Part shown: positions 1 to 64,000 of the stretch, one piece after another
Layout: the number at the start of each line of letters is the position of its first letter
How positions within the stretch are numbered: the first letter of the stretch is position 1
Source of the DNA: Dyella sp. GSA-30
GTDB taxonomy: Bacteria; Pseudomonadota; Gammaproteobacteria; Xanthomonadales; Rhodanobacteraceae
Reading direction: 5' to 3'
Assembly (NCBI RefSeq): GCF_027924605.1
Contig: NZ_AP027042.1
Location: 907,524 to 971,523 of the forward strand
DNA length: 64,000 nucleotides
Program-made: the position numbers and the translations under genes
The notes under the pieces: generated by a model
Seen by the model: only the letters and a program-made list of their open reading frames with translations
Database searches by the model: none
Told to the model about the DNA's origin: nothing

Positions 1-468
1 GTTGGCCGCTTCGATCGGCTCGACTACGCTTTTCAGCTTTGGCACCAGATTCTTGATCACCGCGGGCATGTCGTGGAACCAATGAATCGCCGACGGCGCG
101 AGCATGCCGATACCGGCGCCGATACCCACGATCAAGCCGATGACCAGCACGCTGGCGGTCAGCCAGCGCGGTATGCGCCGACGTGCGCCGAAATGCACGA
201 TGGGATTGAGTGCCAGGCCGATAAAGCCAGCCAGTACCAGGGGAATCAGCAGCGCCTTGATGATGGTGATCGTATAAAGCAGCGCCAGCGCCAGCAGCAT
301 GTTCAAGATCACCCGGATCGCACGCAGGTGGCGGCGTGTCGCCTGCATGGTTTGTAGACGCTGGGAGAGCTTGCGTTGCAGTTTGGGCACAGCCTCGGCA
401 GGCACCGTGATCATCGGTTCGGCCGCCGTGGGGAGCGGTATCTGATCAGGCGGCGCCGGTACGTTCAT
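1..468 (-). CDS. AI-2E family transporter, C-terminus cut by window edge
   Basis: Open reading frame of 156 codons running off the left edge. The ATG at 468 overlaps the stop of the upstream gene by four bases (ATGA), so it is the last visible gene of the operon. The N-terminal ~50 residues are Pro/Gln/Arg rich and cytoplasmic; then come hydrophobic stretches (about residues 53-90 and 103-125), with the segment LLIPLVLAGFIGLALNPIV typical of the PerM/AI-2E exporter-like family (PF01594). That family has about 8 membrane helices and ~350 residues, so over half is missing. Substrate is unknown; several family members export peptides, AI-2 or sodium. Family call from sequence memory; function inferred. 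Confidence 0.85.
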   Translation of the reverse strand, partial: MNVPAPPDQIPLPTAAEPMITVPAEAVPKLQRKLSQRLQTMQATRRHLRAIRVILNMLLALALLYTITIIKALLIPLVLAGFIGLALNPIVHFGARRRIPRWLTASVLVIGLIVGIGAGIGMLAPSAIHWFHDMPAVIKNLVPKLKSVVEPIEAAN

Positions 469-782
469 GACGCGTCGTCGATGCCATCGTCGGCCACGTT
501 GTCGCCGGCCTGGCTGGCGAACTCGGCGATCATTCGCGTGGCATACGCAACGATTTCCGCGGCGGTGCCGCTGAGCAGTGAACCCAGGCCGGGGATGCGC
601 AACGGGTGCACGTTCAATTGCCCAAGTATCACGCCGGCTCCGGCAGCCGCGCCAACCGTGATCAGCGGATAACGCTCGCTACGCGCCAACAAGGCGGATG
701 CGGGTTCGACGACAGCCTGGCGCGCCAGGCTCATCTTCGCTTGCGCTTCGCGCACCTTGGCCACTTTTTTGTGGATGCTCAT
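465..782 (-). CDS. hypothetical 105-aa protein in yqjD/yqjE-like operon
   Basis: The frame stays open upstream, but the start MSIHKKVAKV at 782 overlaps the stop of the yqjE-like gene (ATGA) and has a GGGGAAAG Shine-Dalgarno region. The N-terminal 30 residues are charged and helical. A Gly/Ala-rich hydrophobic stretch (about residues 45-60) looks like a single membrane segment, followed by LGSLLSGTAAEIVAYATRM and an acidic tail. By position it resembles the third member of yqjD-yqjE-yqjK type operons, but I do not recognise a YqjK signature. Probably a small inner-membrane accessory protein of the envelope or stress response; function unknown. Confidence 0.75.
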   Translation of the reverse strand: MSIHKKVAKVREAQAKMSLARQAVVEPASALLARSERYPLITVGAAAGAGVILGQLNVHPLRIPGLGSLLSGTAAEIVAYATRMIAEFASQAGDNVADDGIDDAS

Positions 783-1273
783 GGTCTTTCCCCTTGCCGT
801 GCACCGGCGCGTTCCTGTGCATCGGCGGCCGCACGAATATCGGCACGCTGCACCGTATCGTGCACGATAGCGCGCCACTGGCCGCGTGTTTCCGGCAGGC
901 TCATCCAATGCATGCAACGGCGGAAGAGCCAGAGCGCACCGAGCAGTAACGACAATTGCAATATCGCCAGCGCGCCCAGTGCCCAAAGCCAGGAGCCGAA
1001 CCACTGTGCCAGGGCGACACCGACCAAGCCCAGCAAGGTCAGACCCAGCGCAACGCCGGCGACGGTGGCGACGAGCCCCGCGGCAAGCATCCAGGATACC
1101 GCGCTGCGCGCCAGGCCGAGTTCGGCCGAAAGCAATGAAAGTTGCGCACCGAACAACTGCTTGAAGGCGCGTCCGAGCCGGCCTATGTCATCGAGAAAGT
1201 TCGATGGTTTCGGCTGCTGGGGTGCTTCGCCACCGGTCGGACCGGCGGCCTCCTCCGGCCCGGCTTGTTGCAT
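779..1273 (-). CDS. YqjE-like membrane protein (phage holin superfamily III / DUF1469 type)
   Basis: 164 residues. The ATG at 1273 is preceded by AGGAGG with ~6 bases of spacing. The N-terminal ~45 residues are Pro/Gly/Gln rich, then an amphipathic segment LGRAFKQLFGAQLSLLSAEL leads into two hydrophobic helices (about residues 60-85 and 90-115). A charged C-terminal helix follows. This is the layout of the YqjE/holin-like family (PF07332). In enterobacteria YqjE lies next to YqjD, a ribosome-associated inner-membrane protein, and the same neighbour is present here 21 bases upstream. Function of the family is poorly known; likely envelope/stationary-phase stress. Confidence 0.85.
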   Translation of the reverse strand: MQQAGPEEAAGPTGGEAPQQPKPSNFLDDIGRLGRAFKQLFGAQLSLLSAELGLARSAVSWMLAAGLVATVAGVALGLTLLGLVGVALAQWFGSWLWALGALAILQLSLLLGALWLFRRCMHWMSLPETRGQWRAIVHDTVQRADIRAAADAQERAGARQGERP

Positions 1274-1294
1274 GGATGGCCTCCTTCGGTCGCA

Positions 1295-1657
1295 TCAGCG
1301 ACGAAGGATACGGCCTAATAGCCAGCCCGCGCCAAGCGCGATGGCGACCGACTGTACGGGTTTCTCGCGCACATATTCGCGCGCCCGCTCCAGCCACAGG
1401 TCGGCTTGATCCATCGCATCGTCATAGGCTTCGCGCCCGCGCTCGCTGATATCGGCGGCTTTTTCGGTAGCCCGCGTGGCGGCGCCGGCGGCCTTGTCGG
1501 TGGCGCGATGAAGCCCCTCTTCGACCCGGTCGGCGGTGCGATTGACCGTTTCCTTGGTGCTGGCTACCGCGTCGGAGGTCGCCTGCTTGATGCGCTCCGC
1601 GCCTTCCTCGATGCGGCCGGTAGCTTCCGCTTCGCGCGCTGGGATCTGCTTGGTCAT
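1295..1657 (-). CDS. DUF883 family protein (YqjD/ElaB-like ribosome-anchoring membrane protein)
   Basis: 120 residues from the ATG at 1657, which has GGAG six bases upstream; in-frame ATGs at 1675 and 1687 have no such site. The body is a long Ala/Glu/Lys/Arg-rich amphipathic helix with repeating AT.KA..A-type heptads (about residues 20-85), probably coiled coil. It ends in the family hallmark: REKPVQSVAIALGAGWLLG, a short C-terminal membrane anchor, then Arg residues. E. coli YqjD and ElaB of this family tether ribosomes to the inner membrane in stationary phase. First gene of the co-oriented set yqjD-yqjE-105aa-AI-2E; the DUF1328 gene lies 91 bases upstream and may belong to the same transcript. 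Confidence 0.9.
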   Translation of the reverse strand: MTKQIPAREAEATGRIEEGAERIKQATSDAVASTKETVNRTADRVEEGLHRATDKAAGAATRATEKAADISERGREAYDDAMDQADLWLERAREYVREKPVQSVAIALGAGWLLGRILRR

Positions 1658-1748
1658 GTCGTTCTCCGTAGGCATGCTGGACCTCACTTTAGCGGGTTAT
1701 GCGGCACCGCGGCGACCATGGCGCACGGTGCGGTAGGGAACCGTTCGG

Positions 1749-1904
1749 TCAACTTGCGCGACGGAAGAACGCAATGATGGCGAGCACGAGGAAAATGACA
1801 AACAGCACCTTCGCGATCATGGCCGCTGTACCGGCAATGCCGCCGAAGCCGAGGAACGCGGCAATGAGCGCGATCACCAGAAAAATCAGGGCGTAATGAA
1901 GCAT
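1749..1904 (-). CDS. DUF1328 family small membrane protein (YtjA-like), 51 aa
   Basis: A 51-codon gene, too short for common ORF cut-offs. The start [20 protein letters not shown] follows an AGAGGAGAA ribosome site. Two hydrophobic helices are separated by [12 protein letters not shown], and the protein ends FFRRAS. This is the standard DUF1328/YtjA layout (usual length 50-60). In many proteobacteria these proteins sit next to general-stress genes such as the DUF883 gene found here 91 bases downstream. Molecular function unknown. Confidence 0.9.
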
Positions 1905-2096
1905 GGGTGTTCTCCTCTATGGCTACCACCCCGCTGTTGGCGTGTCATCGGCAACGGCAGGTGTGATAGCCATCATTCCCTTGCCCGTGCCTTGTGGGCG
2001 TGAAGAGAGGAGCTTTCACGGTTTGTATGCGTCTTACCATTCATCAAGCCATGTATCCGGCTTCAAATCCCGACTAAGGACGCACCGATTCGTGCT

Positions 2097-2720
2097 TCAG
2101 GCTTTTACGGCCGGATTGAGGCTGTACGTACCCATGACTTCGGCTTCGGCCAGCACATGGCCGGCCATCGCCGTGCGCAGCGCGTCCAGCGTGAATCCGT
2201 CGGCCAGATTCAGGTTGTCCACGTCGAGCGCGTACACACGAAAATGATAGTGATGCACGATGGAGTCGTTCCACGGGGGGCAGGGACCGTCATAGCCGAG
2301 ATATTCGCCGGCCATGTCCTTGTCGCCTTCGAACCAGCCGGTATAGCTGTTCATACCTTGCACACTGCCGGGTGGCCCGTACGGCACACGCTTGCCCCGC
2401 GCCACGACACCATCGCTGCAGGCACCGGCTTCGAACTCGCCGCATTCGCGCGGAATGTTTGCCATCAGCCAATGCACGAATTCCACGCGCGGCAGGTCGG
2501 CAGGCACGGTGCGCCCTTGTTGGTTGACGTCATCGGGCTTGCTGGGTACGTCGTAGTCGAGACAGGTGAGCACGAACGAGCGCGTCTCATGCGGCGCATC
2601 GCGCCAAGCCAGGTGAGGGCTGCGGTTGTCGGAGAGCTCGACCGGCGAGGCTTGCCTGGCAAAAGCGAACTCGGCCGGGATCGCCTGACCGTTCTGGAAA
2701 CTGTCGCTGCGCAAATGCAT
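2097..2720 (-). CDS. YbhB/YbcL family Raf kinase inhibitor-like protein (PEBP fold)
   Basis: 207 residues, cytoplasmic, no signal peptide. Sequence features of the bacterial PEBP family (PF01161) are in order: NRSPHLAWRDAP near residue 32, FVLTCLDYDVPS around 48, FVHWLMANIP around 81, then YGPPG and a GYDGPCPPWND segment with HHYHFRVYALD near 160. These residues line the small anion/phospholipid-head pocket in E. coli YbhB. The fold is confidently assigned, but no bacterial role is firmly established. It stands alone, divergent from the AAA ATPase gene across a ~300-base gap. Confidence 0.92.
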   Translation of the reverse strand: MHLRSDSFQNGQAIPAEFAFARQASPVELSDNRSPHLAWRDAPHETRSFVLTCLDYDVPSKPDDVNQQGRTVPADLPRVEFVHWLMANIPRECGEFEAGACSDGVVARGKRVPYGPPGSVQGMNSYTGWFEGDKDMAGEYLGYDGPCPPWNDSIVHHYHFRVYALDVDNLNLADGFTLDALRTAMAGHVLAEAEVMGTYSLNPAVKA

Positions 2721-3018
2721 GGGTGATTCCCTTTGCTTCGATGCCGAAAAGTTACGGACTGTAGGTTACGCGATACAACGCTCAACTCAGGTCGCCGCTG
2801 ACCAGCAGGCTGCGATCGGGCAAAGGCTGCACCTCGGCCAGGCGGCCGGTTGCCTTACAGATCACATGCCCGTTTGCGCATCGCCATTATCCCTGGAGAT
2901 TTCGAAGAGCCGATCATACCCCCAGGCCCGGCGTTGGCGCCTGTCGGCATTGCTCCGGGGCCCGTCGTTCGGTGCTATCCGGTCTGCTAAGGTGCGCGCC
3001 AGGGACAGGGATACGGTA
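2721..3018. other. intergenic region between divergent PEBP and AAA genes
   Basis: About 300 bases without a convincing gene. An in-frame extension of the AAA gene runs through it but has no family similarity or ribosome site. Promoters for both divergent genes must lie here; I could not single out a clear -35/-10 pair. Confidence 0.5.
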
Positions 3019-4494
3019 ATGAGTGAACTGCAAGACCTGACGACGTTGGTACGCGCGGCGACACCGCTGCTGGTGATCGAGACGATCGACGAGCAACGCG
3101 TCATCGAGTGCTTTCGGCATGTCATTTCGCAAACGCTGCGGCCATTGTGGCGCTGGACCCTGACCGACGGCCTCTCGCGGCTCGACTTCGGACAGGATGA
3201 TCGTGCCAGTGCGCCGGATGTCGATTCAACCCTGGAAACCATTCGTGCGGCCAACACCGCGGGCATCTATCTGCTGTTCGACATGCATCCGTTGCTGCGC
3301 TATGCCATGAGCCTGCGCCAGCTGCGCGAAATCGTGCAACGCCAGCGTTCAGCCGCGCACACCATCGTGCTGATCGGCGCGAAGATCGAATTACCAGAAG
3401 ACCTGGAAGCACTGGCGCTGCGCGTCCCGCTGTCGTTGCCCGACATCAAGGAGCTGGCGGCGATCATGCGTGCCGAAGCGCTGGCTTATCAGCGCGAACA
3501 GGGCCGCCGGGTCGAGGTGGACGGCGATGCCGCGCGCACGATCGTCCGCAATCTATTGGGCTTGGCCGCTCCGGATGCGCGGCGCATCGTGCGCAAGCTG
3601 ATTTATAACGACGGGGCGCTCAGAGCCGACGATCTGCCGGAGCTGATGCAGACGAAGTTCGAACTGCTCAATCGCTCGGGCTTGCTGCACTACGAATACG
3701 CGACGGCCAGTTTCGCTGATATTGCCGGCGTCGCGCGCTTGCGCGAATGGGTGCAGCGCAGACGTGCGGTCTTTCTCGCCGCCGAACCCAATCCGATGCT
3801 CGATCCGCCCAAGGGCGTGTTGTTGCTCGGCGTGCAGGGCTGCGGCAAGAGCCTGGCCGCCAAGGCGATCGCCGGCGGGTTTGGCGTACCGCTGGTGCGA
3901 CTGGATTTCGGTTCGCTCTACAACAAATACCAGGGCGAAACCGAAAAGAACCTGCGCGAGGCGCTGGCCAGCACCGAGTTGCTGACGCCATGTGTGCTGT
4001 GGATCGACGAGATCGAAAAAGGCCTGGCCAGTGGCGGCGATGACGGTGGCGTATCTCGCCGTGTGCTCGGTTATCTGCTGACCTGGATGGCCGAACGCAA
4101 GTCCAAGGTGTTCGTCGTGGCGACGGCCAACGCGGTTCACGAATTGCCAGCCGAGCTGTTGCGCAAAGGCCGCTTCGACGAGATCTTCTTTGTCGATCTA
4201 CCGCACCAGGACGTGCGCGAGCAGGTGTTCGCCCTGCATTTGAAGCGGCGCAAGCTGCCGATCGAGGACTTCGATCTTCCCGCACTGGCCGCGGCCAGCG
4301 ACGGGTTTTCGGGCGCGGAAATCGAGCAGAGCATTGTCAGCGCGCTTTACGACGCCAGCACCAGTGGGCAGCCGATAGCACAGCCGGCCTTGCTCGATGC
4401 CTTGCGTTCCACACGCCCCTTGTCGGTGCTGATGCGCGAGCAGGTCGAAGCACTACGGCAATGGGCACAGGGCCGTTGCGTGCTCGCCGATTAA
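3019..4494 (+). CDS. AAA+ family ATPase (Ycf46-like)
   Basis: 491 residues from ATG 3019. The N-terminal ~230 residues are a variable domain beginning LQDLTTLVRAATPLLVIET, as in the Ycf46/DUF-type AAA proteins. The AAA core follows: FADIAGVARLREWV (~235), Walker A GVQGCGKS (~271), pore-type segment YNKYQGETEKNLREAL, Walker B LWIDEIEKGL (~327), sensor-1 VATAN, arginine finger LLRKGRFDEIFF, and sensor-2 SGAEIEQSI. All catalytic residues are intact. In cyanobacteria Ycf46 is linked to inorganic carbon use; here the role is unknown. The ORF stays open upstream but that part lacks coding character. It overlaps the convergent DUF3224 gene by four bases. Confidence 0.88.
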   Translation: MSELQDLTTLVRAATPLLVIETIDEQRVIECFRHVISQTLRPLWRWTLTDGLSRLDFGQDDRASAPDVDSTLETIRAANTAGIYLLFDMHPLLRYAMSLRQLREIVQRQRSAAHTIVLIGAKIELPEDLEALALRVPLSLPDIKELAAIMRAEALAYQREQGRRVEVDGDAARTIVRNLLGLAAPDARRIVRKLIYNDGALRADDLPELMQTKFELLNRSGLLHYEYATASFADIAGVARLREWVQRRRAVFLAAEPNPMLDPPKGVLLLGVQGCGKSLAAKAIAGGFGVPLVRLDFGSLYNKYQGETEKNLREALASTELLTPCVLWIDEIEKGLASGGDDGGVSRRVLGYLLTWMAERKSKVFVVATANAVHELPAELLRKGRFDEIFFVDLPHQDVREQVFALHLKRRKLPIEDFDLPALAAASDGFSGAEIEQSIVSALYDASTSGQPIAQPALLDALRSTRPLSVLMREQVEALRQWAQGRCVLAD

Positions 4495-4997
4495 TGCACG
4501 GGCAACGAGTATTGGAAGTCGTAGGCGTGCTTGCCGTCGGTGACGATGATCGTCATGCGGCCGTTGATGCCTTCCAGTTCGCCCGAACCCGAGCCGGGCA
4601 CGACCTGCACATCCATGCTCGACTTTCCGCCCTGCATGGTCCCTATGTGCTGCAGCGAGAAGCTGCCCTTGCGGCCGGACAAGCTGCCGCTGATGCGCTC
4701 GATGGCAACGTAACCGCCGGTGCTGTTGTCCGAACGCGAACCGAGCATCTGCCCTTTGCTGACCGCGTCCAGGTCGCCGTGGAACTGCTTTTCCAGGGCG
4801 AAGCGGCCGATCGAGGGATCGCCGATAGCGACGTCGTCGGTCTGCGGTAGCACTTTGACGTCGAACGTGCCTTTGGCGTGCTCAGTCATGATGCGACTCT
4901 CTGTCGATGCAACAGCTGGTGGTAGTTTCGAAGCGAATGCCGCCAAACCAAATGCCGTTATAAAACACGCTGCGGCGATGCGTGTACCTGCCGACAT
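4491..4997 (-). CDS. DUF3224 domain protein with signal peptide
   Basis: 168 residues from ATG 4997 (GGGGGG five bases upstream; a TTG lies one codon earlier). Residues 1-30 form a signal peptide ending PPAVAS. The domain begins at MTEHAKGTFDVKVLP and shows the DUF3224 pattern: KGTFDVK, GRFALEKQFHGDL, GGYVAIERISG, GSFSLQHIGTM, VVPGSGSGEL.GI.G and HAYDFQYSL. The fold is an allene-oxide-cyclase-like barrel. Most family members are cytoplasmic and start at the internal MTEHAKG, so the exported form here is a little unusual. Function unknown. Confidence 0.85.
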   Translation of the reverse strand: MSAGTRIAAACFITAFGLAAFASKLPPAVASTESRIMTEHAKGTFDVKVLPQTDDVAIGDPSIGRFALEKQFHGDLDAVSKGQMLGSRSDNSTGGYVAIERISGSLSGRKGSFSLQHIGTMQGGKSSMDVQVVPGSGSGELEGINGRMTIIVTDGKHAYDFQYSLPVH

Positions 4998-5097
4998 CAA
5001 GTCCCCCCGGACCCGTTCCTGAGTTCGACATCGTCAGGCCCGGAATACATCGACGTCAAGAGCGACGTTGGTTTTGTCGCCATGCGCGCGCGGATGT

Positions 5098-6105
5098 TCA
5101 GCGTGCGTCCGCTACGGCGTTGAAGCGCGCGGCGATGTAGTCGTCGGTAAAGCTGGTCATGTTGAAGCCGCTGATAAAACCGCAATGGCCACCGTAGCGG
5201 GAAATATCCAGTTCCACGTTGGATGGTAATTGCAGGTTGCGAAAGCTCGACACGGGAATCACCGGGTCGTCTTCGGCCGTAAGAATGGTGGCCCGGATCG
5301 GCATCGCTGCCAGCGCATTGCCGGCCACCGAATAGCCGTCCAGATAGGCCTGCAGCGAACCGAAGTCGGTATGGCGCAGCACCAGCGCTTCGGTCAGGCC
5401 ACGCAGGCTTTGCCTGAGTTCGGCCAGCTCGAAGAACTCGCGGTTGGGGAAGGCGGCCTGCTTGGTCTTCAACGAGCGGCGCCACTTGTGCATGAAGTAC
5501 GCCTGGTAGAACCACGGCGCGGTTTCTTCCAGCGAGAACAGGCCTTCGCCCGGATCGATGATCGGGCACACGGCGAGCGCGTAAACGAGCGGGATGCCAG
5601 CCTGCGGCGCACGCAAGGCGGCGCGCAACGCAAAATTACCGCCCAGCGAAAAGCCGGCCAGTGCCATCGGCCGCGCGGGATACCGCCGCGCGATATCGGC
5701 CAGCGCATTGACGACCTCGTCGATGCGGCAAGAATGAAACAGTGCTTCGTTGAGCTGGTGACTGTCGCCGTGATCGCGAAAGTTCAGCCGAAACACGTCC
5801 CAGCCGTCCTGCAGCAGGCGGCTGCCGGTCTGCAACACATAGGTGGAGTCGACGCTGCCTTCCCAGCCATGGAACAGCACGGCCAGGCCGCGAGCTTCTT
5901 TTTGCACGCGTTGGACGGTATGGGCACCGGTCAGTCGTACACCGTCGCCACCGTCGACCACCACATGCTCGGCACCGTCCTGCACGCTATGCGCGCGACC
6001 GGGCAACAGCTGGCGGCGCACGCCGCTGGACGAAAGCATGGTCTGGATGTGACCGCTGGTCAGCGGCCAGGGCGGACGAAAGTCCTTACCTGAGGGCAAC
6101 GTCAT
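5098..6105 (-). CDS. YheT-like alpha/beta hydrolase
   Basis: 335 residues. Starts FRPPWPLTSGHIQTML as in the YheT/ABHD1-3 family (COG0429). Oxyanion segment LFHGWEGS (~78), RLNFRDHGDS (~106), nucleophile elbow GFSLGGN with Ser153, acid TAEDDPVIP (~290) and the catalytic His in YGGHCGFI (~313) are all present. Relatives act as esterases on lipids or polyhydroxyalkanoate-type substrates; exact substrate unknown. Its ATG overlaps the plsC-like stop by four bases, so the two are translated together, which hints at a lipid-related role. Confidence 0.92.
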   Translation of the reverse strand: MTLPSGKDFRPPWPLTSGHIQTMLSSSGVRRQLLPGRAHSVQDGAEHVVVDGGDGVRLTGAHTVQRVQKEARGLAVLFHGWEGSVDSTYVLQTGSRLLQDGWDVFRLNFRDHGDSHQLNEALFHSCRIDEVVNALADIARRYPARPMALAGFSLGGNFALRAALRAPQAGIPLVYALAVCPIIDPGEGLFSLEETAPWFYQAYFMHKWRRSLKTKQAAFPNREFFELAELRQSLRGLTEALVLRHTDFGSLQAYLDGYSVAGNALAAMPIRATILTAEDDPVIPVSSFRNLQLPSNVELDISRYGGHCGFISGFNMTSFTDDYIAARFNAVADAR

Positions 6106-6947
6106 TGCGGGCTGTCTTCCAGCGCGGCGGCAATGCGTTCGCGCGAGTACTCCGCCATGCGACGGCGCGCATCCGGCGACGCCGGTACCGGCTCGAGGAA
6201 ATGCACCTCCGCATCCAGCGGCGCTTCGCCGAGCAGGCGCAGGAAGTTCTGCATGAAGTTCTCGTTCTCGCGGAAACCGGCGTCGACGACACGGCGACCG
6301 TTGCGCGCGAAACGTAGCGCCACCGGTTGCACGGCCACTTCGGCATCCAGTGCGGCCTGAAAGATGCGCGCATGGAAAACGCGCAGCACGCCGTTGTGCC
6401 CGGTGCCTCCTTCAGGGAACACGGCGACCGAACGGCCGGCATGCAGGCGGTCGACCATCACCTGCATCACCGCCGCCAGCGAATGGTTGCTACCGCGGCG
6501 GTGGAAAATGGTGCCGCCCGCGGCGGCCAGCCAGCCGACCAGGGGCCAATGGGCGATTTCGGCCTTGGCGACGAAACAGGCCGCGCGCTGGCTATGCAGG
6601 AGCTCGATGTCGATCCACGAGGTGTGGTTGGCCACGAACATGACCGGATCGGCCAGCGGTTGTCCCACTCGCACCGAGCGCAATCCGAAGATGCGCAGCA
6701 GTACGGTCGACCACCAGCGAATCATCCGGTGCGTAAACGGCTCACGGCCGTTCTTCATCACCTGATGGCGGTTCCAGGTCAGGATGCCGCCGCACAGCAG
6801 CACACCCAGCACGACGTGCAGCAGCAGCAGCGGCACGCGCCACAGGTAGCGCAAGGGACGAATCGGGTCGCTGACTCGGGCAGGAACGGTGTCGGTACTC
6901 ATCGGTCCGGTTAGTTTACCGTTAGTTGACGCGATTGCGGTCGCCAT
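6102..6947 (-). CDS. 1-acyl-sn-glycerol-3-phosphate acyltransferase family protein
   Basis: 281 residues from 6947; an alternative start MSTDTVPARV at 6902 lies after a non-homologous leader and neither has a strong ribosome site. An N-terminal membrane helix (~39-56) precedes the PlsC domain (PF01553): motif I NHTSWID with His108 and Asp113, motif II-like FVAKAEI, motif III FPEGGTG (~175), and VQPVALRF. It should transfer an acyl chain to lysophosphatidate or a related acceptor at the inner membrane. First gene of a two-gene unit with the YheT-like hydrolase. A housekeeping plsC elsewhere is likely, so this may be an accessory acyltransferase. Confidence 0.9.
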   Translation of the reverse strand: MATAIASTNGKLTGPMSTDTVPARVSDPIRPLRYLWRVPLLLLHVVLGVLLCGGILTWNRHQVMKNGREPFTHRMIRWWSTVLLRIFGLRSVRVGQPLADPVMFVANHTSWIDIELLHSQRAACFVAKAEIAHWPLVGWLAAAGGTIFHRRGSNHSLAAVMQVMVDRLHAGRSVAVFPEGGTGHNGVLRVFHARIFQAALDAEVAVQPVALRFARNGRRVVDAGFRENENFMQNFLRLLGEAPLDAEVHFLEPVPASPDARRRMAEYSRERIAAALEDSPQ

Positions 6948-6982
6948 TCCTACAAAAAGCCACGCAACTTTTTGAGGAATGC

Positions 6983-7459
6983 CTAATGCTCCAGCTGCTT
7001 CAACGGCAACGCCGGCGAGCGCTTCACGGTACGCAGCACAAAGCTCGAATTGACGTCGGCCACGCCCGTCGCATTGAGCAACCGGTCCAACAGGAAGCGC
7101 GAAAAATCCTGCAGGTCGCTGACGTAGATTTGCAGGAGATAGTCCATGTCACCGGTCAGCGCATAGCAGGCGACGACTTCGTCCCAGGCGTTGACCTGCG
7201 CGGCGAAGCGTTCGACCGCCTCGGCTTCATGCTTGGCCAGCTGCACGCGAACGAACGCCTGCAGCCCCAGCCCGACGGCCTGCGGGTCGACCTGGGCGGT
7301 ATAGCCGGTGAGCACCCCTTCGCCTTCCAGTCGTTGCAGCCGGCGCAGGCAGGCCGAGGGCGACAGGTTGACCCGCTCGGCCAGCTCGGCGTTGGTGATG
7401 CGGCCCTCGCCCTGCAATACCGCCAGCATGCGTAAATCCGTGCGATCGAGCTCGGTCAT
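6983..7459 (-). CDS. Lrp/AsnC family transcriptional regulator
   Basis: 158 residues from ATG 7459 (MTELDRTDLRMLAVLQGEGR). The winged helix DNA-binding part is NAELAERVNLSPSACLRRLQRLE (residues ~23-45), followed by the RAM ligand-binding/oligomerisation domain (ACYALTGDMDYLLQIYV..). Usual family length. It is divergent from phhA over 135 bases that carry an AATATT inverted repeat, so it probably senses an aromatic or other amino acid and controls phenylalanine hydroxylation and itself. The regulatory link is inferred from gene arrangement. A longer frame upstream reads through the phhA promoter and is not used. Confidence 0.93.
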   Translation of the reverse strand: MTELDRTDLRMLAVLQGEGRITNAELAERVNLSPSACLRRLQRLEGEGVLTGYTAQVDPQAVGLGLQAFVRVQLAKHEAEAVERFAAQVNAWDEVVACYALTGDMDYLLQIYVSDLQDFSRFLLDRLLNATGVADVNSSFVLRTVKRSPALPLKQLEH

Positions 7460-7460
7460 G

Positions 7461-7502
7461 CAATATTTCACCGATAATATCGAATCAATAGGTTGAATAT
7501 TG
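7461..7502. promoter_or_regulatory. AATATT inverted repeat between lrp-type gene and phhA
   Basis: CAATATT at 7461-7467 is matched by AATATTG at 7496-7502, with further AT-rich ATAATAT/AATCAATA sequence between. It starts two bases upstream of the regulator's ATG and lies ~92 bases upstream of phhA. AT-rich inverted repeats of this kind are usual Lrp/AsnC binding sites; binding is inferred. Confidence 0.5.
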
Positions 7503-7594
7503 CTCCTATGTAAGGAATAGATGCAATAAAACAACCATCGTGCGACTCGCCGGGCGTATTCTGTTGCTCCGCTTGAAGAACTACCGAGGCCGCC

Positions 7595-8485
7595 ATGGAC
7601 ACCACTCCCCGTCGCGTCGAACACCAGCAGACCGATCGCGGCTATGTGCCGGTTTACGCCACCGGCGTGGTCGAGCAGCCGTGGTCCGGTTATAGCCGCA
7701 CCGACCATGAGGTGTGGGACACCTTGTTCAAGCGTCAGCGCGAGCTGCTTCCAGGGCGCGCCTGCGATGAATTCCTAGCCGGCGTCGAGCGCTTTGGCCT
7801 GGGTGACGGCGGCATCCCGAAGTTCGCCGATCTGAACAAGGTGCTGGGCAAGGCCACCGGCTGGGAGCTGGTGGCGGTCGAAGGGCTGCTCCCCGACGAA
7901 GTGTTTTTCGATCACCTGGCCAATCGTCGTTTTCCGGTCAGCTGGTGGATCCGTAAGCCCGATCAGCTCGACTACCTGAGCGAGCCCGATCTTTTCCACG
8001 ATCTGTTCGGGCATGTGCCACTGCTGCTCAACCCGGTTTTTGCCGATTACATGCAGGCCTACGGCAAGGGAGGCATGAAGGCCTTTGCGATCGGCCCCGA
8101 AGCGTTGATGAATCTCACGCGCCTGTATTGGTACACGGTGGAATTCGGTCTGATCAACACCGCCGCCGGCATGCGCATCTACGGTGCCGGCATCGTCAGC
8201 TCCAAGGGCGAATCGATTTACTCGCTCGACTCGGCGGCGCCCAATCGCATCGGCTTCGGGCTGGAGCGCGTGATGAGCACGCGCTATCGCATCGACACGT
8301 TCCAGCAGACCTACTTCGTCATCGACAGCTTCGAGCAGTTATTCGACGCGACGCGTCCGGACTTCACCCCGATCTACGCCAAGCTGCTCGACGAACCGCC
8401 GCATGCGGCAGGTGATGTGCTCGATGCCGATCGTGTGTTCAACCGCGGCACGCGTGAAGGTTGGTCGACCGCCGCCGATACCTGA
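7595..8485 (+). CDS. phhA: phenylalanine 4-monooxygenase
   Basis: 296 residues, the usual length of the bacterial monomeric enzyme (Pfam Biopterin_H). It hydroxylates L-Phe to L-Tyr with tetrahydropterin and O2. Iron ligands are visible: His135 and His140 in FHDLFGHVPLL, and Glu183 in YWYTVEFGL. The pterin-side segment WELVAVEGLLPDEVFF and the substrate region FPVSWWIRKPDQLDYLSEPD are intact. No regulatory ACT domain, as expected. RBS GAGG lies upstream of ATG 7595. Divergent Lrp-type regulator; no pterin carbinolamine dehydratase (phhB) is adjacent. Confidence 0.97.
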   Translation: MDTTPRRVEHQQTDRGYVPVYATGVVEQPWSGYSRTDHEVWDTLFKRQRELLPGRACDEFLAGVERFGLGDGGIPKFADLNKVLGKATGWELVAVEGLLPDEVFFDHLANRRFPVSWWIRKPDQLDYLSEPDLFHDLFGHVPLLLNPVFADYMQAYGKGGMKAFAIGPEALMNLTRLYWYTVEFGLINTAAGMRIYGAGIVSSKGESIYSLDSAAPNRIGFGLERVMSTRYRIDTFQQTYFVIDSFEQLFDATRPDFTPIYAKLLDEPPHAAGDVLDADRVFNRGTREGWSTAADT

Positions 8486-8503
8486 GCATGGGCGGTGCGC
8501 CCT

Positions 8504-9187
8504 TCAGCGCCGCTTCCACTCGCTGATCGACAGCACCTGGCTGACCCGCGTGCCGTCCCAGCGGTAGATGAAATGTTCGCTCTGCACGCAGGGCGCGACG
8601 CGGTCCGGATAGAACACGGCGACGCATTCGCCACCGGGATCGCGCACGCTGTCGAAGACCAGCCCGTCCGAACCCTGCGAGCGCAGCTTTCGCGCCAAGG
8701 CGACACTGGCGACGTAGCTGTTGGGATCATGCTCCGCTGGCCAGCCGCCGCGCAGGTCATGCAGCAGGGCATTGATGCTGGTGCGATAGCAGCGCACCTC
8801 CAGGTCGCATGGCGGTTCCGAGGTGGCGGCCAGAAAGCGCTCGCGGTGATAGACGGTTTCTTCCACCGCGGTGTTGACGCTATGCCCGGCATAGAACACA
8901 CCCCAGCTGCCATCGGAAAAACGGCTGCCATCGGGATTCAAATGCGTGAATGCCGCCATCACCGGCGTACTGCCCGGGCCGCTGATACGGCGCTCGGGCG
9001 GCACGAGGCTCAGCTCGCCCGCTTCCTGGCGCAGCCGCGGATTGGTCATGGCCTCGATCGCGAAGATCGCATCCAGATCGCGTGGATCGGCGATGCGATC
9101 GAACACGCCCACCGGCGGAAAGCGGCTGGGAACGATGCGGTAGGCGTGAATCCAGCGGATGCGTTTGACGGGCGGTAGCTGGGTCAT
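8504..9187 (-). CDS. RES domain toxin (NAD+ phosphorylase family)
   Basis: 227 residues with RES-domain features (PF08808): WIHAYRIVPSRFPP near the N-terminus with the NAD-contacting Arg, GVFYAGHSVNTAVEETVYHRERF (~97) containing the conserved Glu, and GLVFDSVRDPGGECVAVFYP (~175). Family toxins such as MbcT deplete NAD+ by phosphorolysis. It follows the Xre/MbcA-type antitoxin gene in the same direction but after a 132-base gap, which is long for a toxin-antitoxin operon. ATG 9187 has an AGGGA site upstream. Convergent with phhA. Confidence 0.88.
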   Translation of the reverse strand: MTQLPPVKRIRWIHAYRIVPSRFPPVGVFDRIADPRDLDAIFAIEAMTNPRLRQEAGELSLVPPERRISGPGSTPVMAAFTHLNPDGSRFSDGSWGVFYAGHSVNTAVEETVYHRERFLAATSEPPCDLEVRCYRTSINALLHDLRGGWPAEHDPNSYVASVALARKLRSQGSDGLVFDSVRDPGGECVAVFYPDRVAPCVQSEHFIYRWDGTRVSQVLSISEWKRR

Positions 9188-9319
9188 TCGGCAATTCCCT
9201 GCCTGGCGAATCGGAAATCACAGCATAGCAATCGGGAGTATCGCTGACTGCGACGCGACTCGCTTTAAGCGTAGCGTATCTCTCAAGGCCGCACAGATTC
9301 ATCCAGTACAGCTTTAATG

Positions 9320-9739
9320 TCAGCCGCGCTGCGCGTCCAGATACTGACGCACGACATAGAGATCGGCGACGTTGCCAGAAAGCATCCGTTCCATCGCTGT
9401 GTGCCCGCCGAACAATGGTGCCTGATTCGACCGATGGACCCAGGCGTTGGCCTGATCCGGATCGCTGAACAGAATATGCAGGCTTTTATAGATGCCCAAT
9501 AGATAACTGATACGTTCGATGACGTCGCGACCGGGTGTGCCGTCCTGCTCGCGCTTCCACTTGTAGAAGGTGGATTCGGGCGGGCCGCCAAGCAGCTTGC
9601 GCTGGTCGACGATGCGCAGCTCCCAGGCATCGGCAAGACGGAAAAAGGCACGCAATGCGGCGCCGCCCAGTTCCTCGATCGGCTGGTCGGCCGGGCCGTT
9701 CTTTTGCGGCGTATGGGTGACGGCGGAATGCATGGTCAC
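9320..9739 (-). CDS. Xre/MbcA/ParS-type antitoxin of RES toxin
   Basis: 139 residues from GTG 9739 (AGGA six bases upstream); ATG 9733 is the alternative. The N-terminal half is helical and Xre-like (ALRAFFRLADAWELRIVDQRKLLGGPPESTFYKWK). The C-terminal toxin-binding part has the DUF2384 look: RISYLLGIYKSLHILFSDPDQANAWVHRSNQAPLFGG, and ends VRQYLDAQRG. It should neutralise the downstream RES protein and repress its own promoter, whose palindromic repeats lie immediately upstream (9741-9789). Confidence 0.88.
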   Translation of the reverse strand: MTMHSAVTHTPQKNGPADQPIEELGGAALRAFFRLADAWELRIVDQRKLLGGPPESTFYKWKREQDGTPGRDVIERISYLLGIYKSLHILFSDPDQANAWVHRSNQAPLFGGHTAMERMLSGNVADLYVVRQYLDAQRG

Positions 9740-9740
9740 G

Positions 9741-9789
9741 TAACTTCCTGTGTGAAGTTGGTAGCAACTTTACCACACTGGTGAAGTTG
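9741..9789. promoter_or_regulatory. palindromic operator of the toxin-antitoxin operon
   Basis: Contains a perfect inverted repeat AAGTTG-GTAG-CAACTT at 9755-9770, and the 9-base word GTGAAGTTG twice (9752-9760 and 9781-9789, 29 bases apart). Another TAACTTC half lies at 9741. The repeats sit directly upstream of the antitoxin start, the usual place for autoregulation by the Xre-type antitoxin or the toxin-antitoxin complex. Confidence 0.7.
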
Positions 9790-9806
9790 TTGCCATAACG
9801 CGCCCG

Positions 9807-10559
9807 TCACGTCGCCGAGGGGATGGCCGCCTGTACCACCGAGGTCCGTGGGTCATCCGCCCGGCCCACCACGGCAAAGCCGTAGCCGTTGCGGAACCAG
9901 TATTTGGCCAGCAGGCCGTTGTCCTGCCGCGAGCCGCTGAGGTCGCCCGGAAAGCGAGTGCTGGGCCGTACATAAAGACTGATGCGTTGCCCCTGCTCGT
10001 CCTCGTACATCACCAGGGCCGCTGGACCGTCGCTGGTGGATAGCAGGCGTCCGCCAAGCAACTTGAAGCCGTAGGAGCCCAGATCCGGCAGGGACATCGG
10101 TCGCCCGATCCGCCCCGAGAGCCAGCTTTCCAGGGCATTGGCATGGCTGCCATCCATTTCCACGGGACGTAGCCGGTCGGTAGCAAAGGTCCGATAAGCC
10201 TCCAGCGCGTCCTGCATCGGCGGATGGGCCGCCGCCAGACTGACATTGCGGGCCTGCCAACCGCCCATGCCGCCGGCGCCCAGGGTGATCAGCAGCGACG
10301 CGCATAGCGCAAGCCGCCGCTGCCGCCGGCGGCGCACGGTGCGGCGCACTGCGACAGGATCGAGCGCTGGATTGGCTGGCAGCAGATAAGCCGGCAGCGC
10401 GGTGCGAAGCATCTCGGCCTGGCGGCGCCATTGCGCGACCCCGGCGGCCTGATCGGGATGCTCGGCCAGCCATGCCTCGATATCGCTGCGCCGGGTGGCG
10501 TCCAGCTGGCCATCCACATAAGCGTGGAGCTCGTCTTCGGTAGGAACAAACGGATTCAT
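9807..10559 (-). CDS. anti-sigma factor, single-pass membrane protein
   Basis: 250 residues. The N-terminal ~70 residues have the anti-sigma domain pattern (DELHAYVDGQLD, IEAWLAEHPDQA) but no HxxxCxxC zinc motif. An Arg-rich stretch RRTVRRRRQRR precedes a membrane helix (about residues 84-100), and the ~150-residue C-terminal part is periplasmic. Its ATG overlaps the sigma factor stop by four bases, so the two are coupled. It is expected to hold the ECF sigma factor at the membrane until an envelope or oxidative signal releases it. Confidence 0.88.
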   Translation of the reverse strand: MNPFVPTEDELHAYVDGQLDATRRSDIEAWLAEHPDQAAGVAQWRRQAEMLRTALPAYLLPANPALDPVAVRRTVRRRRQRRLALCASLLITLGAGGMGGWQARNVSLAAAHPPMQDALEAYRTFATDRLRPVEMDGSHANALESWLSGRIGRPMSLPDLGSYGFKLLGGRLLSTSDGPAALVMYEDEQGQRISLYVRPSTRFPGDLSGSRQDNGLLAKYWFRNGYGFAVVGRADDPRTSVVQAAIPSAT

Positions 10560-11065
10560 TTCACCCTCCGCAACGCGGTGGTTGAGCTGCCGTTGCCGGT
10601 CAACTCGCGATAAGCCTTGCGTGCCCGTGACAGGCGCGACATGACGGTACCGAGCGGGAGATTCAGCGCGGCAGCGGTTTCTTCGTAGCTCAAGCCTTCC
10701 ACGGTGACCATCAGCAACACCGCGCGCTGGTCGTCGCTCAATTGATCGAAACTGCCCAGCGCGCTGCGCGCCGCGTAGGTGTCTTCGGCCGAAGGCTCCT
10801 GCGCCAGGTCATCCCGCCGAAAAGCATCGAACAACCGACCCCAACGCTTGGCGCGCCGTTTGTCGTCGATGAACTGGCGATACAGGATCGAGAACAGCCA
10901 GGCCTTCAGATCACCGTCGCGGCGCGAAGCCCAGCGCGACAGTGCTTTTTCCATGCAGGTCTGTACCAGATCGTCGGCCGTCGCGGCATCGCGGGCCAGC
11001 CATAGCGCGAAACGCCGCAGGGCCGGCAACAGCTCGCGCAGATCGTCGTCGTTGATAGGGTTCAT
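10556..11065 (-). CDS. ECF-type RNA polymerase sigma factor
   Basis: 169 residues. Region 2: LPALRRFALWLARDAATADDLVQTCMEKAL (~12-41) and DGDLKAWLFSILYRQFIDDKRR (~50-71). Region 4: LSDDQRAVLLMVTVEGLSYEETAAALNLPLGTVMSRLSRARKAYRE (~108-154), with the helix-turn-helix intact. Followed by its anti-sigma gene and divergent from a catalase-like peroxidase/cytochrome b561 operon. A promoter-like sequence GGAATAAA-N13-CGTC lies upstream on this strand (11117 down to 11093), and the same module faces the peroxidase, so it probably directs its own operon and the divergent one. Confidence 0.94.
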   Translation of the reverse strand: MNPINDDDLRELLPALRRFALWLARDAATADDLVQTCMEKALSRWASRRDGDLKAWLFSILYRQFIDDKRRAKRWGRLFDAFRRDDLAQEPSAEDTYAARSALGSFDQLSDDQRAVLLMVTVEGLSYEETAAALNLPLGTVMSRLSRARKAYRELTGNGSSTTALRRVK

Positions 11066-11092
11066 GGGGCCGGTTCCGGAGTACCGTGATGT

Positions 11093-11117
11093 GACGCCGC
11101 AACCTGGAATTTATTCC
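11093..11117 (-). promoter_or_regulatory. predicted ECF promoter for sigma/anti-sigma operon
   Basis: On the minus strand GGAATAAA (11117-11110), 13 bases, then CGTC (11096-11093), within TGCGGCGTC. The CGTC -10-like element lies ~28 bases upstream of the sigma factor ATG. Its spacing and core match the opposite-strand promoter at 11122-11146 exactly. Confidence 0.7.
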
Positions 11118-11121
11118 ATCG

Positions 11122-11146
11122 GGAATAAAGCCGCGTCTGCGGCGTC
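11122..11146 (+). promoter_or_regulatory. predicted ECF promoter for catalase-like/cytochrome b561 operon
   Basis: GGAATAAA (11122-11129), 13 bases, then CGTC (11143-11146), within TGCGGCGTC. The two -35-like octamers of the divergent promoters form a perfect inverted repeat TTTATTCC-ATCG-GGAATAAA at 11110-11129. The predicted start of transcription would fall ~33 bases before ATG 11186. Confidence 0.7.
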
Positions 11147-11185
11147 TCGCCCTGGTCGGTACTAGCCACTCTAGGAGCCCAAGCC

Positions 11186-12295
11186 ATGTCCGAACCCACA
11201 CCTCCCCGCCGCCCCGAAACCTTGGCCAAGGGCGCATTGATCGGGGTCATCCTCGCTGTCATCGCCGGCTTGTTTGTCTGGGCCGCCGGCTGGCTCAGCC
11301 CGTCACGCATATCGGGGGGCCGGATAGTGGATGCCCTGGAAACCCATGGGGTCCACCCTGGCGTGCGCCGCGCGCACGAAAAAGGCCTGTGCTTCGCCGG
11401 ACATTTCGATGCCAACGGCAACGGCACGGCCCTGTCCAGGGCCGGGGTATTCGCTCAGGGACGCACGCCCGTCTTTGGACGCTTCTCGCTCGGCGTTGGC
11501 GACCCGAACTCACCCGATGGCGTGCCGGGCTTCCACGCCATCGCATTGAGCTTTCAACAGGCCAATGGCGAGATCTGGCGCACCGCGATGGACGACACGC
11601 CGATTTTCCCGATCGCTACACCGCAGTCGTTTGTCGATTTTCAGCTGGCCACCGCACCGGACAAGGCCACCGGCAAGCCCGACCCGGCACGCGTGCAGGC
11701 CTATATGGCGGCCCATCCGGAAACGCGTGCTTTCGTGAAGTGGCTGCACGACGCGCCGTTCGCGGCGAGTTTCGCGGCCAGTACGTATTACTCGATCAAC
11801 GCGTTTCGTTTCACCAATAGCGAAGGGCAGACACGCGCCGTGCGCTGGTCGCTCAAGCCCGAGGCGCCGTTTGTCGAGATCGACAAGGCCAAGCTGGCCG
11901 ACCTCAACAAGATGCAGCCCAACTTTCTGTTCGACGATGCGATTCAACGCCTGAGCCAACAACCGCTGCGCTGGGAACTCATCGTGACGCTTGCCCAACC
12001 GGGCGATCCGACCAACGACGCGACCAAGCCATGGCCTGCCGATCGCGAACAGGTCGATGTGGGCACGCTGGTGCTCGACCGCGCGTCGCTCGAAGACAAC
12101 GGGCCGTGCCGCGATGTCACTTTCGATCCGCTGATCCTCCCGGCTGGCATATCCGCGTCCGATGACCCAGTGCTTGCCGCACGTTCGGCTGCCTATGCAC
12201 GTTCGTTCACCCGCCGTGCCGGTGAACAGCCCACACCGCCGAGCGCCTTGTCCAAAGACGCGGCCGCACGTTCTGTTCTGGAAGGAGCGCGCTGA
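11186..12295 (+). CDS. catalase-family peroxidase (SrpA-like), membrane-anchored
   Basis: 369 residues; AGGAG lies nine bases before ATG 11186. A membrane helix (about residues 18-40) anchors a periplasmic catalase-fold domain. Recognisable parts: VHPGVRRAHEKGLCFAGHFDANG with the distal His region, TPVFGRFSLGVGDPNSPDG, GFHAIALSF, ESP-like DDTPIFPIATPQSFVDFQ, and a C-terminal FDPLILPAGISASDDPVLAARSAAYARSF with the proximal Tyr-type RSAAYA segment. The small catalase-related peroxidases of this group use heme and peroxide. It overlaps cytochrome b561 by one base; together they look like a peroxide-handling unit controlled by the divergent sigma factor. Confidence 0.9.
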   Translation: MSEPTPPRRPETLAKGALIGVILAVIAGLFVWAAGWLSPSRISGGRIVDALETHGVHPGVRRAHEKGLCFAGHFDANGNGTALSRAGVFAQGRTPVFGRFSLGVGDPNSPDGVPGFHAIALSFQQANGEIWRTAMDDTPIFPIATPQSFVDFQLATAPDKATGKPDPARVQAYMAAHPETRAFVKWLHDAPFAASFAASTYYSINAFRFTNSEGQTRAVRWSLKPEAPFVEIDKAKLADLNKMQPNFLFDDAIQRLSQQPLRWELIVTLAQPGDPTNDATKPWPADREQVDVGTLVLDRASLEDNGPCRDVTFDPLILPAGISASDDPVLAARSAAYARSFTRRAGEQPTPPSALSKDAAARSVLEGAR

Positions 12296-12840
12296 TGAAC
12301 ACGCCGATCCGTTTCTCGCTTGCCCTGCGCGCCCTGCACTGGCTGATGGCGCTGATGATCCTGGCCATGCTGTTTATCGGCGTCGGCATGATGTCGACCG
12401 CCTCCGATGCGCGGCGTTGGCTGTATGAGCTGCACAAGCCGTTGGGCATTCTGATTCTCGTGTTGGCTGCGATCCGTCTGATCGTTCGACTGGTCACCAA
12501 GGCGCCGCCTCTACCCGCGGATCTGCCGGCCATTCAGAAGCTCGCCGCGCATGCGTCGCATGTGCTGCTTTATGTGCTGATGTTCGCGCTGCCGCTGATC
12601 GGGTGGGCGATGTTGTCGGCCGGCGGCTATCCGATCAGCCTGTTCGGCTCGATCCACCTGCCTCCGATCGTGTCGCAGAGCGCGCCGTTGTATGCGCTAC
12701 TGCATGCCGTGCACGTGACCTTGGCACTGTCGTTGTTCGGGGTGGTGCTTGCTCATCTGGGAGCGGCTTTGTTGCATGGGCTGATACGCCGGGATGGCGT
12801 ATTTTCCGCTATGGGCTCGTGGAAGCGGGGGAGATTTTGA
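12295..12840 (+). CDS. cytochrome b561 family protein
   Basis: 181 residues with four hydrophobic helices. Heme-ligand type histidines are in place: ALHWLMAL (helix 1), ELHKPLGILIL (helix 2), LLHAVHVTLALSLFGVVLAHLGAALLHGL (helix 4). Start ATG overlaps the peroxidase stop (TGATG), so the two are coupled. This di-heme membrane protein would pass electrons from the quinol pool to a periplasmic partner; here the likely partner is the anchored catalase-like peroxidase. Confidence 0.92.
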   Translation: MNTPIRFSLALRALHWLMALMILAMLFIGVGMMSTASDARRWLYELHKPLGILILVLAAIRLIVRLVTKAPPLPADLPAIQKLAAHASHVLLYVLMFALPLIGWAMLSAGGYPISLFGSIHLPPIVSQSAPLYALLHAVHVTLALSLFGVVLAHLGAALLHGLIRRDGVFSAMGSWKRGRF

Positions 12841-13091
12841 GGACTTCTCGACATTATCTACAATTGCTATTAAATAAACGCCCATATCAATGAGCGTTAT
12901 ATTGCATGGCGCGGCGGATTGCTTTATGTAACCACCAAGCTCTTTTGCATAGGCGTCTTTTCGGAGCGAATGTTTCGAGTTTCCCTATCGTATTAAGCAA
13001 CCGATTCAACACCCGCTCCGACGATTGATGGCTGCGCGACACGGACGGGATTGCAGTACCGAGTGCTTCTTTTCAAATAGAGGGCGAGGTC
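12841..13091. other. AT-rich leader upstream of autotransporter
   Basis: 251 bases, visibly more AT-rich than the coding surroundings, with no convincing ORF. It should contain the autotransporter promoter. AACGC/GCGTT arms near 12876-12898 could form a weak hairpin at the end of the b561 operon. Confidence 0.5.
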
Positions 13092-16000
13092 ATGCAAGTC
13101 AAAAAAGGGTTTCGTTGCTGCCTGCATGAACGCCCAGGGATGGGCGGCCTTATTGCTGCCGATGCGCTCGACCGAAAATTCCTTGCTCTCGCGTCGCAGC
13201 GACTACGACCGATATGTCTCGGATTGCTTGCGGCCGGAATGGGCATGGCCGGCCGGACAGTCGATGCCCAGACGATCAACCTGACGAGTGGCAGCCCAAG
13301 GTATGTGCTGACGGGTAACCAGACGGTCTCGGCCGTCACGGTCGGCAACAACGTCAATGGCGTGATTTCCGGGCCCGGCTACACGTTGACGTACACGGGC
13401 GCGACAACGGGTTTCATCTTGGGCGGTACATCGGCAACCTCGCGTATGCAGCTCGATATGACCGGGTTGACGAACTTTGTTTTCAACAACCCCACGCAAA
13501 CGTTCATCGTGAGCGGGCGCAGCAATACCGGAGCCGGCAGTGGAACGCTCTTTCTTGCGCAGGGCAGTAATGCCATTACAACGTCATCATTCAGCGTAGG
13601 CAGTGTAGCAAACGGCGCAGGCGGTGCGTTCCAGAATCTCGGTACCGTACGCCTCGGCAAAAGCAACAGCATCAACGCCGACACAATCAATGTGGGTACG
13701 GCATCCAGAACCGGTGGCACGCTATCGTTTCAGAGCAGCACCGGGGATGCGACATTGGCATTGCGCGGTGTCGATGGAGCCAGCCCTGTCGCCAACTGGA
13801 ATATCGGTATCAACGGTACCGGCAACGCGAACACTTCAGGCACCGTCGATCTCAGTGGAGGGACGCTGGATGCGAAAGTGACCAACCTGACGATCGGCGA
13901 ATCGAGAAGCGGCTCATTTTCAGGTGTTGGCGCCTTGACGCTGGACAAGGGCACGCTGGACGCAACCTCGATCGTGCTCGGATTGCGCGATGGCACAGCC
14001 GGAACCGGCTCGGCGTCGGGCACCCTGACTATCAACAATGCGGCCGTCACCACACAGACCCTCACACTCGGCAGCGACGCACGCGCGGCCGGCACGGCGA
14101 CGGCGACGCTGAATCTAAATGGCGGCGCGCTGCTGGCGCAGACGATCCAACCGGGTGCCGGTGGCGGAACGCGCAACTTCAACTGGAACGGCGGAACTCT
14201 CGGTAACTATGCAGAGGGTTCCGATATGACGGTGTCGATACCCACCATCACGTTGGTCGGCAGCGGCAATCAGATCTTTGATGTCGAGGGCGGTGACGCG
14301 ACCGCCACGGTGAGCTCGGTATTGAGCGGCGCCGGAGGATTTACCAAGACTGGCGCCGGCACGCTAGCCCTGACCGGCGCCAGCACGTACGCAGGCGGTA
14401 CGACGGTTACCGGTGGCTTGATCAATTTCGCGACGCTCGACAACCTCGGTGCGGGCAACATCACGCTCGATGGGGGTGGGTTGCAATGGGCAGCGGGCAG
14501 CACGGTCGATGTTTCCTCGCGATTGAATCCTTTGGGAGCGGGCGGCGCGACATTGGATACTCAGCGCAATGACGTCACGCTTGCCAGTGTGCTGACCGGC
14601 CCCGGGCAGCTGATCAAGAACGGGCAAGGTGCATTGACGCTGACGGCCGGCAATACCTACGCGGGTGGCACCACCATCAACGCCGGTCAATTGCAGTTGG
14701 GCGATGGCGGAACATCCGGAAGCATTGTCGGTAATGTCGTAGACAATGCTTCGCTGCAGTTCAATCGCTCCGATGCCGTTACTTTCGATGGAACCATTTC
14801 AGGCAGCGGTAGCTTGTCTGTCGCAGGTTCGGGTGTCACCGTGTTGACGGGCGACAACACGTTCACCGGCGGAACCACGATTAAGCAAGGCTCCGGCGGG
14901 CTGCAGTTGGGTAACGGCGGCAGTACCGGCAGCGTGATCGGCACGATCCTCGATAACGGTTCGCTGAGTATCGATCGCGCCGATTCGCTGACCCTTTCCA
15001 GTACGATCTCCGGTAGTGGCTCGCTGGCGCAGACAGGCACGGGCACCACGATTCTCGCCGGCGACAATACCTATACGGGTGGCACCGCGATTAACGCAGG
15101 CGTGCTGCAACTGGGCCACGGCGGCACGACCGGCATCGTTATCGGCAATATCACGGACAACGGCACGCTGGCGTTCAACCGCTCCGATGACCTGACCTAT
15201 TCGAACATCATCAGTGGTACCGGCGGCGTCGACCAACTCGGGCCGGGAACACTGCGTTTCAGCGGCGATCAGACGTATGCCGGGCCGACCAGGATATTGG
15301 CGGGGACCCTTGCAATCGACGGTTCGATTCAGTCGAACACGGTAACGGTGGCGCCGGGCGCGACCCTGTCGGGGTTTGGCGTGATCGGCGGCGATGTTCA
15401 GAACCAGGGCCGTGTGTGGCCTGGCAATCCCGTCATTGGCGACACTCAGTATGGCTCGTTGACGATACGCGGCAACTACGTCGGCCAGGGTGGTGTGCTT
15501 GAACTGAACACATATATGGGAGGCGACGATTCGCCCTCGGACCGATTGATCATTGACGGCGGTGCGGTGACTGGGTCGACGACGGTAATTGCGCACAACA
15601 CGGCTGCGACGATAGGTGAGACCACCGGTAACGGTGTTCTGGTGGTATCGGCGATCAATGGTGCGACAACAACGACCGACGCGTTCAGGCTCGCCGGCGA
15701 GCTGCGTAGCGGCGCACTCGACTATCGCTTGTTCCGTGGTGGTGCCGATGGCAGCAATGTGGACAGCTGGTATCTACGCAACGAGTTCGTCGTTCCACCC
15801 GAGCCGCCGGGCCCTCCGGAGGAGGTGCTGCCCATCGATCCGCCGGTCGAACCCGTGTTGCCTCCCGGCGTGTATCCGATCATCGGCCCACAGATCGCCA
15901 CCTACAGTTCCGTGATGCCGGTGGCGCGCGATCTGGCGCAATTCGAACTGGGGACATTGGACCAACGCATCGGAGACAGCGCGCTGATGGCATCGGAACA

Positions 16001-16877
16001 TGCCGATAGCGATCACGGACCGTCCGTGTGGGCGCGCGTATTTGCCAACAGTTTCAACCACAGCTACCGGTCTTTTGCTGCGCCTCGGGCCGATGGCGAC
16101 ATGTATGGCATCCAGGTCGGTGCCGACCTGTGGCAGGGCGAATGGATATCGGGCCATGCCGATCGGATGGGAGCTTACCTGGCCTACGGTAGTGCCGGCG
16201 CGGATGTGCGTGGACTGGTGACCAATGACGAAGCCACCGGCTACGAGATGCAACAGACCGGCACATTGAGGCTCTACGCGACCTCGTTCGGCGCCTATTT
16301 CACCCATTACGGTCCAGGCGACTGGTATGTGGACGGCGTGGTGCAGGCGACGAGTTATCGCGGTCGTGCCAATACATCCAATACCAGCCTCGATACCGGG
16401 GGTACCGGTTTGCTCGGCTCACTGGAGGCGGGCTATCCGTTTCCGTGGGCCGCGCTCGGTCCAGGTTTCGTGCTCGAACCGCAGATTCAGGTGATCTGGC
16501 AAAAGAGCCGTTTCGGTTCTGGCGACGATGGCCTGGGCGAGGTCGCGCTGGGCAGCGCCTATGGCAATACGGGTCGCGTCGGGCTGCGTGGCAAGTGGTC
16601 ATGGACCACCGCCAGCGGACAACGCTGGCAGCCCTATGTCGCGGTGAACTGGTGGCGCGACTGGGGCGCGCGGGCGACCACCGGCTACGACGATCTGGGC
16701 TCGGTGCCGGCGGTTGTTCAGGCGAGTCGTGTCGAATTGTCGGCAGGTGTCACCGCGCGTTTGACGGCGCGTCTGACCGCTTATGCATCAGGCGGCGGCC
16801 AGATGGCGGTGGGGCGCACGACGAATACAAAGCGGGACAGTCTGTATGCGAATGCGGGGCTGCGTTGGACCTGGTAG
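13092..16877 (+). CDS. autotransporter outer membrane beta-barrel protein with PATR repeats
   Basis: 1261 residues. The N-terminus is a long, extended signal peptide: a ~38-residue charged leader, then LGLLAAGMGMAG and likely cleavage at VDA-QT (~59). The passenger is Gly/Thr/Ser rich beta-helix. Five autotransporter-associated repeats (PF12951), each of the form G.G.L...G.G.L.L.G.NTY.GGT.I..G, begin near residues 411, 500, 569, 639 and 707. A Pro-rich linker (VPPEPPGPP..., ~898-920) precedes the C-terminal autotransporter barrel (~975-1261), which ends in LRWTW, the aromatic terminus needed for BAM insertion. Type Va secretion; adhesin, biofilm or surface role is inferred. No protease motif seen. 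Confidence 0.93.
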   Translation: MQVKKGFRCCLHERPGMGGLIAADALDRKFLALASQRLRPICLGLLAAGMGMAGRTVDAQTINLTSGSPRYVLTGNQTVSAVTVGNNVNGVISGPGYTLTYTGATTGFILGGTSATSRMQLDMTGLTNFVFNNPTQTFIVSGRSNTGAGSGTLFLAQGSNAITTSSFSVGSVANGAGGAFQNLGTVRLGKSNSINADTINVGTASRTGGTLSFQSSTGDATLALRGVDGASPVANWNIGINGTGNANTSGTVDLSGGTLDAKVTNLTIGESRSGSFSGVGALTLDKGTLDATSIVLGLRDGTAGTGSASGTLTINNAAVTTQTLTLGSDARAAGTATATLNLNGGALLAQTIQPGAGGGTRNFNWNGGTLGNYAEGSDMTVSIPTITLVGSGNQIFDVEGGDATATVSSVLSGAGGFTKTGAGTLALTGASTYAGGTTVTGGLINFATLDNLGAGNITLDGGGLQWAAGSTVDVSSRLNPLGAGGATLDTQRNDVTLASVLTGPGQLIKNGQGALTLTAGNTYAGGTTINAGQLQLGDGGTSGSIVGNVVDNASLQFNRSDAVTFDGTISGSGSLSVAGSGVTVLTGDNTFTGGTTIKQGSGGLQLGNGGSTGSVIGTILDNGSLSIDRADSLTLSSTISGSGSLAQTGTGTTILAGDNTYTGGTAINAGVLQLGHGGTTGIVIGNITDNGTLAFNRSDDLTYSNIISGTGGVDQLGPGTLRFSGDQTYAGPTRILAGTLAIDGSIQSNTVTVAPGATLSGFGVIGGDVQNQGRVWPGNPVIGDTQYGSLTIRGNYVGQGGVLELNTYMGGDDSPSDRLIIDGGAVTGSTTVIAHNTAATIGETTGNGVLVVSAINGATTTTDAFRLAGELRSGALDYRLFRGGADGSNVDSWYLRNEFVVPPEPPGPPEEVLPIDPPVEPVLPPGVYPIIGPQIATYSSVMPVARDLAQFELGTLDQRIGDSALMASEHADSDHGPSVWARVFANSFNHSYRSFAAPRADGDMYGIQVGADLWQGEWISGHADRMGAYLAYGSAGADVRGLVTNDEATGYEMQQTGTLRLYATSFGAYFTHYGPGDWYVDGVVQATSYRGRANTSNTSLDTGGTGLLGSLEAGYPFPWAALGPGFVLEPQIQVIWQKSRFGSGDDGLGEVALGSAYGNTGRVGLRGKWSWTTASGQRWQPYVAVNWWRDWGARATTGYDDLGSVPAVVQASRVELSAGVTARLTARLTAYASGGGQMAVGRTTNTKRDSLYANAGLRWTW

Positions 16878-16906
16878 TGATGGCGACGCATCATTCCTCG
16901 CCTTGA

Positions 16907-18688
16907 CTACTTCTTCTTTGCGCAATCGCAGCCAATATCCGGCGCCGGTCCACCCTCGGCGATAAACCGGTCGATGCGCTTCTCCAGCACAGGCAACGGC
17001 ACCGACCCCAGCGCCAGCACCGTGTCGTGGAAATGCCGAATGTCGAACTTCGGCCCAAGATCCTGTTCGGCTTTCTTGCGCAACTCCAGCAATTTCAAGT
17101 AACCCAGCTCGTAACTCAACGCCTGTCCGGGCCAACTGATGTAGCGATCGACCTCGTTGGCGATCTCGCGATCGGACAAGGCGGTGTTCTGCGTCATGTA
17201 GTCGATCGCTTGCTGGCGCGTCCAGCCAAGGTGATGGATACCGGTATCCACCACCAGGCGGCATGCGCGCCACATCTGGTAAGTGAGATAGCCGAAGCGT
17301 TCGTAAGGCGTCTTGTAGATGCCCATCTCGTTGCCGAGATACTCCGAGTACAAACCCCAGCCTTCGCCGTAGGCGGAGATATAGCCATTGCGACGGAAGT
17401 CGGGTTGGTCGTGCTGCTCCTGGGCCAGCGCGAGTTGCAGCGAATGGCCTGGCATGGACTCGTGCAAGGTCAGTGCAGGCATGTTGTAGAGCGGGCGCGA
17501 GGGCAGGTCGTAAGTGTTGACCAGGTACGTGCTCGCGCCGCCGCGGCCGGAGGTGTAGTAGGGCGCGATATCGTCGGGAACCGGTACGATCGCGAAACGC
17601 TGGCGCGGCAGGCGACCGAAGTAGTGGCCCAGTTGCGCATCGACCTGCTTGGCCACCCAGGCGGTGCGCATCAGCAGCTCATCGGGCGTCTTGGCGTAGA
17701 ACTGCGGATCGGTTCGAAGGAAATGCAGGAAGTCGGCAAAGCTGCCCTTGAAGCCCGTCTCCTGCATGGTCTTGACCATCTCGTCATGCAGCTTGGCGAC
17801 CAGGTTCAAGCCCACTTCGTGCACCGCGCCAGGCGTGACGTCCAGCGTGGTGTATTCGATGATCTGCTGGCGATACCAGGCCTCGCCGTCCGGCACCTTT
17901 TCAGCCGCCAGCGTGGTGCGCGCCTTGGGCACGTACTCGTTGCGGAAGAAGCCGAGCAACTGCGCGTAGGCTGGAATGATCTTGTCGGCGATCAGCGCCC
18001 GCGCCTGCTTGCGCAGTTGTTCGGCATCGACGGGCTCGATGTTGTCCGGCAGCTTGAGGAAGGGCTTGTAGAAGCTGCTCTGGGTCGGATCCTTCAGTTC
18101 AGCCACCGCGGCGATCGACACGTCGCGACCGTTGAGCACTTCGCGCGGCACGCTGAAACCTCGCGCCAGCCCGTCGCGCATATTGTCGATCTCCTGCGAG
18201 AAGTACGCAGGCACCTGGCCGAGCCGATCGAGATAGCTGCGGTAATCCTTGAGGTTATGCAGGTTGTCGCTGTCGAGCTCGTAACCGACGTCGCTCCAGA
18301 ACGCCGAGTCGCTGTTGAACGGCATCTGCCACTGCTTGAACTGCTGGGCAGCGAGCAGGTTCTGGATCTGTGCGCGATACACCGCGTAGTTGATCTGCTC
18401 TTCCGGCGACAGCTGCTTTACATCGATGCCGTCCAGCTGCTTGAGCACCTGCTGCCACTCGTTCTGTCGCTGCACCTGGCTGGCGGCATCGACGCGATCG
18501 AGCCGACCGTTGTTGACCTGCGTCTCGCCCGAGGTCTGTACGCCGGCCTGGCCGTTGCGCCATGCCCATTCCTGCGTATAGATCTGACGAAAGCGTGCAT
18601 CGGTGTCATGCGTGGCATCGGCAAAGGCAGGTGCGGCGAGCGCCAGGGTGAGGGTGAGCCAAAGCGCGCTACGGTGCAGATTCTTCAC
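16907..18688 (-). CDS. DUF885 family secreted protein, probable metallopeptidase
   Basis: 593 residues with a signal peptide cleaved after LALAAPAFA. It matches the DUF885 family (PF05960): an N-terminal helical region, repeated YLDRLGQVPAYFSQEIDNMRDGLARGF (~180), the hallmark TLHESMPGHSLQLAL (~408, a HExxPGH metal-site motif), GYISAYGEGWGLYSEYLG and RFGYLTYQMWRACRLVVDTGIH (~455). The last part resembles M3-like peptidases, where Glu of EGW is the third metal ligand. Probably periplasmic. Convergent with the autotransporter gene. Activity is inferred from motif only. Confidence 0.92.
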   Translation of the reverse strand: MKNLHRSALWLTLTLALAAPAFADATHDTDARFRQIYTQEWAWRNGQAGVQTSGETQVNNGRLDRVDAASQVQRQNEWQQVLKQLDGIDVKQLSPEEQINYAVYRAQIQNLLAAQQFKQWQMPFNSDSAFWSDVGYELDSDNLHNLKDYRSYLDRLGQVPAYFSQEIDNMRDGLARGFSVPREVLNGRDVSIAAVAELKDPTQSSFYKPFLKLPDNIEPVDAEQLRKQARALIADKIIPAYAQLLGFFRNEYVPKARTTLAAEKVPDGEAWYRQQIIEYTTLDVTPGAVHEVGLNLVAKLHDEMVKTMQETGFKGSFADFLHFLRTDPQFYAKTPDELLMRTAWVAKQVDAQLGHYFGRLPRQRFAIVPVPDDIAPYYTSGRGGASTYLVNTYDLPSRPLYNMPALTLHESMPGHSLQLALAQEQHDQPDFRRNGYISAYGEGWGLYSEYLGNEMGIYKTPYERFGYLTYQMWRACRLVVDTGIHHLGWTRQQAIDYMTQNTALSDREIANEVDRYISWPGQALSYELGYLKLLELRKKAEQDLGPKFDIRHFHDTVLALGSVPLPVLEKRIDRFIAEGGPAPDIGCDCAKKK

Positions 18689-18775
18689 GATACGGATTCC
18701 CCAGGGACGATGCGATCACCACGGTGCGATCACGACAATACGATCAATCATCGCATTATTCCCGGAACAATCCTC

Positions 18776-19480
18776 TCACTCCATCGCTGTGTATTCGTTC
18801 TGCACCGAACGCAGATACGCAGCAAGGTTGCGCCCGTCCTGTTCGACGAAGCGTTCGTCCAGATGGCGGCATTCGGCGATGCGGTCGGGGCGGAAATTAC
18901 GGAAATCGCTGCGTAGCCGGCACCATGCGCCCAAGGTCCACGCGCCGCCCCAGAACGACAGGCAGAGCGGCTCGATCTCGCGCGAACTGCTGCGACCGCC
19001 TTCGTCGCGATACTCCAATTGCAGGACCTGCGAAGTGGCGATGGCCTGATGCAGGCGGTCGATCAGTCCGGCGAAATCCGACGCCTGCTTGCTACGCCAG
19101 ACCGGCGCGTAGATACGCGTATGCGCGGCGCGCTCGCGCAACTCTGGCGGCAGCACGGCCTCGATTTTCAGCAGCGCGGCCTTGGCCCCTTCGGCCAGCC
19201 GTTCGCCGGCGAATGCGCGAACAAAGCGCGTACCGACCACCAGCGATTCGAGCTCGTCGGCGGTAAACATCAGCGGGGGGATGTCCGAGCCCTTGCGCAG
19301 CACGTAGCCGACGCCGGCCTCGCCTTCGATCGGCACGCCCGATAGCTGCAGGTCGGCCACGTCGCGGTAGACCGTACGCAGCGAGACGTCGAGCGTCTCG
19401 GCGAGCTGCCGCGCCGGCAAGGCGGTGCGGCGCCCGCGTAAGGCGTGAATGATAAGAAAGAGGCGGTCGGCGCGTCGCAT
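18776..19480 (-). CDS. YafY-type transcriptional regulator (HTH + WYL domain)
   Basis: 234 residues from MRRADRLFLIIHAL (ATG 19480), the canonical YafY start, though no clear ribosome site is visible. The HTH_11 domain is TALPARQLAETLDVSLRTVYRDVADLQLSGVPIEGEAGVGYVLRKG (~15-62). The WYL domain covers ~135-230 (QLEYRDEGGRSSSREIEPLCLSFWGGAWTLGAWCRLR). It lies 76 bases downstream of the GFA gene in the same direction and may belong to that unit. WYL regulators often respond to nucleic-acid or small-molecule ligands; target unknown. Confidence 0.92.
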   Translation of the reverse strand: MRRADRLFLIIHALRGRRTALPARQLAETLDVSLRTVYRDVADLQLSGVPIEGEAGVGYVLRKGSDIPPLMFTADELESLVVGTRFVRAFAGERLAEGAKAALLKIEAVLPPELRERAAHTRIYAPVWRSKQASDFAGLIDRLHQAIATSQVLQLEYRDEGGRSSSREIEPLCLSFWGGAWTLGAWCRLRSDFRNFRPDRIAECRHLDERFVEQDGRNLAAYLRSVQNEYTAME

Positions 19481-19556
19481 GCACGCATCATGACCGATCC
19501 GCGGTCGCAGGGCTTGCGACACAGGTCATGGGTACGGGTCGGCCGCCTCGTCATGG

Positions 19557-19961
19557 CTACAGGTGCCTCGTCTCGGCCGGCGGGTTCTGCCAGTTGTCGT
19601 TGCGGCCGTCCGAATAGTGCACGGGCGAGGCTGCCAATTCGGCATCCGACGCATTGTCCAGCGAGGCGACGTGGATCGAGATGAAATCGCCGCCGAGAAC
19701 CTCCAGATGCCCGCGGCCGAACGCATGTACGCCGCAGTGCTTGCAGAACAGGTGATGCATGCTCTGCGTATTGAACTGGTAATTGCTCAATGCTTCTTCG
19801 CCAGTCAGCATGCGAAACGCATCGGGCTTGACGATGGTGCCCCATTGCCTGGTCTTGCCGCAGTACGAGCAGTTGCATTTGCCGGTGCCTGCGGCCAGGT
19901 CGAGATCGGTTTCGAAACGGACCGCGCCGCAATGGCAGCTGCCTTGATAAGTCTTGATCAT
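19557..19961 (-). CDS. GFA family zinc protein (glutathione-dependent formaldehyde-activating fold)
   Basis: 134 residues from ATG 19961 (AAGGGA site), overlapping the stop of the upstream small gene by four bases. Zinc-binding cysteines of the Mss4-like fold are intact: [11 protein letters not shown] (~8), CNCSYCGK (~30), [11 protein letters not shown] (~74). The rest matches the common GFA proteins of unknown substrate. Real formaldehyde activation is shown only for a few relatives, so it is not claimed here. Confidence 0.93.
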
Positions 19962-20143
19962 GGATTTCCCTTGGAGCGATGCCGAAACCATCCGGCGGTA
20001 AGTGCGAGCAGCAGCATGCGCCGCTGCGGTAGTCGTGTTTCGGATGTGGTGGTCGGCAGCCGGTATTGGCCTTCGACCATCATTCCGCGCAGCTGCATCG
20101 GCCGGTAGGCCGTCATCAACGCGCGTTGCCATGTCTTGCTCAT
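19958..20143 (-). CDS. hypothetical 61-aa basic protein coupled to GFA gene
   Basis: Starts [20 protein letters not shown] at ATG 20143 with a strong AAGGAGG six bases upstream, and its TGA overlaps the GFA start (ATGA). It begins 11 bases after the DJ-1-like gene ends. Very basic, with a short hydrophobic patch [11 protein letters not shown] near the C-terminus. I do not recognise a family. Perfect ribosome site plus overlaps on one side make it a likely real gene or a coupling leader for GFA translation. Confidence 0.6.
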
Positions 20144-20154
20144 GACGCCCTCCT

Positions 20155-20763
20155 TCAGGCGGCCGCCTGCCCGCTGCCCAACCACGGCGGCGGTACGGCA
20201 AGCTTGAACATGCGATACCAATGCTCGCGATCCATCGGGCTGTACAGATCCAGTGCCCGGATCACTTCGCGTCCGAATTCCACGCTACCCAGATGACTGG
20301 CGGTGATCACGCCGCCGTCGGCCACGGCCAGTGCGCGATCGTCGTAATCGCCGTGGCCGCGATACTGCGGCACGTGCATGGCGATCTGGCCCGGCCAACT
20401 GGCGGTGTGGCGACGCCCTTCGAGCAAGCCCACGCGCGCCAGTGCCAACACGGCGTTGTCGATAGCCGCCAGGGTCACGCCCTGCTCATGCATCCGGGCA
20501 ATGGCCGCGAGTGCGTTCTCGCTCTGGCGCCGCTCCCACAGATGGCCACCAGGCAGGATCAGCAAGGCCGCGTCATCGGCATCGAGTTGTTCCAGGGTCA
20601 GCTCGGGCAACATGCGCAGCCCGCCCATCGACACCACCGGCTGCATCGAGAAACCGACGGTGCGCAACTGCCAATCGCCGGGGCGACGGATCTCGCACAG
20701 CGCCAGCGCGGCCTGCCAGTCCGCAAATCCTTCAAAAGCCAAGAAATAAACCGTGTCTCGCAT
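20155..20763 (-). CDS. DJ-1/PfpI (type 1 glutamine amidotransferase-like) protein lacking the nucleophile Cys
   Basis: 202 residues from ATG 20763 (GGGAGAGG site). It fits the YoaZ-like branch of the DJ-1/PfpI superfamily: [18 protein letters not shown] at the start with Glu11, [11 protein letters not shown] (~45), [11 protein letters not shown] (~67), and the nucleophile-elbow region [19 protein letters not shown] (~98-116). Relatives have AICGA at the elbow; here Cys is replaced by Asp102. The usual cysteine chemistry is therefore unlikely. First gene of the set DJ-1-like/61aa/GFA. Confidence 0.85.
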
Positions 20764-20856
20764 GACCTCTCCCTCCGCTGATGTTGAGATCATGGAGGGG
20801 GGCTACTGCCAACGTGTTGTCAGTAGGGAATGTGGAATGTTCCGGCGAGCACCCGG

Positions 20857-20985
20857 CCCCCTCACCCCAACCCTCTCCCCCGGCGGAGCCAGGAGAGAGG
20901 GGGCTGACTGAGGCAGGTCTTCAATCGCGCGCGCTTTTGCTCCCTCTCCCCTGGCTTTGCCGGGGGAAGGGCTGGGGTGAGGGGG
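20857..20985. repeat. ~130-bp self-palindromic dispersed element, copy 1
   Basis: Begins CCCCCTCACCCCAACCCTCT and ends with its near reverse complement AGGGCTGGGGTGAGGGGG. Inner arms carry CTCTCCCCCGGC..GCCAGG and CCTGGCTTTGCCGGGGG. The non-palindromic core includes GGGGGCTGACTGAGGCAGGTCTTCAA. It lies between the DJ-1-like gene and fbp. Copy 2 at 55765-55895 has the same structure in the opposite orientation. The terminal arms match intergenic repeats common in related high-GC gammaproteobacteria; no transposase is present, so it behaves like a MITE/REP-type element. Confidence 0.88.
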
Positions 20986-21064
20986 CGCTCCTGCGCTCTC
21001 GCATCAACTGGCAGCATTCAGCCCCACCAGCGACAATACGCATCCTTCTTCCATCGGGCCGACC

Positions 21065-22081
21065 ATGAAGTCCATTTCCCTCATCCAGTTCCTGATCGAG
21101 GAACGCCGCGCCGGTCACATCAATAACGAGCTGTCGTTGCTGATCGAGGTGGTGGCGCGTGCCTGCAAGCGCATTGCGGTAGCGACGAACAAAGGCGCAT
21201 TGGGCGGTGTACTGGGCAATGCCGGCAGCGACAACGTGCAGGGCGAGGCGCAGAAGAAGCTGGATGTGATCTCCAACGAGATCTTGCTCGAGGCCAATGC
21301 CTGGGGTGGCCACCTGGCCGCATGCGCTTCGGAGGAAATGGAGGATCCGCAGCAAATCCCGGACATGTACCCGAAGGGCAATCACCTGTTGCTGTTCGAT
21401 CCGCTGGACGGTTCGTCGAACATCGACGTCAACATCTCCGTCGGAACGATTTTCTCCGTGCTGCGCTGCCCGGATGGCGTGACCGAGCCGAAGATGGAGC
21501 ACTTCCTGCAGCCGGGGACGACCCAGCTGGCGGCGGGTTATGTGGTCTATGGCCCAGCGACCTTGCTGGTGCTGACCTTCGGGCACGGCACGCACGAGTT
21601 CACGCTGGATCGCGAAGTCGGCAGCTTCATCCTCAGCCGCCGCGATATCCGTATCCCGAACGAGACGGCCGAATTCGCCATCAACATGTCCAACCAGCGC
21701 CACTGGGAAGCGCCGATGCAGCGCTATATCGGCGAGCTGCTGGCCGGCAAGGACGGTCCACGCGGCAAGGATTTCAATATGCGCTGGGTGGCCTCGATGG
21801 TGGCCGACGTGCACCGTATCGTGACCCGCGGCGGCGTGTTCTTCTATCCGCTGGACGCCAAGATCATGTCCAAGGGCGGCAAGCTGCGCCTGATGTACGA
21901 GGCCAACCCGATGGCGTTTATCGTCGAGCAGGCCGGCGGTGCGGCGACCACCGGTCGCGAACGGATCATGGAGCTCCAGCCGCATGGCCTGCACCAGCGC
22001 GTGCCGGTATTCCTCGGCTCGAAGCAGGAAGTCGAGGTGGCCACGCACTATCACCAGCAGGCCGACGGCGCCAAGGCGTAA
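21065..22081 (+). CDS. fbp: class 1 fructose-1,6-bisphosphatase
   Basis: 338 residues, normal length for FBPase I. It hydrolyses fructose-1,6-bisphosphate in gluconeogenesis. Visible landmarks: [20 protein letters not shown] (~96), the metal/phosphate motif [16 protein letters not shown] (~109-124), [22 protein letters not shown], and [24 protein letters not shown] (~240) with [21 protein letters not shown] (~275). All metal-binding Glu/Asp are present. Its TAA overlaps the start of the 2OG-Fe(II) oxygenase gene by one base. Confidence 0.97.
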
Positions 22082-22776
22082 TGACCGCCGATTTTATCGA
22101 GGTCTATGAAGACGCCCTCAGTGCCGCGCAATGCGCGGCACTGATCGACGCGTTCGAAGCCAGCGGGCAGGCGGTGGACGGACAGGTCGGTGGTGGTGTC
22201 TATCCGCAGCTCAAGCGTTCCAGCGATATCACGATCAGCGGCAAACCGGGCTGGCGCGATAACGAAGTCACGTTGAACCTCGCCATGTTGGCGGGACTCA
22301 CCGCGTACCTGCGCCGCTATCCCTATACCTTGATTGCTCCCCTGATGCTGCAGGTACCGGGTTCGGACGGCCAGCTGCGCCGCCTGCAGGCCGATGACAT
22401 CGCCAGCATGAGCGATGCCGAGCTGGGTGCGTTGGCACGGCAGGTCTTCATGCCGGGCGATATCAACCTGCAGCGTTACCGTGCCGACCAGGGCGGCTAT
22501 CCGTACTGGCATTGCGAGTTGTTCCCGCGCCATGCCGACGCGCAGACGTTGCATCGGCACCTGTTGTGGACGATTTACCTCAACGACGCGTTCACCGAAG
22601 GCGAAACCGAGTTCCTGCACCAGGATCGCAAGGTGGCGCCGCGTCGCGGCAGCCTGCTGATCGCGCCGGCCGCATTTACCCACACGCATCGCGGTAACCG
22701 GCCACGCGGGGGCGACAAATACATCGCCACCAGCTGGATCCTGTTCAAGCGCGCCGAGCAGCTCTACAGCTCTTAA
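22081..22776 (+). CDS. 2OG-Fe(II) oxygenase (PiuC/P4H-like)
   Basis: 231 residues starting [21 protein letters not shown] at the TAATG overlap with fbp. The double-stranded beta-helix region contains QGGYPYWHCELFP (His of the HxE/HxD-type site), LLWTIYLNDAFTEGETEFLHQDRKVAPRRGSLLIAPAAFTHTHRGN with the distal His and KYIATSWILF. Family members hydroxylate proteins or small molecules using Fe(II) and 2-oxoglutarate. The partner is unknown; translational coupling to fbp is clear from the sequence but may only reflect co-transcription. The same frame stays open far upstream inside fbp, which is not coding. Confidence 0.85.
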   Translation: MTADFIEVYEDALSAAQCAALIDAFEASGQAVDGQVGGGVYPQLKRSSDITISGKPGWRDNEVTLNLAMLAGLTAYLRRYPYTLIAPLMLQVPGSDGQLRRLQADDIASMSDAELGALARQVFMPGDINLQRYRADQGGYPYWHCELFPRHADAQTLHRHLLWTIYLNDAFTEGETEFLHQDRKVAPRRGSLLIAPAAFTHTHRGNRPRGGDKYIATSWILFKRAEQLYSS

Positions 22777-22876
22777 CGGCCGGCAACGGGCGCGAATACG
22801 CCCGGGTTTTGCCATCTATGCGGAGCGGACCGGCCATTACAATGCCGCGCGCTTCCCCTTTTTCCATGAGTGATCC

Positions 22877-23812
22877 ATGAGTCCTGCCGCTTGCGCACGT
22901 CGTTTGATGCCTTTGCTCGCCGTCGCGCTGATCGGCGGCTGCGGCGTGCTCGGCCATAAGAAGCCACCGCCGCCAACCACCGCAGCGGTGGTAACGCCGG
23001 TAAAGCTGCGTATCGGCCTGGCGCTGGGCGGCGGTGCCGCAAAAGGCTTTGCGCATATCGGCGTGATCAAGATGCTCGAAGCCAGCGGCATTCATCCGGA
23101 CGTGGTATCGGGCACCAGCGCCGGTAGTGTGGTCGGTGCGTTGTACGCCAGCGGCATGGATGCATTCCAGCTACAGGAGCAGGCGTTTTCGCTGGACGAA
23201 TCGAAGGTTCGCGACGTGCGTCTGTTCTCCGGTGGCCTGGTGCAGGGTCAGAAGCTGCAGGACTACGTCAACCAACTGGTCGACAACCGTCCGATGGACA
23301 AACTGAAACTGCCCTTCGCCGCGGTATCGACGGAACTGGACACCGGTCAGCGCGTGGTCTTCGTGCGCGGCAATACCGGCCAGGCGGTGCGTGCGTCCAG
23401 CAGCATCCCGGGCGTGTTCGAGCCGGCCGTGATCAACGGCAAACGCTATGTCGACGGCGGTGTTTCCAGCCCGGTACCGGTAGATGCGGCACGCCAGCTT
23501 GGCGCCGACATCGTGATCGCGGTGGATATCTCGACCAAGGCGGCGGACAACAAACCCGACGGCATGCTCGGCACCATCGGGCAGTCGATCAACATCATGG
23601 GCGAGAAGCTCGGTGCGCAGGAGCTGGCGCGCGCCGATGTAGTGATCCGGCCCAAGGTCGGCGGCATCGGTGCGACCGCTTTCGAGCAGAAAGACAGGGC
23701 GATCCTGGAAGGCGAGCGTGCCACCCTGGCGGCGATCCCGGCCATCCGCGCCAAGATCGCCGAGCGTGAGGCACTGCAGCATGCAGCGATGCCTGCAACC
23801 GCCAAGCCTTGA
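22877..23812 (+). CDS. patatin-like phospholipase lipoprotein (RssA-like)
   Basis: 311 residues. The signal peptide ends in a lipobox LIGGC (Cys ~24), then a Pro-rich linker GHKKPPPPTT. Patatin domain: oxyanion loop GLALGGGAAKGFAHIGV (~52), nucleophile GTSAGS with Ser81, and the catalytic Asp193 in YVDGGVSSPVPV. Both members of the Ser-Asp dyad are intact. It should be a lipid acyl hydrolase attached to a membrane lipid on the periplasmic side. Most RssA relatives are cytoplasmic; the lipoprotein form is common in Xanthomonadales. Confidence 0.92.
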   Translation: MSPAACARRLMPLLAVALIGGCGVLGHKKPPPPTTAAVVTPVKLRIGLALGGGAAKGFAHIGVIKMLEASGIHPDVVSGTSAGSVVGALYASGMDAFQLQEQAFSLDESKVRDVRLFSGGLVQGQKLQDYVNQLVDNRPMDKLKLPFAAVSTELDTGQRVVFVRGNTGQAVRASSSIPGVFEPAVINGKRYVDGGVSSPVPVDAARQLGADIVIAVDISTKAADNKPDGMLGTIGQSINIMGEKLGAQELARADVVIRPKVGGIGATAFEQKDRAILEGERATLAAIPAIRAKIAEREALQHAAMPATAKP

Positions 23813-23921
23813 GTTTCAAGGATTTTTCAGCGGGCATTGCAGATCGTAACTTCCTGGACTTGGATCGAGCCAAACCAAGCTGCTAGCGTGTCGACTTTCG
23901 TCCGTCCCACGAGATTCGACC

Positions 23922-26015
23922 ATGCCTCGATCCGCTCGCTTGCTACCGGCGCTGCTGGCCTTTTGTGTCACCAGCGCATTTGCCACGCCCGATGTTCCGG
24001 CTGCTGCCAACAACGGCACCGACCCACGCATCAACGACTTGCTGGTTGAGCTTGCCAAGTCGCAGCGCATCGACGAAAGCGAGCTTTCTCCCGATGGCCG
24101 CCTGCTGGCCTGGGTTCGCCACAAGGACAAGCACGCCCAGATCGAACTGGCGACGGCGAACGGTAGCGGCGTGCAGCAGATCGGGGTGGGCAACGCGGCG
24201 GACTGCAACGGCAGCGCCATTGCCTGGTCGCCGGATGCGCGCCAGTTGGCCTTCATCGCCGACTGCGTCAACAAGTCAACTGACGGCAAGCCCGCCAGCG
24301 GCAATGGTCCGAGCAAGCACGACAAAGGCGTCTATGTTGTCGATGCAAACAAAGCCGGCGAGAAGCCACGCCGGCTCGGCACGCTCAACGGTTACGCGCA
24401 CGCTCTGACCTGGTCGCCGGACGGCAAGAAACTTTCGTTCCTCTACGTTGAAGGCTCGGACCGTCGCGCGAGCGCCACGGCGGCAGCGGATCCCTCGGTC
24501 GGCGAGATCGGCGTCGACAATATCGTCGAACAGCGCATCGCGACGCTGCCGGCCGACGGCGGCACGATAGAGCAAGTCACGCCCGTGTCGCTGCACGTCT
24601 ATGAATACGCCTGGTCGCCCGACAGCAAACGCTTTACCTACACCGCTGCACCGCCGCCCGGCGACAACAACTGGTGGATCTCCAAGCTGTATGTGCAGAA
24701 CGCGATCCCGGGTACCGCAAACACGGTCGTCGTCGACCCGGCCACCGTCAGCGGCCCGTTGCACGGCTTGCAGATGGCCGTGCCGCGCTTCTCGCCCGAT
24801 GGCAACCGCATCGCTTTTATCGGTGGCCTGATGAGCGATCAGGGTGCGACCGGCGGCGATATCTACAGCGCCGCCGTAAGTGCCAACGCCACGCCGACCA
24901 ATCTCACGACCGGCACGCACGTCACACCGGTATGGTTCAGCTGGTCCGGCGCGAATCAGTTGGTAGTGTCGCAGGTCAGCAACGGTCAGAGCGAGGTCGC
25001 CGAGTATGCGGTGGCAGGCAGCGCGGCCAAACCGACGCGCACGTTTTTCACCGTGCCCTCCAGTATCGGCAGCGGTGATCTGTCGATGTCGCTCTCGCTA
25101 AGCCGCGACAGCAAGCAGGTCGCCTTCGTGCAAAGCGATTACGCGCATCCGGCCGAAGTACACGCCGGCGCACTCGATACGCAGGCGCCGCCGGCCGTGA
25201 CATCGATCAACGCCGCGCTCAAGCCGTCGTGGGGCAAGGCCGAATCGGTGGAATGGGATAACGAGGGTTTCCACGTACAGGGTTGGCTGCTGTATCCGGC
25301 CAACTATGACCCGTCCAAGTCGTATCCGATGATCGTCACCGTGCACGGTGGCCCGTCGAGTGCGGTGATCCCGCGTTGGCCGGGGGTTGGCTTTGGCGGC
25401 GCGCCGCTCTCCGCGCTGGGCTACTTTGTCTTCATGCCCAACCCGCGCGGCAGCTATGGCCAGGGCCAGGCCTTCACGCAGGCCAATCGCAAGGATTTCG
25501 GCTATGGCGACCTGCGCGACATCCTTGCCGGCGTCGATGCGATCGAAAAGAAGTTGCCGGTTGACGACAAGCGCCTGGGCCTGACCGGTTGGAGCTACGG
25601 CGGCTTCATGACGATGTTCTCGGTAACCCAGACGCAGCGCTTCCACGCTGCTGTGGCCGGCGCGGGCATCTCCAACTGGCAGAGCTACTACGGTCAGAAT
25701 CTGATCGATCAGTGGATGACGCCGTTCTTCGGTGCCTCCGTCTATGACGATCCGAAGGTGTACGCAAAGAGCTCGGCGATCAATTTCATCAAGCAGGCGA
25801 AAACCCCGACCCTTATCGTGGTCGGCGAGCGTGATGCCGAATGCCCCGCACCGCAGTCGTTCGAGTTCTGGCATGCGCTGCGTGCGCAGAATGTGCCAAC
25901 GTCGCTGGTGGTGTACCCGGGCGAGGGCCACGGTTTCGTCAACCCGGCCAACCAGCGCGACGTGTTGCAACGTGCGCTGAGCTGGTTTGGCAAGTATCTA
26001 CCGCCGACCAACTAA
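23922..26015 (+). CDS. S9 family prolyl oligopeptidase-like dipeptidyl/acyl aminopeptidase
   Basis: 697 residues with a signal peptide ending SAFATPDV. The N-terminal ~400 residues are a beta-propeller with TolB-like repeats (LSPDGRLLAWVRH, WSPDARQLAFIAD, WSPDGKKLSFLY, FSPDGNRIAFIGG). The C-terminal alpha/beta hydrolase domain has PMIVTVHGGPSS (~470), the nucleophile in GLTGWSYGGFMTMF (Ser558), the acid in IVVGERDAECP and His in YPGEGHGF. All catalytic residues intact, so it is likely an active periplasmic peptidase cleaving short peptides. A clear terminator follows. Confidence 0.95.
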   Translation: MPRSARLLPALLAFCVTSAFATPDVPAAANNGTDPRINDLLVELAKSQRIDESELSPDGRLLAWVRHKDKHAQIELATANGSGVQQIGVGNAADCNGSAIAWSPDARQLAFIADCVNKSTDGKPASGNGPSKHDKGVYVVDANKAGEKPRRLGTLNGYAHALTWSPDGKKLSFLYVEGSDRRASATAAADPSVGEIGVDNIVEQRIATLPADGGTIEQVTPVSLHVYEYAWSPDSKRFTYTAAPPPGDNNWWISKLYVQNAIPGTANTVVVDPATVSGPLHGLQMAVPRFSPDGNRIAFIGGLMSDQGATGGDIYSAAVSANATPTNLTTGTHVTPVWFSWSGANQLVVSQVSNGQSEVAEYAVAGSAAKPTRTFFTVPSSIGSGDLSMSLSLSRDSKQVAFVQSDYAHPAEVHAGALDTQAPPAVTSINAALKPSWGKAESVEWDNEGFHVQGWLLYPANYDPSKSYPMIVTVHGGPSSAVIPRWPGVGFGGAPLSALGYFVFMPNPRGSYGQGQAFTQANRKDFGYGDLRDILAGVDAIEKKLPVDDKRLGLTGWSYGGFMTMFSVTQTQRFHAAVAGAGISNWQSYYGQNLIDQWMTPFFGASVYDDPKVYAKSSAINFIKQAKTPTLIVVGERDAECPAPQSFEFWHALRAQNVPTSLVVYPGEGHGFVNPANQRDVLQRALSWFGKYLPPTN

Positions 26016-26035
26016 CGCTCCCGTGACTCCAAGCG

Positions 26036-26065
26036 AAGGCCGCTGATTCGTCAGCGGCCTTTTTT
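26036..26065 (+). terminator. rho-independent terminator after S9 peptidase
   Basis: Stem AAGGCCGCTGA / TCAGCGGCCTT with a TTCG tetraloop, directly followed by TTTTT. Textbook intrinsic terminator. Confidence 0.95.
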
Positions 26066-26473
26066 GTTGCATTTGCTACAGAAAATTTTGCGTTTCACGC
26101 AAGAGGTTACGTATACGCGCCTTGTTACAAACCGTTACATATAGCCGTCCATCATTTGGACGTCCAAATTCACGTGCGTGTTCACCGTTTCAGTTTGTTT
26201 CATCAAAACGCAGCGTTCAAATGCCGCCAAAGCACTAGACGATCTCGTTGATGCATGAGCATGATCGCCTGCCTTTGGCTGCAGGCCGAAGTACAACGGA
26301 TATCCAATGCGACTTCCATAAAGCTGTCCGATGAGATGGCTGGAAGCATGCGCCCTGCAACAAGAGGCATCGCGAAACCACTGGAGTCGAAAAGAGACAC
26401 AAACGTTGTTGTACGACGCAACATCACAGGGGGACTCGTTATTTCCTTTTGGCATTATCTTTGGGAGAGAGTC
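26066..26473. promoter_or_regulatory. AT-rich 400-base leader upstream of S53 peptidase
   Basis: No supported gene; an in-frame upstream extension of the peptidase lacks a ribosome site and family similarity. It is more AT-rich than its surroundings. It holds GTTAC three times (26106, 26124, 26134) and a perfect 16-base palindrome ATTTGGACGTCCAAAT at 26154-26169. A promoter with regulator sites for the peptidase is likely; the distance from the palindrome to the start (~305 bases) also allows a long 5' leader. Confidence 0.55.
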
Positions 26474-28780
26474 ATGAAAAACGAGCTTGTGATCGGTGCA
26501 TCGATTGCCGCTGCTTTAGCCGTACTGCCGAGTCTTGGCCTGGCCACTGACACGGCGACAGCCGCACTTGCGGGTATCAACACTAACGAAGCGCCGCGTG
26601 TCACCGCGACCATCGACAATCGCGCGTTGACGGCGGTAGCCAACACCCATCTTGGGCTGGTGGCAAAAACGAAGCCCACGGAGACCGTGGCCGATTCGCT
26701 GCCAATGAACCATATGCAACTAGTGCTCAAGCGCAGCGGGCTGCGTGCCAACGCATTGAGCAAATTGATTGCCGACCAGCACGATCCCTCGTCCGCGAAA
26801 TTTCATCAATGGCTGACGCCGGCACAGTTCGGCCAGACCTTTGGCGTCAGCGATGCCGATATCGCTGCCGTATCGTCCTGGCTCAAATCGCAGGGCTTTA
26901 CCGTCAACGGTGTCTACCCGAACAAGATGCAGATCGACTTCAGCGGCACGGCCGCCACGGTCAAGCAGGCCTTTCATACCCAAGAGAACCGCTACACCAT
27001 CAACAATGCGGTGCACATCGCGAATGCCGGCGATATCAGCATCCCAACGGCATTGAATGACGTCATTGTCGGTGTCGCTGGCCTCAATGATATCCATCCC
27101 GATCCGCAGCACACGGCACCACAGGTGGCTCAGTTCAATCCGTCGACGCGGATGTTCGCGGTGCCGCAGCAGCCGGGCAAGACCAATTTCGCCAAGTCCT
27201 CACTCGCGAAGCTGGGCCCGGATGCCGTACCGTTCACTACCGGCGAACGTGGTTTCGCGCCCTACGATCTGGCCAAGATCTACGGTGTCGACAAACTGCA
27301 GAGCAGCGGCATTACCGGCAAGGGCATCACCATTGCGGTGGTCGATGTAGAGTCGATGGTGCCCGGCGATTGGACCAACTTCGTCAGCCAGTTCAATCTG
27401 GGCAGCTTCGGCGGAACGTTCTCACAGGTGCAGCCGCAAGCCGATGGCCTTACCAACTGCGTGGATCCGAATATCGCCAGTCCCAACTCCGACTTTACCG
27501 AAACGGTACTGGATGCGGAGTGGGCAACCGCGATGGCGCCGGGCGCAAACATCGTGGTGGCTACCTGCGATAGTGGCAACAGCAACAACTTCTTCGGTGG
27601 TGTGTTCACCGCGGCGACCAACCTGATCAACGGCACGAGCCGTCCGAACATCATCAGTGCCAGCTACGGCTTTGGCGAAGGTTCGACCGATGCGGCCAGC
27701 AAGAGCGCGATCGATCTGATGTGGGCGCAGGCCGATGCCGAAGGCATATCGGTGTTCGTCTCCAGCGGCGATTCCGGCGCCAACCCGAGCTTCAACGGTG
27801 GCGTGATCAACGGTGCGGGCATCGATGCCAACTCGCTCGGCACGTCGCCGAATGTCACGACGGTGGGCGGCACCGACACCGCCGACGTACTCGATGGCAC
27901 GACCAAGAAATACTTCAGCTCGACGATCAATGATGTTTACGGATCGGCGCTTTCATATGTGCCGGAAATTCCGTGGAACCAGTCCTGCGGCAATGACGTG
28001 GCGGCCAAGTCGCTCGGCTTCGCCGACTCGATTGCCTTCTGTAAGGAGGCGGTCGTGTTCGATCCGCTCAGCCTCTACACCACCTCCGAAGGCGGCAGTG
28101 GCGGCCCATCCTCGGTGGACGCAAAGCCGGTGTGGCAGCGTCTGGTCAAGGGAACGGCAAAGGACCAATCGCGCGACGTGCCGGACGTGGCCTTGTTTGC
28201 CGGTTCGTACGGACAACACTCGGCCGTGATCCTGTGCACGGCGGCCGATCCGTGCGCACCCAACTTCACCACCCCCACCGTGCTCGAAGGCGGCACTTCG
28301 TTATCGGCACCGATGTTTGCCGGTATCCAGGCCTTGATGGACCAGGGCTTGTCCGAAGCGGGCCTGCCTGCCAATCAGGGCAATGCAGCACCGACCTTGT
28401 ACGCACTCGCGGCCAAGGAATACGGCGGCCCGACCGGCACGGCGCCGGCCACGCTGGACGGTTGCAGTTCCGATAACGGCACCAAGGGTACGGCCAAGTG
28501 CGTCTTCCACAATGTGGTGCGCGGCGGTATCTCCACCCAGTGCTATCAGTTGAATGGCGCGGCCACCCCGACGCCGGATTGCTACTTCTACATCACCAAT
28601 CCGGAGTTCCTGCTCGGTCCGGGCCAGCTCGGCCTGATGTCGACCGATCCGAGCAAGAAGTACAGCGCCAAGACCGAAGCCTTCGCCGCGCAGCCGGGTT
28701 GGAGCTTTGCCACCGGATTGGGTTCGGTGGACGCCAACAACCTGCTCAGCGCGTGGAAGTCGTTTGTTGGTGTGAAGTAA
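26474..28780 (+). CDS. S53 family peptidase (sedolisin/kumamolisin-like), secreted
   Basis: 768 residues from ATG 26474 (GGGAGAGA site). Signal peptide ends near GLAT. A pro-kumamolisin activation domain follows (MNHMQLVLKRSGLRANALSK, HQWLTPAQFGQTFG, ~75-200). The catalytic domain starts around 255 (FAPYDLAKIYGV). The Glu-Asp pair is in FTETVLDAEW (Glu343, Asp347); the oxyanion Asp region is FVSSGDSGA, and the serine lies in GGTSLSAPMFAGIQALMDQ (Ser610). C-terminal Asp residues near GLGSVDANNLL fit the calcium site. An acid-active extracellular endopeptidase is expected. Cysteine-containing insert near 665-715 is unexplained. Confidence 0.95.
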   Translation: MKNELVIGASIAAALAVLPSLGLATDTATAALAGINTNEAPRVTATIDNRALTAVANTHLGLVAKTKPTETVADSLPMNHMQLVLKRSGLRANALSKLIADQHDPSSAKFHQWLTPAQFGQTFGVSDADIAAVSSWLKSQGFTVNGVYPNKMQIDFSGTAATVKQAFHTQENRYTINNAVHIANAGDISIPTALNDVIVGVAGLNDIHPDPQHTAPQVAQFNPSTRMFAVPQQPGKTNFAKSSLAKLGPDAVPFTTGERGFAPYDLAKIYGVDKLQSSGITGKGITIAVVDVESMVPGDWTNFVSQFNLGSFGGTFSQVQPQADGLTNCVDPNIASPNSDFTETVLDAEWATAMAPGANIVVATCDSGNSNNFFGGVFTAATNLINGTSRPNIISASYGFGEGSTDAASKSAIDLMWAQADAEGISVFVSSGDSGANPSFNGGVINGAGIDANSLGTSPNVTTVGGTDTADVLDGTTKKYFSSTINDVYGSALSYVPEIPWNQSCGNDVAAKSLGFADSIAFCKEAVVFDPLSLYTTSEGGSGGPSSVDAKPVWQRLVKGTAKDQSRDVPDVALFAGSYGQHSAVILCTAADPCAPNFTTPTVLEGGTSLSAPMFAGIQALMDQGLSEAGLPANQGNAAPTLYALAAKEYGGPTGTAPATLDGCSSDNGTKGTAKCVFHNVVRGGISTQCYQLNGAATPTPDCYFYITNPEFLLGPGQLGLMSTDPSKKYSAKTEAFAAQPGWSFATGLGSVDANNLLSAWKSFVGVK

Positions 28781-28798
28781 ACGCCGTTGTGTCTCAGT

Positions 28799-28822
28799 CC
28801 TCGGCGGCGAAAGCCGCCGAGG
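28799..28822 (+). terminator. hairpin after S53 peptidase
   Basis: Perfect 10-bp stem CCTCGGCGGC / GCCGCCGAGG with a GAAA loop, 19 bases after the stop. Only a short ATTTC follows, so the U-tract is weak; still the likely end of the transcript. Confidence 0.65.
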
Positions 28823-28869
28823 ATTTCACGCCAATAAACCGAAGGCAGCAAAATAGCTTCAGTATTCAT

Positions 28870-28896
28870 CGTCATCCCGGCCAGCGGGGGATGACG
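28870..28896. repeat. REP-like hairpin CGTCATCCC...GGGATGACG
   Basis: 9-bp arms CGTCATCCC (28870-28878) and GGGATGACG (28888-28896) around a GGCCAGCGG loop, in the gap before the thioesterase gene. This word pair is a widespread intergenic palindrome in proteobacteria. Only this copy was noticed in the window. Confidence 0.6.
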
Positions 28897-28965
28897 GGTA
28901 GGAGATGCATGGTCGAGTTCCCGTAGAATCGAAGCCCTCATTCGACGTAATGAAAGGATCGAGTC

Positions 28966-29382
28966 GTGGAGGATCTACAGGCATTCGCCCAACAGGTTTT
29001 CGACGCCCAGCCGTTCAGCCGCTTTCTCGGCGCACAACTGACGCAGGCTGGACCCGGCACGGCAGAAATAAGTCTCCCGATCGTCGATCATCTCAAGCAG
29101 CAACACGGTTTCGTTCACGGCGGCGTCCTGAGCTATCTGGCGGATAACGCAATCACCTTCGCCGGTGGCCTGGCCTTTGGCGGCAACGCGCTGACCTCCG
29201 AGTTCAAGATCAACTATCTGAAGCCGGCCCTTGGCTCGGTGCTTGTCGCGCGTGCCCATGCCAAGGCCGTGGGCAAACGCCAGGCCGTATGCCAGTGCGA
29301 CATATTCGCAGTTCGCGACGGTGAGGAGATCCTGTGCGCGATCGCGCAGGGCACCGTGGTGCCGGCGACAGTAAACCCTTAA
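28966..29382 (+). CDS. PaaI family thioesterase (hotdog fold)
   Basis: 138 residues with a GTG start (AAGGA seven bases upstream). The hotdog signature is HGFVHGGVLSYLADNAITFAGGLA (~45-68), followed by SEFKINYLKPALGSVLVARA. The HGG..S.LAD motif carries the catalytic Asp-type residue. It should hydrolyse an acyl-CoA; acyl group unknown. It is followed by an alpha/beta hydrolase gene 40 bases on, which may be co-transcribed. Confidence 0.93.
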   Translation: MEDLQAFAQQVFDAQPFSRFLGAQLTQAGPGTAEISLPIVDHLKQQHGFVHGGVLSYLADNAITFAGGLAFGGNALTSEFKINYLKPALGSVLVARAHAKAVGKRQAVCQCDIFAVRDGEEILCAIAQGTVVPATVNP

Positions 29383-29422
29383 TCTTAAATACTTTCGTTT
29401 TGGCACAAGCCTGCCCATCCCC

Positions 29423-30331
29423 ATGGCATCTGTCGCACCCGAATCTGCAGAAGCGATAACCATTCGTTGCGACGACGGCGTCGTGCTTGGTGGCCACTGG
29501 TGGCCGACCGCGACCGCAGTGCCTCTCGGACTGGTCGTCATCAATCCGGCGACTGGCGTGCTGGCTCGTTACTACCATTACTACGCGCGCTTTCTGACCG
29601 CGTCGGGTTTCGATGTCCTGACCTACGATTACCGCGGTATTGGCCTGTCGCGTCCCGAGCGACTGCGGGGCAGCGGTTATCGCTGGCGTGATTGGGGGCA
29701 ACTCGACTTCGATGCGGCGATTCGCTTCGCCAATCAGCGGCGCAGGCAAGGGGCCTTGCTGGTTGTTGGTCACAGTGTCGGCGGTTTTCTTCCGGGCCTG
29801 GCGAAAAATGGCCACCTGGTCGAACGCATGCTGACCGTGGGTGCGCAGTATGCGTACTGGCCTGACTACGCAGCGAAGCAGCGAGCCAGGCTGTTCTTCA
29901 AATGGCACGTGGTCATGCCTGCGGTTACGGCATTGCTTGGTTATTTTCCGGGCCGCAAGTTCGGCTGGCTGGAAGATCTGCCCGCCGGCGTCGCCAACGA
30001 ATGGAGCTTCAAAGGCGCGCGTACCGAACGCAGTTACCCCAAGGCCAGCCGGGCCGAGGTACTGGAACGCTTCGCTGCATTTCAGGCGCCCATTCTCGCC
30101 GTGGTCGTCAGCGACGATGAACTGGGCACCGTTTCGGCTGTGCGTCGCTCCCTGGGTTACTACGGAGCGGCAGCAAAGACCGAAGTGATGCTGTCGCCCC
30201 ATGACCTGGGTCAGAAGAGCGTGGGTCACTTCGACCTGTTCCATGCACGGCACACGCAGGGCTTCTGGGCGGACACGCTGCATTGGCTGCGTGACGGGAT
30301 CAATCCCTGGCCAGGCAAGCCATACGGCTAG
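29423..30331 (+). CDS. alpha/beta fold hydrolase
   Basis: 302 residues, no signal peptide. VVINPATGVLARYYHYYARFL near residue 38 forms the oxyanion region, FDVLTYDYRGIGLSRP (~62) strand 4, and VVGHSVGGFLPGL holds the nucleophile (Ser ~115). The C-terminal GQKSVGHFDLF offers the His. It resembles COG4757-type predicted hydrolases. Substrate unknown. Lies just downstream of the thioesterase gene. Confidence 0.9.
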   Translation: MASVAPESAEAITIRCDDGVVLGGHWWPTATAVPLGLVVINPATGVLARYYHYYARFLTASGFDVLTYDYRGIGLSRPERLRGSGYRWRDWGQLDFDAAIRFANQRRRQGALLVVGHSVGGFLPGLAKNGHLVERMLTVGAQYAYWPDYAAKQRARLFFKWHVVMPAVTALLGYFPGRKFGWLEDLPAGVANEWSFKGARTERSYPKASRAEVLERFAAFQAPILAVVVSDDELGTVSAVRRSLGYYGAAAKTEVMLSPHDLGQKSVGHFDLFHARHTQGFWADTLHWLRDGINPWPGKPYG

Positions 30332-30339
30332 CCCGCGGC

Positions 30340-30358
30340 GCGCTTACGCCATAAGCGC
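30340..30358. terminator. possible hairpin between hydrolase and membrane protein genes
   Basis: GCGCTTA / TAAGCGC arms around a CGCCA loop in the 48-base gap. No U-tract, so termination is uncertain. Confidence 0.35.
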
Positions 30359-30379
30359 TAAGCACAGGCTTTCCGGAAA

Positions 30380-31183
30380 GTGGCAAACTCGCCCGAGCCG
30401 GACTGGCTCCGAGGGGTTATGGCCGCGATTGCGATCAGCTTGGGCGTCTTTGTGCTGGCCTGGGTCGGCCTGTGGCTGGGCGCGTGGTTGGCGCCACGGT
30501 TGCCGCGGGATCACCTGTCCAACGACGCGCGCAACTCGGCGCAGATCGGTATCGGCATGATGTCGACGCTAGCAGCACTGGTACTCGGTTTCATGATTAC
30601 CTCGGCGCGATCCTCGTTCGATCGCGCAACCGATGATGTCGTCGCCGTATCGACGTCGATCGTGATGGTGGATCGTGCACTCTCGGGCTATGGCGAAGAG
30701 GCGCGTCCGGCACGCGATCAGCTGCGCGCCTTTCTGGATCGGGCGACAGGTCGTGTCGCGGGCGACGGCAATGTCAAAGAGGTCATCTTTCGTGTTCCGC
30801 TGACCAACCTCAGCTTGCTGACACAATTGCAGCAGTCGATCCTGGCGCTCAAGCCAGCCAATGACGCGCAACGCTGGTTTCAGGCACGCGCGTTGACGTT
30901 GAGCAGTGAACTGAGCCGTGAGCGTGTCGTTACCTCCGAACAGAGCGTGCAATCGGTACCCGTACTGTTGCTGGTGGTCGTCGCAGCCTGGGTCTTTCTG
31001 ATCTTTGTCGGCCTCGGCGCGTTCACCGTACACAACCGTTCGGTGCGCGTCGTGCTCGTCTGTTCCGCATTGGCTTTTGCCGGCTCAGTGTTTTTGATAC
31101 TGGAATTCGAAACGCCGTACTCGGGCATCATTCGGGTATCTGGCCAGCCTTTGTTAAATGCCGCCGAGGAGCTGGCGAGATAA
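30380..31183 (+). CDS. DUF4239-like (bestrophin-like) membrane protein
   Basis: 267 residues. Hydrophobic helices near 15-38, 58-75 (IGIGMMSTLAALVLGFMITSA), ~195-215 (VPVLLLVVVAAWVFLIFVGLGAF) and 223-240. The layout of two helices, a ~120-residue charged helical middle and two helices, with the FMITSARSSFDRATDDVVAVSTSI segment and a C-terminal EFETPYSGIIRVS, matches the DUF4239 family, distantly bestrophin-like. Function unknown; ion channel role is speculative. Its end overlaps the region upstream of the PLP enzyme. Confidence 0.75.
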   Translation: MANSPEPDWLRGVMAAIAISLGVFVLAWVGLWLGAWLAPRLPRDHLSNDARNSAQIGIGMMSTLAALVLGFMITSARSSFDRATDDVVAVSTSIVMVDRALSGYGEEARPARDQLRAFLDRATGRVAGDGNVKEVIFRVPLTNLSLLTQLQQSILALKPANDAQRWFQARALTLSSELSRERVVTSEQSVQSVPVLLLVVVAAWVFLIFVGLGAFTVHNRSVRVVLVCSALAFAGSVFLILEFETPYSGIIRVSGQPLLNAAEELAR

Positions 31184-31232
31184 CGCGCCGTCCTGCAAGA
31201 TAGCAGCGATAGCTTTGAGCAAAGGTTCGCTC

Positions 31233-32420
31233 GTGTCTGCCGATATCGCCCCGCTTATTTCCCCCGCGCAATTCGAGTTTTCCGCCGGTGGCCTATGGTT
31301 GTCGCACTGCAAGGATGGCCCGATGCCGCGCGTCGCGGCCAATGCGTTGATGGCCTTGCTGCAGACCGAGTTGCGGCCATGGGAGCTGCGCTGGCAGAGC
31401 GATTTCCTCGATGTGCAACAGAAGCTGCGCAACGCCGGCGCAGCCTTGCTTGGCGTGGCGGCCAAGGATGTGAGCCTGGTGACCTGCACTTCGACCGGAC
31501 TGGAAGCCATTGCCTATGGCTTTCCCTGGAAGGCCGGTGACGAGGTCGTCATACCGGCGGGTGAGTTTCCGAGTAACCGCCTGCCCTGGCTGGCACTGAA
31601 CCAACGCGGCGTGCGGTGCACCGAAGTCGACCTGTGGCCGAATCATCGCGTGCCCGATGCCACTATTGAGCCGGAGCATCTCCTGCTCGATGCGATCACG
31701 CCGAACACGCGTATCGTGGCGGTGTCATGGGTGCGCTTTCAGGACGGTATCCGCCTGGACCTGGCCAAACTCGGCCACGGTTGCCGCGCGCGCGGCGTGC
31801 ACCTGGTGGTCGACGGCATTCAGGGGGCCGGTACGATGGTGCCCGATCTCAAGCACGCCAGCGCTTTTGCTACCGGTGGGCACAAGGGGCTGTTGGGCGG
31901 GCAGGGGCAGGGCCTGCTGTGGACCGATGCGAACTTTCGTCGGCAGCTTCTGCCGCTGGGCACCTGGCTATCGGCACCCGCCAGCTTTTCCCAGGGCGGC
32001 GTCCAGGCGACCCACGAAAACCTCTGGGCCGACGACGGGCGCTATCTCGAAGCGGGCAGCCCGACCATTCTCGGTTGCGGCGCGCTGGCGGCGTCGATCG
32101 ATTTATTACTGGTCGCCGGCGGCGCGGCCGCCATTCGCGATCATGTCATCAAGCTGCAACTGCGCCTGCTCGACCGGCTCTTGCGATATCCCGCCTGGAG
32201 CAACGAAGCGACGCGCCTGAAGCGCCTGGTCGAGGCCCATCGTGTCGGCTCCGTACTTTCGTTTGCGCTGGAACAATCCACGATCGACGCCCTGCTGCAG
32301 CGTGGCGAAGCGCAAGGCATCAGCGCGAGCACGCGCGATGGTTATCTGCGCATCGCGTTGCACGGCTGGCACGCGTCGGGCGACATCGATCGGTGCGTCG
32401 ATTGGCTCACTTCGGGCTGA
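31233..32420 (+). CDS. class V aminotransferase-fold PLP enzyme
   Basis: 395 residues from GTG 31233 (AAAGG eight bases upstream); an ATG at 31158 would overlap the previous gene and adds a non-homologous leader. Fold type I motifs: TCTSTGLEAIAYGFPW (~84), GDEVVIPAGEFPSNRLPW, VSWVRFQDGIRLDL, VVDGIQGAGTMVPDL with the PLP-ring Asp, and FATGGHKGLLGGQGQGLLW with Schiff-base Lys218. C-terminal domain ends RIALHGWHASGDIDRCVDWL. This is the cysteine desulfurase/selenocysteine lyase/isopenicillin epimerase-like branch; substrate cannot be read from sequence. Confidence 0.88.
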   Translation: MSADIAPLISPAQFEFSAGGLWLSHCKDGPMPRVAANALMALLQTELRPWELRWQSDFLDVQQKLRNAGAALLGVAAKDVSLVTCTSTGLEAIAYGFPWKAGDEVVIPAGEFPSNRLPWLALNQRGVRCTEVDLWPNHRVPDATIEPEHLLLDAITPNTRIVAVSWVRFQDGIRLDLAKLGHGCRARGVHLVVDGIQGAGTMVPDLKHASAFATGGHKGLLGGQGQGLLWTDANFRRQLLPLGTWLSAPASFSQGGVQATHENLWADDGRYLEAGSPTILGCGALAASIDLLLVAGGAAAIRDHVIKLQLRLLDRLLRYPAWSNEATRLKRLVEAHRVGSVLSFALEQSTIDALLQRGEAQGISASTRDGYLRIALHGWHASGDIDRCVDWLTSG

Positions 32421-32515
32421 ACGAGCCTTCGGCCATGCTGGCCGTCTGACGCCTCGCGGTATATCGCGGTAGGCTTGCAGCTACCCATCCTGTGACCGAG
32501 CGGATCGAAGAACCC

Positions 32516-32860
32516 ATGGTTAACCATCAAGTAGCTTTTCCTGATGATGAAAACGGCGACGTGTTGCGCCAGATGACCGAGCAGGGCGACAACCTGGAGA
32601 CACCGCGCGAAATCGACTTCTCGGTCATCTTTCCCACCGAAGACGCTGCACTGAAGTTTGCGGTCCTGCTCTTGCGCAACGGCCAGAAAGTGTCGTTCTC
32701 CGAATACGAAGAACACGACGAACTGCCGTGGCAGGTCCAGGCCCATCCTTTCATGGTCCCCACCCACGAAAATATTTCCGGTTACGAGGCGTTGCTGGCG
32801 GAAGAGGCCGAAGCGTTTGCCGGGCAGAACGATGGCTGGGGATGTGAAATTCAGCAATGA
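32516..32860 (+). CDS. RraB-like ribonuclease E inhibitor family protein
   Basis: 114 residues from ATG 32516; a GTG at 32492 would add eight residues. RraB fold signature (PF06877): FPDDENGDVLRQMTEQGDNLETPREIDFSVIFPTEDAALKFA, then KVSFSEYEEHDELPWQVQAHPFMVPTHENISGYEALLAEEAE. The many acidic residues are typical. E. coli RraB binds the degradosome scaffold of RNase E; the same role is inferred. Overlaps the convergent hydroxylase-WD40 gene by ten bases. Confidence 0.9.
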   Translation: MVNHQVAFPDDENGDVLRQMTEQGDNLETPREIDFSVIFPTEDAALKFAVLLLRNGQKVSFSEYEEHDELPWQVQAHPFMVPTHENISGYEALLAEEAEAFAGQNDGWGCEIQQ

Positions 32861-34404
32861 GCGGAACGGCGGTGCGGCAACGTCCAACGAAGCTGCCCGT
32901 CGTATCCACAACTCACCCTCGCGCCATGGCGAAGCTCAAGCACGTCGGTCACGAAGTTTCCATGCATTTCTTCGTGCTTGAGCACCAGCGCCGGATAACT
33001 CCAGATGCACAGGCGGTTGTCTTCCCCACAGGTGACGAGCGAACCATCGCGCAGAAACCTGATTCGCCGGATGGCAGCATCGTGCGCCTTGAAGAATCCC
33101 ACCTCCCTTGCGCCTCCCTGATCCATCCGCCAAAGCGTCAGGCCGCCTTTTGCATCGCCCGCCGCCAGGGAACAGGCATTCTCTTGACCGGTCCGACACG
33201 AAGCGATGCTCCGCAACGGATGCTTGCAGCGTAACGCGAGGAGACATTCGCGCGTAGCGAGGTCCCAGATTCGTACGCTGCCGTCTTCCGATGCCGTTGC
33301 CAACCGGTCATCACCGAGATCCACCATTGCCCAGACCCATCCCTCATGGCCTGTAAATTCCTGCAGGCACTTTCCCTCGTCAGACCATAGGCGGATGGTG
33401 TGATCGGCGGCGCCTGTAGCCAGGTTTTCCCCTGGCAAGCGAACCAGCGAAAGTACGGCCGCATCGTGTGCCGTGATGGACCGAATGCAACGCTGCGTCG
33501 TGATGTCCCAATAGCGAAGCGTGCGGTCGCGTGAAACCGAGGCGATGACGCCTGCGGCACATTCAGTCAGGCCGAGTACCGACTGGTCATGGCCGATGAG
33601 TGTGACACTCGGTTCGCCCTGCGGATGCCAGATACGTATCTTTCCATCGCGTCCTCCGCTCGCAACGCGGCCGTCGCTGAGTTCGGCAAGTGTCCAGATA
33701 TAGCCCTGATGCAGCGAAGAAGTAGCGTGCTCTTGCACAGAACCGCGCTGAAACAGTAGATCGCTACGTAATACATACTTGGTGCCGGCGGTAACTTCTT
33801 CGCCTGCATGCCAGATGTCATGCTCGAAAAGAATCAGACTGCCCATTCGCGGTCGAATACGGGTGATGACGTTCGAAGCTTCTTCGCCGCCGGCTGGTCC
33901 TGCCGAATAGAACAAGGTGTCGCCGCCCTCGAAATCATCGCCATCGGTCAGGTAAATCATGAAGGTGAGCATGGAGCGACAATCGACTCCCCGGTGATGC
34001 ACCCCATCCTGATGAATATGAAACTGCTGCCCGGGTCGATACCGGCAAAGGCGGAAACGCTCATTGATGCTTCTTGGCTTCCAGCCTGCGAGGACATCGT
34101 CCGGTAGCAGGCATTCCATGCCGGCAGGGACCAGATGGCCAAGGCGTTCCAGCAATCGCCTGGCAAGTTCCGGATCATTCGAGACTTGCCTGTCGTTGTT
34201 TCTATACGAGGGTGGGTAATCCAGCTCGGCGCTGCAGAAGCCCCGGTCCTCGGCGGCATCGATCAGCTCGCTGCATTCGGCGGGCGATAAAAAGCCTGGA
34301 ATCAATACACAGCGCCCCAGGTCTGGCGGTAGCGGATGTTCGAGCATTCCGTGCCGGTTGCTACCCAAATCGAGGCCGTTTTTCTTATGACTCACTGCGA
34401 CCAT
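32851..34404 (-). CDS. prolyl 4-hydroxylase-like 2OG-Fe(II) dioxygenase fused to a seven-blade WD40 propeller
   Basis: 517 residues from ATG 34404 (GGTGAGG site). Residues ~30-220 form a P4H-type domain: FLSPAECSELIDAAE, RYRPGQQFHIHQD with iron ligands His131 and Asp133, MLTFMIYLTDGDDFEGGDT, then HDIWHAGEEVTAGTKYVLRSDLL with His199 and the 2OG-binding Lys209. Residues ~233-507 hold seven WD-type repeats starting near 233, 270, 311, 351, 391, 439 and 480, many ending in IRIW/YWD/IWD. Seven blades make a closed propeller, usually a protein-binding platform, so it may bind its own hydroxylation target. No signal peptide. Divergent from a TetR gene across a gap with two related palindromes. Substrate unknown. 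Confidence 0.9.
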   Translation of the reverse strand: MVAVSHKKNGLDLGSNRHGMLEHPLPPDLGRCVLIPGFLSPAECSELIDAAEDRGFCSAELDYPPSYRNNDRQVSNDPELARRLLERLGHLVPAGMECLLPDDVLAGWKPRSINERFRLCRYRPGQQFHIHQDGVHHRGVDCRSMLTFMIYLTDGDDFEGGDTLFYSAGPAGGEEASNVITRIRPRMGSLILFEHDIWHAGEEVTAGTKYVLRSDLLFQRGSVQEHATSSLHQGYIWTLAELSDGRVASGGRDGKIRIWHPQGEPSVTLIGHDQSVLGLTECAAGVIASVSRDRTLRYWDITTQRCIRSITAHDAAVLSLVRLPGENLATGAADHTIRLWSDEGKCLQEFTGHEGWVWAMVDLGDDRLATASEDGSVRIWDLATRECLLALRCKHPLRSIASCRTGQENACSLAAGDAKGGLTLWRMDQGGAREVGFFKAHDAAIRRIRFLRDGSLVTCGEDNRLCIWSYPALVLKHEEMHGNFVTDVLELRHGARVSCGYDGQLRWTLPHRRSAHC

Positions 34405-34418
34405 GACCTCACCATTTA

Positions 34419-34434
34419 TTGGTTGATCAACCAA
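34419..34434. promoter_or_regulatory. operator-like palindrome A
   Basis: Perfect 16-base palindrome TTGGTTGATCAACCAA, 15 bases upstream of the hydroxylase-WD40 start. The flanks (ATTT before, TTAT after) are shared with palindrome B 62 bases away, so the similarity extends over ~30 bases. Expected binding site of the divergent TetR protein. Confidence 0.8.
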
Positions 34435-34480
34435 GTTATGACGGACGTTACTCGTTCCAGGGCTGGCAATCAACTATTTC

Positions 34481-34496
34481 TTGGGTGTATAACCAA
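34481..34496. promoter_or_regulatory. operator-like palindrome B
   Basis: TTGGGTGTATAACCAA, 12 of 16 bases identical to palindrome A, with the same ATTT and TTAT flanks; 20 bases upstream of the TetR ATG. Together A and B could bind two TetR dimers on the same DNA face (62 bases, about six turns) and control both directions. Confidence 0.75.
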
Positions 34497-34516
34497 ATTA
34501 TAAAAAAGGACCCGCC

Positions 34517-35188
34517 ATGCCTCGCAAACCCAACACCGAGCTTCGCCGGCAGCAAATTGTCGATGGCTTGCTCAAGACCATCGCCACCCAGGGCTATGCA
34601 GGAGCTACCGTCCAGGCGATTGCAGCTGCCTCCGGGCTGGCGCCGGGGCTGATCCACTATCACTTCCACGACAAGCGCGAGATCCTGGTCGCGCTGGTAG
34701 ACCAGCTGGCCGGCTATGCATCGCATCGATTCGAATCCCGCGCCAGCATGGCGACCACCGCCCAGGGGCGACTGCGCGCCTATATCGATGCGCGTCTGGC
34801 CTATGGCGCCGATGCCAATCCAGACGCGGTGGCGGCCTGGGTAATGATCGGTGCGGAAGCCATACGCGATCCCGACGTGCGCGAGATCTACCAACGCGCA
34901 GTAAGCCAGGAGATCGCGCTGGTCAAGAAACTGCTCAAGGCGCAGCTTGTCGATAGCGGCAAGCGCGTGCGCAAGCTCGATGCCTTTGCAGCCGGCCTGC
35001 TGGCTTTCGTGGAAGGTGTGTTTGTACTCGCCAGCAATGCCCGAACTATCGTGCCGACGGGCTTTGCGGCGGACATGGCGAATGAATGGGTTCAGCGGTA
35101 TATCGCAGCGGAGCCGCCGGCCAATCAGCATGGCAAGCCTGATGGACCGGTTCCTTCTGTACGCAAGACGCGGGGGAGCGCGAAATGA
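34517..35188 (+). CDS. TetR family transcriptional regulator
   Basis: 223 residues; ATG 34517 follows AAAAAGGA. HTH: ELRRQQIVDGLLKTIATQGYAGATVQAIAAASGLAPGLIHYHFHDKREIL (~8-58), BetI-like in style. The ligand domain is helical (~70-200); the tail is Pro/Lys rich. Its TGA overlaps the HD gene start by four bases. It very likely represses itself, the HD gene and the divergent hydroxylase-WD40 gene via palindromes A and B. Ligand unknown. Confidence 0.93.
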   Translation: MPRKPNTELRRQQIVDGLLKTIATQGYAGATVQAIAAASGLAPGLIHYHFHDKREILVALVDQLAGYASHRFESRASMATTAQGRLRAYIDARLAYGADANPDAVAAWVMIGAEAIRDPDVREIYQRAVSQEIALVKKLLKAQLVDSGKRVRKLDAFAAGLLAFVEGVFVLASNARTIVPTGFAADMANEWVQRYIAAEPPANQHGKPDGPVPSVRKTRGSAK

Positions 35189-35853
35189 ACAAAGCCCTGG
35201 CGAAGGATATTGACCATCCGGCGCGTTTTGTCGCTACCGACTTCGCGGCTTGGTCCCGCGCCTGGGCCGGGCTCGGTGTCGCATTCGCGTCCAGGAACGT
35301 TTTCGACGAACTGCTAAGCAGCTATGGCGAGGCCCATCGCGCTTATCACACTCGTCAACATCTGGAGGATTGCCTCGTATCATTGGACGAGGTGCGTGAA
35401 CAGTGCGACCACGCGGATGAAGTCGCCATGGCCCTGTGGTTTCACGATGCCATCTACAAGCCGCGTCGCAGCGACAACGAAGCGGCAAGTGCTGATTGGC
35501 TGACACGCGTAGCTCGCGATTCAGGCGTGGTGGAATCTTCAGTCACGCGAATGCATGCTCTGATCATGGCGACACGGCACACGGCGGCTATTGATGAGCA
35601 TGATGCGAAAGTGCTTGTCGATATTGATCTGTCGATTCTTGGGGCGCCCGCCGAGCGATTCGACGCGTACGAGATGCAAGTGAGGCAAGAATACCGCTGG
35701 GTACCTGGCCCCATCTATCGAGCCAAGCGTGCCGACATCCTGCAAGGCTTCATGGATCGGCGCACTATCTACGAGACGCCGCACTTCCGCGCCCGGCTTG
35801 AGGAAGCGGCGCGAGAGAATATGCTTCGTTCGATCTCGTTGTTACGGCGTTAG
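35185..35853 (+). CDS. HD-domain metal-dependent phosphohydrolase-like protein
   Basis: 222 residues, ATGA overlap with the TetR gene. HD signature: YGEAHRAYHTRQHLEDCL (His55, His59), EVAMALWFHDAIYKPRRSDNE with the His87-Asp88 pair, then MATRHTA...DAKVLVDIDLSILG with the distal Asp. This is the COG4339 group often labelled 'NMDA receptor subunit-like' in databases; that name is an annotation artefact. Phosphohydrolase activity on a nucleotide-type substrate is inferred only. Its stop overlaps the convergent secreted protein gene. Confidence 0.9.
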   Translation: MNKALAKDIDHPARFVATDFAAWSRAWAGLGVAFASRNVFDELLSSYGEAHRAYHTRQHLEDCLVSLDEVREQCDHADEVAMALWFHDAIYKPRRSDNEAASADWLTRVARDSGVVESSVTRMHALIMATRHTAAIDEHDAKVLVDIDLSILGAPAERFDAYEMQVRQEYRWVPGPIYRAKRADILQGFMDRRTIYETPHFRARLEEAARENMLRSISLLRR

Positions 35854-36143
35854 TGGCTGCAGCTATAGATCGCGACATAACGCACGAGCGAGTCGGCGTG
35901 CTGGTCAACGCCCTCGGTCACCGGCATCGCCGTATGCGACACGATTTGTTTGAGCTTCGCATCGCCGGCACAGCCGCGTCGCGCTTCCTGTGCGCAAGGA
36001 GCATCTGTGGCATGGGTAAGCGTGCACTGGACCGTGACTTGATGCGCTTGGGTGCCGAGGGTCGGTGACTGCGTCGCCTGGGCGGATGCATAGCCCGAAA
36101 ATCCCAGTACAACCGGCAAGACCAACGTCCATGGGTGACTCAT
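35850..36143 (-). CDS. small secreted protein of unknown function
   Basis: 97 residues; AGGAGAGGACG before ATG 36143. Signal peptide ends GYASAQ. The mature ~75 residues contain four Cys (QCTLTHATDAPCAQEARRGCAGDAK and YSCSH), enough for two disulfides, consistent with a periplasmic protein. No family recognised. Convergent with the HD gene (4-base overlap). Confidence 0.75.
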   Translation of the reverse strand: MSHPWTLVLPVVLGFSGYASAQATQSPTLGTQAHQVTVQCTLTHATDAPCAQEARRGCAGDAKLKQIVSHTAMPVTEGVDQHADSLVRYVAIYSCSH

Positions 36144-36308
36144 CGTCCTCTCCTGTGACCGGAATAATCCGATGCGCGGGTTTATACCGCAGCCGGATGC
36201 TAGCGACGTTACATCGATCGCCGCCGGCTACAACGACCTGATCTGACGGCAATTTCTTTCGCTTCGACCATCTGGGACTACGTCCCTCACGCTCCCGGAG
36301 TTACTCTT

Positions 36309-38669
36309 ATGGCCTGGCTGGCCAGTCGGCCAAAAACGGCCAGCCGCTCCCCCATGACACCCTGCAGAGTCCGCGCCATGAGCAATGAAACCGAGATCCC
36401 AGGCGTATCCGAGTACGAAGGTCCTGCCGGTGGCTGGGGTGCGCTGCGGGCCGTGGCCAAGGCCATCAGCGGCCAGCTCGCGGTGGGTCGGGAAGCCTTG
36501 GCGCTAAGGAAGATGAATCAGCCGGACGGGTTCGATTGCCCTGGCTGCGCCTGGCCCGACCCCAAGCACACCAGTTCTTTCGAGTTCTGCGAGAACGGCG
36601 CCAAGGCGGTGTCGTGGGAAGCCACGGCCAAGCGCGTCAAGCCGGAATTCTTTCAGGCCAACACGGTGACATCGTTGTGGCAGTTGAGCGATTACGCACT
36701 CGAAGGCCTTGGCCGCCTGACCCATCCGCTGGCCTACGACGCGGGTAGCGACACCTATGTGGCGATCGGCTGGGACGATGCGATGCAACGCATCGGCACT
36801 GCGCTACGTGCGCTGCCCGATCCGCGCATGGCCGAGTTCTATACCTCCGGCCGTACCTCGAACGAAGCGGCATTCCTGTATCAGGCGTTTGTGCGCGAGT
36901 ACGGCTGCAACAACTTCCCCGATTGCTCGAACATGTGCCACGAGGCCACTAGCGTGGGCTTGCCCCAGTCGATCGGCGTCGGCAAGGGCACGGTCACGAT
37001 CGAGGATTTCGATCATTGCGATGCGGTCTTTTGCATTGGCCACAATCCGGGCACCAACCATCCGCGCATGCTTGCGACCTTGCGCGAGGTCGCCAAGCGC
37101 AACGTTCCCATCGTCGCGATCAATCCGTTGCCCGAGCGTGGCCTGGAGCGATTCACCTCGCCGCAAAGCCCGGTCGAGATGATGACGGGCGGCGAGACGC
37201 CGTTGGCCACGACGTATTACCAGGTGAGCTGCGGCGGCGATCTGGCGTTTCTCAAGGGCATGATGAAATGGCTGCTGGACGCCGATGCGCAGGACATCGC
37301 CGGCGGTGGGCAGGGTCTGCTCGATCGTGCGTTCATTGCGGAGAACACGACCGGCTTCGAGGCGCTGGCCAGCGACCTCCGTGCCACGCAGTGGAGCGAT
37401 ATCGAAAGCAAGAGCGGGCTGTCCCGTGCCGATATCGAGCACGCCGGTTCGATCTACGCGCAGGCCAAGCGCGTCATCATCTGCTACGGCATGGGCATCA
37501 CCCAGCATCGCCACGGCACGCAGAATGTGCAGCAGCTGGCGAACCTGCTGATGCTGCGAGGCAATCTCGGCCGCGAAGGCGCCGGCATCTGCCCGCTGCG
37601 CGGTCATTCCAATGTGCAGGGCGATCGCACGGTCGGCATTACCGAGAAACCCGATGCCGCGCTCATCAAAGGCATGAAGCTCGCGTTCGGTTTCGATACA
37701 TCGCCGGAACACGGCCACGATGCCGTGGCTGCGGTCAAGGCGATTCGCGACGGTCAGTCCAGAGCGTTGATATGTCTGGGCGGTAACCTTGCGGTGGCGA
37801 TGCCCGATCCCGACGCTACCTTCGATGCGATGCGCAAGCTCGACCTAGCCGTGCATATCGCCACCAAGCTCAATCGCTCGCATCTGATCCTGGCCAAGGA
37901 GTCGATCATCCTGCCGTGCCTGGGCCGCACTGAAATCGATATGCAGGCCGAAGGCGCGCAGTCGGTGACGGTGGAGGATTCCATGTCGATGGTCCACGCC
38001 TCGCGCGGCGGCCTCACACCGGCCTCGGAATATCTGCGTTCGGAGCCCTGGATCGTCGCCCAGATGGCCAAGGCGACTCTGCCCGACACACGGGTGGATT
38101 GGGATCACCTGATCGCCGATTACGATCGCATCCGTGACAAGATCGAAATCGTGTTTCCGGCCTTTGCCAATTTCAATCAGCGCGTACGCGAGCCGGGCGG
38201 CTTCCGTCTGTTTATCGCGGCATCCGAGCGCAAATGGAACACGCCGGACGGCAAGGCGCATTTCCTGGTGGCGCCGGGCATCGAGGAAGACGATGGCCTC
38301 GAAGATGGCACGCTGGTGCTGACCACGCTGCGCGCGCACGACCAGTACAACACCACCATTTACAGTCTCAACGATCGTTATCGCGGCATTACCGGTCGCC
38401 GCGATGTGATCTTCATGCATGCCGACGACCTCGCCGCGCGCGGCCTCAAACACGGCGATCGCATCGTCGTCGAAACCTCTGCAACCCGGGCCAAGCGTTC
38501 GGTGGTTGGCTTTACCGCCGTGTCCTATCCGATCGCCCGCGGCACGGTGGCGATGTATTACCCGGAAGGCAACTGCCTGGTAGGGCTGGACGACCATGAC
38601 CCCCAATCGGGCACGCCGTCGTACAAGTCCGTTCCGGTGGTCATACGGGAGTGGCGAGAGGCGTCGTGA
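36309..38669 (+). CDS. FdhF/YdeP family molybdopterin oxidoreductase
   Basis: 786 residues from ATG 36309 (GGAG eight bases upstream); an internal ATG at 36378 (MSNETEIPGVSEYEGPAGGW) is close to the start of E. coli YdeP and may be the true one. Strongly YdeP-like: GFDCPGCAWPDPKH (~80), FYTSGRTSNEAAFLYQ, NFPDCSNMCHEATSVGL, IGHNPGTNHPRML, ICYGMGITQHRHGTQNVQQL, GICPLRGHSNVQGDRTVG, and YNTTIYSLNDRYRG near the C-terminus. It should bind bis-MGD; ydeP is linked to acid resistance in E. coli. No FdhD or electron-transfer partner gene is adjacent, so the redox partner is unknown. Confidence 0.93.
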   Translation: MAWLASRPKTASRSPMTPCRVRAMSNETEIPGVSEYEGPAGGWGALRAVAKAISGQLAVGREALALRKMNQPDGFDCPGCAWPDPKHTSSFEFCENGAKAVSWEATAKRVKPEFFQANTVTSLWQLSDYALEGLGRLTHPLAYDAGSDTYVAIGWDDAMQRIGTALRALPDPRMAEFYTSGRTSNEAAFLYQAFVREYGCNNFPDCSNMCHEATSVGLPQSIGVGKGTVTIEDFDHCDAVFCIGHNPGTNHPRMLATLREVAKRNVPIVAINPLPERGLERFTSPQSPVEMMTGGETPLATTYYQVSCGGDLAFLKGMMKWLLDADAQDIAGGGQGLLDRAFIAENTTGFEALASDLRATQWSDIESKSGLSRADIEHAGSIYAQAKRVIICYGMGITQHRHGTQNVQQLANLLMLRGNLGREGAGICPLRGHSNVQGDRTVGITEKPDAALIKGMKLAFGFDTSPEHGHDAVAAVKAIRDGQSRALICLGGNLAVAMPDPDATFDAMRKLDLAVHIATKLNRSHLILAKESIILPCLGRTEIDMQAEGAQSVTVEDSMSMVHASRGGLTPASEYLRSEPWIVAQMAKATLPDTRVDWDHLIADYDRIRDKIEIVFPAFANFNQRVREPGGFRLFIAASERKWNTPDGKAHFLVAPGIEEDDGLEDGTLVLTTLRAHDQYNTTIYSLNDRYRGITGRRDVIFMHADDLAARGLKHGDRIVVETSATRAKRSVVGFTAVSYPIARGTVAMYYPEGNCLVGLDDHDPQSGTPSYKSVPVVIREWREAS

Positions 38670-38694
38670 GGCCGTCAGCGAAAGGCGGGGGTCG

Positions 38695-40083
38695 CTACGC
38701 TCCGAGCGGAATAGCGACCCTGACTCTCAGTCCCTTGCCCAAAGGCGAATCGAGCAGCTCGATCGACGCACGGTGTAGCCAGGCGACGCGTTGCACGATG
38801 GACAGCCCCAGGCCATAGCCGTCGCCTCGGCTGGATGCTTCGCGATGAAAGCGCGCGAATACGGCATGGCGGCGTTCCGGCGGAATACCGGGGCCATCGT
38901 CGATCACCTCAAGTGTCGTTTCGTGCGCGTTCTGTTCGATCGCCAGTTGAACCTGTCCGCCACGCGGAACATGTCGAATCGCGTTTTCAAGGAGATTGCG
39001 CAGCAATGCTGCGAGCGCCGCATCGTAACCTTGCACCAGTACGGGAGACTGTCGTTGCGGCAGGCCCAGCGCGACGCCGCTGCCGGCGATGGAAGGGCCC
39101 AGTTCGGCAATGACGTCACTGGCAATTTCGAGCAAGTCGATCGTAGCGGGCTGGTTGGTCGCGACATTGGCTTCGAGCCTCGCCAGCGCAAGCAGTTGTT
39201 CGATACGTCGCGAGAGCAGGCGAACGCTGTTTTGCGCACCGGCAATGCTGTCGTAGATCTCGGCCAGGTCCGTCGTTGCCATCGCGCTTTCCAGATTGAG
39301 CGTGATGGACGCCGCGGGCGTGCGCAGTTCGTGCGCCACATCGGCGCTGAAGCGTCGCTCGCGTTCCAACGCGTTTTCCTGGCGTTCGATCTGCTCATTG
39401 AGCGCGGCAAGCACGGGTTGAAGTTCAAGCGGGGAATGATCGAGGGTGATCGGCTCGCGATTGCCCGGCTCACGTGCAGCCAGCGCCGATGCCAGGCCGG
39501 TCAAGGGCTGCAGGCCGCGCTTGACCGCCCAGCCGACCAGCAGTGCAAGCACCGGCAGGCCGAACAAGAAGGGCAGCCCGTGATCGAGCCACAGCGCGTG
39601 GACGATTTCCTCGCGTGTGTCGTAGCGATCCGCCACACGGATCACCATGTCATTGGGTTTATCGACAAAGGTAAAGACGCGCCAGATGTGATGGGCTTTT
39701 TTCAGGTCGAGAAATTCGGAACGATCCATCGCGGACGACGGCAAGGTCGAAAGATTGGCCGTTCCCAGGAGCAACTGTCCCCGCCCGTTGAAAACCTGAA
39801 AGCCGACTTCCGACTCGTCGGTACGCACTTCCCCCAAGCTGCGCAGCGTCGATTTCTTCTGCACCGGAACCAGCAGCGCCTCATTGCCGATCAAGGCGCG
39901 AACGCCGGTTCGCTGGACCAACGAGCCGATCGTATGCGCCGCCTGCGCCAGTCGCCCATCGGACAGCTCTTCCATTTCTGCCGTGGTACGGCGAAAGCTG
40001 TAGAGCGCGAGCGGAAGCAGCACGAGCACCAGCATGGTCACGATCAACCAGCGCAGCCGTCCACGCAGGCTGGGGTGCCTCAT
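38695..40083 (-). CDS. sensor histidine kinase of two-component system (QseC-like)
   Basis: 462 residues. Membrane helices ~12-30 and ~170-188 enclose a ~140-residue periplasmic sensor region. HisKA: RFSADVAHELRTPAAS with phospho-His251. HATPase: N-box LLRNLLENAIRHVP, G1 IDDGPGIP, F-box HAVFARFHRE, G2 GDGYGLGLSIV. Its start overlaps the response regulator stop (ATGA). Signal unknown. The next genes in the same direction upstream are a PAP2 phosphatase and TonB-dependent receptor, suggesting a nutrient (e.g. phosphate) signal, which is only a guess. Confidence 0.94.
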   Translation of the reverse strand: MRHPSLRGRLRWLIVTMLVLVLLPLALYSFRRTTAEMEELSDGRLAQAAHTIGSLVQRTGVRALIGNEALLVPVQKKSTLRSLGEVRTDESEVGFQVFNGRGQLLLGTANLSTLPSSAMDRSEFLDLKKAHHIWRVFTFVDKPNDMVIRVADRYDTREEIVHALWLDHGLPFLFGLPVLALLVGWAVKRGLQPLTGLASALAAREPGNREPITLDHSPLELQPVLAALNEQIERQENALERERRFSADVAHELRTPAASITLNLESAMATTDLAEIYDSIAGAQNSVRLLSRRIEQLLALARLEANVATNQPATIDLLEIASDVIAELGPSIAGSGVALGLPQRQSPVLVQGYDAALAALLRNLLENAIRHVPRGGQVQLAIEQNAHETTLEVIDDGPGIPPERRHAVFARFHREASSRGDGYGLGLSIVQRVAWLHRASIELLDSPLGKGLRVRVAIPLGA

Positions 40084-40745
40084 TGCGGTTCTCGTGGAAT
40101 CATGTAGCCGAAGGCGCGTATGTTCTGGATCGTCTCGAAGCTCAGCTTGCGTCGTAGCGAATGAACGATGACGTCCAGGGCGCTATCACCGACAACCTTG
40201 TCGTTGCCGTAAAGCGAACTCTCCAGAAAATCCCGCCGCACCAGTCGGCCGGCACGTTCCATCAGTGCCTGCAGCAACGAGAACTCGCGCCGGGTCAGGT
40301 CGACACGCTGGCCACGAAAGGTGACCTCCAGCGTGGCGAGGTCGAGGCATAGCGAGCCCACCTCGATGCGGTTGTCGGCCAGGCCCTGCATGCGGCGGGT
40401 GAGCGAACGGATCCGCGCACCCAGTTCGTCCAGATGAAACGGCTTGGTGAGATAGTCGTCGGCGCCTGCGTCGAGCCCATGTACGCGTGCCTGGACGGCG
40501 TCGCGTGCGGTAAGGATCAGCACCGGCGTTCGGATACGGGCACGACGCGCCTCGACCAGCACATCCAGGCCATCCTTGCGGGGGAGGCCGAGATCGAGCA
40601 GTACAAGGTCGGCGGTTTCGTCGCGCATCGCGGCCACGGCGCCCTCGCCATCGAGCAACCATGTCACCGTATACGAGAGACGCTCAAGAGCCCGGCGTAT
40701 CGCTGCGCCGAGCTCCTGGTCGTCTTCAATCAGAATGATGTGCAC
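40080..40745 (-). CDS. OmpR/PhoB-family response regulator (QseB-like)
   Basis: 221 residues. Receiver domain: acidic pocket IEDDQELG (~6-9), phospho-acceptor Asp51 in LVLLDLGLPRKDG, conserved Thr in LILTARD (~80) and Lys in YLTKPFHLDELG (~103). The winged-helix trans_reg_C domain covers ~130-220 (LTRREFSLLQALMERAGRLVRRDFLESSLYG). Typical length. First gene of a two-gene operon with the kinase. Confidence 0.95.
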   Translation of the reverse strand: MHIILIEDDQELGAAIRRALERLSYTVTWLLDGEGAVAAMRDETADLVLLDLGLPRKDGLDVLVEARRARIRTPVLILTARDAVQARVHGLDAGADDYLTKPFHLDELGARIRSLTRRMQGLADNRIEVGSLCLDLATLEVTFRGQRVDLTRREFSLLQALMERAGRLVRRDFLESSLYGNDKVVGDSALDVIVHSLRRKLSFETIQNIRAFGYMIPREPQ

Positions 40746-40872
40746 GTGTCACTCCGCCAATGGCTGTCGTTGCATCGTCGGCCGGGTGGGACGCGATGCC
40801 ACGAGCGATTGTCTTACAGCTTTGTGACAGTCGCGGGTAAGCGCGCAGTTCGGATCCTCATCGGCATCCAAT

Positions 40873-41610
40873 CTAAGGGGTCGAATGAGCGTCGCCGGTC
40901 AAACCGGCGGCACGCAGTTCCGCGGCGGCGGCCGCAAGATCATGCTGCATCGCCGGCGAGGTCAGCATCGCGCTGGCCAAGGCCTGGCCGAACATCCGCC
41001 CGGCATAGATGTCCTGCAATGTGTGCACGCCCTTGACCACGCGTCGCCAGCCGATGTCCCTGGCGTGCTGCATCAGGGCGTCGCCGTCCTGCGGAAACAA
41101 CTGTGTCAGCAAGATGGCGTCGACCGTGGCGCGACTGGAATGCCCGCTGGGATAGCCGAAGCTTTTCTTCGAAGCATGCTCGGGATTCATCGCGCAGGCC
41201 GAAGCAGGCGGGCAAGGCCGCACGCGCCTCCAATGGTTCTTGGACGTGTCGACAGCTTCCTTGGTCTCGTGCTCGGCTTCCTTGAAAAGCGCCGCCACGT
41301 GCGGGAGCTTGTCGGCCTGGAATCCGGGGCCTACCACCGACGCGAACGCGAACGCATCGAACTTCTCTTCCTGTTCTGCCGCATCGAAATCGGCGCTGGA
41401 GCGCTGCGCGAAGGCGCGGTCGGTGGTGGCGCGATCGGCCTGGTCTTCCGCGCTGCCCGGTGCACTGGGCGGCGGAAGCATGGCGAGTACCGTATTGACC
41501 TGGCTGGCGCTCAGGTAAACCTCGGTCGGATGGGCATCGCGTGCATGAGTAACGGTGCAGGCGAGGGCGGCGATCAGAACGACCGCAAGACGGTTAGGGA
41601 TCTGTTTCAT
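40873..41610 (-). CDS. class A-type acid phosphatase (PAP2 family), secreted
   Basis: 245 residues. Signal peptide ends near THARDA. The three vanadate-family motifs are present: KNHWRRVRP (~125), YPSGHSSR (~152), and GWRRVVKGVHTLQDIYAGR (~186) with the catalytic His and Asp. It should release phosphate from organic phosphate esters in the periplasm, like PhoN/PhoC. It starts 21 bases after the TonB-dependent receptor ends, in the same direction, so the two are very likely one transcript. Confidence 0.93.
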   Translation of the reverse strand: MKQIPNRLAVVLIAALACTVTHARDAHPTEVYLSASQVNTVLAMLPPPSAPGSAEDQADRATTDRAFAQRSSADFDAAEQEEKFDAFAFASVVGPGFQADKLPHVAALFKEAEHETKEAVDTSKNHWRRVRPCPPASACAMNPEHASKKSFGYPSGHSSRATVDAILLTQLFPQDGDALMQHARDIGWRRVVKGVHTLQDIYAGRMFGQALASAMLTSPAMQHDLAAAAAELRAAGLTGDAHSTP

Positions 41611-41631
41611 GATTCGATTCCGGTTGCCTTG

Positions 41632-43941
41632 TCAGAGTGCCAGCGATACAGAGGCGAACCAGCTGCGGCCCGGCAACACGTAGTACGAGCCGGTGCTTCC
41701 GCTGACCGAGTTGATCACCAGGTTGTGCGCGTCGAACAGGTTGTCCACCTGCAGGCGAACCTTGTAGCTCTTGATCACCGAGCCGCTCAGGTTCTGGCCG
41801 TAACCCACGCTCATCGCTGCCTGCCAGAAGCCACCCGTCGAAATGGTCGAGGTGACCGACGATGCCTGATCGGGGTTGAAGCTCGAGTTGTAGCCCTTCT
41901 GGCTACCGGCATATTTGTCGAACAGCGACGCGAAGAAACCGTCGTTCTCGTACAGCACGCCGATGGCTGCCGTGCGGTCGGGCACATTGGGGATGTCCAG
42001 TCGCGAGCCCTTGAAGGTGGCGTCCTGCAACGACCCGTTGGCGAACACGCTGGTGCCGGCGCCGACGTAGTAGGTCATCTCCGCTTCGATGCCCTTGATA
42101 TAGGCGCCCTTGGCGACGTAATAGACCGCATCGGTGGTGCCTGGGATCGTGGTCGAGAAAGCGTAGTTCTTGAAGTTGATGAAATAGACGTCGGCATCCG
42201 CATTGAAGCGATCGGTCTTGTAGACCGAGCCGAACTGGTAGTTCATCGTCTGCTCCGGATGCGCCTTGTTCAACGACGGATCCGGTACGTAGAACTCATT
42301 GAGATTGGGCGTCAGAAAGCCCTGCGCAGCCGTCGCATAGATGCTCCAGTCGTCGCGCAGCAGATAGTTGGCGGTCAGATAGCCGAGCGTCTTGTCCCAG
42401 GTCTGGCTGTAGCGCAACGGGACCTTGCTGGTCTGGTTGATCGGTGCCTCGATATCGCGGCTGATATCGAGGTATTTCACGCCGGGGGTGATGCTCAGCC
42501 CATTGATCGGGTGCCACTCGTACTCGGCATAGAGCTGCCCCGTGTGCAGCTGGTCCTTCATGATGTACTTGTACGGCCCGCTATACACACCCTTGGCATT
42601 GAAGCTGCCTTGCAGCGGCTGACCGGCCTTGACGTCGATGGCCTGATCACGGCCATAGTCGACGGCAACGCTGCTGCGCTGATTGTTGGTGTATTCGTAC
42701 CAGCCGCCCGTGCGGAACTGGCCGTAGTCGTCGGCGTGCACCAGCGCGAAAGTGTCGCCCCAGGCACGGTAATTGTTGATCTTGATATAGCCGCCCATAT
42801 TGGTCGGCGATGCCTTGGTGCCTACGTACGGGCTTTCGTGGCTGGTGTTGTCGTACGCGTAGGTATAGACCTTGTTGTCCAGCGACCAGGTCTCCGACAG
42901 TGCGCTGTGCACACCCAGGTACTCGAGATCGGTCTGCTTGGTCTGAAAGTTGTAGCAGGCGCAGTTGGTGCTGGTCGGATCGTTGTTGAGGCCGAAATTG
43001 CGTCCCAGCTGCGCGATCTGCTTCAGCGTCAGCGAACTCAGGTCGGGGTTGTTGAAACGGATGTAGTTGTAGTTGCTGAGAAACGTGATCTCGGTGCCGG
43101 TGCCGATCGGCTGTACATACTTGATGTAGCCGGTCTTGCGCGAAGTGTCGCCGTCGGTCTTGGCGGTGTCGGTGCTGATGTACTGGGCGCTGGCGATCAG
43201 CTTGCCGCCGCCCAGATCATCCAAGCGGCCCGTGTTGACTTCAAGATGCGTCAGCGAGGTGCCGTAGCTGCCGAAGCTCTGGGTGGGGATGAACGAGAAC
43301 GAGTCCAGCGGATCCTTCGAACTGAGCGCCACGGTGCCGCCGAAGGTCGCCTCACCGATGGTGCTGGCGCTGCCGGGACCGCGATCGACGAGCACCTGGC
43401 CGATCATCTTGGCCGGGAAGTAGCTGCTGGTGTGATGGCTGAAATCGTTGGTATCGCCGAACGGAATGCCGTCGTAGGTGACGTTGTACTGGTTGTCGTT
43501 GAAACCGCGAAGGGTCATCTGCTTGGATTCGCCAAGGCCAGGTCCGGCCGGGCTGACATTGGTGACGCCCGGGGCGATCGCTGCGATCGTGGCGTAATCC
43601 GCCGTCGGCGCAACATGGTTGCTGATCCAGTCCAGCCCGATCACCGATTGCGGCTGGGTGATGGTCAGGTCGGCCTGGGTCGGTGCCTGGGTCAGCGCCG
43701 AATTGCTGACCGCACCCTGCACCTCGATCTCTTCCAGCTGCTTGGGCTGCTTGGTGGTCGCCGCAGCCGGCGCATTCGTCGCTGCCGTGGCCGCGTCGTC
43801 GGCGAAGGCGGGAGCGCTCAAGCAAAAGCCGGCCAGCATGGCCAGGGAGAGGGGGGCATGCCATTGCCGAATACCGCGAACTATTGGATGCAGAACAAGG
43901 GATTGCGCGCGAACGCGCGAGCGGCGGAAACGGCTTTGCAT
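41632..43941 (-). CDS. TonB-dependent outer membrane receptor
   Basis: 769 residues from ATG 43941, without a strong ribosome site. A signal peptide ends LSAPAFADD. The likely TonB box is LEEIEVQGA (~68). The plug domain follows: LDWISNHVAPTADYATIAAIAPGVTN (~103), LRGFNDNQYNVTYDGIPFGD, VDRGPGSASTIGEATFGGTV. The barrel ends SWFASVSLAL with a hydrophobic C-terminus. Ligand is unknown; linkage to an acid phosphatase suggests uptake of a phosphorylated compound or use in phosphate limitation. Related Xanthomonadales receptors of this pair type exist, from memory. Confidence 0.93.
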   Translation of the reverse strand: MQSRFRRSRVRAQSLVLHPIVRGIRQWHAPLSLAMLAGFCLSAPAFADDAATAATNAPAAATTKQPKQLEEIEVQGAVSNSALTQAPTQADLTITQPQSVIGLDWISNHVAPTADYATIAAIAPGVTNVSPAGPGLGESKQMTLRGFNDNQYNVTYDGIPFGDTNDFSHHTSSYFPAKMIGQVLVDRGPGSASTIGEATFGGTVALSSKDPLDSFSFIPTQSFGSYGTSLTHLEVNTGRLDDLGGGKLIASAQYISTDTAKTDGDTSRKTGYIKYVQPIGTGTEITFLSNYNYIRFNNPDLSSLTLKQIAQLGRNFGLNNDPTSTNCACYNFQTKQTDLEYLGVHSALSETWSLDNKVYTYAYDNTSHESPYVGTKASPTNMGGYIKINNYRAWGDTFALVHADDYGQFRTGGWYEYTNNQRSSVAVDYGRDQAIDVKAGQPLQGSFNAKGVYSGPYKYIMKDQLHTGQLYAEYEWHPINGLSITPGVKYLDISRDIEAPINQTSKVPLRYSQTWDKTLGYLTANYLLRDDWSIYATAAQGFLTPNLNEFYVPDPSLNKAHPEQTMNYQFGSVYKTDRFNADADVYFINFKNYAFSTTIPGTTDAVYYVAKGAYIKGIEAEMTYYVGAGTSVFANGSLQDATFKGSRLDIPNVPDRTAAIGVLYENDGFFASLFDKYAGSQKGYNSSFNPDQASSVTSTISTGGFWQAAMSVGYGQNLSGSVIKSYKVRLQVDNLFDAHNLVINSVSGSTGSYYVLPGRSWFASVSLAL

Positions 43942-44111
43942 GGTGGCCTACACGGTGGGTGACGTAAGCCTGTTAGCGTGGGAGGCCCGTTTTACAGTTC
44001 TGTTGCACGAGGGTGATGTGGACCGGCGGTTTGCTTAGGCTTGTCTTAGGCGTCCTGTTCGCCCGACCCGTGGGGGCAGGTATGCTCAGGCGAAAACCTG
44101 GAAACGGACCT

Positions 44112-45065
44112 GTGCGCGAGCTATATCCCGAGATCGAACCCTACGCCACTCACCGGCTCGCTGTCGACGAGCTTCACGAGCTCCATATAGAGGAATGCGG
44201 CAACCCCGACGGATTGCCCGTGATCTTTCTCCACGGCGGTCCCGGCGTGGGATTGTCTCCTTACCATCGCCGCTTCTTCGATCCTGCGCGTTACCGCATC
44301 GTGCTGTTCGATCAACGCGGTGCCGGCAAGTCGACCCCACATGCGGAGCTGCGCAACAACACGACCTGGCATCTGGTTGCGGACATCGAACGCATCCGCG
44401 CGCATTTCGGTATCGAACGCTGGGTGGTCTTCGGCGGCTCGTGGGGTTCGACCCTGGCGCTGGCGTACGCGCAGAAGCATCCTGAGCCGGTGATCGGCCT
44501 GGTATTGCGCGGGATCTTTCTTGGCCGGCCGGGCGAGCTACGTTGGTTCAATGAACTCGACGGCGGTGCCTCGTGGATCTTTCCCGAGCGTTGGGCACAT
44601 TACCTCGAACACATTCCGGTCCAGGAGCGCGGCGAGATGGTCGAGGCGTATTGGCGTCGACTCGATAGCCCCGACCACGCAGTACGCCTGGCGGCGGCCA
44701 AGGCCTGGAGTTATTGGGAAGGAGGCAGCACGAGTTTGCTGCATGATCCCAACGAGGCCGGCAACTTCGAAGATCCGCAGGTAGCGATAAGCGTCGCAAG
44801 GGCCGAGGCGCATTATTTCCGCCATGCGGTTTTTCTGAAACCCGATCAGCTTGTGCGCGACGTCGAACGTATCCGCCATATCCCGGCGACCATCGTCCAA
44901 GGACGCTACGACATCATTTGTCCGGTCAAGAGTGCCTATGATCTGGCCACTGCGTGGCCGGAAGCGGACTTTCACATTGTGATGGCGGGCCACAGCGCCG
45001 CCGACCCGGCGATTGTCGATGTGCTGGTCAGAGCCACCGATACCCTGGCCGATCGATATAGCTGA
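44112..45065 (+). CDS. pip: proline iminopeptidase (S33)
   Basis: 317 residues from GTG 44112 (GGA upstream), the usual length; ATG 44082 (GGGGGCAGG site) is a possible longer start. Family landmarks: LYPEIEPYATHRLAVDELHELHIEECGNPDG, oxyanion FLHGGPGVGLSPYHRRFFDP (~42), LFDQRGAGKSTPHAELRNNTTWHLVADIE (~68), nucleophile FGGSWGSTLALAYAQ (Ser ~110), IVQGRYDIICP acid and MAGHSAADP His. It removes N-terminal proline from peptides in the cytoplasm. Divergent from the TonB receptor. Confidence 0.95.
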   Translation: MRELYPEIEPYATHRLAVDELHELHIEECGNPDGLPVIFLHGGPGVGLSPYHRRFFDPARYRIVLFDQRGAGKSTPHAELRNNTTWHLVADIERIRAHFGIERWVVFGGSWGSTLALAYAQKHPEPVIGLVLRGIFLGRPGELRWFNELDGGASWIFPERWAHYLEHIPVQERGEMVEAYWRRLDSPDHAVRLAAAKAWSYWEGGSTSLLHDPNEAGNFEDPQVAISVARAEAHYFRHAVFLKPDQLVRDVERIRHIPATIVQGRYDIICPVKSAYDLATAWPEADFHIVMAGHSAADPAIVDVLVRATDTLADRYS

Positions 45066-45195
45066 CCGATATGCCCACCGTACCGGACGAGCGTCTTGCG
45101 ATCATCTTCACGGCATCTGGATCATGTTAACCCGGTGCGAGACCTGAGGACCGCCTGGTTCTTGCCGCACTTGTCCATCCGATCCCAGGGACTTC

Positions 45196-46764
45196 ATGTT
45201 GCGTTGCACGCGCGCTCTGACTGTCACGCTAGTCGCTTTGGCGATAGGCGCTTGCGCGTCACTCCCGACCGATAGCAAACACCCATCCAAGGCATTGCCG
45301 CCGGCCACGAAGACACCGACGGGTAGCTACATCCATGAGCAGGTCGACCAGCATCAGGATCTATCCGGATTTCGCCTGTTGACGCTCAATACGAATGCGC
45401 TGCTGAGCCGTATCGCACTGGCCGATCACGCGCAGCATTCGATCGACCTGCAGTACTACATTTTCGACAACGACGAGACGGGTCGGCTGGTGGCATTGCA
45501 TCTCCTGCAAGCGGCCGATCGTGGCGTGCGTGTGCGCCTGCTACTGGACGATATCAATGTCAGCAACGAGGTCGATATGCTGGATGCGCTCGATGCGCAT
45601 CCGAATATCGAGATACGGCTTTTCAATCCGTTCTCCACGCACAACCCTTCGTTCTTATCCAAGGCAATGCAATTCATGGTCGATGCGCACCGTCTGAATC
45701 GGCGCATGCACAACAAGTCGTTTATCGTGGACGGCAATGTGGCCGTGGTCGGTGGGCGCAATATCGGCAACGGCTATTTCGATGCCGGCGATAACACCAA
45801 CTTTCGCGATCTCGACCTGATCGCCATTGGCCCGGTGGTCAAAGAAGCCTCGCGCACATTCGACGACTACTGGAACTGCGACGCGGCCTATCCACTCAAG
45901 GCCTTCCGTGGCAACCATGCCAATCACTACGATCTGGCGAAGCTGCGCACCGATCTTGCGCACGACGCGCGCAAATTCGCGCAATCGGATTACGCCCAGT
46001 CGACGCTGGATGAACTGCCCAATGGCCCCTCGGCGGACCATCCTGGTGCCTGGTTCTGGGGTACGGCCGTACTGGTCGCCGACCAGCCGGAAAAAATCGA
46101 AACCGATCATGACGAGCCGGCATTGCGCATCGGTCCACGGATCAAGGCCGTCACCGACAGTGCGCAGCAACAGGTGCTGTTGATATCGCCGTACTTTATT
46201 CCCGGCGACAACGGCGTGAACTACCTGGGCGATCTGGTTGCGCGAGGCGTGACCGTGAAGGTGCTGACCAATTCGCTCGCATCTACCGATGAGCCCGCCG
46301 TACACACAGGCTATTCGCACTATCGCGCGACGCTGCTGCACAAGGGCGTGCTGATCTATGAACTTCGGCCCGCGGCGGGGACGAGCCAAAAGGTGACGGC
46401 GCGCGGTACGTCCTCAGGCGTCAGCCTGCATGCGAAGGCCATCGTGGTGGACCGGCGGCAGGTCTTCGTCGGCTCGATGAACATGGACCAGCGCTCCAAG
46501 CTGTTGAATACGGAGATGGGAATTATCGTGGACTCACCGGCATTGGCCGAGGCGGTAGCCCAGTTCTTCGATTCCGCGGTACTGCCTGCCAATGCCTATC
46601 ATGTCGTGCTGCGCAATCCGGATTCACTCCATAGCCATGCCTTGCAATGGCAGGCAAGCGATGGCGATAAGCCGTTGCGCTACAACCACGATCCGGACGC
46701 GGCCCTGCAACGCCGCCTTGAGGTAGCCTTGCTCCGGTTGCTGCCGATCGATGGCATGCTCTGA
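45196..46764 (+). CDS. phospholipase D family lipoprotein, cardiolipin synthase C-like
   Basis: 522 residues. N-terminal signal with lipobox AIGAC (Cys ~20). Two HKD motifs: HNKSFIVDGNVAVVGGRNIGNGYFD (~172) and HAKAIVVDRRQVFVGSMNMDQRS (~412). The SRIALADHAQHSIDLQYYIFDNDETG stretch at ~75 and YYWNCDAA region match the ClsC/YmdC type. Both active-site His-Lys-Asp sets are intact; it should join phospholipids into cardiolipin or act as a phospholipase in the envelope. The following DUF5329 gene starts 25 bases downstream. Confidence 0.92.
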   Translation: MLRCTRALTVTLVALAIGACASLPTDSKHPSKALPPATKTPTGSYIHEQVDQHQDLSGFRLLTLNTNALLSRIALADHAQHSIDLQYYIFDNDETGRLVALHLLQAADRGVRVRLLLDDINVSNEVDMLDALDAHPNIEIRLFNPFSTHNPSFLSKAMQFMVDAHRLNRRMHNKSFIVDGNVAVVGGRNIGNGYFDAGDNTNFRDLDLIAIGPVVKEASRTFDDYWNCDAAYPLKAFRGNHANHYDLAKLRTDLAHDARKFAQSDYAQSTLDELPNGPSADHPGAWFWGTAVLVADQPEKIETDHDEPALRIGPRIKAVTDSAQQQVLLISPYFIPGDNGVNYLGDLVARGVTVKVLTNSLASTDEPAVHTGYSHYRATLLHKGVLIYELRPAAGTSQKVTARGTSSGVSLHAKAIVVDRRQVFVGSMNMDQRSKLLNTEMGIIVDSPALAEAVAQFFDSAVLPANAYHVVLRNPDSLHSHALQWQASDGDKPLRYNHDPDAALQRRLEVALLRLLPIDGML

Positions 46765-46789
46765 ATCGCTGGACGAAAGGAAACACTTG

Positions 46790-47209
46790 ATGCTCGCGCC
46801 CGTTACCGCCTCGATACGTCAGCATCGTGGGCTTGTTTGCACAGTCATGGCCATGTGGTTGCTATGGCTGGCCATGTTGACGCCGGCGATCGCCCAGCAG
46901 GACATCCCGCATCACGACATCGAACAGCAGAAGATCAACTATCTGATCGCTTCCGTGGAAGGGCTCAAAGACGTGTCCTTCATTCGCAATGGGTCCTCTT
47001 ACAATGCCGAACAGGCGGCATCGCATATGCGCCTCAAGCTGCGCATGGCCGGAAGCCGGGTAAAGACCGCCGACGATTTCATTGTCTACTGCGCGACCGA
47101 ATCTTCCGTCACCGGGATCAAATACACGATTCGCTTTCCGGATGGGCACACGATCGAATCGGCAACCTTCCTGCGTGACAAGCTGGCCAGCTTCAAGGCG
47201 TCGGACTGA
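46790..47209 (+). CDS. DUF5329 (YfeK-like) secreted protein
   Basis: 139 residues from ATG 46790 (AAGGA site); an upstream in-frame ATG at 46751 overlaps the PLD gene. Signal peptide: a hydrophobic VMAMWLLWLAMLTPAIAQQ. The mature part matches DUF5329: INYLIASVEGLKDVSFIRNGSSYNAEQAASHMRLKLRMAGSRVKTADDFI. Function unknown. Likely co-transcribed with the PLD lipoprotein. Confidence 0.9.
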   Translation: MLAPVTASIRQHRGLVCTVMAMWLLWLAMLTPAIAQQDIPHHDIEQQKINYLIASVEGLKDVSFIRNGSSYNAEQAASHMRLKLRMAGSRVKTADDFIVYCATESSVTGIKYTIRFPDGHTIESATFLRDKLASFKASD

Positions 47210-47378
47210 GCTGGCCGGAGGGCGGGGCCTGGCTTGCGTGCGGCACACCACCCACGTTCGACGACACCAGCCCAGGGCTATATACGACGATCAGCAAGCT
47301 CAACGTAGAACGCGCTCGATTTACGATCCTGCCGCGCTGTTGCACACTGTCTCCGATGGGGCGTTCCTGGGGGATGGC

Positions 47379-47966
47379 ATGAAGAAATCCAGACTTGAAG
47401 CATTCACCGATGGCGTGATCGCCGTCATCATCACCATCATGGTGCTGGAACTGAAGACACCGGCCGAGCCGACCTGGCCTGAGCTATTGAAGTCTTGGCC
47501 GGTCTTTCTGAGCTATATCCTCAGTTTTATCTACGTCGGTATCTACTGGAACAACCACCATCACATGTTGCAACTGGTGAAACGCATCAACGGCAAGGCG
47601 ATGTGGGCCAACCTGTTTTTTCTGTTCAGCCTGTCGCTGCTTCCCTTTGCCACTGCATGGCTCAACGAGGCACACCCGCATCCGGCGCTGGTGCCCACGA
47701 TCTTCTACGGCTTCATTCTTTTCCTGACCGCCGTATCGTGGGTGCCGCTGTCTCGTTCGTTGATCGAAGCCAATGGTGGCGCCGATTGCGAACTGGCCGA
47801 AGCACTCGGCTCGGACTGGAAAGGTAGATCATCGATCGTCATCTATGCGATCGCCATTGTGCTGGCGATCTACAACCCGATCATTTCCTGCGTGCTCTAT
47901 GCGGTGGTTGCCGCGTTGTGGTTCATTCCCGATCGGCGCATCGAAAGCAGGTTGCTGGATAAGTAG
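47379..47966 (+). CDS. TMEM175-like (DUF1211) membrane channel protein
   Basis: 195 residues from MKKSRLEAFTDGVIAVIITI at ATG 47379 (GGGGG site). The family filter-helix signature RxxAFxDGVxAVxxTxxVLEL is clear. About five or six helices follow, with YVGIYWNNHHHMLQLVKRING and LFFLFSLSLLPFATAWL. Bacterial TMEM175 proteins form potassium-selective channels. An upstream in-frame extension (from 47082) crosses the DUF5329 gene and is not used. Confidence 0.9.
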   Translation: MKKSRLEAFTDGVIAVIITIMVLELKTPAEPTWPELLKSWPVFLSYILSFIYVGIYWNNHHHMLQLVKRINGKAMWANLFFLFSLSLLPFATAWLNEAHPHPALVPTIFYGFILFLTAVSWVPLSRSLIEANGGADCELAEALGSDWKGRSSIVIYAIAIVLAIYNPIISCVLYAVVAALWFIPDRRIESRLLDK

Positions 47967-47976
47967 ACACCGCAAG

Positions 47977-48003
47977 AGCAAGGCCGTATGGCACGGCCTT
48001 GCT
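47977..48003. terminator. bidirectional terminator-like hairpin
   Basis: Perfect 11-bp stem AGCAAGGCCGT / ACGGCCTTGCT around ATGGC, in the 44-base gap between two convergent genes. No long U-tract on either side; placement favours a shared terminator. Confidence 0.75.
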
Positions 48004-48010
48004 CGCTTGC

Positions 48011-49132
48011 TCAGCGCTCGTGTCGCTCGTGCGGCTGACCTCCGCCTGGATGACTCGGATGCGGTTGCGGCGCGCCATGAGGGGCACCGCCAGGCCGCGG
48101 TTCGCCTTGATGAGCCATGGCCGGTGGGCGCGCCTCTCCGAACGCCTGCGGCCTCGCATGCGGTGACATTTGTGGCTGGCCTGCGTGCGTGGCCTGCATG
48201 GCGTGAGCTTGCGTGTTGAAGCGATTCGCGCCGTTGTTCGGCATACCGGGCCGTTGACCGTTGGCGGGATGCGCGAAACCGGCCGAAGGCAATGCGTTGA
48301 GACGATTCGGCGCAGTCGCGGCATGGTTCTGCATCGCCATGGCGTGGGCTGCGCTCGCCTGTGGTGCACCGTGTGCAGCGACGACGTCGTGGCCGGCGAA
48401 AACACCTGGATGGGCCGTGGCCGCAATTGGCGGTGCGCCATGGTTGAACGATGCGCGCAGCGACTGGTTCTGGCTCGCCAGTTGGCGTTGTTGCATCTGC
48501 GCGGCGATCGGTGCGGTATGTTGCTCGTGCGCATAAGCCATTTCTTGCGATGACGGGCGCGTGCTGATGCCGCCATTGCCGCCGTTGTAGCTCACGCGAT
48601 TGACCGTGACGTTGTTGATCACCGTCTTGTTGTAGACGTTGGTGATGTGCACGTTATTGATCTGGTTGACCGAGCGGTTGTAGTAAAAGCCGCCGTGCCC
48701 CCAGTAGCCACCGCCATAGCCGACGCCGGTGTAACCGAAGCCGTAATTGATGCCGCCGTAAAAACCTACGTGGCGGCCCCAGTAACCTGCATGAAAAATG
48801 TAGACGCCGCTGGACCAACCCCAATATCCCGGTGTCCACAGTGCACCGACATAGGGTGGCAATATCCAGGTGCCCGGCACCCAGAAGTAACCATCGTCGC
48901 CCCAGGCCCAGTAACCCGGCGTCCATATGTAGCCCGGCGCGGGAATCGCCGGCTGCACGTAGACGGGCAACACCGGTGGCGCGGTGGTGATCGTTACGCC
49001 AACGAACACGGCCGCTTCCGCCTTCGGCACGACAGAAACGCCGACGATGGCCAGGGCCAACGCAGCTGCGCCATGGCGAACCAGCAGCGTGCGACGAATG
49101 GACCGAATATTCCTCAATGCAAAGCTACGCAT
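48011..49132 (-). CDS. YXWGXW repeat-containing secreted protein with His/Ala/Pro-rich tail
   Basis: 373 residues. Signal peptide ends near VPKAEAAV. Residues ~65-125 contain YXWGXW-type repeats (YIWTPGYWAWGDDGYFWVPGTW, LWTPGYWGWSSGVYIFHAGYWG), then a Gly/Tyr/Phe-rich run GINYGFGYTGVGYGGGYWGHGGFYYNRSVNQINNVHI... split around ~130-175. The remaining ~200 residues are low complexity, rich in His, Ala, Pro, Gln and Met, ending GGGQPHERHER. Probably periplasmic or surface. The His/Met-rich tail might bind metals, which is interesting beside efflux genes, but that is inference. Confidence 0.88.
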   Translation of the reverse strand: MRSFALRNIRSIRRTLLVRHGAAALALAIVGVSVVPKAEAAVFVGVTITTAPPVLPVYVQPAIPAPGYIWTPGYWAWGDDGYFWVPGTWILPPYVGALWTPGYWGWSSGVYIFHAGYWGRHVGFYGGINYGFGYTGVGYGGGYWGHGGFYYNRSVNQINNVHITNVYNKTVINNVTVNRVSYNGGNGGISTRPSSQEMAYAHEQHTAPIAAQMQQRQLASQNQSLRASFNHGAPPIAATAHPGVFAGHDVVAAHGAPQASAAHAMAMQNHAATAPNRLNALPSAGFAHPANGQRPGMPNNGANRFNTQAHAMQATHAGQPQMSPHARPQAFGEARPPAMAHQGEPRPGGAPHGAPQPHPSHPGGGQPHERHER

Positions 49133-49553
49133 CGCAAGCCCTCCTGCAGTGAACGACAGGCAACTAAACGCCGCTCGCGATCGCAGGAACTACAGCGTGT
49201 GCTCGGCGAAGTTCGACCATGTTCAGCATGCGGAACAGCAATTCAGCCTCGTTGTCAGCTACACGACAGCGTAACCTCCGATCATCTCGCCGCGGGTTGA
49301 CTCTGCCGCAACGCAGCACGACAATCCGCGCCACCGGACGCTACGTGCGACCGGTTTTCTGTCTGAACAAACCAAGGCATATGGACGTTTACCCTAGTCG
49401 CAACGTCGACATCCGCGAGCATCGGGTGCCGGCATTGCATAACAAGCTGATTGTCTGCGGCGACCGCCTGCGGTCGGCTGGCGCTTTCCTGGACTAGGGA
49501 AGACCGGCCCACTCCTGACGGTTGCCACAGGCGCCGTTACAAGGAGATGGGCT
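49133..49553. other. intergenic region upstream of YXWGXW gene
   Basis: About 420 bases. Several frames stay open, but none has a ribosome site with family similarity. Promoters for the minus-strand YXWGXW gene and the plus-strand small ORF should lie here; no clear motif seen. Confidence 0.5.
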
Positions 49554-49766
49554 ATGAAGCTCCTTCGCGAAATTCTTCTGCGCCTGCATGTGGCCGGCCC
49601 ACGTTTGCTGGGCGTTCGACGTGCACGTTCCCAAGCGGTCTTGAAGGTAACGGTGCCCCAACCGTTGAGTGAGGTCGCGATAGCGCCCATCGCGCAGATC
49701 AGCCACACCCATTCCAAGCCGCTGCCCTACGCGGTCTCCACCGACGACCGTCGGCAAGCTGCATAG
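49554..49766 (+). CDS. possible small basic protein, 70 aa
   Basis: ATG 49554 has a good AAGGAGATGGGCT ribosome site. The product starts MKLLREILLRLHVAGPRLLG and is basic throughout, with no clear membrane helix. No family recognised. The opposite strand also stays open here, so coding is not certain; the ribosome site is the main support. Confidence 0.4.
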   Translation: MKLLREILLRLHVAGPRLLGVRRARSQAVLKVTVPQPLSEVAIAPIAQISHTHSKPLPYAVSTDDRRQAA

Positions 49767-50042
49767 ACGCCGCGCGCCGACTGCGCTGCTCGATGCTGCC
49801 CCCCGCCCGACCAAAGGAAACAAACGACCTTGGACCCAGACCCTAGCAGCGATCTTATTCCGATTCACCGACCGCACTGACGTTGTTTCCGAGCCATGCC
49901 CGGATGCGGCGACCGTTAGCGGTTTGACCGCGGGCGGGTGCGCTCACGGCTCTTGAGCCTCATGCCTCCCCTCTGCTCGCCTTCCCTGTAGCCGCCAGCT
50001 GCAGCGGGTGCGTTTGTGCCCGATCCCATCAGGGGAATAACC

Positions 50043-51173
50043 ATGTTGTTTCGCTCAGAAAAAAAACTACTGCGCATTTATTTCATCGTGGCCTTGTCGT
50101 TGTCTGTCGCGGCGTGCTCGCACGACACATCCGGCCAGCAGGATCTCGCGCCTGCGGTCATAGCCGAACACGGGCAATGGCGCGTACCTGAAAAGTCTCC
50201 GCTGCGTACGCGGCTGAAAGTACAGAGCGTGGTGTTGCGCGACGTCAGCCAGCCGCTGATGGCGCCGGCCATGGTGGAGGCCGATCCGGCTCATACGGTC
50301 AATGTGCTTGCTCCGTTGACCGGGCGGGTTGCCGAACTGAAGGTTGCGCTGGGCGATCGTGTATCGCGCGGACAAGTGCTCGCGGTCCTTGTCTCTGGCG
50401 ACTACGCACAGGCGACCTCCGATAGCACCAAGGCGACCGATGCGCTCGCCCTGGCCAGGAAAGCATTGGAGCGCGCCGAGGCGGTGAAAGAAGCGGGCGG
50501 CGCCGCTGAAAAAGACCTGGAAACGGCGCGCAGCGCGTTCGTGCAGGCGCAAGCGGAATACGCGCGCACGCAGACGCGACTGGCATCGCTTGGCGGTGTT
50601 TCTATCGGCAAGGGCGACATGCGTCGCATGCAGGTGCTGTCGCCCGCCGATGGCAGCATCACGACGTTGTCGACGGCAGCGGGCTCGTTCGCCAACGATC
50701 CGAATGCCGTACTGATGACCGTGACTGATCTGGATCATGTCTGGGTTACCGCGAACGTGGCCGAAAACGAAGCCAGGTTGATCGTGCCGAATCTGCACGC
50801 GGGCGTGACGCTGCCGGCATGGCCGGGTCGCGATTTCCACGGCACCGTACAGTCGGTGAGTGCTGTGCTCGATGCCGATTCGCGTCGCGTCAAGGCGCGC
50901 ATTGTCGTGCCGAACGCGGACGGTGCGCTGAAGCCGAACATGTTCGCCACCGCCACCTTCCAGGTGCCGCAGCCGCAGGCCTTGCTGGTACCGCAGTCGG
51001 CCCTGCTGATGAACAACGACAGCGTCACCGTGCTGGTCGAAGTCTCGCCATGGGTATTCGTGCGCCGCGTGGTGGAGCTTGGCCAGGATATCGGCAACGA
51101 GGCACGCATCACCAAGGGACTGCAGCCGGGCGACCGTATCGTGGTCGCCGGTGGAGTGCTGATCAATGATTGA
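50043..51173 (+). CDS. RND efflux periplasmic adaptor (membrane fusion protein), system 1
   Basis: 376 residues from ATG 50043 (AGGGGA site). Lipoprotein signal with VAAC lipobox (~24). HlyD/CusB-like order: lipoyl half VNVLAPLTGRVAELKVALGDRVSRGQVLAVL (~85), a coiled-coil hairpin (~120-185), second lipoyl half VLSPADGSITTL, beta-barrel VWVTANVAENEARLIV, and KPNMFATATFQVPQPQALLVPQSALL. Overlaps the pump gene by eight bases. No metal-binding His/Met cluster stands out. Confidence 0.93.
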   Translation: MLFRSEKKLLRIYFIVALSLSVAACSHDTSGQQDLAPAVIAEHGQWRVPEKSPLRTRLKVQSVVLRDVSQPLMAPAMVEADPAHTVNVLAPLTGRVAELKVALGDRVSRGQVLAVLVSGDYAQATSDSTKATDALALARKALERAEAVKEAGGAAEKDLETARSAFVQAQAEYARTQTRLASLGGVSIGKGDMRRMQVLSPADGSITTLSTAAGSFANDPNAVLMTVTDLDHVWVTANVAENEARLIVPNLHAGVTLPAWPGRDFHGTVQSVSAVLDADSRRVKARIVVPNADGALKPNMFATATFQVPQPQALLVPQSALLMNNDSVTVLVEVSPWVFVRRVVELGQDIGNEARITKGLQPGDRIVVAGGVLIND

Positions 51174-54100
51174 GAAGCTCATCAAATGGTGCTTGCACAA
51201 TCGCACGTTGATGTTCGGTGTGGCGATCCTGGTTGTGATCTACGGCCATTACGCCTGGACGCAACTGGCGATCGAGGCTTATCCGGAACTTAGCGACGTG
51301 ACCGCGCAGGTCACCACCCAGGTGCCCGGCCTGGCGGCCGAAGAAATCGAACAACAGATCACCACGCCGCTGGAACGCGCGCTCGCCGGCACGCCCGGTC
51401 TGGTCTCGATGCGTTCGAGCAGCACGTTCGGCTTGTCGTTGATCACCCTGGTTTTTCGCGATGGTGCGGAAGATTACTGGTCGCGCCAACGCGTCATGGA
51501 ACGGTTGTCCAATGTCACCTTGCCTGCCGGTGTCACACCATCGCTCGATCCGGTGTCGGGCCCTGCCGGCGAGATCTATCGCTACACGCTCGAATCGGAC
51601 AGCCAGAACCTGATGCAGCTATCCGAACTGCAGCGCTGGAAAGTGATTCCCGCCCTGCAGCAGGTGCCTGGCGTGGCGAACGTCGATAACTTCGGTGGCT
51701 TCACCAAGGAATTCCAGCTCGAAGTCGATCCGCAGAAGCTCTTGCAGTATGGCGTGGGCATGAACGATGTCATCACCGCCCTCAGCACCAACAACACCAA
51801 TGCCGGCGGTGGCAGGGTGACGCGTGGCGAGCAATCCTATGTGATCCGCGGCGAAGGCTTGATGCGTTCGCTCAAGGATATGGGCGACATCGTCGTGACG
51901 CAGCACGATGGCAACCCGATCCGGGTAAGCGACCTGGGCAAGCTGCAGTACGGTCACCAGATTCGCGAAGGCATTCTGGGCAAGGACAACAACCCGGACA
52001 CCATCGAAGGCATCGTCGACCTGCTCAAGTACGAAAATCCGTCCCTGGTGCTCAAGGACATTCACGCCAAGGTCGAGGAGCTGAACAAACAGCTGGCGCC
52101 TTTGAATGTGCGCATCGTGCCGTTCATCGATCGCGATGACCTGGTGCAGGCGACGGTAAGCAAGGTGTCGCATACCGTCATCGAAGGCGTGGTGCTGGTC
52201 TGCATCGTGCTGATTCTCTTTCTCGGCAGCCCGCGCAGCGCGATGGTTGCGGCGGTGACCATTCCGTTCGCGCTGGTTACCGTTTTTATTGTCATGCATT
52301 TCACCAAGATGCCGGCGAATCTCTTTTCGCTGGGTGCGATCGACTTTGGTGTCATCGTCGACGGCGCCATCGTGGTCACCGAGGCGATCCTGCGCAAGCG
52401 CGAAGCGCGGCCGCAATCGATGTTGCACGAGTCGGACATCATGGCGGCGACCAAGCCGGTGGCGCGGTCGATCTTCTTTGCCACGCTGATCATCGTGACG
52501 GCGTATGCGCCGCTGCTCGCGTTCGAACATGCCGAAGGCAAGCTGTTCTCGCCGATGGCCCATACGGTCGGCTACGCCCTGCTCGGTGCGTTGCTGTGTT
52601 CGCTGACCCTCGTACCCGCACTGGCTTTTCTGGCGCTGCGCAAGCCACGCAAGATGTTTCACAACAAGCCGCTGGAGCGTCTGCAATCGGGTTATCTCAA
52701 GTCGCTGGAACAATTGCTGCGCCGGCCGCGAATTTCGTACAGCATCGCAGGCGTTGCACTCATCGCGGTGGCCGTGCTTGGCGTGAGTATCGGACGTGAA
52801 TTCCTGCCGGACCTGGATGAGGGTTCGTTGTGGGTGCAGGTACAGCTGCCGAACGGCCTGTCGCTGGAAAAAGCCAGCGAGATGGCGAGCGAGTACCGAA
52901 AAGTCGTGGGCGAATTTCCCGAGGTGAGTTACGTGGTCACCCAGCTCGGCCGCAACGATACCGGCAGCGATCCCTGGACACCCTCGCATATCGAATCGGG
53001 GGTGGGGCTCAAACCTTACGACGCCTGGCCATCGGGTGAAAACAAGGCCGATTTCGTGCGCCGCCTCAACCAGCGCCTGCAGCAGATTCCCGGCATCAGC
53101 GTCGGTATCAGCCAGCCGATCATCGATGGCGAGAACGACATGGTCGGTGGCGCGCATAGCCCGCTGGTGCTGCGTATCTATGGCGATGACTTCAAGGAAC
53201 TCCGGCGGATCGGCAACGAGATCGTCGACGTGCTGCACGATACACGCGGCACCGCCGATGCATCGATCTTTCAGGAAGCGCCTATCCCACAGCTGACGGT
53301 CACGGTGAATCGCGAAGCCGCTGCACGGTATGGCATCAACGTGGCCGACATCAATACGCTGATCGAAACCGGCGTGGGCGGTGCACCCATTACGCAGGCC
53401 TATGTCGAAGACCGGGTCTACAACGTCACCGCGCGCGTACCGCATCAAGTGGCCGCCGATCCCGATGCATTGGGCCAGCTGGTGGTCACGGCACCTTCCG
53501 GCGCGCGCGTACCGTTGGCCATGCTCACCCGAATCTCGTTGCAGACGGGCGAAAGCACGATCGCGCACGAGCAGGGCCATCGCCAGTTGACCATTCGTAT
53601 CGACAATCGTGGGCGCGCATTGTCCGACTATCTAGCCGACGCGCAGGACAAGATCGGCAAGACGGTCAAATTCGACGCGCAAAAATACCGGCTCGAATGG
53701 GCCGGTCAGTTCGAGAACCAGCAGCGTGCACAGGCGCGACTGGTGCTGGTGATGGGCCTTGTACTCGCGGTGATGACGGTGCTTCTGTTTGCCGAGTTCG
53801 GCAACTTGCGGCAGGCGCTGCTGGTGCTGGCGGCGGTGCCGCTGGCGACACTGGGCGGTCTGATCTCGCTGCATGTAAAGGGCGAGACACTCAACATCGC
53901 AACCGCGGTGGGGTTCATCGCCCTGTTCGGTGTAGCGGTGCAGAACGGCATCATCATGGTGGCGAACTTCAACCGCATGCGCCGCGACGGGCATGGCGTA
54001 CGCGATGCCGTGTTGCTGGGCGCCAAGGAGCGCTTTCGCCCCGTCCTGATGACGGCGACCGTTGCCAGCGTGGGCATGCTGCCGGCGGCACTGGCCACCG

Positions 54101-54261
54101 GTATCGGTACCGATGTGCAGCGTGGCCTGGCGACGGTGGTCGTCGGTGGTCTCATCATCGCCACGCTGCTCACACTCTTCATTCTTCCCGCGTTCTATGA
54201 CGTGCTCGAACGCACGGTCGAGCGTCGCCGACGCCATCCGAACCCGCCGAGGGAGATCTGA
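51166..54261 (+). CDS. heavy-metal-efflux type RND transporter (CusA/CzcA family), system 1
   Basis: 1031 residues, full length with 12 membrane helices. Starts KLIKWCLHNRTLMFGVAILVVIYG, then AIEAYPELSDVTAQVTTQVPGLAAEEIEQQIT as in HME-RND pumps. Proton-path helix 4 reads LGAIDFGVIVDGAIVVTEAILRKR: the Asp-Asp-Glu set typical of CzcA-type pumps is kept, with an unusual TEA in place of VEN. Ends VVVGGLIIATLLTLFILPAFYDVLE. Likely exports a divalent metal by analogy; substrate not readable. Two bases separate it from the outer membrane factor gene. Confidence 0.94.
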   Translation: MIEKLIKWCLHNRTLMFGVAILVVIYGHYAWTQLAIEAYPELSDVTAQVTTQVPGLAAEEIEQQITTPLERALAGTPGLVSMRSSSTFGLSLITLVFRDGAEDYWSRQRVMERLSNVTLPAGVTPSLDPVSGPAGEIYRYTLESDSQNLMQLSELQRWKVIPALQQVPGVANVDNFGGFTKEFQLEVDPQKLLQYGVGMNDVITALSTNNTNAGGGRVTRGEQSYVIRGEGLMRSLKDMGDIVVTQHDGNPIRVSDLGKLQYGHQIREGILGKDNNPDTIEGIVDLLKYENPSLVLKDIHAKVEELNKQLAPLNVRIVPFIDRDDLVQATVSKVSHTVIEGVVLVCIVLILFLGSPRSAMVAAVTIPFALVTVFIVMHFTKMPANLFSLGAIDFGVIVDGAIVVTEAILRKREARPQSMLHESDIMAATKPVARSIFFATLIIVTAYAPLLAFEHAEGKLFSPMAHTVGYALLGALLCSLTLVPALAFLALRKPRKMFHNKPLERLQSGYLKSLEQLLRRPRISYSIAGVALIAVAVLGVSIGREFLPDLDEGSLWVQVQLPNGLSLEKASEMASEYRKVVGEFPEVSYVVTQLGRNDTGSDPWTPSHIESGVGLKPYDAWPSGENKADFVRRLNQRLQQIPGISVGISQPIIDGENDMVGGAHSPLVLRIYGDDFKELRRIGNEIVDVLHDTRGTADASIFQEAPIPQLTVTVNREAAARYGINVADINTLIETGVGGAPITQAYVEDRVYNVTARVPHQVAADPDALGQLVVTAPSGARVPLAMLTRISLQTGESTIAHEQGHRQLTIRIDNRGRALSDYLADAQDKIGKTVKFDAQKYRLEWAGQFENQQRAQARLVLVMGLVLAVMTVLLFAEFGNLRQALLVLAAVPLATLGGLISLHVKGETLNIATAVGFIALFGVAVQNGIIMVANFNRMRRDGHGVRDAVLLGAKERFRPVLMTATVASVGMLPAALATGIGTDVQRGLATVVVGGLIIATLLTLFILPAFYDVLERTVERRRRHPNPPREI

Positions 54262-54263
54262 TC

Positions 54264-55736
54264 ATGCGTTCCTTGCAGACAACAATCATGTGGCTGCTAT
54301 CGATCGGCGCAAGCAGCATGCTCGCCGGCTGCGCGGTGGGGCCTGACTATCATCGACCCGAGGCGCCCAAGGCGACAGACTATGCTCCTGCGCCGCAGGC
54401 AGATGCCACACCGGCCAAACCCGATAGCGGCGGTGACACCCAACGCCTGATCAAGTCGATGGATATACCCGGCCAGTGGTGGACCTTGTTCCGTTCCGCA
54501 CCCCTGGACGCGCTTATCGACGATGCACTGAAACACAACCCCGACGTCGAAGCGGCGCACGCCGCGCTGCAGGTGGCATGGGAAAACGCTTATGCAGAGC
54601 GTGGCGCTTATTTCCCCACCGTCTCTGCTGGGGTCAATCCAACACGCCAGAAGAATGCCAGCGAAGTGGCCAGTGCCCTTTCGTCGAACGCCAATCTCTA
54701 CACCCTCACTACGGCGCAGGTGAGTGTGTCCTATGCACCCGATCTTTGGGGTGGAACGCGGCGACAGGTCGAGTCGGCGGTCGCACAAGCCAACGCACAG
54801 CGCTTTGAACTGGAGGCGACCTATCTCACGCTTACATCGAATCTGGTCAACGCAGCGATCGAGGAAGCCTCGCTGCGCGCGCAGATCGATGCGACGCAGC
54901 AGATGATCGATGCGCAAACCAAGGTACTGGATACGTTGCGGCGTCAACAGGTGCTGGGTGACGTGGCTGAGGCATCGGTTGCGGCACAAGTTGCGGTATT
55001 GGAGCAAACGCGACAGGCGCTACCGCCGCTTCGAAAGCAGCTGGATCAACAGCGTGACCTGATCGCCGCGTTGAGCGGGCGCATGCCCGATCAGCCGGTC
55101 GAAGCGCAGTTCGACCTCGAAAGCCTGCACCTGCCGGCTGAGTTACCACTTAGCCTGCCGGCGGAGCTCGTCGAGCAGCGCCCGGACGTACGCGCCAGCG
55201 AGGAGCAACTGCATGCTGCCAGTGCGGCGATCGGTGTGGCGTTGGCCAACCGGCTGCCCAATGTACAGATCAGTGCCAGCCTGGGCAGCGCTTCGGAACA
55301 GACCAGCTCACTGTTCACGACAGGCACCGGATTCTGGAGCATCGGGGCCAATCTGACGCAGCCGTTGTTTGACGGTGGTTCCTTGAAACACAAGCAACGC
55401 GCGGCCGAGGCGAGTTACCGTCAGGCAGCGGCGCAGTATCGAAGCACGGTGATCTCCGCCGCGCAGAACGTCGCCGATGTGCTTCACGCGATCCAGGCGG
55501 ATGGCGAAGCACTGGTCGCCGCGGAGCGTGCGGAGCGCGCCGCCATGCGGAGCTTGCAGATAGCCGGCAAGCAACAGGCGCTGGGCGACATCAGCGAGAG
55601 CAGCTTGCTTGTCGCCGAGCTGACCTGGCGGCAGGCGAGCCTGGCACTCATCCAGGCCAAGGCTGCGCGTTTCGCCGATACGGCGGCGTTGTTCCAGGCG
55701 CTGGGTGGCGGGTGGTGGAATCGCAAGGATGCCTAG
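54264..55736 (+). CDS. NodT-type outer membrane efflux lipoprotein, system 1
   Basis: 490 residues. Lipobox MLAGC (Cys ~23) followed by AVGPDYHRPEAP. Two TolC-like OEP repeats: WWTLFRSAPLDALIDDALKHNPDVEAAHAAL (~72) and the second starting LPLSLPAELVEQRPDVRASEEQLHAASAAIGVALANRLPNV (~293). Ends AALFQALGGGWWNRKDA as in NodT/OprM members. Third gene of the adaptor-pump-OMF operon. Confidence 0.94.
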   Translation: MRSLQTTIMWLLSIGASSMLAGCAVGPDYHRPEAPKATDYAPAPQADATPAKPDSGGDTQRLIKSMDIPGQWWTLFRSAPLDALIDDALKHNPDVEAAHAALQVAWENAYAERGAYFPTVSAGVNPTRQKNASEVASALSSNANLYTLTTAQVSVSYAPDLWGGTRRQVESAVAQANAQRFELEATYLTLTSNLVNAAIEEASLRAQIDATQQMIDAQTKVLDTLRRQQVLGDVAEASVAAQVAVLEQTRQALPPLRKQLDQQRDLIAALSGRMPDQPVEAQFDLESLHLPAELPLSLPAELVEQRPDVRASEEQLHAASAAIGVALANRLPNVQISASLGSASEQTSSLFTTGTGFWSIGANLTQPLFDGGSLKHKQRAAEASYRQAAAQYRSTVISAAQNVADVLHAIQADGEALVAAERAERAAMRSLQIAGKQQALGDISESSLLVAELTWRQASLALIQAKAARFADTAALFQALGGGWWNRKDA

Positions 55737-55764
55737 CTTTCGGTGACCGGGATACGGCTCGCTG

Positions 55765-55895
55765 CCCCCTCACCCCAACCCTCTCCCCCGGCAAAGCCAG
55801 GGGAGAGGGAGCAAAAGCGCGCAGTGTTGAAGACTTGCCTCAATCAGCCCCCTCTTCCCTGGCTTTGCCGGGGGAGAGGGCTGGGGTGAGGGGGG
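55765..55895. repeat. ~130-bp self-palindromic dispersed element, copy 2 (inverted relative to copy 1)
   Basis: Begins CCCCCTCACCCCAACCCTCT and ends GGGCTGGGGTGAGGGGGG. Its reverse complement aligns with copy 1 (20857-20985) along the whole length, including the asymmetric core: GGGGGCTGATTGAGGCAAGTCTTCAA versus GACTGAGGCAGG in copy 1, and GCGCGCTTTTGCTCCCTCTCCCC in both. It sits between the two RND efflux operons. Could also act as a strong hairpin ending operon 1. Confidence 0.88.
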
Positions 55896-56075
55896 CTCTT
55901 CAAGCCACCCCACAGCCACAAGCCATCGCGAAAACTTTCGCCGTAGCTCCGTGAAGATGTCCAACGGCCATGTGTTATATCTCCGCGACCATCGGGGGAG
56001 AGCGAAAGTGGCGATAGAGTGTGGCCGAGGCCCATGCGTGATTCACGCGGGTCGATAGAGCAGAGTGGTTCTCGT

Positions 56076-57587
56076 ATGACTGGCTCCCGGTTCGCCCCCA
56101 GGTTGTTGCCGTACCGCCTGCGCCTGGCCATGGTCATGGCTTCGTCGCTGCTGGCCGGATGCGCCGTGGGGCCCGACTTCAAGCGGCCTGCCGCGCCGGA
56201 GGTCGATCGATACACGGCCCACCCCATCACCGAAACCGTCGCCAGTGCGAACGTGGCGGGCGGGGAGGCGCAGCGCTTCGCCAGCGGAGCGCAGATTCCC
56301 GGGGACTGGTGGACGCTGTTTCACTCTCAGCCGCTCAACGAGCTGATCGAGCAGTCGCTTGCCAACAATCACGACCTCAAAGCGGCACAGGCGGCGTTGT
56401 CGGCAGCGAGAGAAAATGTGCTGGCGCAACGCGGTACCTACTACCCGAGCGTGACGGCGAGTTTCTCGGCCACCCGCCAGAAGCAGGCCGGGACCATTGC
56501 GCCAACGCCCAGTTCGAATGCCTTTCAGTACAACCTGTTCACGCCGCAGGTCAGCGTTTCCTATGTGCCGGATATCTTCGGCCTGAATCGTCGAACGGTG
56601 GAGTCGGCGCAGGCGCAGGAGCAAGCGGTCCGGTTCCAGACGATCGCGACGCAGATCACCTTGAGCACGAACGTCGTAGCCGCAGCCGTGCAGCTCGCCG
56701 CCTTGCAGTCGCAAGTGGATGCGACGCGCGAGCTTATCGACCTCAATGCGCACATGGTGAAGATCCTGCGCGATCAAGTCGACAAGGGTTATGCGAGCGG
56801 GTTGGATCTGGCCGCACAGGAATCGCAGCTTGAGCAAACCCGTGCGATGCTGCCGCCCTTGCTCAAGCAGTTGGAGCAGCAGCGCGACTTGCTGGCCGTA
56901 CTGGTCGGCCGCTTTCCGAGCCAGTCGGCGGATCTGTCCTTTGATCTTTCGAGCCTGAAGTTACCGCAGGAGCTTCCGCTGAGCCTGCCTTCGGAGATCG
57001 TTGCGCAGCGCCCGGATGTGTTGCAGGCCGAAGCCAATATGCATGCGGCCAGCGCGCAGATCGGTATCGCCATCGCCAATCGCCTGCCCAATATCGTGCT
57101 GAGCGCCAACGCCGGCAACACGGCCCTGGCCATGGACCAATTGTTCAACTCGGGCACGGGCTTCTGGGGCGTGGGTGCGGATATCACCGCGCCGATTTTC
57201 CAGGGTGGCACGCTATTGCATCAGGAACGCGCCGCCAAGGCGAACTATGTGGCCGCTGCCGAGCAGTATCGCAGCACCGTGATGACCGCGTTCCAGAATG
57301 TCGCCGACACCCTGGTGGCGCTCGACCAGGATGCCGCCGGTCTGAAAGCCGCCGCCGCCGCCGCGGATGCCGCCAAACGAACGCTGGATCTATCGCAGCG
57401 GCAATGGCAGGCCGGCTATGCGAACTATCTCTCGTTGTTGAGTGCGGAACAGTCCTATCAGCAAGCGCGGATCAGTCTGGTGCAAGCCCAGGCCAGTCGC
57501 TATGCCGACACCGCCGCGCTATTTCAAGCGCTTGGTGGCGGATGGTGGAATCGCGCGGATCTAGCCCAGGATAAAAATGGAAAATAA
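56076..57587 (+). CDS. NodT-type outer membrane efflux lipoprotein, system 2
   Basis: 503 residues from ATG 56076, chosen because it gives a normal lipoprotein signal (MTGSRFAPRLLPYRLRL, then LLAGC); an ATG at 56034 would add 14 residues with a poorly spaced GAGG. AVGPDFKRPAAPE follows the lipid-anchored Cys. OEP repeats start WWTLFHSQPLNELIEQSLANNHDLKAAQ and SLPSEIVAQRPDVLQAEANMHAASAQIG. Paralogue of the system 1 OMF. It ends inside the adaptor gene (11-base overlap). Confidence 0.93.
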   Translation: MTGSRFAPRLLPYRLRLAMVMASSLLAGCAVGPDFKRPAAPEVDRYTAHPITETVASANVAGGEAQRFASGAQIPGDWWTLFHSQPLNELIEQSLANNHDLKAAQAALSAARENVLAQRGTYYPSVTASFSATRQKQAGTIAPTPSSNAFQYNLFTPQVSVSYVPDIFGLNRRTVESAQAQEQAVRFQTIATQITLSTNVVAAAVQLAALQSQVDATRELIDLNAHMVKILRDQVDKGYASGLDLAAQESQLEQTRAMLPPLLKQLEQQRDLLAVLVGRFPSQSADLSFDLSSLKLPQELPLSLPSEIVAQRPDVLQAEANMHAASAQIGIAIANRLPNIVLSANAGNTALAMDQLFNSGTGFWGVGADITAPIFQGGTLLHQERAAKANYVAAAEQYRSTVMTAFQNVADTLVALDQDAAGLKAAAAAADAAKRTLDLSQRQWQAGYANYLSLLSAEQSYQQARISLVQAQASRYADTAALFQALGGGWWNRADLAQDKNGK

Positions 57588-58764
57588 ATCGCCCTACGGA
57601 GCGCCCTCGTTGAAACGTGGAAGACAACGCCTGCCGATTCCGGCCGCTGCCTTCGCGCTGCTTGTACTGGCGGTTGCCGGCTGCAGCGGCAAAAGCGATG
57701 ACAGCGCATCGACTGCTTCGGTTACGGCGAGCAACGTGACACTGACACCGGATCAGCGCAAGAACGTCGGTCTGCACACCGTTGTGCGTTCGCGGTTCCA
57801 GCGAACGGTGGAAGCCACCGGCTCCGTGGATTTCGATAACGATCACGCCACGGCCGTGCTGGCGCCGATCTCCGGCCCGGTATCGCGGTTGTTGGTCGAC
57901 ATTGGCGACCATGTCAAGAAAGGCGATCCGCTGGCGATCGTGGATTCGCCGGATTTCGCTACCGCCATCAGCACGTATCGCAAGGCGTTGACCACGGCCC
58001 ACACCGCGCGGCGGCTTGCCAATCTGGAAAAGGATCTGGTCGAGCACCAGGGCGTGGCCAAGCGCGAAGAGGACCAGGCCGAAACCGACGCTGCCAACGC
58101 CGACGCCGATCTCGAGGCTGCCCTGCAGGCACTGGTTTCGCTGCACGTCGATCCGCAGACGATCAAGGCGATCGAGCAAGGCCGGCCGATTTCGCACATC
58201 GATGGCGTCATCCGCTCGCCGATCGCTGGCACCGTCGTGGACAGGCAGATCGCGCCAGGGCAGCTTCTGCAGGCCGGCACCACGCCCGCCTTTACCGTGG
58301 CGGATCTGTCGCGTGTATGGGTGATGGCACAGGTTTCCGCCGCCGATCTTCCGTCGGTGGCCGTTGGCGACATGGCCGATGTCATGCCGGCCGCCGACTC
58401 AAAAGGCATCGCCGGCAAGGTCACCAATATCTCGTCGCTTGTGAATCCCGATACGCGCTTGGTGCCAGTACGTGTCGTTGTCGACAACCCGCAAAGCCTG
58501 CTGAAAAAGCAGATGTACGTCAGCGTGCGGATTCATTCGCAACAGGAGACGGAAGGTTTGTTGGTCCCGGTATCGGCCATTCTGCGCGACGAAGAGAACC
58601 TGCCGTTCGTGTATGTCGTCCAGCGCGACGGCAGCTTTGCGCGACGGTCGGTCAGTGTGGGCTATCGCGTCGGTGACCAGTTCGACATTCCTTCCGGCTT
58701 GCAGCCTGGGGAGCAGGTCGTGGTCGATGGCGGCATCTTTGTCCAGTTCATGCAGAACCAATGA
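57577..58764 (+). CDS. RND efflux periplasmic adaptor (CusB/CzcB-like), system 2
   Basis: 395 residues. Lipobox VAGC (Cys ~36) after a basic leader. Order: RKNVGLHTVVRSRFQRTVEATGSVDFDNDHATAVLAPISGPVSRLLVDIGDHVKKGDPLAIVDS (barrel-sandwich half, ~50-125), helical hairpin (~130-195), VIRSPIAGTVVDRQIAPGQLLQAG second half, VWVMAQVSAADLPSV and KKQMYVSVRIHSQ. Closer to the CzcB/CusB type than the system 1 adaptor. Overlaps the pump gene by four bases (ATGA). Confidence 0.94.
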   Translation: MENKSPYGAPSLKRGRQRLPIPAAAFALLVLAVAGCSGKSDDSASTASVTASNVTLTPDQRKNVGLHTVVRSRFQRTVEATGSVDFDNDHATAVLAPISGPVSRLLVDIGDHVKKGDPLAIVDSPDFATAISTYRKALTTAHTARRLANLEKDLVEHQGVAKREEDQAETDAANADADLEAALQALVSLHVDPQTIKAIEQGRPISHIDGVIRSPIAGTVVDRQIAPGQLLQAGTTPAFTVADLSRVWVMAQVSAADLPSVAVGDMADVMPAADSKGIAGKVTNISSLVNPDTRLVPVRVVVDNPQSLLKKQMYVSVRIHSQQETEGLLVPVSAILRDEENLPFVYVVQRDGSFARRSVSVGYRVGDQFDIPSGLQPGEQVVVDGGIFVQFMQNQ

Positions 58765-61700
58765 GCGATCAGCAGCCATCCAACCTGCCGCCGTCGCGAA
58801 CGGCGTCAGTCATGAACCGGATCGTCGCCGCGTCGCTGGCGCAACGATTTGTGGTCATCCTCATGATGCTGCTGTTGACGGGTGCCGGTGTGCGCTCGCT
58901 CCAGCGATTGCCGGTCGATGCCTACCCCGACCTGTCGCCACCCATCGTGGAAATCATCACGCAATGGCCGGGACATGCCGCCGAAGAAGTCGAGCGGCTG
59001 ATCACGGTGCCGGTCGAGCGTGGGATGAACGGGGTGCCGAAAACCACCACGACGCGTTCCATTTCGCTCTACGGTTTGTCCGACGTCATTCTCACATTCC
59101 AGAATGGCACGGATAACAACTTCGCTCGCCAGGAAGTCTTCAACCGCCTGGGCGACCTGAGTTTGCCGAGCGGCGTAACGCCTTCCGTATCGCCGTTGTC
59201 CGCGCCATCGGGCCTGATCTATCGCTACGTACTGCAAAGCACCGATCGTTCGCCAATGGACCTCAAGACGCTCGAGGACTGGACGGTCGAGCCGCAGTAT
59301 CGATCCGTTGCGGGCGTCGCCGACGACTCCGGATTCGGCGGCGGCACCATGCAGTACCAGGTGTTGCTCGACCAGACCAAGATCGCGGCGGTGGGACTAT
59401 CCGCGGTCCAGGTCGAGGCCGCGTTGACGGCCAACAATGCCAACGCCGGTGGCGGCTTCTACTCGCAAGGTGGGCAGTTCTACTACGTGCGTGGCGCCGG
59501 TCGCATGGAAACGCTCGAAGATATCGGCAACGTGGTGGTGGCAGTGCACGACGGCGTGCCGGTGCTGGTGAAAGACGTTGGCCGCGTAACGATCGGCATC
59601 GCGCCTCGCCTCGGCGAGTTCGGCTACGAGAAGCAGGATGATGCGGTCGAAGGCGTGATCCTGTTGCGAACCGGCGAGAAAACCCAGGATGTCTTAAAGC
59701 GCGTCGAGGCAAAAACCCGCGAGCTTAATGACCAGATCCTGCCCAAGGACGTCAAGGTTGTACCGTTCTACGACCGCACCGATCTGATCACGCTGACTAC
59801 CAGGATCGTCGAAGACAATCTGCTGCGCGGCATGTTGTTGGTCGTGGTGATTCTTATCTTTTTTCTCTACGATTTTCGCGCGGGCCTGATCGTCGCCACC
59901 ACGATTCCGCTGGCGCTGCTTTTCGCCTTTATCTGTCTGGATCTACAGGGTGCTTCGGCCAACCTGCTATCCATTGGCGCGGTGGATTTCGGCATTCTTG
60001 TCGATGCCGCGGTCGTCATGGTGGAGAACATCTTCCGCCAGATCGCCGAGCGCAAAGGTACGCCGATCAACGTCAGGGAGATCATCCGCGACGCCGCCGC
60101 CGAAGTGGACCGACCGTTGTTCTATGCCGTGGCGGTCATCGTGGTCAGCTTCCTGCCGATCTATGTGTTGTCCGGGCCTTCCGGCACGTTGTTCAAGCCG
60201 ATGGCGGACACGATGATTTTCGCGTTGGTCGGTTCGCTGGTGGTCACGTTGACCTTGCTGCCCGTGCTTTGCGCCGTATTCATGCGCAAGGGCGTCCGCG
60301 AACGGCGTAATCGCGTGTTCGAGGCGATCAAGTCGATCTATATCAAGGGCCTGGATTTCTGTCTGGCGCGCCCCTGGGGTACCGCGGCTGCCTCGGGCAT
60401 CGTGCTGGTCGTCTCGTTGCTGCTCATCCCGCGCATTGGCGCCGAGTTCATGCCGCAACTGGACGAAGGTGCGTTGTGGGTGCGCGCGACGATGCCTTAC
60501 ACCATCTCGTTCGAAGAGGCGTCGAAGGTGACGCCAAAAGTGCGCGACATATTGCGCTCCTTTCCCGAAGTCACCACCGTCGCGTCGGAACTTGGCCGTC
60601 CGGATGACGGCACGGATGCGACCGGCTTTTTCAATGTCGAGTTCTATGTGGGCCTCAAGCCTTATTCGCAATGGACGGGCTCGTACCGCAACAAGGCCGC
60701 CTTGATCGAGGCCATCAACCATAAGCTGGAGGCTTTCCCTGGGATCATTTTCAACTACACCCAGCCGGCGGAAGATGCGGTGGACGAAGCGGAAACCGGT
60801 CTGAAAAGCGCACTGGCCGTCAAGGTTTTTGGTTCCAACCTCGATACGCTCGAGCAGAAAGGCAAGGCCATCAAACAGCTGCTGGAACACGTGCGCGGCA
60901 TTCGCGACGTCACGCTGGTACGTGAGCTCGGGCAGCCCAGTCTTACCATCGACATTAATCGCGCCCAGATCGCTCGTTATGGCCTGAACGTCTCCGACAT
61001 CAATGGCCTGATCCAGACGGCGATTGGCGGCGACGTGGCCACGCAAGTCGTGCAGGGCGAGAAGGAATTCGATCTTGTTGTGCGACTCGATGAGCCGTAC
61101 CGCAACAACCCCGAAGAAATCCGGAACCTGCTGGTGACCACGCCAGCCGGGCAACAGATACCGCTCAAGGAATTTGCCAATATCCAGGTGACCAACGGCG
61201 CGTCATTTATCTATCGCCAGGACAACTCGCGTTACATCGGCGTGCAGTTCTCCGTTGAGGGTCGCGATCTTGCCGGTGCGGTGGAGGACGCCATCCAACA
61301 GGTGAACGCCAAGGTGAAGTTGCCGCAGGGCTACCGTCTGGACTGGGGTGGCGAATACACGGAATACACCGCATCGCGGGCGCAGCTGAATATCATTCTG
61401 CCACTGACACTCGGCTTGATCTTTTTGTTGCTGTTCACGCTCTACAGCAACTTCAAGTTTCCCTTCATTACCGTGCTTGGCGTGCTGCTGTCCGCGCCGG
61501 TGGGTGGCATCGTGGCACTGTGGATCACCGGTACGCCGTTCTCGGTGTCGTCCGGTGTCGGCTTCCTGGCCTTGTTTGGTGTCTCGGTACAGACCGCGGT
61601 CGTCTATATTTCCTACGTCAACGAACTTCGCCGCGGCGGCACCCCTCTCACTGACGCCATTCGCGAAGGCGCCATCTTGCGGTTGCGGCCGATCATGATG

Positions 61701-61886
61701 ACGGCACTCGTCGCGGCGCTGGGTTTGCTGCCTGCGGCCCTGGCTACAGGCGTGGGTACGGATACCCAACGACCGTTCGCCCTGGTCATCGTCAGCGGCC
61801 TGTTCACGCGCCTCCTGATCAGCGTCTTTCTGATGCCGGTGCTTTACACGCTTGTTGCACGTCCTGATGATCGGTTGGAGGTGTGA
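58761..61886 (+). CDS. heavy-metal-efflux type RND transporter (CusA/CzcA family), system 2
   Basis: 1041 residues, full length. MNRIVAASLAQRFVVILMMLLLTGAGVRSL then LPVDAYPDLSPPIVEIITQWPGHAAEEVERLIT. Helix 4 reads IGAVDFGILVDAAVVMVENIFRQ: Asp-Asp-Glu proton residues kept, CzcA/CusA-like VEN. C-terminal GVGFLALFGVSVQTAVVYISYVNELRRGG and ALATGVGTDTQRPFALVIVSGLFTRLLISVFLMPVLY are standard. Exports a metal cation or related compound; which one is unknown. Gene order OMF-adaptor-pump differs from system 1. Confidence 0.94.
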   Translation: MSDQQPSNLPPSRTASVMNRIVAASLAQRFVVILMMLLLTGAGVRSLQRLPVDAYPDLSPPIVEIITQWPGHAAEEVERLITVPVERGMNGVPKTTTTRSISLYGLSDVILTFQNGTDNNFARQEVFNRLGDLSLPSGVTPSVSPLSAPSGLIYRYVLQSTDRSPMDLKTLEDWTVEPQYRSVAGVADDSGFGGGTMQYQVLLDQTKIAAVGLSAVQVEAALTANNANAGGGFYSQGGQFYYVRGAGRMETLEDIGNVVVAVHDGVPVLVKDVGRVTIGIAPRLGEFGYEKQDDAVEGVILLRTGEKTQDVLKRVEAKTRELNDQILPKDVKVVPFYDRTDLITLTTRIVEDNLLRGMLLVVVILIFFLYDFRAGLIVATTIPLALLFAFICLDLQGASANLLSIGAVDFGILVDAAVVMVENIFRQIAERKGTPINVREIIRDAAAEVDRPLFYAVAVIVVSFLPIYVLSGPSGTLFKPMADTMIFALVGSLVVTLTLLPVLCAVFMRKGVRERRNRVFEAIKSIYIKGLDFCLARPWGTAAASGIVLVVSLLLIPRIGAEFMPQLDEGALWVRATMPYTISFEEASKVTPKVRDILRSFPEVTTVASELGRPDDGTDATGFFNVEFYVGLKPYSQWTGSYRNKAALIEAINHKLEAFPGIIFNYTQPAEDAVDEAETGLKSALAVKVFGSNLDTLEQKGKAIKQLLEHVRGIRDVTLVRELGQPSLTIDINRAQIARYGLNVSDINGLIQTAIGGDVATQVVQGEKEFDLVVRLDEPYRNNPEEIRNLLVTTPAGQQIPLKEFANIQVTNGASFIYRQDNSRYIGVQFSVEGRDLAGAVEDAIQQVNAKVKLPQGYRLDWGGEYTEYTASRAQLNIILPLTLGLIFLLLFTLYSNFKFPFITVLGVLLSAPVGGIVALWITGTPFSVSSGVGFLALFGVSVQTAVVYISYVNELRRGGTPLTDAIREGAILRLRPIMMTALVAALGLLPAALATGVGTDTQRPFALVIVSGLFTRLLISVFLMPVLYTLVARPDDRLEV

Positions 61887-61927
61887 GTCGGTTGCTGCGA
61901 TCGGATGCCTGGCTGTCCTGGGAAGCT

Positions 61928-61953
61928 GCGGTCGCGACTGAGGCCGCGACCGC
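61928..61953. terminator. hairpin between convergent efflux and methyltransferase genes
   Basis: Perfect 9-bp stem GCGGTCGCG / CGCGACCGC around ACTGAGGC, 42 bases after the pump stop. No U-tract; placement between convergent genes suggests termination. Confidence 0.5.
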
Positions 61954-61983
61954 GCCACCACAACCGAGGTCGACAGACAGGCT

Positions 61984-62649
61984 TCAGCCGATCCGCATAG
62001 ATAGTTCTACATCCTCGCCGAACGGTATGGACATATAGCCGTTGGCCGGCGAGCGTACGTAAGCCAGATAGTCAGGACTGTAATCGGCATTGTCGGCGAC
62101 GATGAAGGCACCCGGCCTGAGGCGGCTCTCGACCAGGTGCAGAATCTCGGGATAGAGCGCTTTGGCGCCATCGAGCAGCAGCAGGTCGATCGTGTCGGGC
62201 AGATCGACGCGCAAGGTTTGCAGTGCATCGCCCTCCCGAATCTCCACCAGATCGATGAGACCGCCAGCCGTCAGATGTTCCCGGGCGCGCACCACTTTGG
62301 ACGACTCGAACTCGCTGGTGATCAAGCGGCCACCGCCGTTATCCCGTAGAGCCGCGGCAAGGTGCAACGTCGAGATACCGAACGAGGTACCGAACTCGAC
62401 GATCGTTCGCGCACCGCCACTGCGCGCCAGCATATAGAGCAGCACGCCGGTCTCTCGCGAAACAGCGAGAGGGAGGTCCTTGAGCTGACCGTAAAAGTCG
62501 ATGTAATCGGTCTTGCTCCGCATCAGCCGCTGATGCTCGTCGGCAGAGAGGGCAGCCAGCGCCGGAATCGTTGCTGGTGATGCGGCATCGGCCTCCTTGA
62601 ACAAGCGATCCAGCAATGGGGCCAGCGGGGTGGTAGCGAGAGTGGTCAT
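61984..62649 (-). CDS. class I SAM-dependent O-methyltransferase
   Basis: 221 residues from ATG 62649 (GGAG eight bases upstream). Motif I is TIVEFGTSFGISTLHLAAALR (~84), then RLITSEFESSKVVRAREHL, VEIREGDALQTL, LLLLDGAKALYPEILHLVESRLRPGAFIVADNADY (~165). This is the Methyltransf_3/24 O-methyltransferase fold acting on a catechol-like or other small substrate. Divergent from a TetR regulator, which probably controls it. An upstream in-frame extension runs into the regulator and is rejected. Confidence 0.92.
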   Translation of the reverse strand: MTTLATTPLAPLLDRLFKEADAASPATIPALAALSADEHQRLMRSKTDYIDFYGQLKDLPLAVSRETGVLLYMLARSGGARTIVEFGTSFGISTLHLAAALRDNGGGRLITSEFESSKVVRAREHLTAGGLIDLVEIREGDALQTLRVDLPDTIDLLLLDGAKALYPEILHLVESRLRPGAFIVADNADYSPDYLAYVRSPANGYMSIPFGEDVELSMRIG

Positions 62650-62693
62650 GCAAATCTCCGTTTTGAGGTGCGTCCGTGAACGCGTCGGCATAG

Positions 62694-62728
62694 AATGCGA
62701 CGAATTCGTCAGGTTCACTATTCGCATT
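62694..62728. promoter_or_regulatory. palindromic operator region between methyltransferase and TetR genes
   Basis: A perfect 10-base palindrome ACGAATTCGT (62700-62709) lies inside wider arms AATGCGA (62694-62700) and TCGCATT (62722-62728). Located in the 90-base divergent gap, so a likely TetR binding site. Confidence 0.5.
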
Positions 62729-62739
62729 GTCAGGCTGCC

Positions 62740-63390
62740 ATGACCGATCGCCGAAACCCCCCGATTTCCCCACGAAAACAGCCAAAACAGGCTCGCTCGA
62801 CCGGGCTTATCGCCATCATTCTGGAAGCGGCTGCTCAGGTTTTGGCGAAGGAAGGCGCGCAGCGCTTCACCACGGCGCGGGTGGCGGAGAAGGCCGGAGT
62901 GAGCGTCGGGTCGCTGTATCAGTATTTCCCGAACAAGGCGGCGATTCTCTTTCGATTGCAGAGCGACGAGTGGCGCCAGACGACTGGCTTGCTGCGCGAC
63001 ATCCTCGAGGACGTTCAGCGACCACCGTTGGATCGGCTGCGCATCCTCGTCCACGCCTTCATTCGTTCGGAATGCGAAGAGGCCGAGATGCGGGTAGCGC
63101 TAAACGACACCGCGCCGCTCTATCGCGATGCGCCGGAGGCGCAGGCGGCCAAAGCCTCCGGACAGCAAACCATCCAGGCCTTCATGCAAGAGGTATTGCC
63201 CGAAGCGTCGGAAGCTACTCGCATACTGGCGGGCGAGCTGATGACGACAACGCTCAGCACGGTGGGAAAGGATTTTTCGGAAAGCCCTCGAACCCCGATC
63301 GAGATCGAGGCTTATGCCGACGCCATGGCGGATATGTTTTGCGCGTACCTCGACCAGCTCAGGCGTAGCCCACCCAGCCCCGAAACGTAA
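62740..63390 (+). CDS. TetR family transcriptional regulator
   Basis: 216 residues from ATG 62740 (no strong ribosome site). HTH: TGLIAIILEAAAQVLAKEGAQRFTTARVAEKAGVSVGSLYQYFPNKAAILFRLQ (~20-75); SVGSLYQYFPNK is the classical TetR recognition region. Ligand domain ~90-205. Divergent from the O-methyltransferase. Its last 32 bases overlap the end of the convergent methyltransferase gene. Confidence 0.92.
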   Translation: MTDRRNPPISPRKQPKQARSTGLIAIILEAAAQVLAKEGAQRFTTARVAEKAGVSVGSLYQYFPNKAAILFRLQSDEWRQTTGLLRDILEDVQRPPLDRLRILVHAFIRSECEEAEMRVALNDTAPLYRDAPEAQAAKASGQQTIQAFMQEVLPEASEATRILAGELMTTTLSTVGKDFSESPRTPIEIEAYADAMADMFCAYLDQLRRSPPSPET

Positions 63391-64000
63391 AACCGGCATA
63401 GAACAGGCTGACATTCGAGAAGCCTGCTTCGCGCAGAATCGCTTCGTCCTGTTCCGGCGTGAGCAAGGTCAGCTGCGTGTCGATCGCCGCGCGTGCAGCC
63501 GCTGCCTTGTCGTGATCGATACCGGAGGACACCACGAAGGCGGCGTATCGCGACAGCCAAAGCGCTCGCTCGCCTTCCCCTTGCGGAATACTCAGGTGTG
63601 CGACCACGAAGGGCGCGCCAGGCTTCAAGCGGCGATGCACTTCGGCCACGGTTCGTCGTCGTTCTTCGAGCGTCAAGAAGTGCAAGGTCAGTAGACAGGT
63701 CGCCGCGTCGAACGGCCCGGTCGGAGCGTCATCGATATAGCCTTGATGCAACGTCGCTCGTGAGGCGAGTGGCCCCAGAACCTGTTCGGCGAGCTTCAGC
63801 ATCTCGGGAGCAGGGTCGACACCGTCGAAGGTCCAGCCCGGTTGGGCCTGCGCGAAGGCTTTCAACTCCAGCCCGCCGCCGGCGCCCAGAACCAGTACCC
63901 GGCCGTCTTCCGGGACGCGCTCGGCAAGCAGCAGCGTCGTCATGCGTTGCATGCCTTCGTAGCCCGGCACGATGCGTGGGGGGCCTTCGGTGTAACGGGC
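63359..64000 (-). CDS. class I SAM-dependent methyltransferase, N-terminus cut by window edge
   Basis: The frame is open to the right edge (ARYTEGPPRIVPGYEGMQRM...), so the true start lies outside; the GTG at 63970 inside the window is only an internal codon. Motif I RVLVLGAGGGLELKAFAQAQPGWTFDGVDPAPEML, motif II-type FDAATCLLTLHFLTLEERRRTVAEVHRRLKPGAPFVVAHLS. It resembles small TehB/UbiE-like methyltransferases. Substrate unknown. Ends 32 bases inside the convergent TetR gene. Confidence 0.9.
   Translation of the reverse strand, partial: ARYTEGPPRIVPGYEGMQRMTTLLLAERVPEDGRVLVLGAGGGLELKAFAQAQPGWTFDGVDPAPEMLKLAEQVLGPLASRATLHQGYIDDAPTGPFDAATCLLTLHFLTLEERRRTVAEVHRRLKPGAPFVVAHLSIPQGEGERALWLSRYAAFVVSSGIDHDKAAAARAAIDTQLTLLTPEQDEAILREAGFSNVSLFYAGFTFRGWVGYA

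Follow-up and report, generated by a model that had tools for sequence, protein, structure and literature searches.

What reads the 120-bp gap that separates two divergent gene pairs in the genome of Dyella sp. GSA-30, and what does it switch on? The window (the whole 64,000-nt stretch of DNA that was analyzed) contains this gap between the ATG of a sigma factor gene (11065) and the ATG of a peroxidase gene (11186). Leading away on the minus strand are the genes for an ECF sigma factor of 169 aa (10556..11065), which has the ECF architecture of regions 2 and 4 only (Pfam Sigma70_r2 and Sigma70_r4_2), and for a membrane anti-sigma factor of 250 aa (9807..10559), whose gene shares 4 bp with the sigma gene and whose sequence matches an NCBIfam anti-sigma model weakly. 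The plus strand encodes a predicted SrpA-like, catalase-family peroxidase of 369 aa (11186..12295) and a cytochrome b561 of 181 aa (12295..12840; Pfam Ni_hydr_CYTB, E 2.6e-27), whose start overlaps the peroxidase stop. The peroxidase combines an N-terminal membrane anchor (about residues 16-34) with a catalase core (Pfam Catalase PF00199, E 1.9e-30) in a protein of the ~370-aa size typical of SrpA-like proteins, and most loci encoding a peroxidase with >40% identity to it have an adjoining b561 gene. The neighbors are a type V autotransporter gene downstream of b561 (13092-16877, plus strand), whose product contains both PATR repeats and an autochaperone domain, and a RES-Xre toxin-antitoxin pair (8504-9739, minus strand), in which an Xre/MbcA/ParS-type antitoxin gene precedes that of the RES-domain protein. 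The region directly upstream of the RES-Xre genes, where an imperfect inverted repeat of 17 nt (9759-9795) accompanies a GTGAAGTTG direct repeat, is probably their operator.

Inspection of the gap reveals the same promoter-like arrangement on both strands. On the plus strand, the -35 element GGAATAAA (11122-11129) is followed by the 13-base spacer GCCGCGTCTGCGG and the -10 element CGTC (11143-11146), giving a predicted ECF26-type promoter for the peroxidase/b561 operon at 11122..11146. Likewise, the minus strand from 11117 to 11093 reads GGAATAAA (11117-11110), the 13-base spacer TTCCAGGTTGCGG, and CGTC (11096-11093), a predicted autoregulatory ECF26-type promoter for the sigma/anti-sigma operon at 11093..11117. 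Both sites match exactly, as the preliminary description had stated and as the sequence and a pattern search show, and both CGTC words sit within TGCGGCGTC. The two back-to-back -35 elements make up a perfect 8-4-8 inverted repeat, TTTATTCC-ATCG-GGAATAAA (11110..11129), also present as described. In the window, shuffling gives an expectation of 0.01 sites for GGAATAAA-N13-CGTC, and none of 100 shuffles reached 2. When the search was extended to the whole 5.5-Mb genome, a check that had been proposed earlier, it returned exactly the two sites in the sigma/peroxidase gap and none for the reversed control, against about 0.28 expected from base composition. Relaxing the pattern to GGAATA-N15/16-CGTC yielded 18 sites versus 12 in the control, with no convincing further promoter in this genome; the sites other than the pair fall mostly within likely genes.

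The motif almost always accompanies the sigma gene. We collected peroxidase homologues both within the family (147 genomes) and from a collection of genomes at species level, read 146 loci, and looked for GGAAT-N16/17-CGTC upstream of the peroxidase. A divergent sigma gene stands beside the peroxidase in 23 of the 146 loci, and the site is present on the catalase side in 22 and on both strands in 21 of these 23, so that the paired motif predicted for orthologous gaps is indeed found there. Only one of the 123 catalase loci without a divergent sigma gene has the site, that of Cedecea (L124), in which the sigma and anti-sigma genes lie downstream in the same operon as the catalase; with Cedecea excluded, the association between site and divergent sigma gene has a Fisher value of 4e-25. 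The spacing is nearly invariant, with exactly 16 bases from GGAAT to CGTC in 41 of the 42 copies in the 21 paired loci. Moreover, among 107 distinct copies, the base after GGAAT is always A and the next base is A in 89%, neither of which was required by the search. TGCGG preceding CGTC is not conserved in orthologues. The number of sites follows the gene order as well: co-directional catalase-b561-sigma-anti-sigma operons (Pantoea dispersa, Pantoea At-9b, Duffyella, and Cedecea) carry a single site in front of the catalase gene, and divergent Gluconobacter loci carry two. The exact site is absent at some sigma/anti-sigma loci, namely on the catalase side of L122 and at L238 (P. piersonii) and L251. 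One divergent locus of the same family (L224) has kept the catalase-side site and lost a recognizable sigma-side site. Peroxidase-b561 pairs also occur in Mycobacterium, Brevibacterium, Arthrobacter, Nocardia, and Rhodococcus (L125, L126, L128-L153, and L186) with neither an ECF neighbor nor a catalase-side motif, which indicates that the peroxidase-b561 module travels independently of the regulator. A B. cenocepacia record from the plasmid set (L242) holds a different, sigma-free catalase-b561 locus.

A search that used no protein information led to the same genes. The blind pattern GACG-N16-ATTCC-N3..33-GGAAT-N16-CGTC matched 9 of 398 genomes of the phylum (the window genome included) and 40 of 299 genomes of another family, with zero matches for its reversed control in both sets. 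Reading 37 loci showed 35 to be divergent sigma/catalase loci and the other two to be chance matches. In Bradyrhizobium betae (L250, 2379-2434), a GGAATA/CGTC pair lies between NTF2-sigma-anti-sigma genes and divergent DUF305/YncE genes; paired promoters of the ECF26 type thus also occur with different targets. St. novella RpoE1 activates a DUF305-YVTN target set such as that found beside the L250 pair (PMC6527743).

The motif is that of a known promoter class. A -35 GGAAT and a -10 CGTC have been reported for S. meliloti sorT and rpoE4 and for St. novella sorA, together with reporter activation (PMC6527743), and a cross-species GGAATA/GT consensus goes with start-mapped ECF26 promoters, among them S. 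meliloti sorT, which reads GGAATTTT-N13-CGTC (PMC6180224). Compared with this published consensus, the Dyella gap and its orthologues carry a predicted autoregulatory GGAATA/CGT(C) promoter of the kind expected for ECF26. As the mapped starts in S. meliloti lie 9-10 nt past CGTC (PMC6180224, Table 1), transcription is predicted to begin at ~11155-11156 on the plus strand and ~11083-11084 on the minus strand; the offset of ~7 nt suggested earlier is probably too short.

The proteins were compared as well. Orthologues of the sigma factor are up to 65% identical. The S. meliloti comparison covered the plasmid-encoded sigma factors, of which the one on pSymA, taken to be RpoE6, comes closest (39.5% identity, E 9e-27). 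In a tree that is suggestive at best and has weak deep forks, the window sigma factor groups with DUF305/YVTN-linked SnRpoE1-type sigma factors, and RpoE6 falls outside on a long branch. The anti-sigma factor consists of a cytoplasmic N-terminal domain, one transmembrane segment (about 83-101), and a periplasmic C-terminal domain (about 128-250), as judged from alignment, hydropathy, and a structural model; this is the ECF26 layout of an N-terminal anti-sigma domain, a transmembrane segment, and a periplasmic domain described for EcfR1/3/4/6 (PMC6180224). Because the motif equals the published ECF26 consensus and the gene order and anti-sigma layout also fit, the sigma factor is very likely ECF26-type, and the ECF26 assignment offered in the preliminary description is very likely right. 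The ECF26 members studied so far respond to sulfite, and no paper in the library that we searched joins ECF26 with a catalase and b561 context.

Taken together, the sequence comparisons make it highly probable that the gap holds two divergent promoters of the adjacent ECF26-type sigma factor, one for autoregulation and one for control of the membrane-anchored peroxidase and b561. The proposal that the motif is the binding sequence of the sigma factor encoded at 10556-11065, with joint control of both enzyme genes, is strongly supported, since the motif equals the ECF26 consensus and tracks the presence of the sigma gene. As judged from the genomes compared, the same promoter pair precedes the same genes in many bacteria, and it is of an already-known type. 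At rest, the membrane-spanning anti-sigma factor would hold the sigma factor, which a periplasmic or envelope oxidative signal, presumably a periplasmic oxidant, would set free. Sigma-bound RNA polymerase would then read GGAATA(AA)-N13-CGTC both ways, presumably through this particular sigma factor, raising sigma and anti-sigma in one direction and the membrane-anchored peroxidase and cytochrome b561 from the other strand. Cytochrome b561 is the likely quinol-to-peroxidase electron donor; it would probably pass electrons from the quinol pool to the anchored peroxidase, which would reduce periplasmic peroxide. The promoter step of this circuit is well supported, and we infer the signal and the electron path.

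The preliminary description had gone further and suggested that -35 elements only four bases apart compete for polymerase, making the locus a built-in switch between regulator and enzyme. An ordinary ECF holoenzyme touches the -35 region between about -30 and -40. Given these contacts, an overlap of two polymerases on their upstream sides is sterically plausible at the 4-bp separation in Dyella, and most of the family's divergent loci, from several genera, also have a short separation of 7-9 bp. However, the separation is 13 bp in one locus, 25-26 bp in the Burkholderia-type genus g95, 27-30 bp in g41, 36-65 bp in Luteimonas, Pseudoxanthomonas, and another genus, and about 50 bp in Gluconobacter. 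In Burkholderia, where the distance is 25-26 bp, the two genes are induced together and not in alternation. With 4 bp seen only in Dyella, a range of 4-65 bp overall, and the exact palindrome lost in most relatives, a built-in switch is improbable as a property of the locus, although the two promoters may compete in this one genome.

It is very improbable that some other ECF or group sigma factor reads the two promoters and that the neighboring sigma gene is simply one of its targets. The genome encodes many sigma paralogues, with 35 sigma-region-4 domains, so another sigma factor could in principle read the sites, and ECF26 paralogues are known to cross-activate in S. meliloti (PMC6527743). 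Yet the motif is gone from catalase-b561 loci where the neighboring sigma gene is absent, and we found no second ECF26-like sigma factor in the genome, the best paralogue being 34% identical. The reading of 11110-11129 as an operator bound by a dimeric repressor or activator, to which the perfect 8-4-8 symmetry might point, is hardly tenable and was rejected, because half-sites are 4 to 65 bp apart, occur singly in co-directional operons, each keep a fixed 16-base distance to their own CGTC, and have lost perfect symmetry in most relatives, where the sigma-side octamer is usually GGAATAAT; the variable separation and the divergent octamer mark the inverted repeat as a by-product of two -35 elements.

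Returning to the paired promoters of the adjacent sigma factor, we asked what the anti-sigma factor might sense. A zinc-thiol redox switch was rejected as a candidate: the only cysteine of the protein lies inside the transmembrane segment, and 12 homologues have no conserved cysteine column, both of which argue against such a switch. An AlphaFold2 model built from five sequences has a mean pLDDT of 72, mostly 80-87 in the periplasmic part. The N-terminal domain of this model matches the ChrR anti-sigma domain (Z 8.4), and the best match of the periplasmic domain is the C-terminal domain of RseB/MucB (Foldseek E 6e-4; Z 8.9-9.2, rmsd 2.2-2.9 over 90-95 residues), with unrelated entries in the fold comparison at Z of about 6. 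Sequence profiles from Pfam and PDB gave no significant match to the periplasmic domain, and the resemblance to RseB/MucB is seen by fold comparison only. The prediction is thus that the periplasmic domain adopts the fold of the RseB/MucB small domain, a likeness that by itself says nothing about function. As a tentative and rather doubtful extension, the anti-sigma factor may be a one-chain fusion of an RseA/ChrR-type domain with an RseB/MucB-like periplasmic sensor that responds to envelope damage, such as oxidized or misplaced lipid, and not to peroxide via cysteine chemistry, in which case the locus would be a self-contained envelope-peroxide response. The predicted RseB-like fold would offer the first concrete handle on the signal that is sensed.

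For an oxidant-response circuit that is widespread and has been little studied, these results supply an exact binding sequence that can be tested. The comparative evidence indicates that the ECF26 promoter rule, known from rhizobial sulfite responses, extends to catalase-family peroxidase/b561 operons elsewhere in the Proteobacteria.

One of the closest known systems is the homologous divergent sigma/catalase pair of B. cenocepacia, whose sigma factor BCAL3478 is PrtI-like and is EcfB (PMC2194791). In biofilms treated with H2O2, BCAL3478 rose 16.6-fold and the divergent catalase gene BCAL3477 23.1-fold by qPCR at 60 min; neither responded in this way to NaOCl, and the late kinetics led the authors to suspect an indirect trigger (PMC2830190). 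The published ecfB primers (PMC2194791) land with 0-2 mismatches in six motif-bearing loci of genus g95 and delimit exactly the 454-bp amplicon implied by the coordinates in that paper, which assigns the divergent promoter pair to ecfB orthologues. The paired promoters, read in these close relatives, would explain the joint rise of sigma gene and catalase under H2O2. Unlike in Dyella, 25-26 bp holding an A/T tract separate the -35 elements there, and the Burkholderia promoters are predicted ones. The tract is conserved in the Burkholderia-type loci L294 and L302-L330 (e.g., GAAGAAATTTTTCGTATGCTG) and is possibly an UP element or a site for an additional regulator.

The predicted fold of the anti-sigma periplasmic domain recalls RseA-RseB of E. 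coli and MucA-MucB of P. aeruginosa, since it matches the small domain at the C-terminus of RseB/MucB (Z about 9 over 90-95 residues); we propose a likeness of fold and not membership of the RseB/MucB family. In those systems, RseB/MucB is a separate periplasmic protein with a large N-terminal domain, whereas in Dyella the predicted small domain is fused to the anti-sigma factor, the 250-aa chain has no room for the large one, and the sigma factor belongs to another ECF group. The peroxidase domain has its nearest solved relative in the catalase-related peroxidase 3e4w (E 7e-39), the aligned region of which begins after the Dyella membrane anchor.

At the level of the promoter, the related sigma/anti-sigma pair of Starkeya novella RpoE1 (ECF26) has a GGAATA/CGTC pair in its Bradyrhizobium homologue; however, its own DUF305-YVTN targets differ, and it is induced on tetrathionate. 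The S. meliloti RpoE4-EcfR4/sorT system (ECF26) shares with Dyella the -35 GGAAT(A) and -10 CGTC, with identical spacing at sorT, as well as a sigma factor held with a membrane anti-sigma factor and the activation of both sigma and target (PMC6180224 and PMC6527743). It differs in that its target is a sulfite dehydrogenase, its signal is sulfite, and its sigma operon lies directly upstream of sorT, with no shared peroxidase target.

Follow-up and report, generated by a model that had tools for sequence, protein, structure and literature searches.

A 2OG-Fe(II) oxygenase–WD40 fusion gene with a divergent TetR regulator in Dyella and other bacteria: a candidate hydroxylase with a putative docking propeller

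The locus, the fusion gene and its distribution

The window—the whole stretch of 64,000 nucleotides of Dyella sp. GSA-30 DNA analysed here—carries on its minus strand, at 32851..34404, a single open reading frame of 517 amino acids that joins a 2OG-Fe(II) oxygenase domain to a WD40 propeller. The start codon is the ATG at 34404, with a ribosome-site-like stretch (GGTGAGG) directly upstream, and both domains are recognised by Pfam (2OG-FeII_Oxy_3 at residues 119–212, 49.7 bits against a cut-off of 27; WD40, 117.5 bits against a cut-off of 27). An earlier note on this DNA gave exactly these coordinates, and its account of 517 residues in one frame behind one ribosome site agrees with the minus-strand reading; the strand is what has to be added, as the plus-strand reading of 32851-34404 is full of stops. 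The note described this gene by itself, which stands, and passed over its surroundings: a divergent TetR-family gene, a pair of putative operators and a linked HD-type gene.

The TetR-family regulator (BetI-like; PF00440/PF13977) lies on the plus strand at 34517..35188, divergent to the fusion, and scores 42.8 bits for PF00440 against a cut-off of 24. Its stop is overlapped by the start of a 222-amino-acid HD-type metal-site protein (35185..35853, plus strand). An Rfam scan of 30000–38000 matched no RNA element in the promoter, and a simple scan between the fusion and TetR genes found no sigma-70-like promoter. Downstream, the end of the fusion gene meets a convergent RraB-like gene (32492–32860). 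The window also holds a class-V aminotransferase gene (31158-32420; below every NCBIfam cut-off) beside one for a Bestrophin-like membrane protein (30380-31183; PF14023) and, near the HD-type gene and on the same strand, a gene for an FdhF/YdeP-type molybdopterin oxidoreductase (36309-38669; TIGR01701, 969 bits).

Bacterial WD40 domains are frequent in defence-like proteins, and PADLOC returned two generic matches at this locus, so an anti-phage or other defence function was considered. These matches reflect bare 2OG and WD40 domains, however, and the neighbours are housekeeping-type genes; moreover, no phage or plasmid record covers 80% of the fusion protein, which also disposes of a phage or plasmid origin. 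A role in defence is accordingly the least credible of the readings weighed here, and we regard it as highly improbable.

The fusion recurs well outside this genome. A search of 233 genomes from the family of this Dyella found five more that carry it in full, at 47–60% identity, and two further genomes have it in a different family of the order. A wider scan with a degenerate pattern recovered 28 loci. After removal of duplicates there are 32 loci, the window included, two of them cut by contig ends, leaving 30 complete copies. The 28 loci of the pattern scan come from Dyella, Lysobacter, Tahibacter, Undibacterium, Massilia, Andreprevotia, Chitinimonas, Achromobacter, Albitalea, Rhizobacter, Aquabacterium, Pseudomonas, Hyalangium and other Myxococcota, Acanthopleuribacter (Acidobacteriota), and Nocardia (Actinomycetota).

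The 31 loci other than the window encode proteins 33–60% identical to the window protein, in Pseudomonadota, Myxococcota, Acidobacteriota and Actinomycetota, and all keep the identical two-domain order. Recurrence on this scale, across four phyla, is far beyond chance and rules out a read-through or sequencing artefact; the earlier note had argued against chance read-through from the single frame, and had named absence of the fusion from all relatives as the sign of an artefact. In the gene tree, one same-family copy (G156) groups with Pseudomonas (100/100) and Massilia groups with Chitinimonas (98/93). These cross-lineage groupings, together with the patchy presence of the gene, point to spread of the fusion by horizontal transfer. 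A sixth relative within the family (L025, G173:C16, about 6011-6229) preserves the last 73 propeller residues only, at 55% identity; since a search of that genome also found no window-like TetR, the piece is probably the remnant of a lost locus.

The oxygenase domain and the propeller

The oxygenase domain (33739..34344, minus strand; residues about 21-222) passes the curated cut-off of PF13640 and adopts a P4H-type double-stranded beta-helix in its AlphaFold2 (AF2) model; modelled alone from 27 sequences, it reaches a pLDDT of 92. His131, Asp133, His199 and Lys209, which make up the HxD...H iron triad and the basic 2OG residue, are identical in all 30 complete orthologues and stand where the earlier note had placed them; Tyr122, Arg116 and Arg118 are likewise invariant in this set. 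Two single-domain oxygenase relatives (L010 1486-2154 and L015 1351-2022) have the same RNN-R motif; Pfam matches both weakly to the poxvirus C4/C10 family, and only L010 exceeds the cut-off.

The best fold match of the oxygenase model is 3dkq, a putative Shewanella oxygenase (Z 18.5), followed in near ties by the algal P4H 3gze (Z 17.7), PiuC 9qn4 (17.5), vCPH (17.1), LH3 (16.6) and PHD2 (16.2). With P4H, PiuC, LH3 and PHD2 scoring so nearly alike, the fold does not reveal the substrate. A sequence search of solved structures weakly favours vCPH, the sole match at E < 0.001. In the HIF-PHD type (PHD2), the distal 2OG-binding residue is an arginine; at this position the fusion has Lys209 in 30 of 30 sequences. 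The PKHD-type model NF003974 reaches 25.3 bits against its equivalog cut-off of 143. Judged by model and motif, the domain matches the fold group of P4H, PiuC and PHD2 and is a candidate hydroxylase. The earlier note's "prolyl-4-hydroxylase" thus holds for an intact Fe/2OG domain, while the prolyl label goes further than a fold equally near to P4Hs, lysyl hydroxylases and PiuC allows.

The remainder of the protein (32872..33720, minus strand; residues about 229-511; PF00400) forms a seven-blade WD40 propeller in the full-length AF2 model (mean pLDDT 85). The modelled propeller superposes on whole seven-blade propellers—LIS1, RACK1, WDR5 and designed ones—over 272-281 residues, with Z of about 36–37.5 and rmsd of 1.6-1.8 A. 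The outer strand of blade 7, expected from the linker at about 222-234, is unassigned in the model, where pLDDT falls below 50 at 224-230. With this exception the complete ring described in the earlier note is borne out; the incomplete propeller and dead iron site that it had listed as grounds for doubt are not what is observed, the whole ring being predicted and the iron residues being invariant.

On the top face of a WD40 propeller, the contact positions are R1-2, R1 and D-1 of each blade. They were assigned here by the H-x-x-[R1-2]-V-[R1] rule, giving 21 positions, with the rule ambiguous for blade 5. Over the 30 complete sequences, these positions are on average 93% conserved. The corresponding figure is 55% for the propeller as a whole, 50% and 38% for its bottom loops and 33% for its outer strands. 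In 20,000 random draws no value approached the observed one, though this test is only a guide, because the sequences are related, blade 5 is ambiguous and conservation is partly structural. Ten informative top-face residues are invariant (Tyr235, Arg252, Ser275, Arg292, Trp356, Trp358, Glu373, Glu461, Phe484 and Tyr501), as are alanines 316 and 333, and several structural His/Asp of the WD40 repeat are more variable than the contact residues.

The simplest reading of this pattern is that the top face binds one conserved ligand, which may be a protein, the enzyme's own oxygenase domain or a small molecule; contact with an oligomer partner could also account for it. The near-invariant surface lends indirect support to the substrate-recognition module proposed in the earlier note, in which docking itself would be the inferred step.

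The divergent TetR gene, its putative operators and the HD-type gene

A divergent, window-like TetR gene adjoins the fusion at 23 of the 32 loci. The other nine comprise a locus at a contig end (L051), Hyalangium, where the TetR lies elsewhere in the genome, three Lysobacter loci, one from Nocardia and three myxobacterial ones; whole-genome searches at E 1e-15 detected no such TetR in the three Lysobacter genomes, Nocardia and one myxobacterial MAG. The Lysobacter loci (L021, L022 and L044) keep the fusion without TetR, operators or an adjacent HD-type gene, and other control must therefore exist there. Copies without a detected TetR in Lysobacter, Nocardia and several Myxococcales show that the switch is not essential to the fusion.

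Within the family, the association is strict: at E up to 1e-30, the TetR occurs in exactly six of 230 genomes, the same six that carry the fusion. Co-occurrence of this kind would arise by chance once per about 2×10^11 draws if the genomes were independent; the six come from six different genera. The distance matrix of the TetR correlates with that of the fusion (r = 0.93), a figure to which common descent contributes. Such coupling would be expected of an oxygen- or 2OG-sensing loop in which the substrate of the fusion is its own TetR, or the HD-type protein, so that O2 sets expression in a PHD-HIF-like manner. Fusions lacking such a TetR still keep the conserved top face, however, and the TetR alignment shows no standout invariant proline-containing tail; we consider this loop improbable.

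The HD-type gene is less tightly tied. It adjoins at 16 of the 32 loci, following the TetR in some and the fusion in others, and its protein, which presumably resembles COG4339, has conserved H/HD/H/D residues in alignment and no profile match in Pfam or NCBIfam. Its distances correlate with those of the fusion (r = 0.91, with a contribution from common descent). Of the 230 family genomes, 18 carry a relative, 13 of them without the fusion, which rules out the HD-type gene as an obligatory part; it is an optional, loosely linked partner.

Two putative operators lie in the 112-bp region between the divergent genes of the window. The first, TTGGTTGATCAACCAA (34419..34434), is a perfect palindrome 14 bp before the fusion start codon, and the genome has no other such site at one mismatch or fewer; the second, TTGGGTGTATAACCAA (34481..34496), lies 62 bp away and 20 bp ahead of the TetR start. 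At 22 of the 23 TetR-bearing loci the joint promoter holds two TTGGTTGnnCAACCAA-type sites, exact or variant, spaced 52–64 bp apart, and the remaining locus has a single such site. Several Pseudomonas sites match at 9–10 of 14 positions, no better than chance matches in random sequence; what speaks for them is their spacing and position.

Twelve genomes were searched in full for the operator, allowing up to one mismatch and with a control pattern run alongside. Nine contained the site, and eight of them have it at the fusion locus and nowhere else; the ninth, Acanthopleuribacter (10.8 Mb), has extra matches in line with the control pattern. The other three genomes, whose sites are more diverged, gave no match at this threshold. 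With a looser pattern, Hyalangium (13.6 Mb) contains just two sites, one before the unlinked TetR and one before the fusion, and other genomes show few extra matches, at about control level. These data suggest a TetR whose cognate operators are confined to its own targets, with binding predicted from site sequence and position.

At the unlinked Hyalangium TetR (L124 3802-5618), the regulator is followed, with a 4-bp overlap, by a gene for an MFS transporter that resembles the RhtX/FptX siderophore and AmpG groups without reaching the cut-off of either. Across the other loci no transporter is seen repeatedly, and a recurrent transporter link was rejected.

Ligand-induced metabolic or detoxification genes typically have this arrangement, beside a divergent TetR whose regulon is private to them. 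The fusion may thus be a small-molecule enzyme that hydroxylates the metabolite sensed by the TetR (a siderophore, natural product or toxic compound), with the propeller as a scaffold, lid or oligomerisation part. The appearance of 3dkq and of PiuC, an iron-uptake 2OG oxygenase, among the nearest folds is consistent with this, as are the patchy, transferred distribution and the Hyalangium transporter. Against it, conservation of the top face is close to that of the catalytic site, a constraint that a plain scaffold would not require; a transporter is not a recurring feature of the other loci, and the PKHD-type score is far below its cut-off. We treat a small-molecule substrate as the main rival to the reading favoured below, a serious possibility that falls short of probable.

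Interpretation and comparison with known systems

The reading we favour, with confidence at about an even level, is an on-demand cytosolic Fe(II)/2OG hydroxylase of the P4H superfamily that docks its substrate on its own propeller under a private TetR. The substrate, most likely a protein or peptide, would dock on the WD40 top face and so be brought to the Fe(II)/2OG active site; the linker is flexible in the model, which leaves the geometry of presentation unfixed. The dedicated TetR would sit on the two operators between the divergent genes as a repressor controlling only itself and the fusion, until a small molecule binds and releases it and the fusion is made. The fusion and its conservation, the intact active site, the whole propeller with its conserved top face, the paired operators and the private regulon are computational results, from which catalysis, docking, a protein as substrate, repression by the TetR and the inducer are inferred. 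Several points weigh against this reading: TetR pairs guard small-molecule enzymes or pumps more often than protein modifiers, the TetR goes undetected for the Lysobacter, Nocardia and several Myxococcales copies, and a conserved top face would equally result from contact with the oxygenase domain, an oligomer partner or a small molecule.

If the docking reading is right, the propeller would be a ready-made bait for the substrate, since the enzyme seems to carry its own docking part; and as the locus has its own on-switch with a mapped operator, culturable Pseudomonas or Dyella could serve to screen for the natural inducer. Only a handful of proteins, chiefly EF-Tu and those of the ribosome, are known to be substrates of bacterial protein hydroxylases. 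A broader and rather doubtful proposal is that the system is a bacterial counterpart of eukaryotic O2-dependent protein hydroxylation, in which a self-contained hydroxylase, with its propeller as reader, would mark a single partner common to the four phyla under a private one-target repressor.

The open-licence literature yielded no paper describing a 2OG oxygenase–WD40 architecture, in keeping with the earlier note's statement that no characterised bacterial enzyme was known to have it. Both domains and the TetR are of known kinds. Their combination, in which the fusion has both a conserved top face and a two-site regulon of its own, is undescribed in the open-licence papers searched and, to our knowledge, elsewhere. 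Pseudomonas PPHD (4iw3), which acts on EF-Tu, shares the common bacterial P4H-superfamily 2OG fold (Z 15.6), but was solved as a single domain, lacks a propeller and is 15% identical to the window protein. Cr-P4H1 (3gze) and PBCV-1 vCPH (5c5t) resemble the window oxygenase in fold (Z 17-18), and algal and viral P4Hs use a lysine as the distal 2OG-binding residue, as the window protein does; they differ in lacking a propeller and in acting on proline-rich peptides, at identities of 19-28%. The PiuC/PKHD-type enzymes (9qn4, 9ghl; 3dkq) give the top fold matches (Z 17-18.5), yet their solved chains are without WD40 repeats, and the window protein falls below the PKHD-type cut-off. A parallel in working principle is Dictyostelium AgtA, a Skp1 glycosyltransferase: AgtA is eukaryotic and its catalytic domain is unrelated, but it too joins a modifying activity to a WD40 propeller, on which Skp1 docks.

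Follow-up and report, generated by a model that had tools for sequence, protein, structure and literature searches.

The divergent locus and its paired sites

How the gene for a 2-oxoglutarate (2OG)-Fe(II) oxygenase fused to a WD40 propeller (here, hydroxylase-WD40) is controlled, and whether that control extends beyond its own locus, are the questions raised by a short stretch of noncoding DNA near the middle of the window, the window being the whole 64-kb stretch of DNA that was analysed. The gene is transcribed divergently from a gene for a TetR-family regulator, which is followed by a gene for an HD-like protein, and the gap between the two divergent genes is 112 bp (34405-34516), under 200 bp. 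It contains two related sites, O1 and O2. The features concerned are listed here by position.

32851..34404, minus strand: 2OG-Fe(II) oxygenase fused to a WD40 propeller (PF13640, 7.6e-13; PF00400, 1.4e-34)
34419..34434, no strand: putative operator O1, 14 bp upstream of the hydroxylase start, kept in 16/16 loci
34445..34473, minus strand: putative hydroxylase promoter, -35 TTGATT (34473-34468), 17-bp spacer, -10 TAACGT (34450-34445), a consensus match only
34464..34493, plus strand: possible tetR promoter, TGGCAA, 18 bp, TATAAC, with the -10 inside O2; weak
34481..34496, no strand: putative operator O2, 20 bp upstream of the TetR start, kept in 16/16 loci
34517..35188, plus strand: TetR-family regulator with a BetI-type C-terminal domain (PF00440, 4.6e-11; PF13977, 1.9e-9)
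35185..35853, plus strand: HD-superfamily metal-dependent hydrolase-like protein (fold and invariant residues)

A sequence-only reading of this DNA had described a perfect palindrome and a partner matching it at 12 of 16 bases, one close to each divergent start, and both sites are exactly as it described them. O1 (34419-34434), TTGGTTGATCAACCAA, is a perfect 16-bp palindrome located 14 bp from the probable hydroxylase ATG, and O2 (34481-34496), TTGGGTGTATAACCAA, which lies 20 bp from the TetR ATG, shares 12/16 bases with O1 and 12/16 with its own reverse complement. The distance of 62 bases given in that reading is correct from start to start, but the gap between O1 and O2 is 46 bp. Likewise, the shared ATTT and TTAT flanks are seen in the window but are not kept in orthologs, where only the TTGGT-N6-ACCAA core is retained. 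When taken with their flanks as 29-mers, the two sites are 76% identical at 62 nt start to start, and a 29-mer repeat of equal quality arose in 0/1000 shuffles.

It could be argued that O1 and O2 are chance palindromes rather than protein sites, as 52 of 20,000 shuffled versions of the 112-bp region (~0.3%) contained some perfect 16-bp palindrome, and four occur in the 64-kb window. However, just 3 of these 20,000 shuffles gave two TTGGT-N6-ACCAA-like sites and only 1 gave a palindrome accompanied by a 12/16 partner, and the pair, its spacing, and its position are all kept in 16 loci. The probability that remains for a chance origin is negligible, and we consider it ruled out by the shuffles together with the conservation described below.

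Conservation of the paired sites

TetR orthologs were found in Dyella, Tahibacter, another Rhodanobacteraceae bacterium, five Pseudomonas, two Achromobacter, Chitinimonas, and Massilia, plus further genomes, and 16 distinct loci were examined. Paired TTGGT-N6-ACCAA sites, each with nine or more of the 10 core bases, are present just upstream of TetR, 58-62 bp apart, in all 16 of the 16 loci with an orthologous TetR, with the proteins sharing as little as 47% identity; in Tahibacter the first site has a second, overlapping copy, which gives spacings of 59 or 55 bp. When the 16 regions are aligned, nearly all invariant columns are operator half-sites, the others being CAA and TA in the spacer, which in the minus-strand reading supply the TTG to the -35 and the TA to the -10 of the hydroxylase promoter that is predicted. 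An absence of synteny in relatives had been named beforehand as evidence against a conserved module, and the comparison instead recovered both the sites and the divergent arrangement in 16 loci.

Six full-length orthologs of hydroxylase-WD40, including that of the window, were recovered from 398 genomes of the order. In G667 and G685, the hydroxylase-WD40 gene has no TetR gene close by and no site in its flanks. Neither genome yielded a TetR ortholog at E 1e-20, and because both are from one genus these loci may represent one event. Massilia retains TetR, HD, and both sites and has a small membrane-protein-like gene in place of the hydroxylase. Since Massilia keeps the sites without the hydroxylase, and G667 and G685, which lack TetR, have none, the sites follow TetR rather than the hydroxylase.

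The same comparison bears on the suggestion that O1 and O2 serve another regulator encoded elsewhere, with tetR as just another target. Such palindromes do suit several TetR-family regulators, and nothing more direct speaks for this suggestion; the sites are missing where TetR is missing, are present where the hydroxylase has been replaced, and have no second exact copy in the genome, and we consider it very improbable. It is very likely, given the strong support from this comparison across loci for what the sequence-only reading had proposed, that O1 and O2 are operators of the neighbouring TetR.

The G667 and G685 genes (L089:5105-7063 and L090:4977-6908) encode hydroxylase-WD40 proteins more than 60% identical in the oxygenase domain and stand without TetR, adjacent HD, or operators. 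In Massilia, the gene facing TetR, HD, and the paired operators (L043:5390-5885) is for a small membrane-anchored protein, as if the output under control had been exchanged, and the occurrence of the same switch facing a different gene suggests that the sensor can pair with other outputs.

A pattern search of the 5.5-Mb genome found the exact motif a single time, at this locus, and it also occurs once, at the TetR locus, in each of G773, G774, G775, and G777. Matches with one mismatch in the window's own genome numbered 78, versus 75 for a reversed-pattern control. With a single exact motif and a one-mismatch count at the control rate, this locus appears to be the regulator's only target, and a wider regulon was rejected. 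HD paralogs elsewhere in other genomes had no pair of sites upstream.

The regulator and the proposed switch

The regulator carries a TetR_N HTH domain (PF00440, 42.8 bits against a cutoff of 24) and a BetI-type C-terminal domain (PF13977, 38.2 bits against 27). The scores against the BetI equivalogs are 67.3 bits versus 201.3 (TIGR03384) and 70.3 versus 118 (NF001978), so far under the cutoff that BetI proper, the choline-sensing regulator, was rejected.

We think it highly probable that the locus is a local, autoregulating TetR divergon like tetR/tetA, a judgement that draws on sequence comparison and applies to the regulatory statement and not to the substrate of the enzyme. The TetR dimer encoded at 34517 would bind O1 and O2. 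If the hydroxylase transcript begins 7 bp past its predicted -10, O1 would occupy approximately positions +5 to +20 of that transcript; O2 would overlap the tetR promoter and start. As O1 lies past the hydroxylase -10 and O2 over the tetR promoter, bound dimers would block both of these mutually overlapping promoters, and because the predicted -10 ends 10 bp before O1 in the window (8-10 bp across loci), TetR bound there would sit at the transcription start. A small-molecule ligand would presumably free TetR, turning on hydroxylase-WD40 together with tetR and, where present, HD.

Both predicted promoters in the window are weak consensus matches. A generic promoter scan of the window passed no promoter here, the weak TTGATT-17-TAACGT version included, and for this reason it is conservation that argues for the hydroxylase promoter, whose Pseudomonas counterpart is TTGACA-17-TAGCTT. 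It is not the best match in G032 and the two Achromobacter loci. The position of the possible tetR promoter is not the same in all orthologs.

We infer that TetR represses rather than activates. TetR-family proteins act as activators at times, which counts against this reading. As a rule, however, a TetR regulator encoded within 200 bp of a divergent gene acts as its repressor (PMC3511530). If TetR instead bound O1 and O2 to activate the hydroxylase gene, or controlled one direction only, O2 would be suitably placed, just upstream of the predicted hydroxylase -35 in an activator-like position, and there is a precedent in Ruegeria BetI2, whose effects differ between the two arms of its divergon (PMC12442346). 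Nevertheless, O1 is just downstream of the hydroxylase -10, a position for repression, in at least 12 loci, and both sites are conserved, and we therefore regard activation or one-sided control as improbable and continue to favour repression of both promoters.

The sequence-only reading had suggested that this may be an undescribed small-molecule-responsive system, but the regulatory layout is that of classical tetR/tetA, and this type of control circuit is already known. In both, a TetR gene is divergent from its target across a short intergenic region with two palindromic operators, of 15 bp each in tetR/tetA, and autorepression is presumed (PMC3511530). They differ in operator sequence and in the target, which is a pump in tetR/tetA and an enzyme fused to a propeller here. 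BetI and BetI2 share the BetI-type C-terminal domain, and BetI2 also has two palindromes in a divergon (PMC12442346). In contrast to BetI, the equivalog score here is 67 versus 201 bits, and the immediate neighbours scanned here include no choline or betaine genes; in contrast to BetI2, the motif is TTGGT-N6-ACCAA rather than ATTGACG-CGTCAAT, and the boxes, which overlap in BetI2, are 46 bp apart. The regulatory question is now well posed, with one regulator, two defined operators, and one locus.

The hydroxylase-WD40 and HD proteins

Hydroxylase-WD40 is a protein of 517 residues, with a probable ATG at 34404 on the minus strand, an oxygenase domain at approximately residues 20-220, and a seven-bladed WD40 propeller at approximately 229-514. 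The HxD...H iron triad (H131, D133, and H199) and K209 are invariant in 10 orthologs, and K209 is presumably the 2OG ligand by analogy with P4H. Among solved structures, the sole sequence match is to a prolyl 4-hydroxylase (5c5t, E 2.4e-5). In the AlphaFold2 model (pLDDT 85.7), the predicted propeller matches RACK1/Lis1 with Z ~38 and an rmsd of 1.6-1.7 over 275-281 residues, which says little on the 2OG domain. Like prolyl 4-hydroxylase-like 2OG-Fe(II) oxygenases, the protein has a 2OG-FeII_Oxy_3 domain, HxD...H, and a Lys 10 residues on; unlike them, it has a seven-bladed propeller fused. The chemistry, predicted from the domain match and the invariant residues, would be hydroxylation with Fe(II) and 2-oxoglutarate. 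That the product is a protein or peptide hydroxylase finding its target via the WD40 propeller is our guess from domain content and fold. Among the defence models of PADLOC, the hydroxylase matched only generic 2OG and WD40-region entries, and TetR and HD matched none.

The HD protein has 222 residues, and its gene overlaps tetR, as the sequence-only reading had claimed, by ATGA (35185-35188). It has no Pfam or NCBIfam match, and no solved sequence relative was found. Residues H59, H87, D88, and D148, the putative metal ligands of the all-helical HD fold, are invariant in 9 sequences, and the predicted model (pLDDT 92) gives a full-length match to HD/PDE catalytic domains (Z ~16, rmsd 3.9, 208 aligned). 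Because of the invariant HD residues and this whole-length match of a predicted model, the HD label of the sequence-only reading holds. Identity to members of that fold is ~12%.

Distribution and possible role of the cassette

HD adjoins TetR in 10 of the 15 loci with a flank long enough to check and is missing at G032, Tahibacter, Chitinimonas, and both Achromobacter loci, which makes it an optional member of the cassette. A compact module of hydroxylase-WD40, TetR, and HD had been proposed; the sites and the divergent arrangement are indeed kept, but HD is not obligate. Beyond these three genes, no other conserved neighbours are common across the genera compared, bar single pairs of loci. 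TetR distances correlate with those of the hydroxylase (r=0.95, 0/2000 permutations) and of HD (r=0.98). Besides the window's genome, 2 of 98 relatives and 2 of 298 Pseudomonas genomes have the cassette TetR; a search of 369 genomes of the class added no other case, and a plasmid collection had no match for TetR or the hydroxylase. The cassette is rare and sporadic, and it appears to be inherited as a unit.

A Pseudomonas-like cassette is also present in a genome of the window's own family, G633 (L088:3647-6525). Its TetR shares 73-77% identity with the Pseudomonas proteins but only 50-56% with TetRs from its own family and order, and these values suggest horizontal transfer of the cassette unit, which would account for them.

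As a speculation that we think rather unlikely to hold in full, the cassette may be a horizontally moving, ligand-induced protein-modification unit, in which the WD40-guided 2OG hydroxylase would modify a specific cellular protein, TetR would sense a small molecule, and the HD enzyme would make or destroy that molecule. The ligand and target of the uncharacterised hydroxylase-WD40 enzyme are directly accessible, as a screen against the promoter pair could be used to look for the natural inducer. No report of the operator sequence, of the gene trio, or of the enzyme pair under this control was found in the open-access literature, so this absence is weak evidence.

Two further genes lie downstream of HD in the window. 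Between the HD and YdeP-like genes is a 97-aa ORF (35850-36143, minus strand) that matches no family and whose N-terminus resembles a signal peptide. The YdeP-like gene (36309-38669) encodes a molybdopterin oxidoreductase of the FdhF/YdeP family, from a known subfamily, and adjoins the module without being conserved with it.
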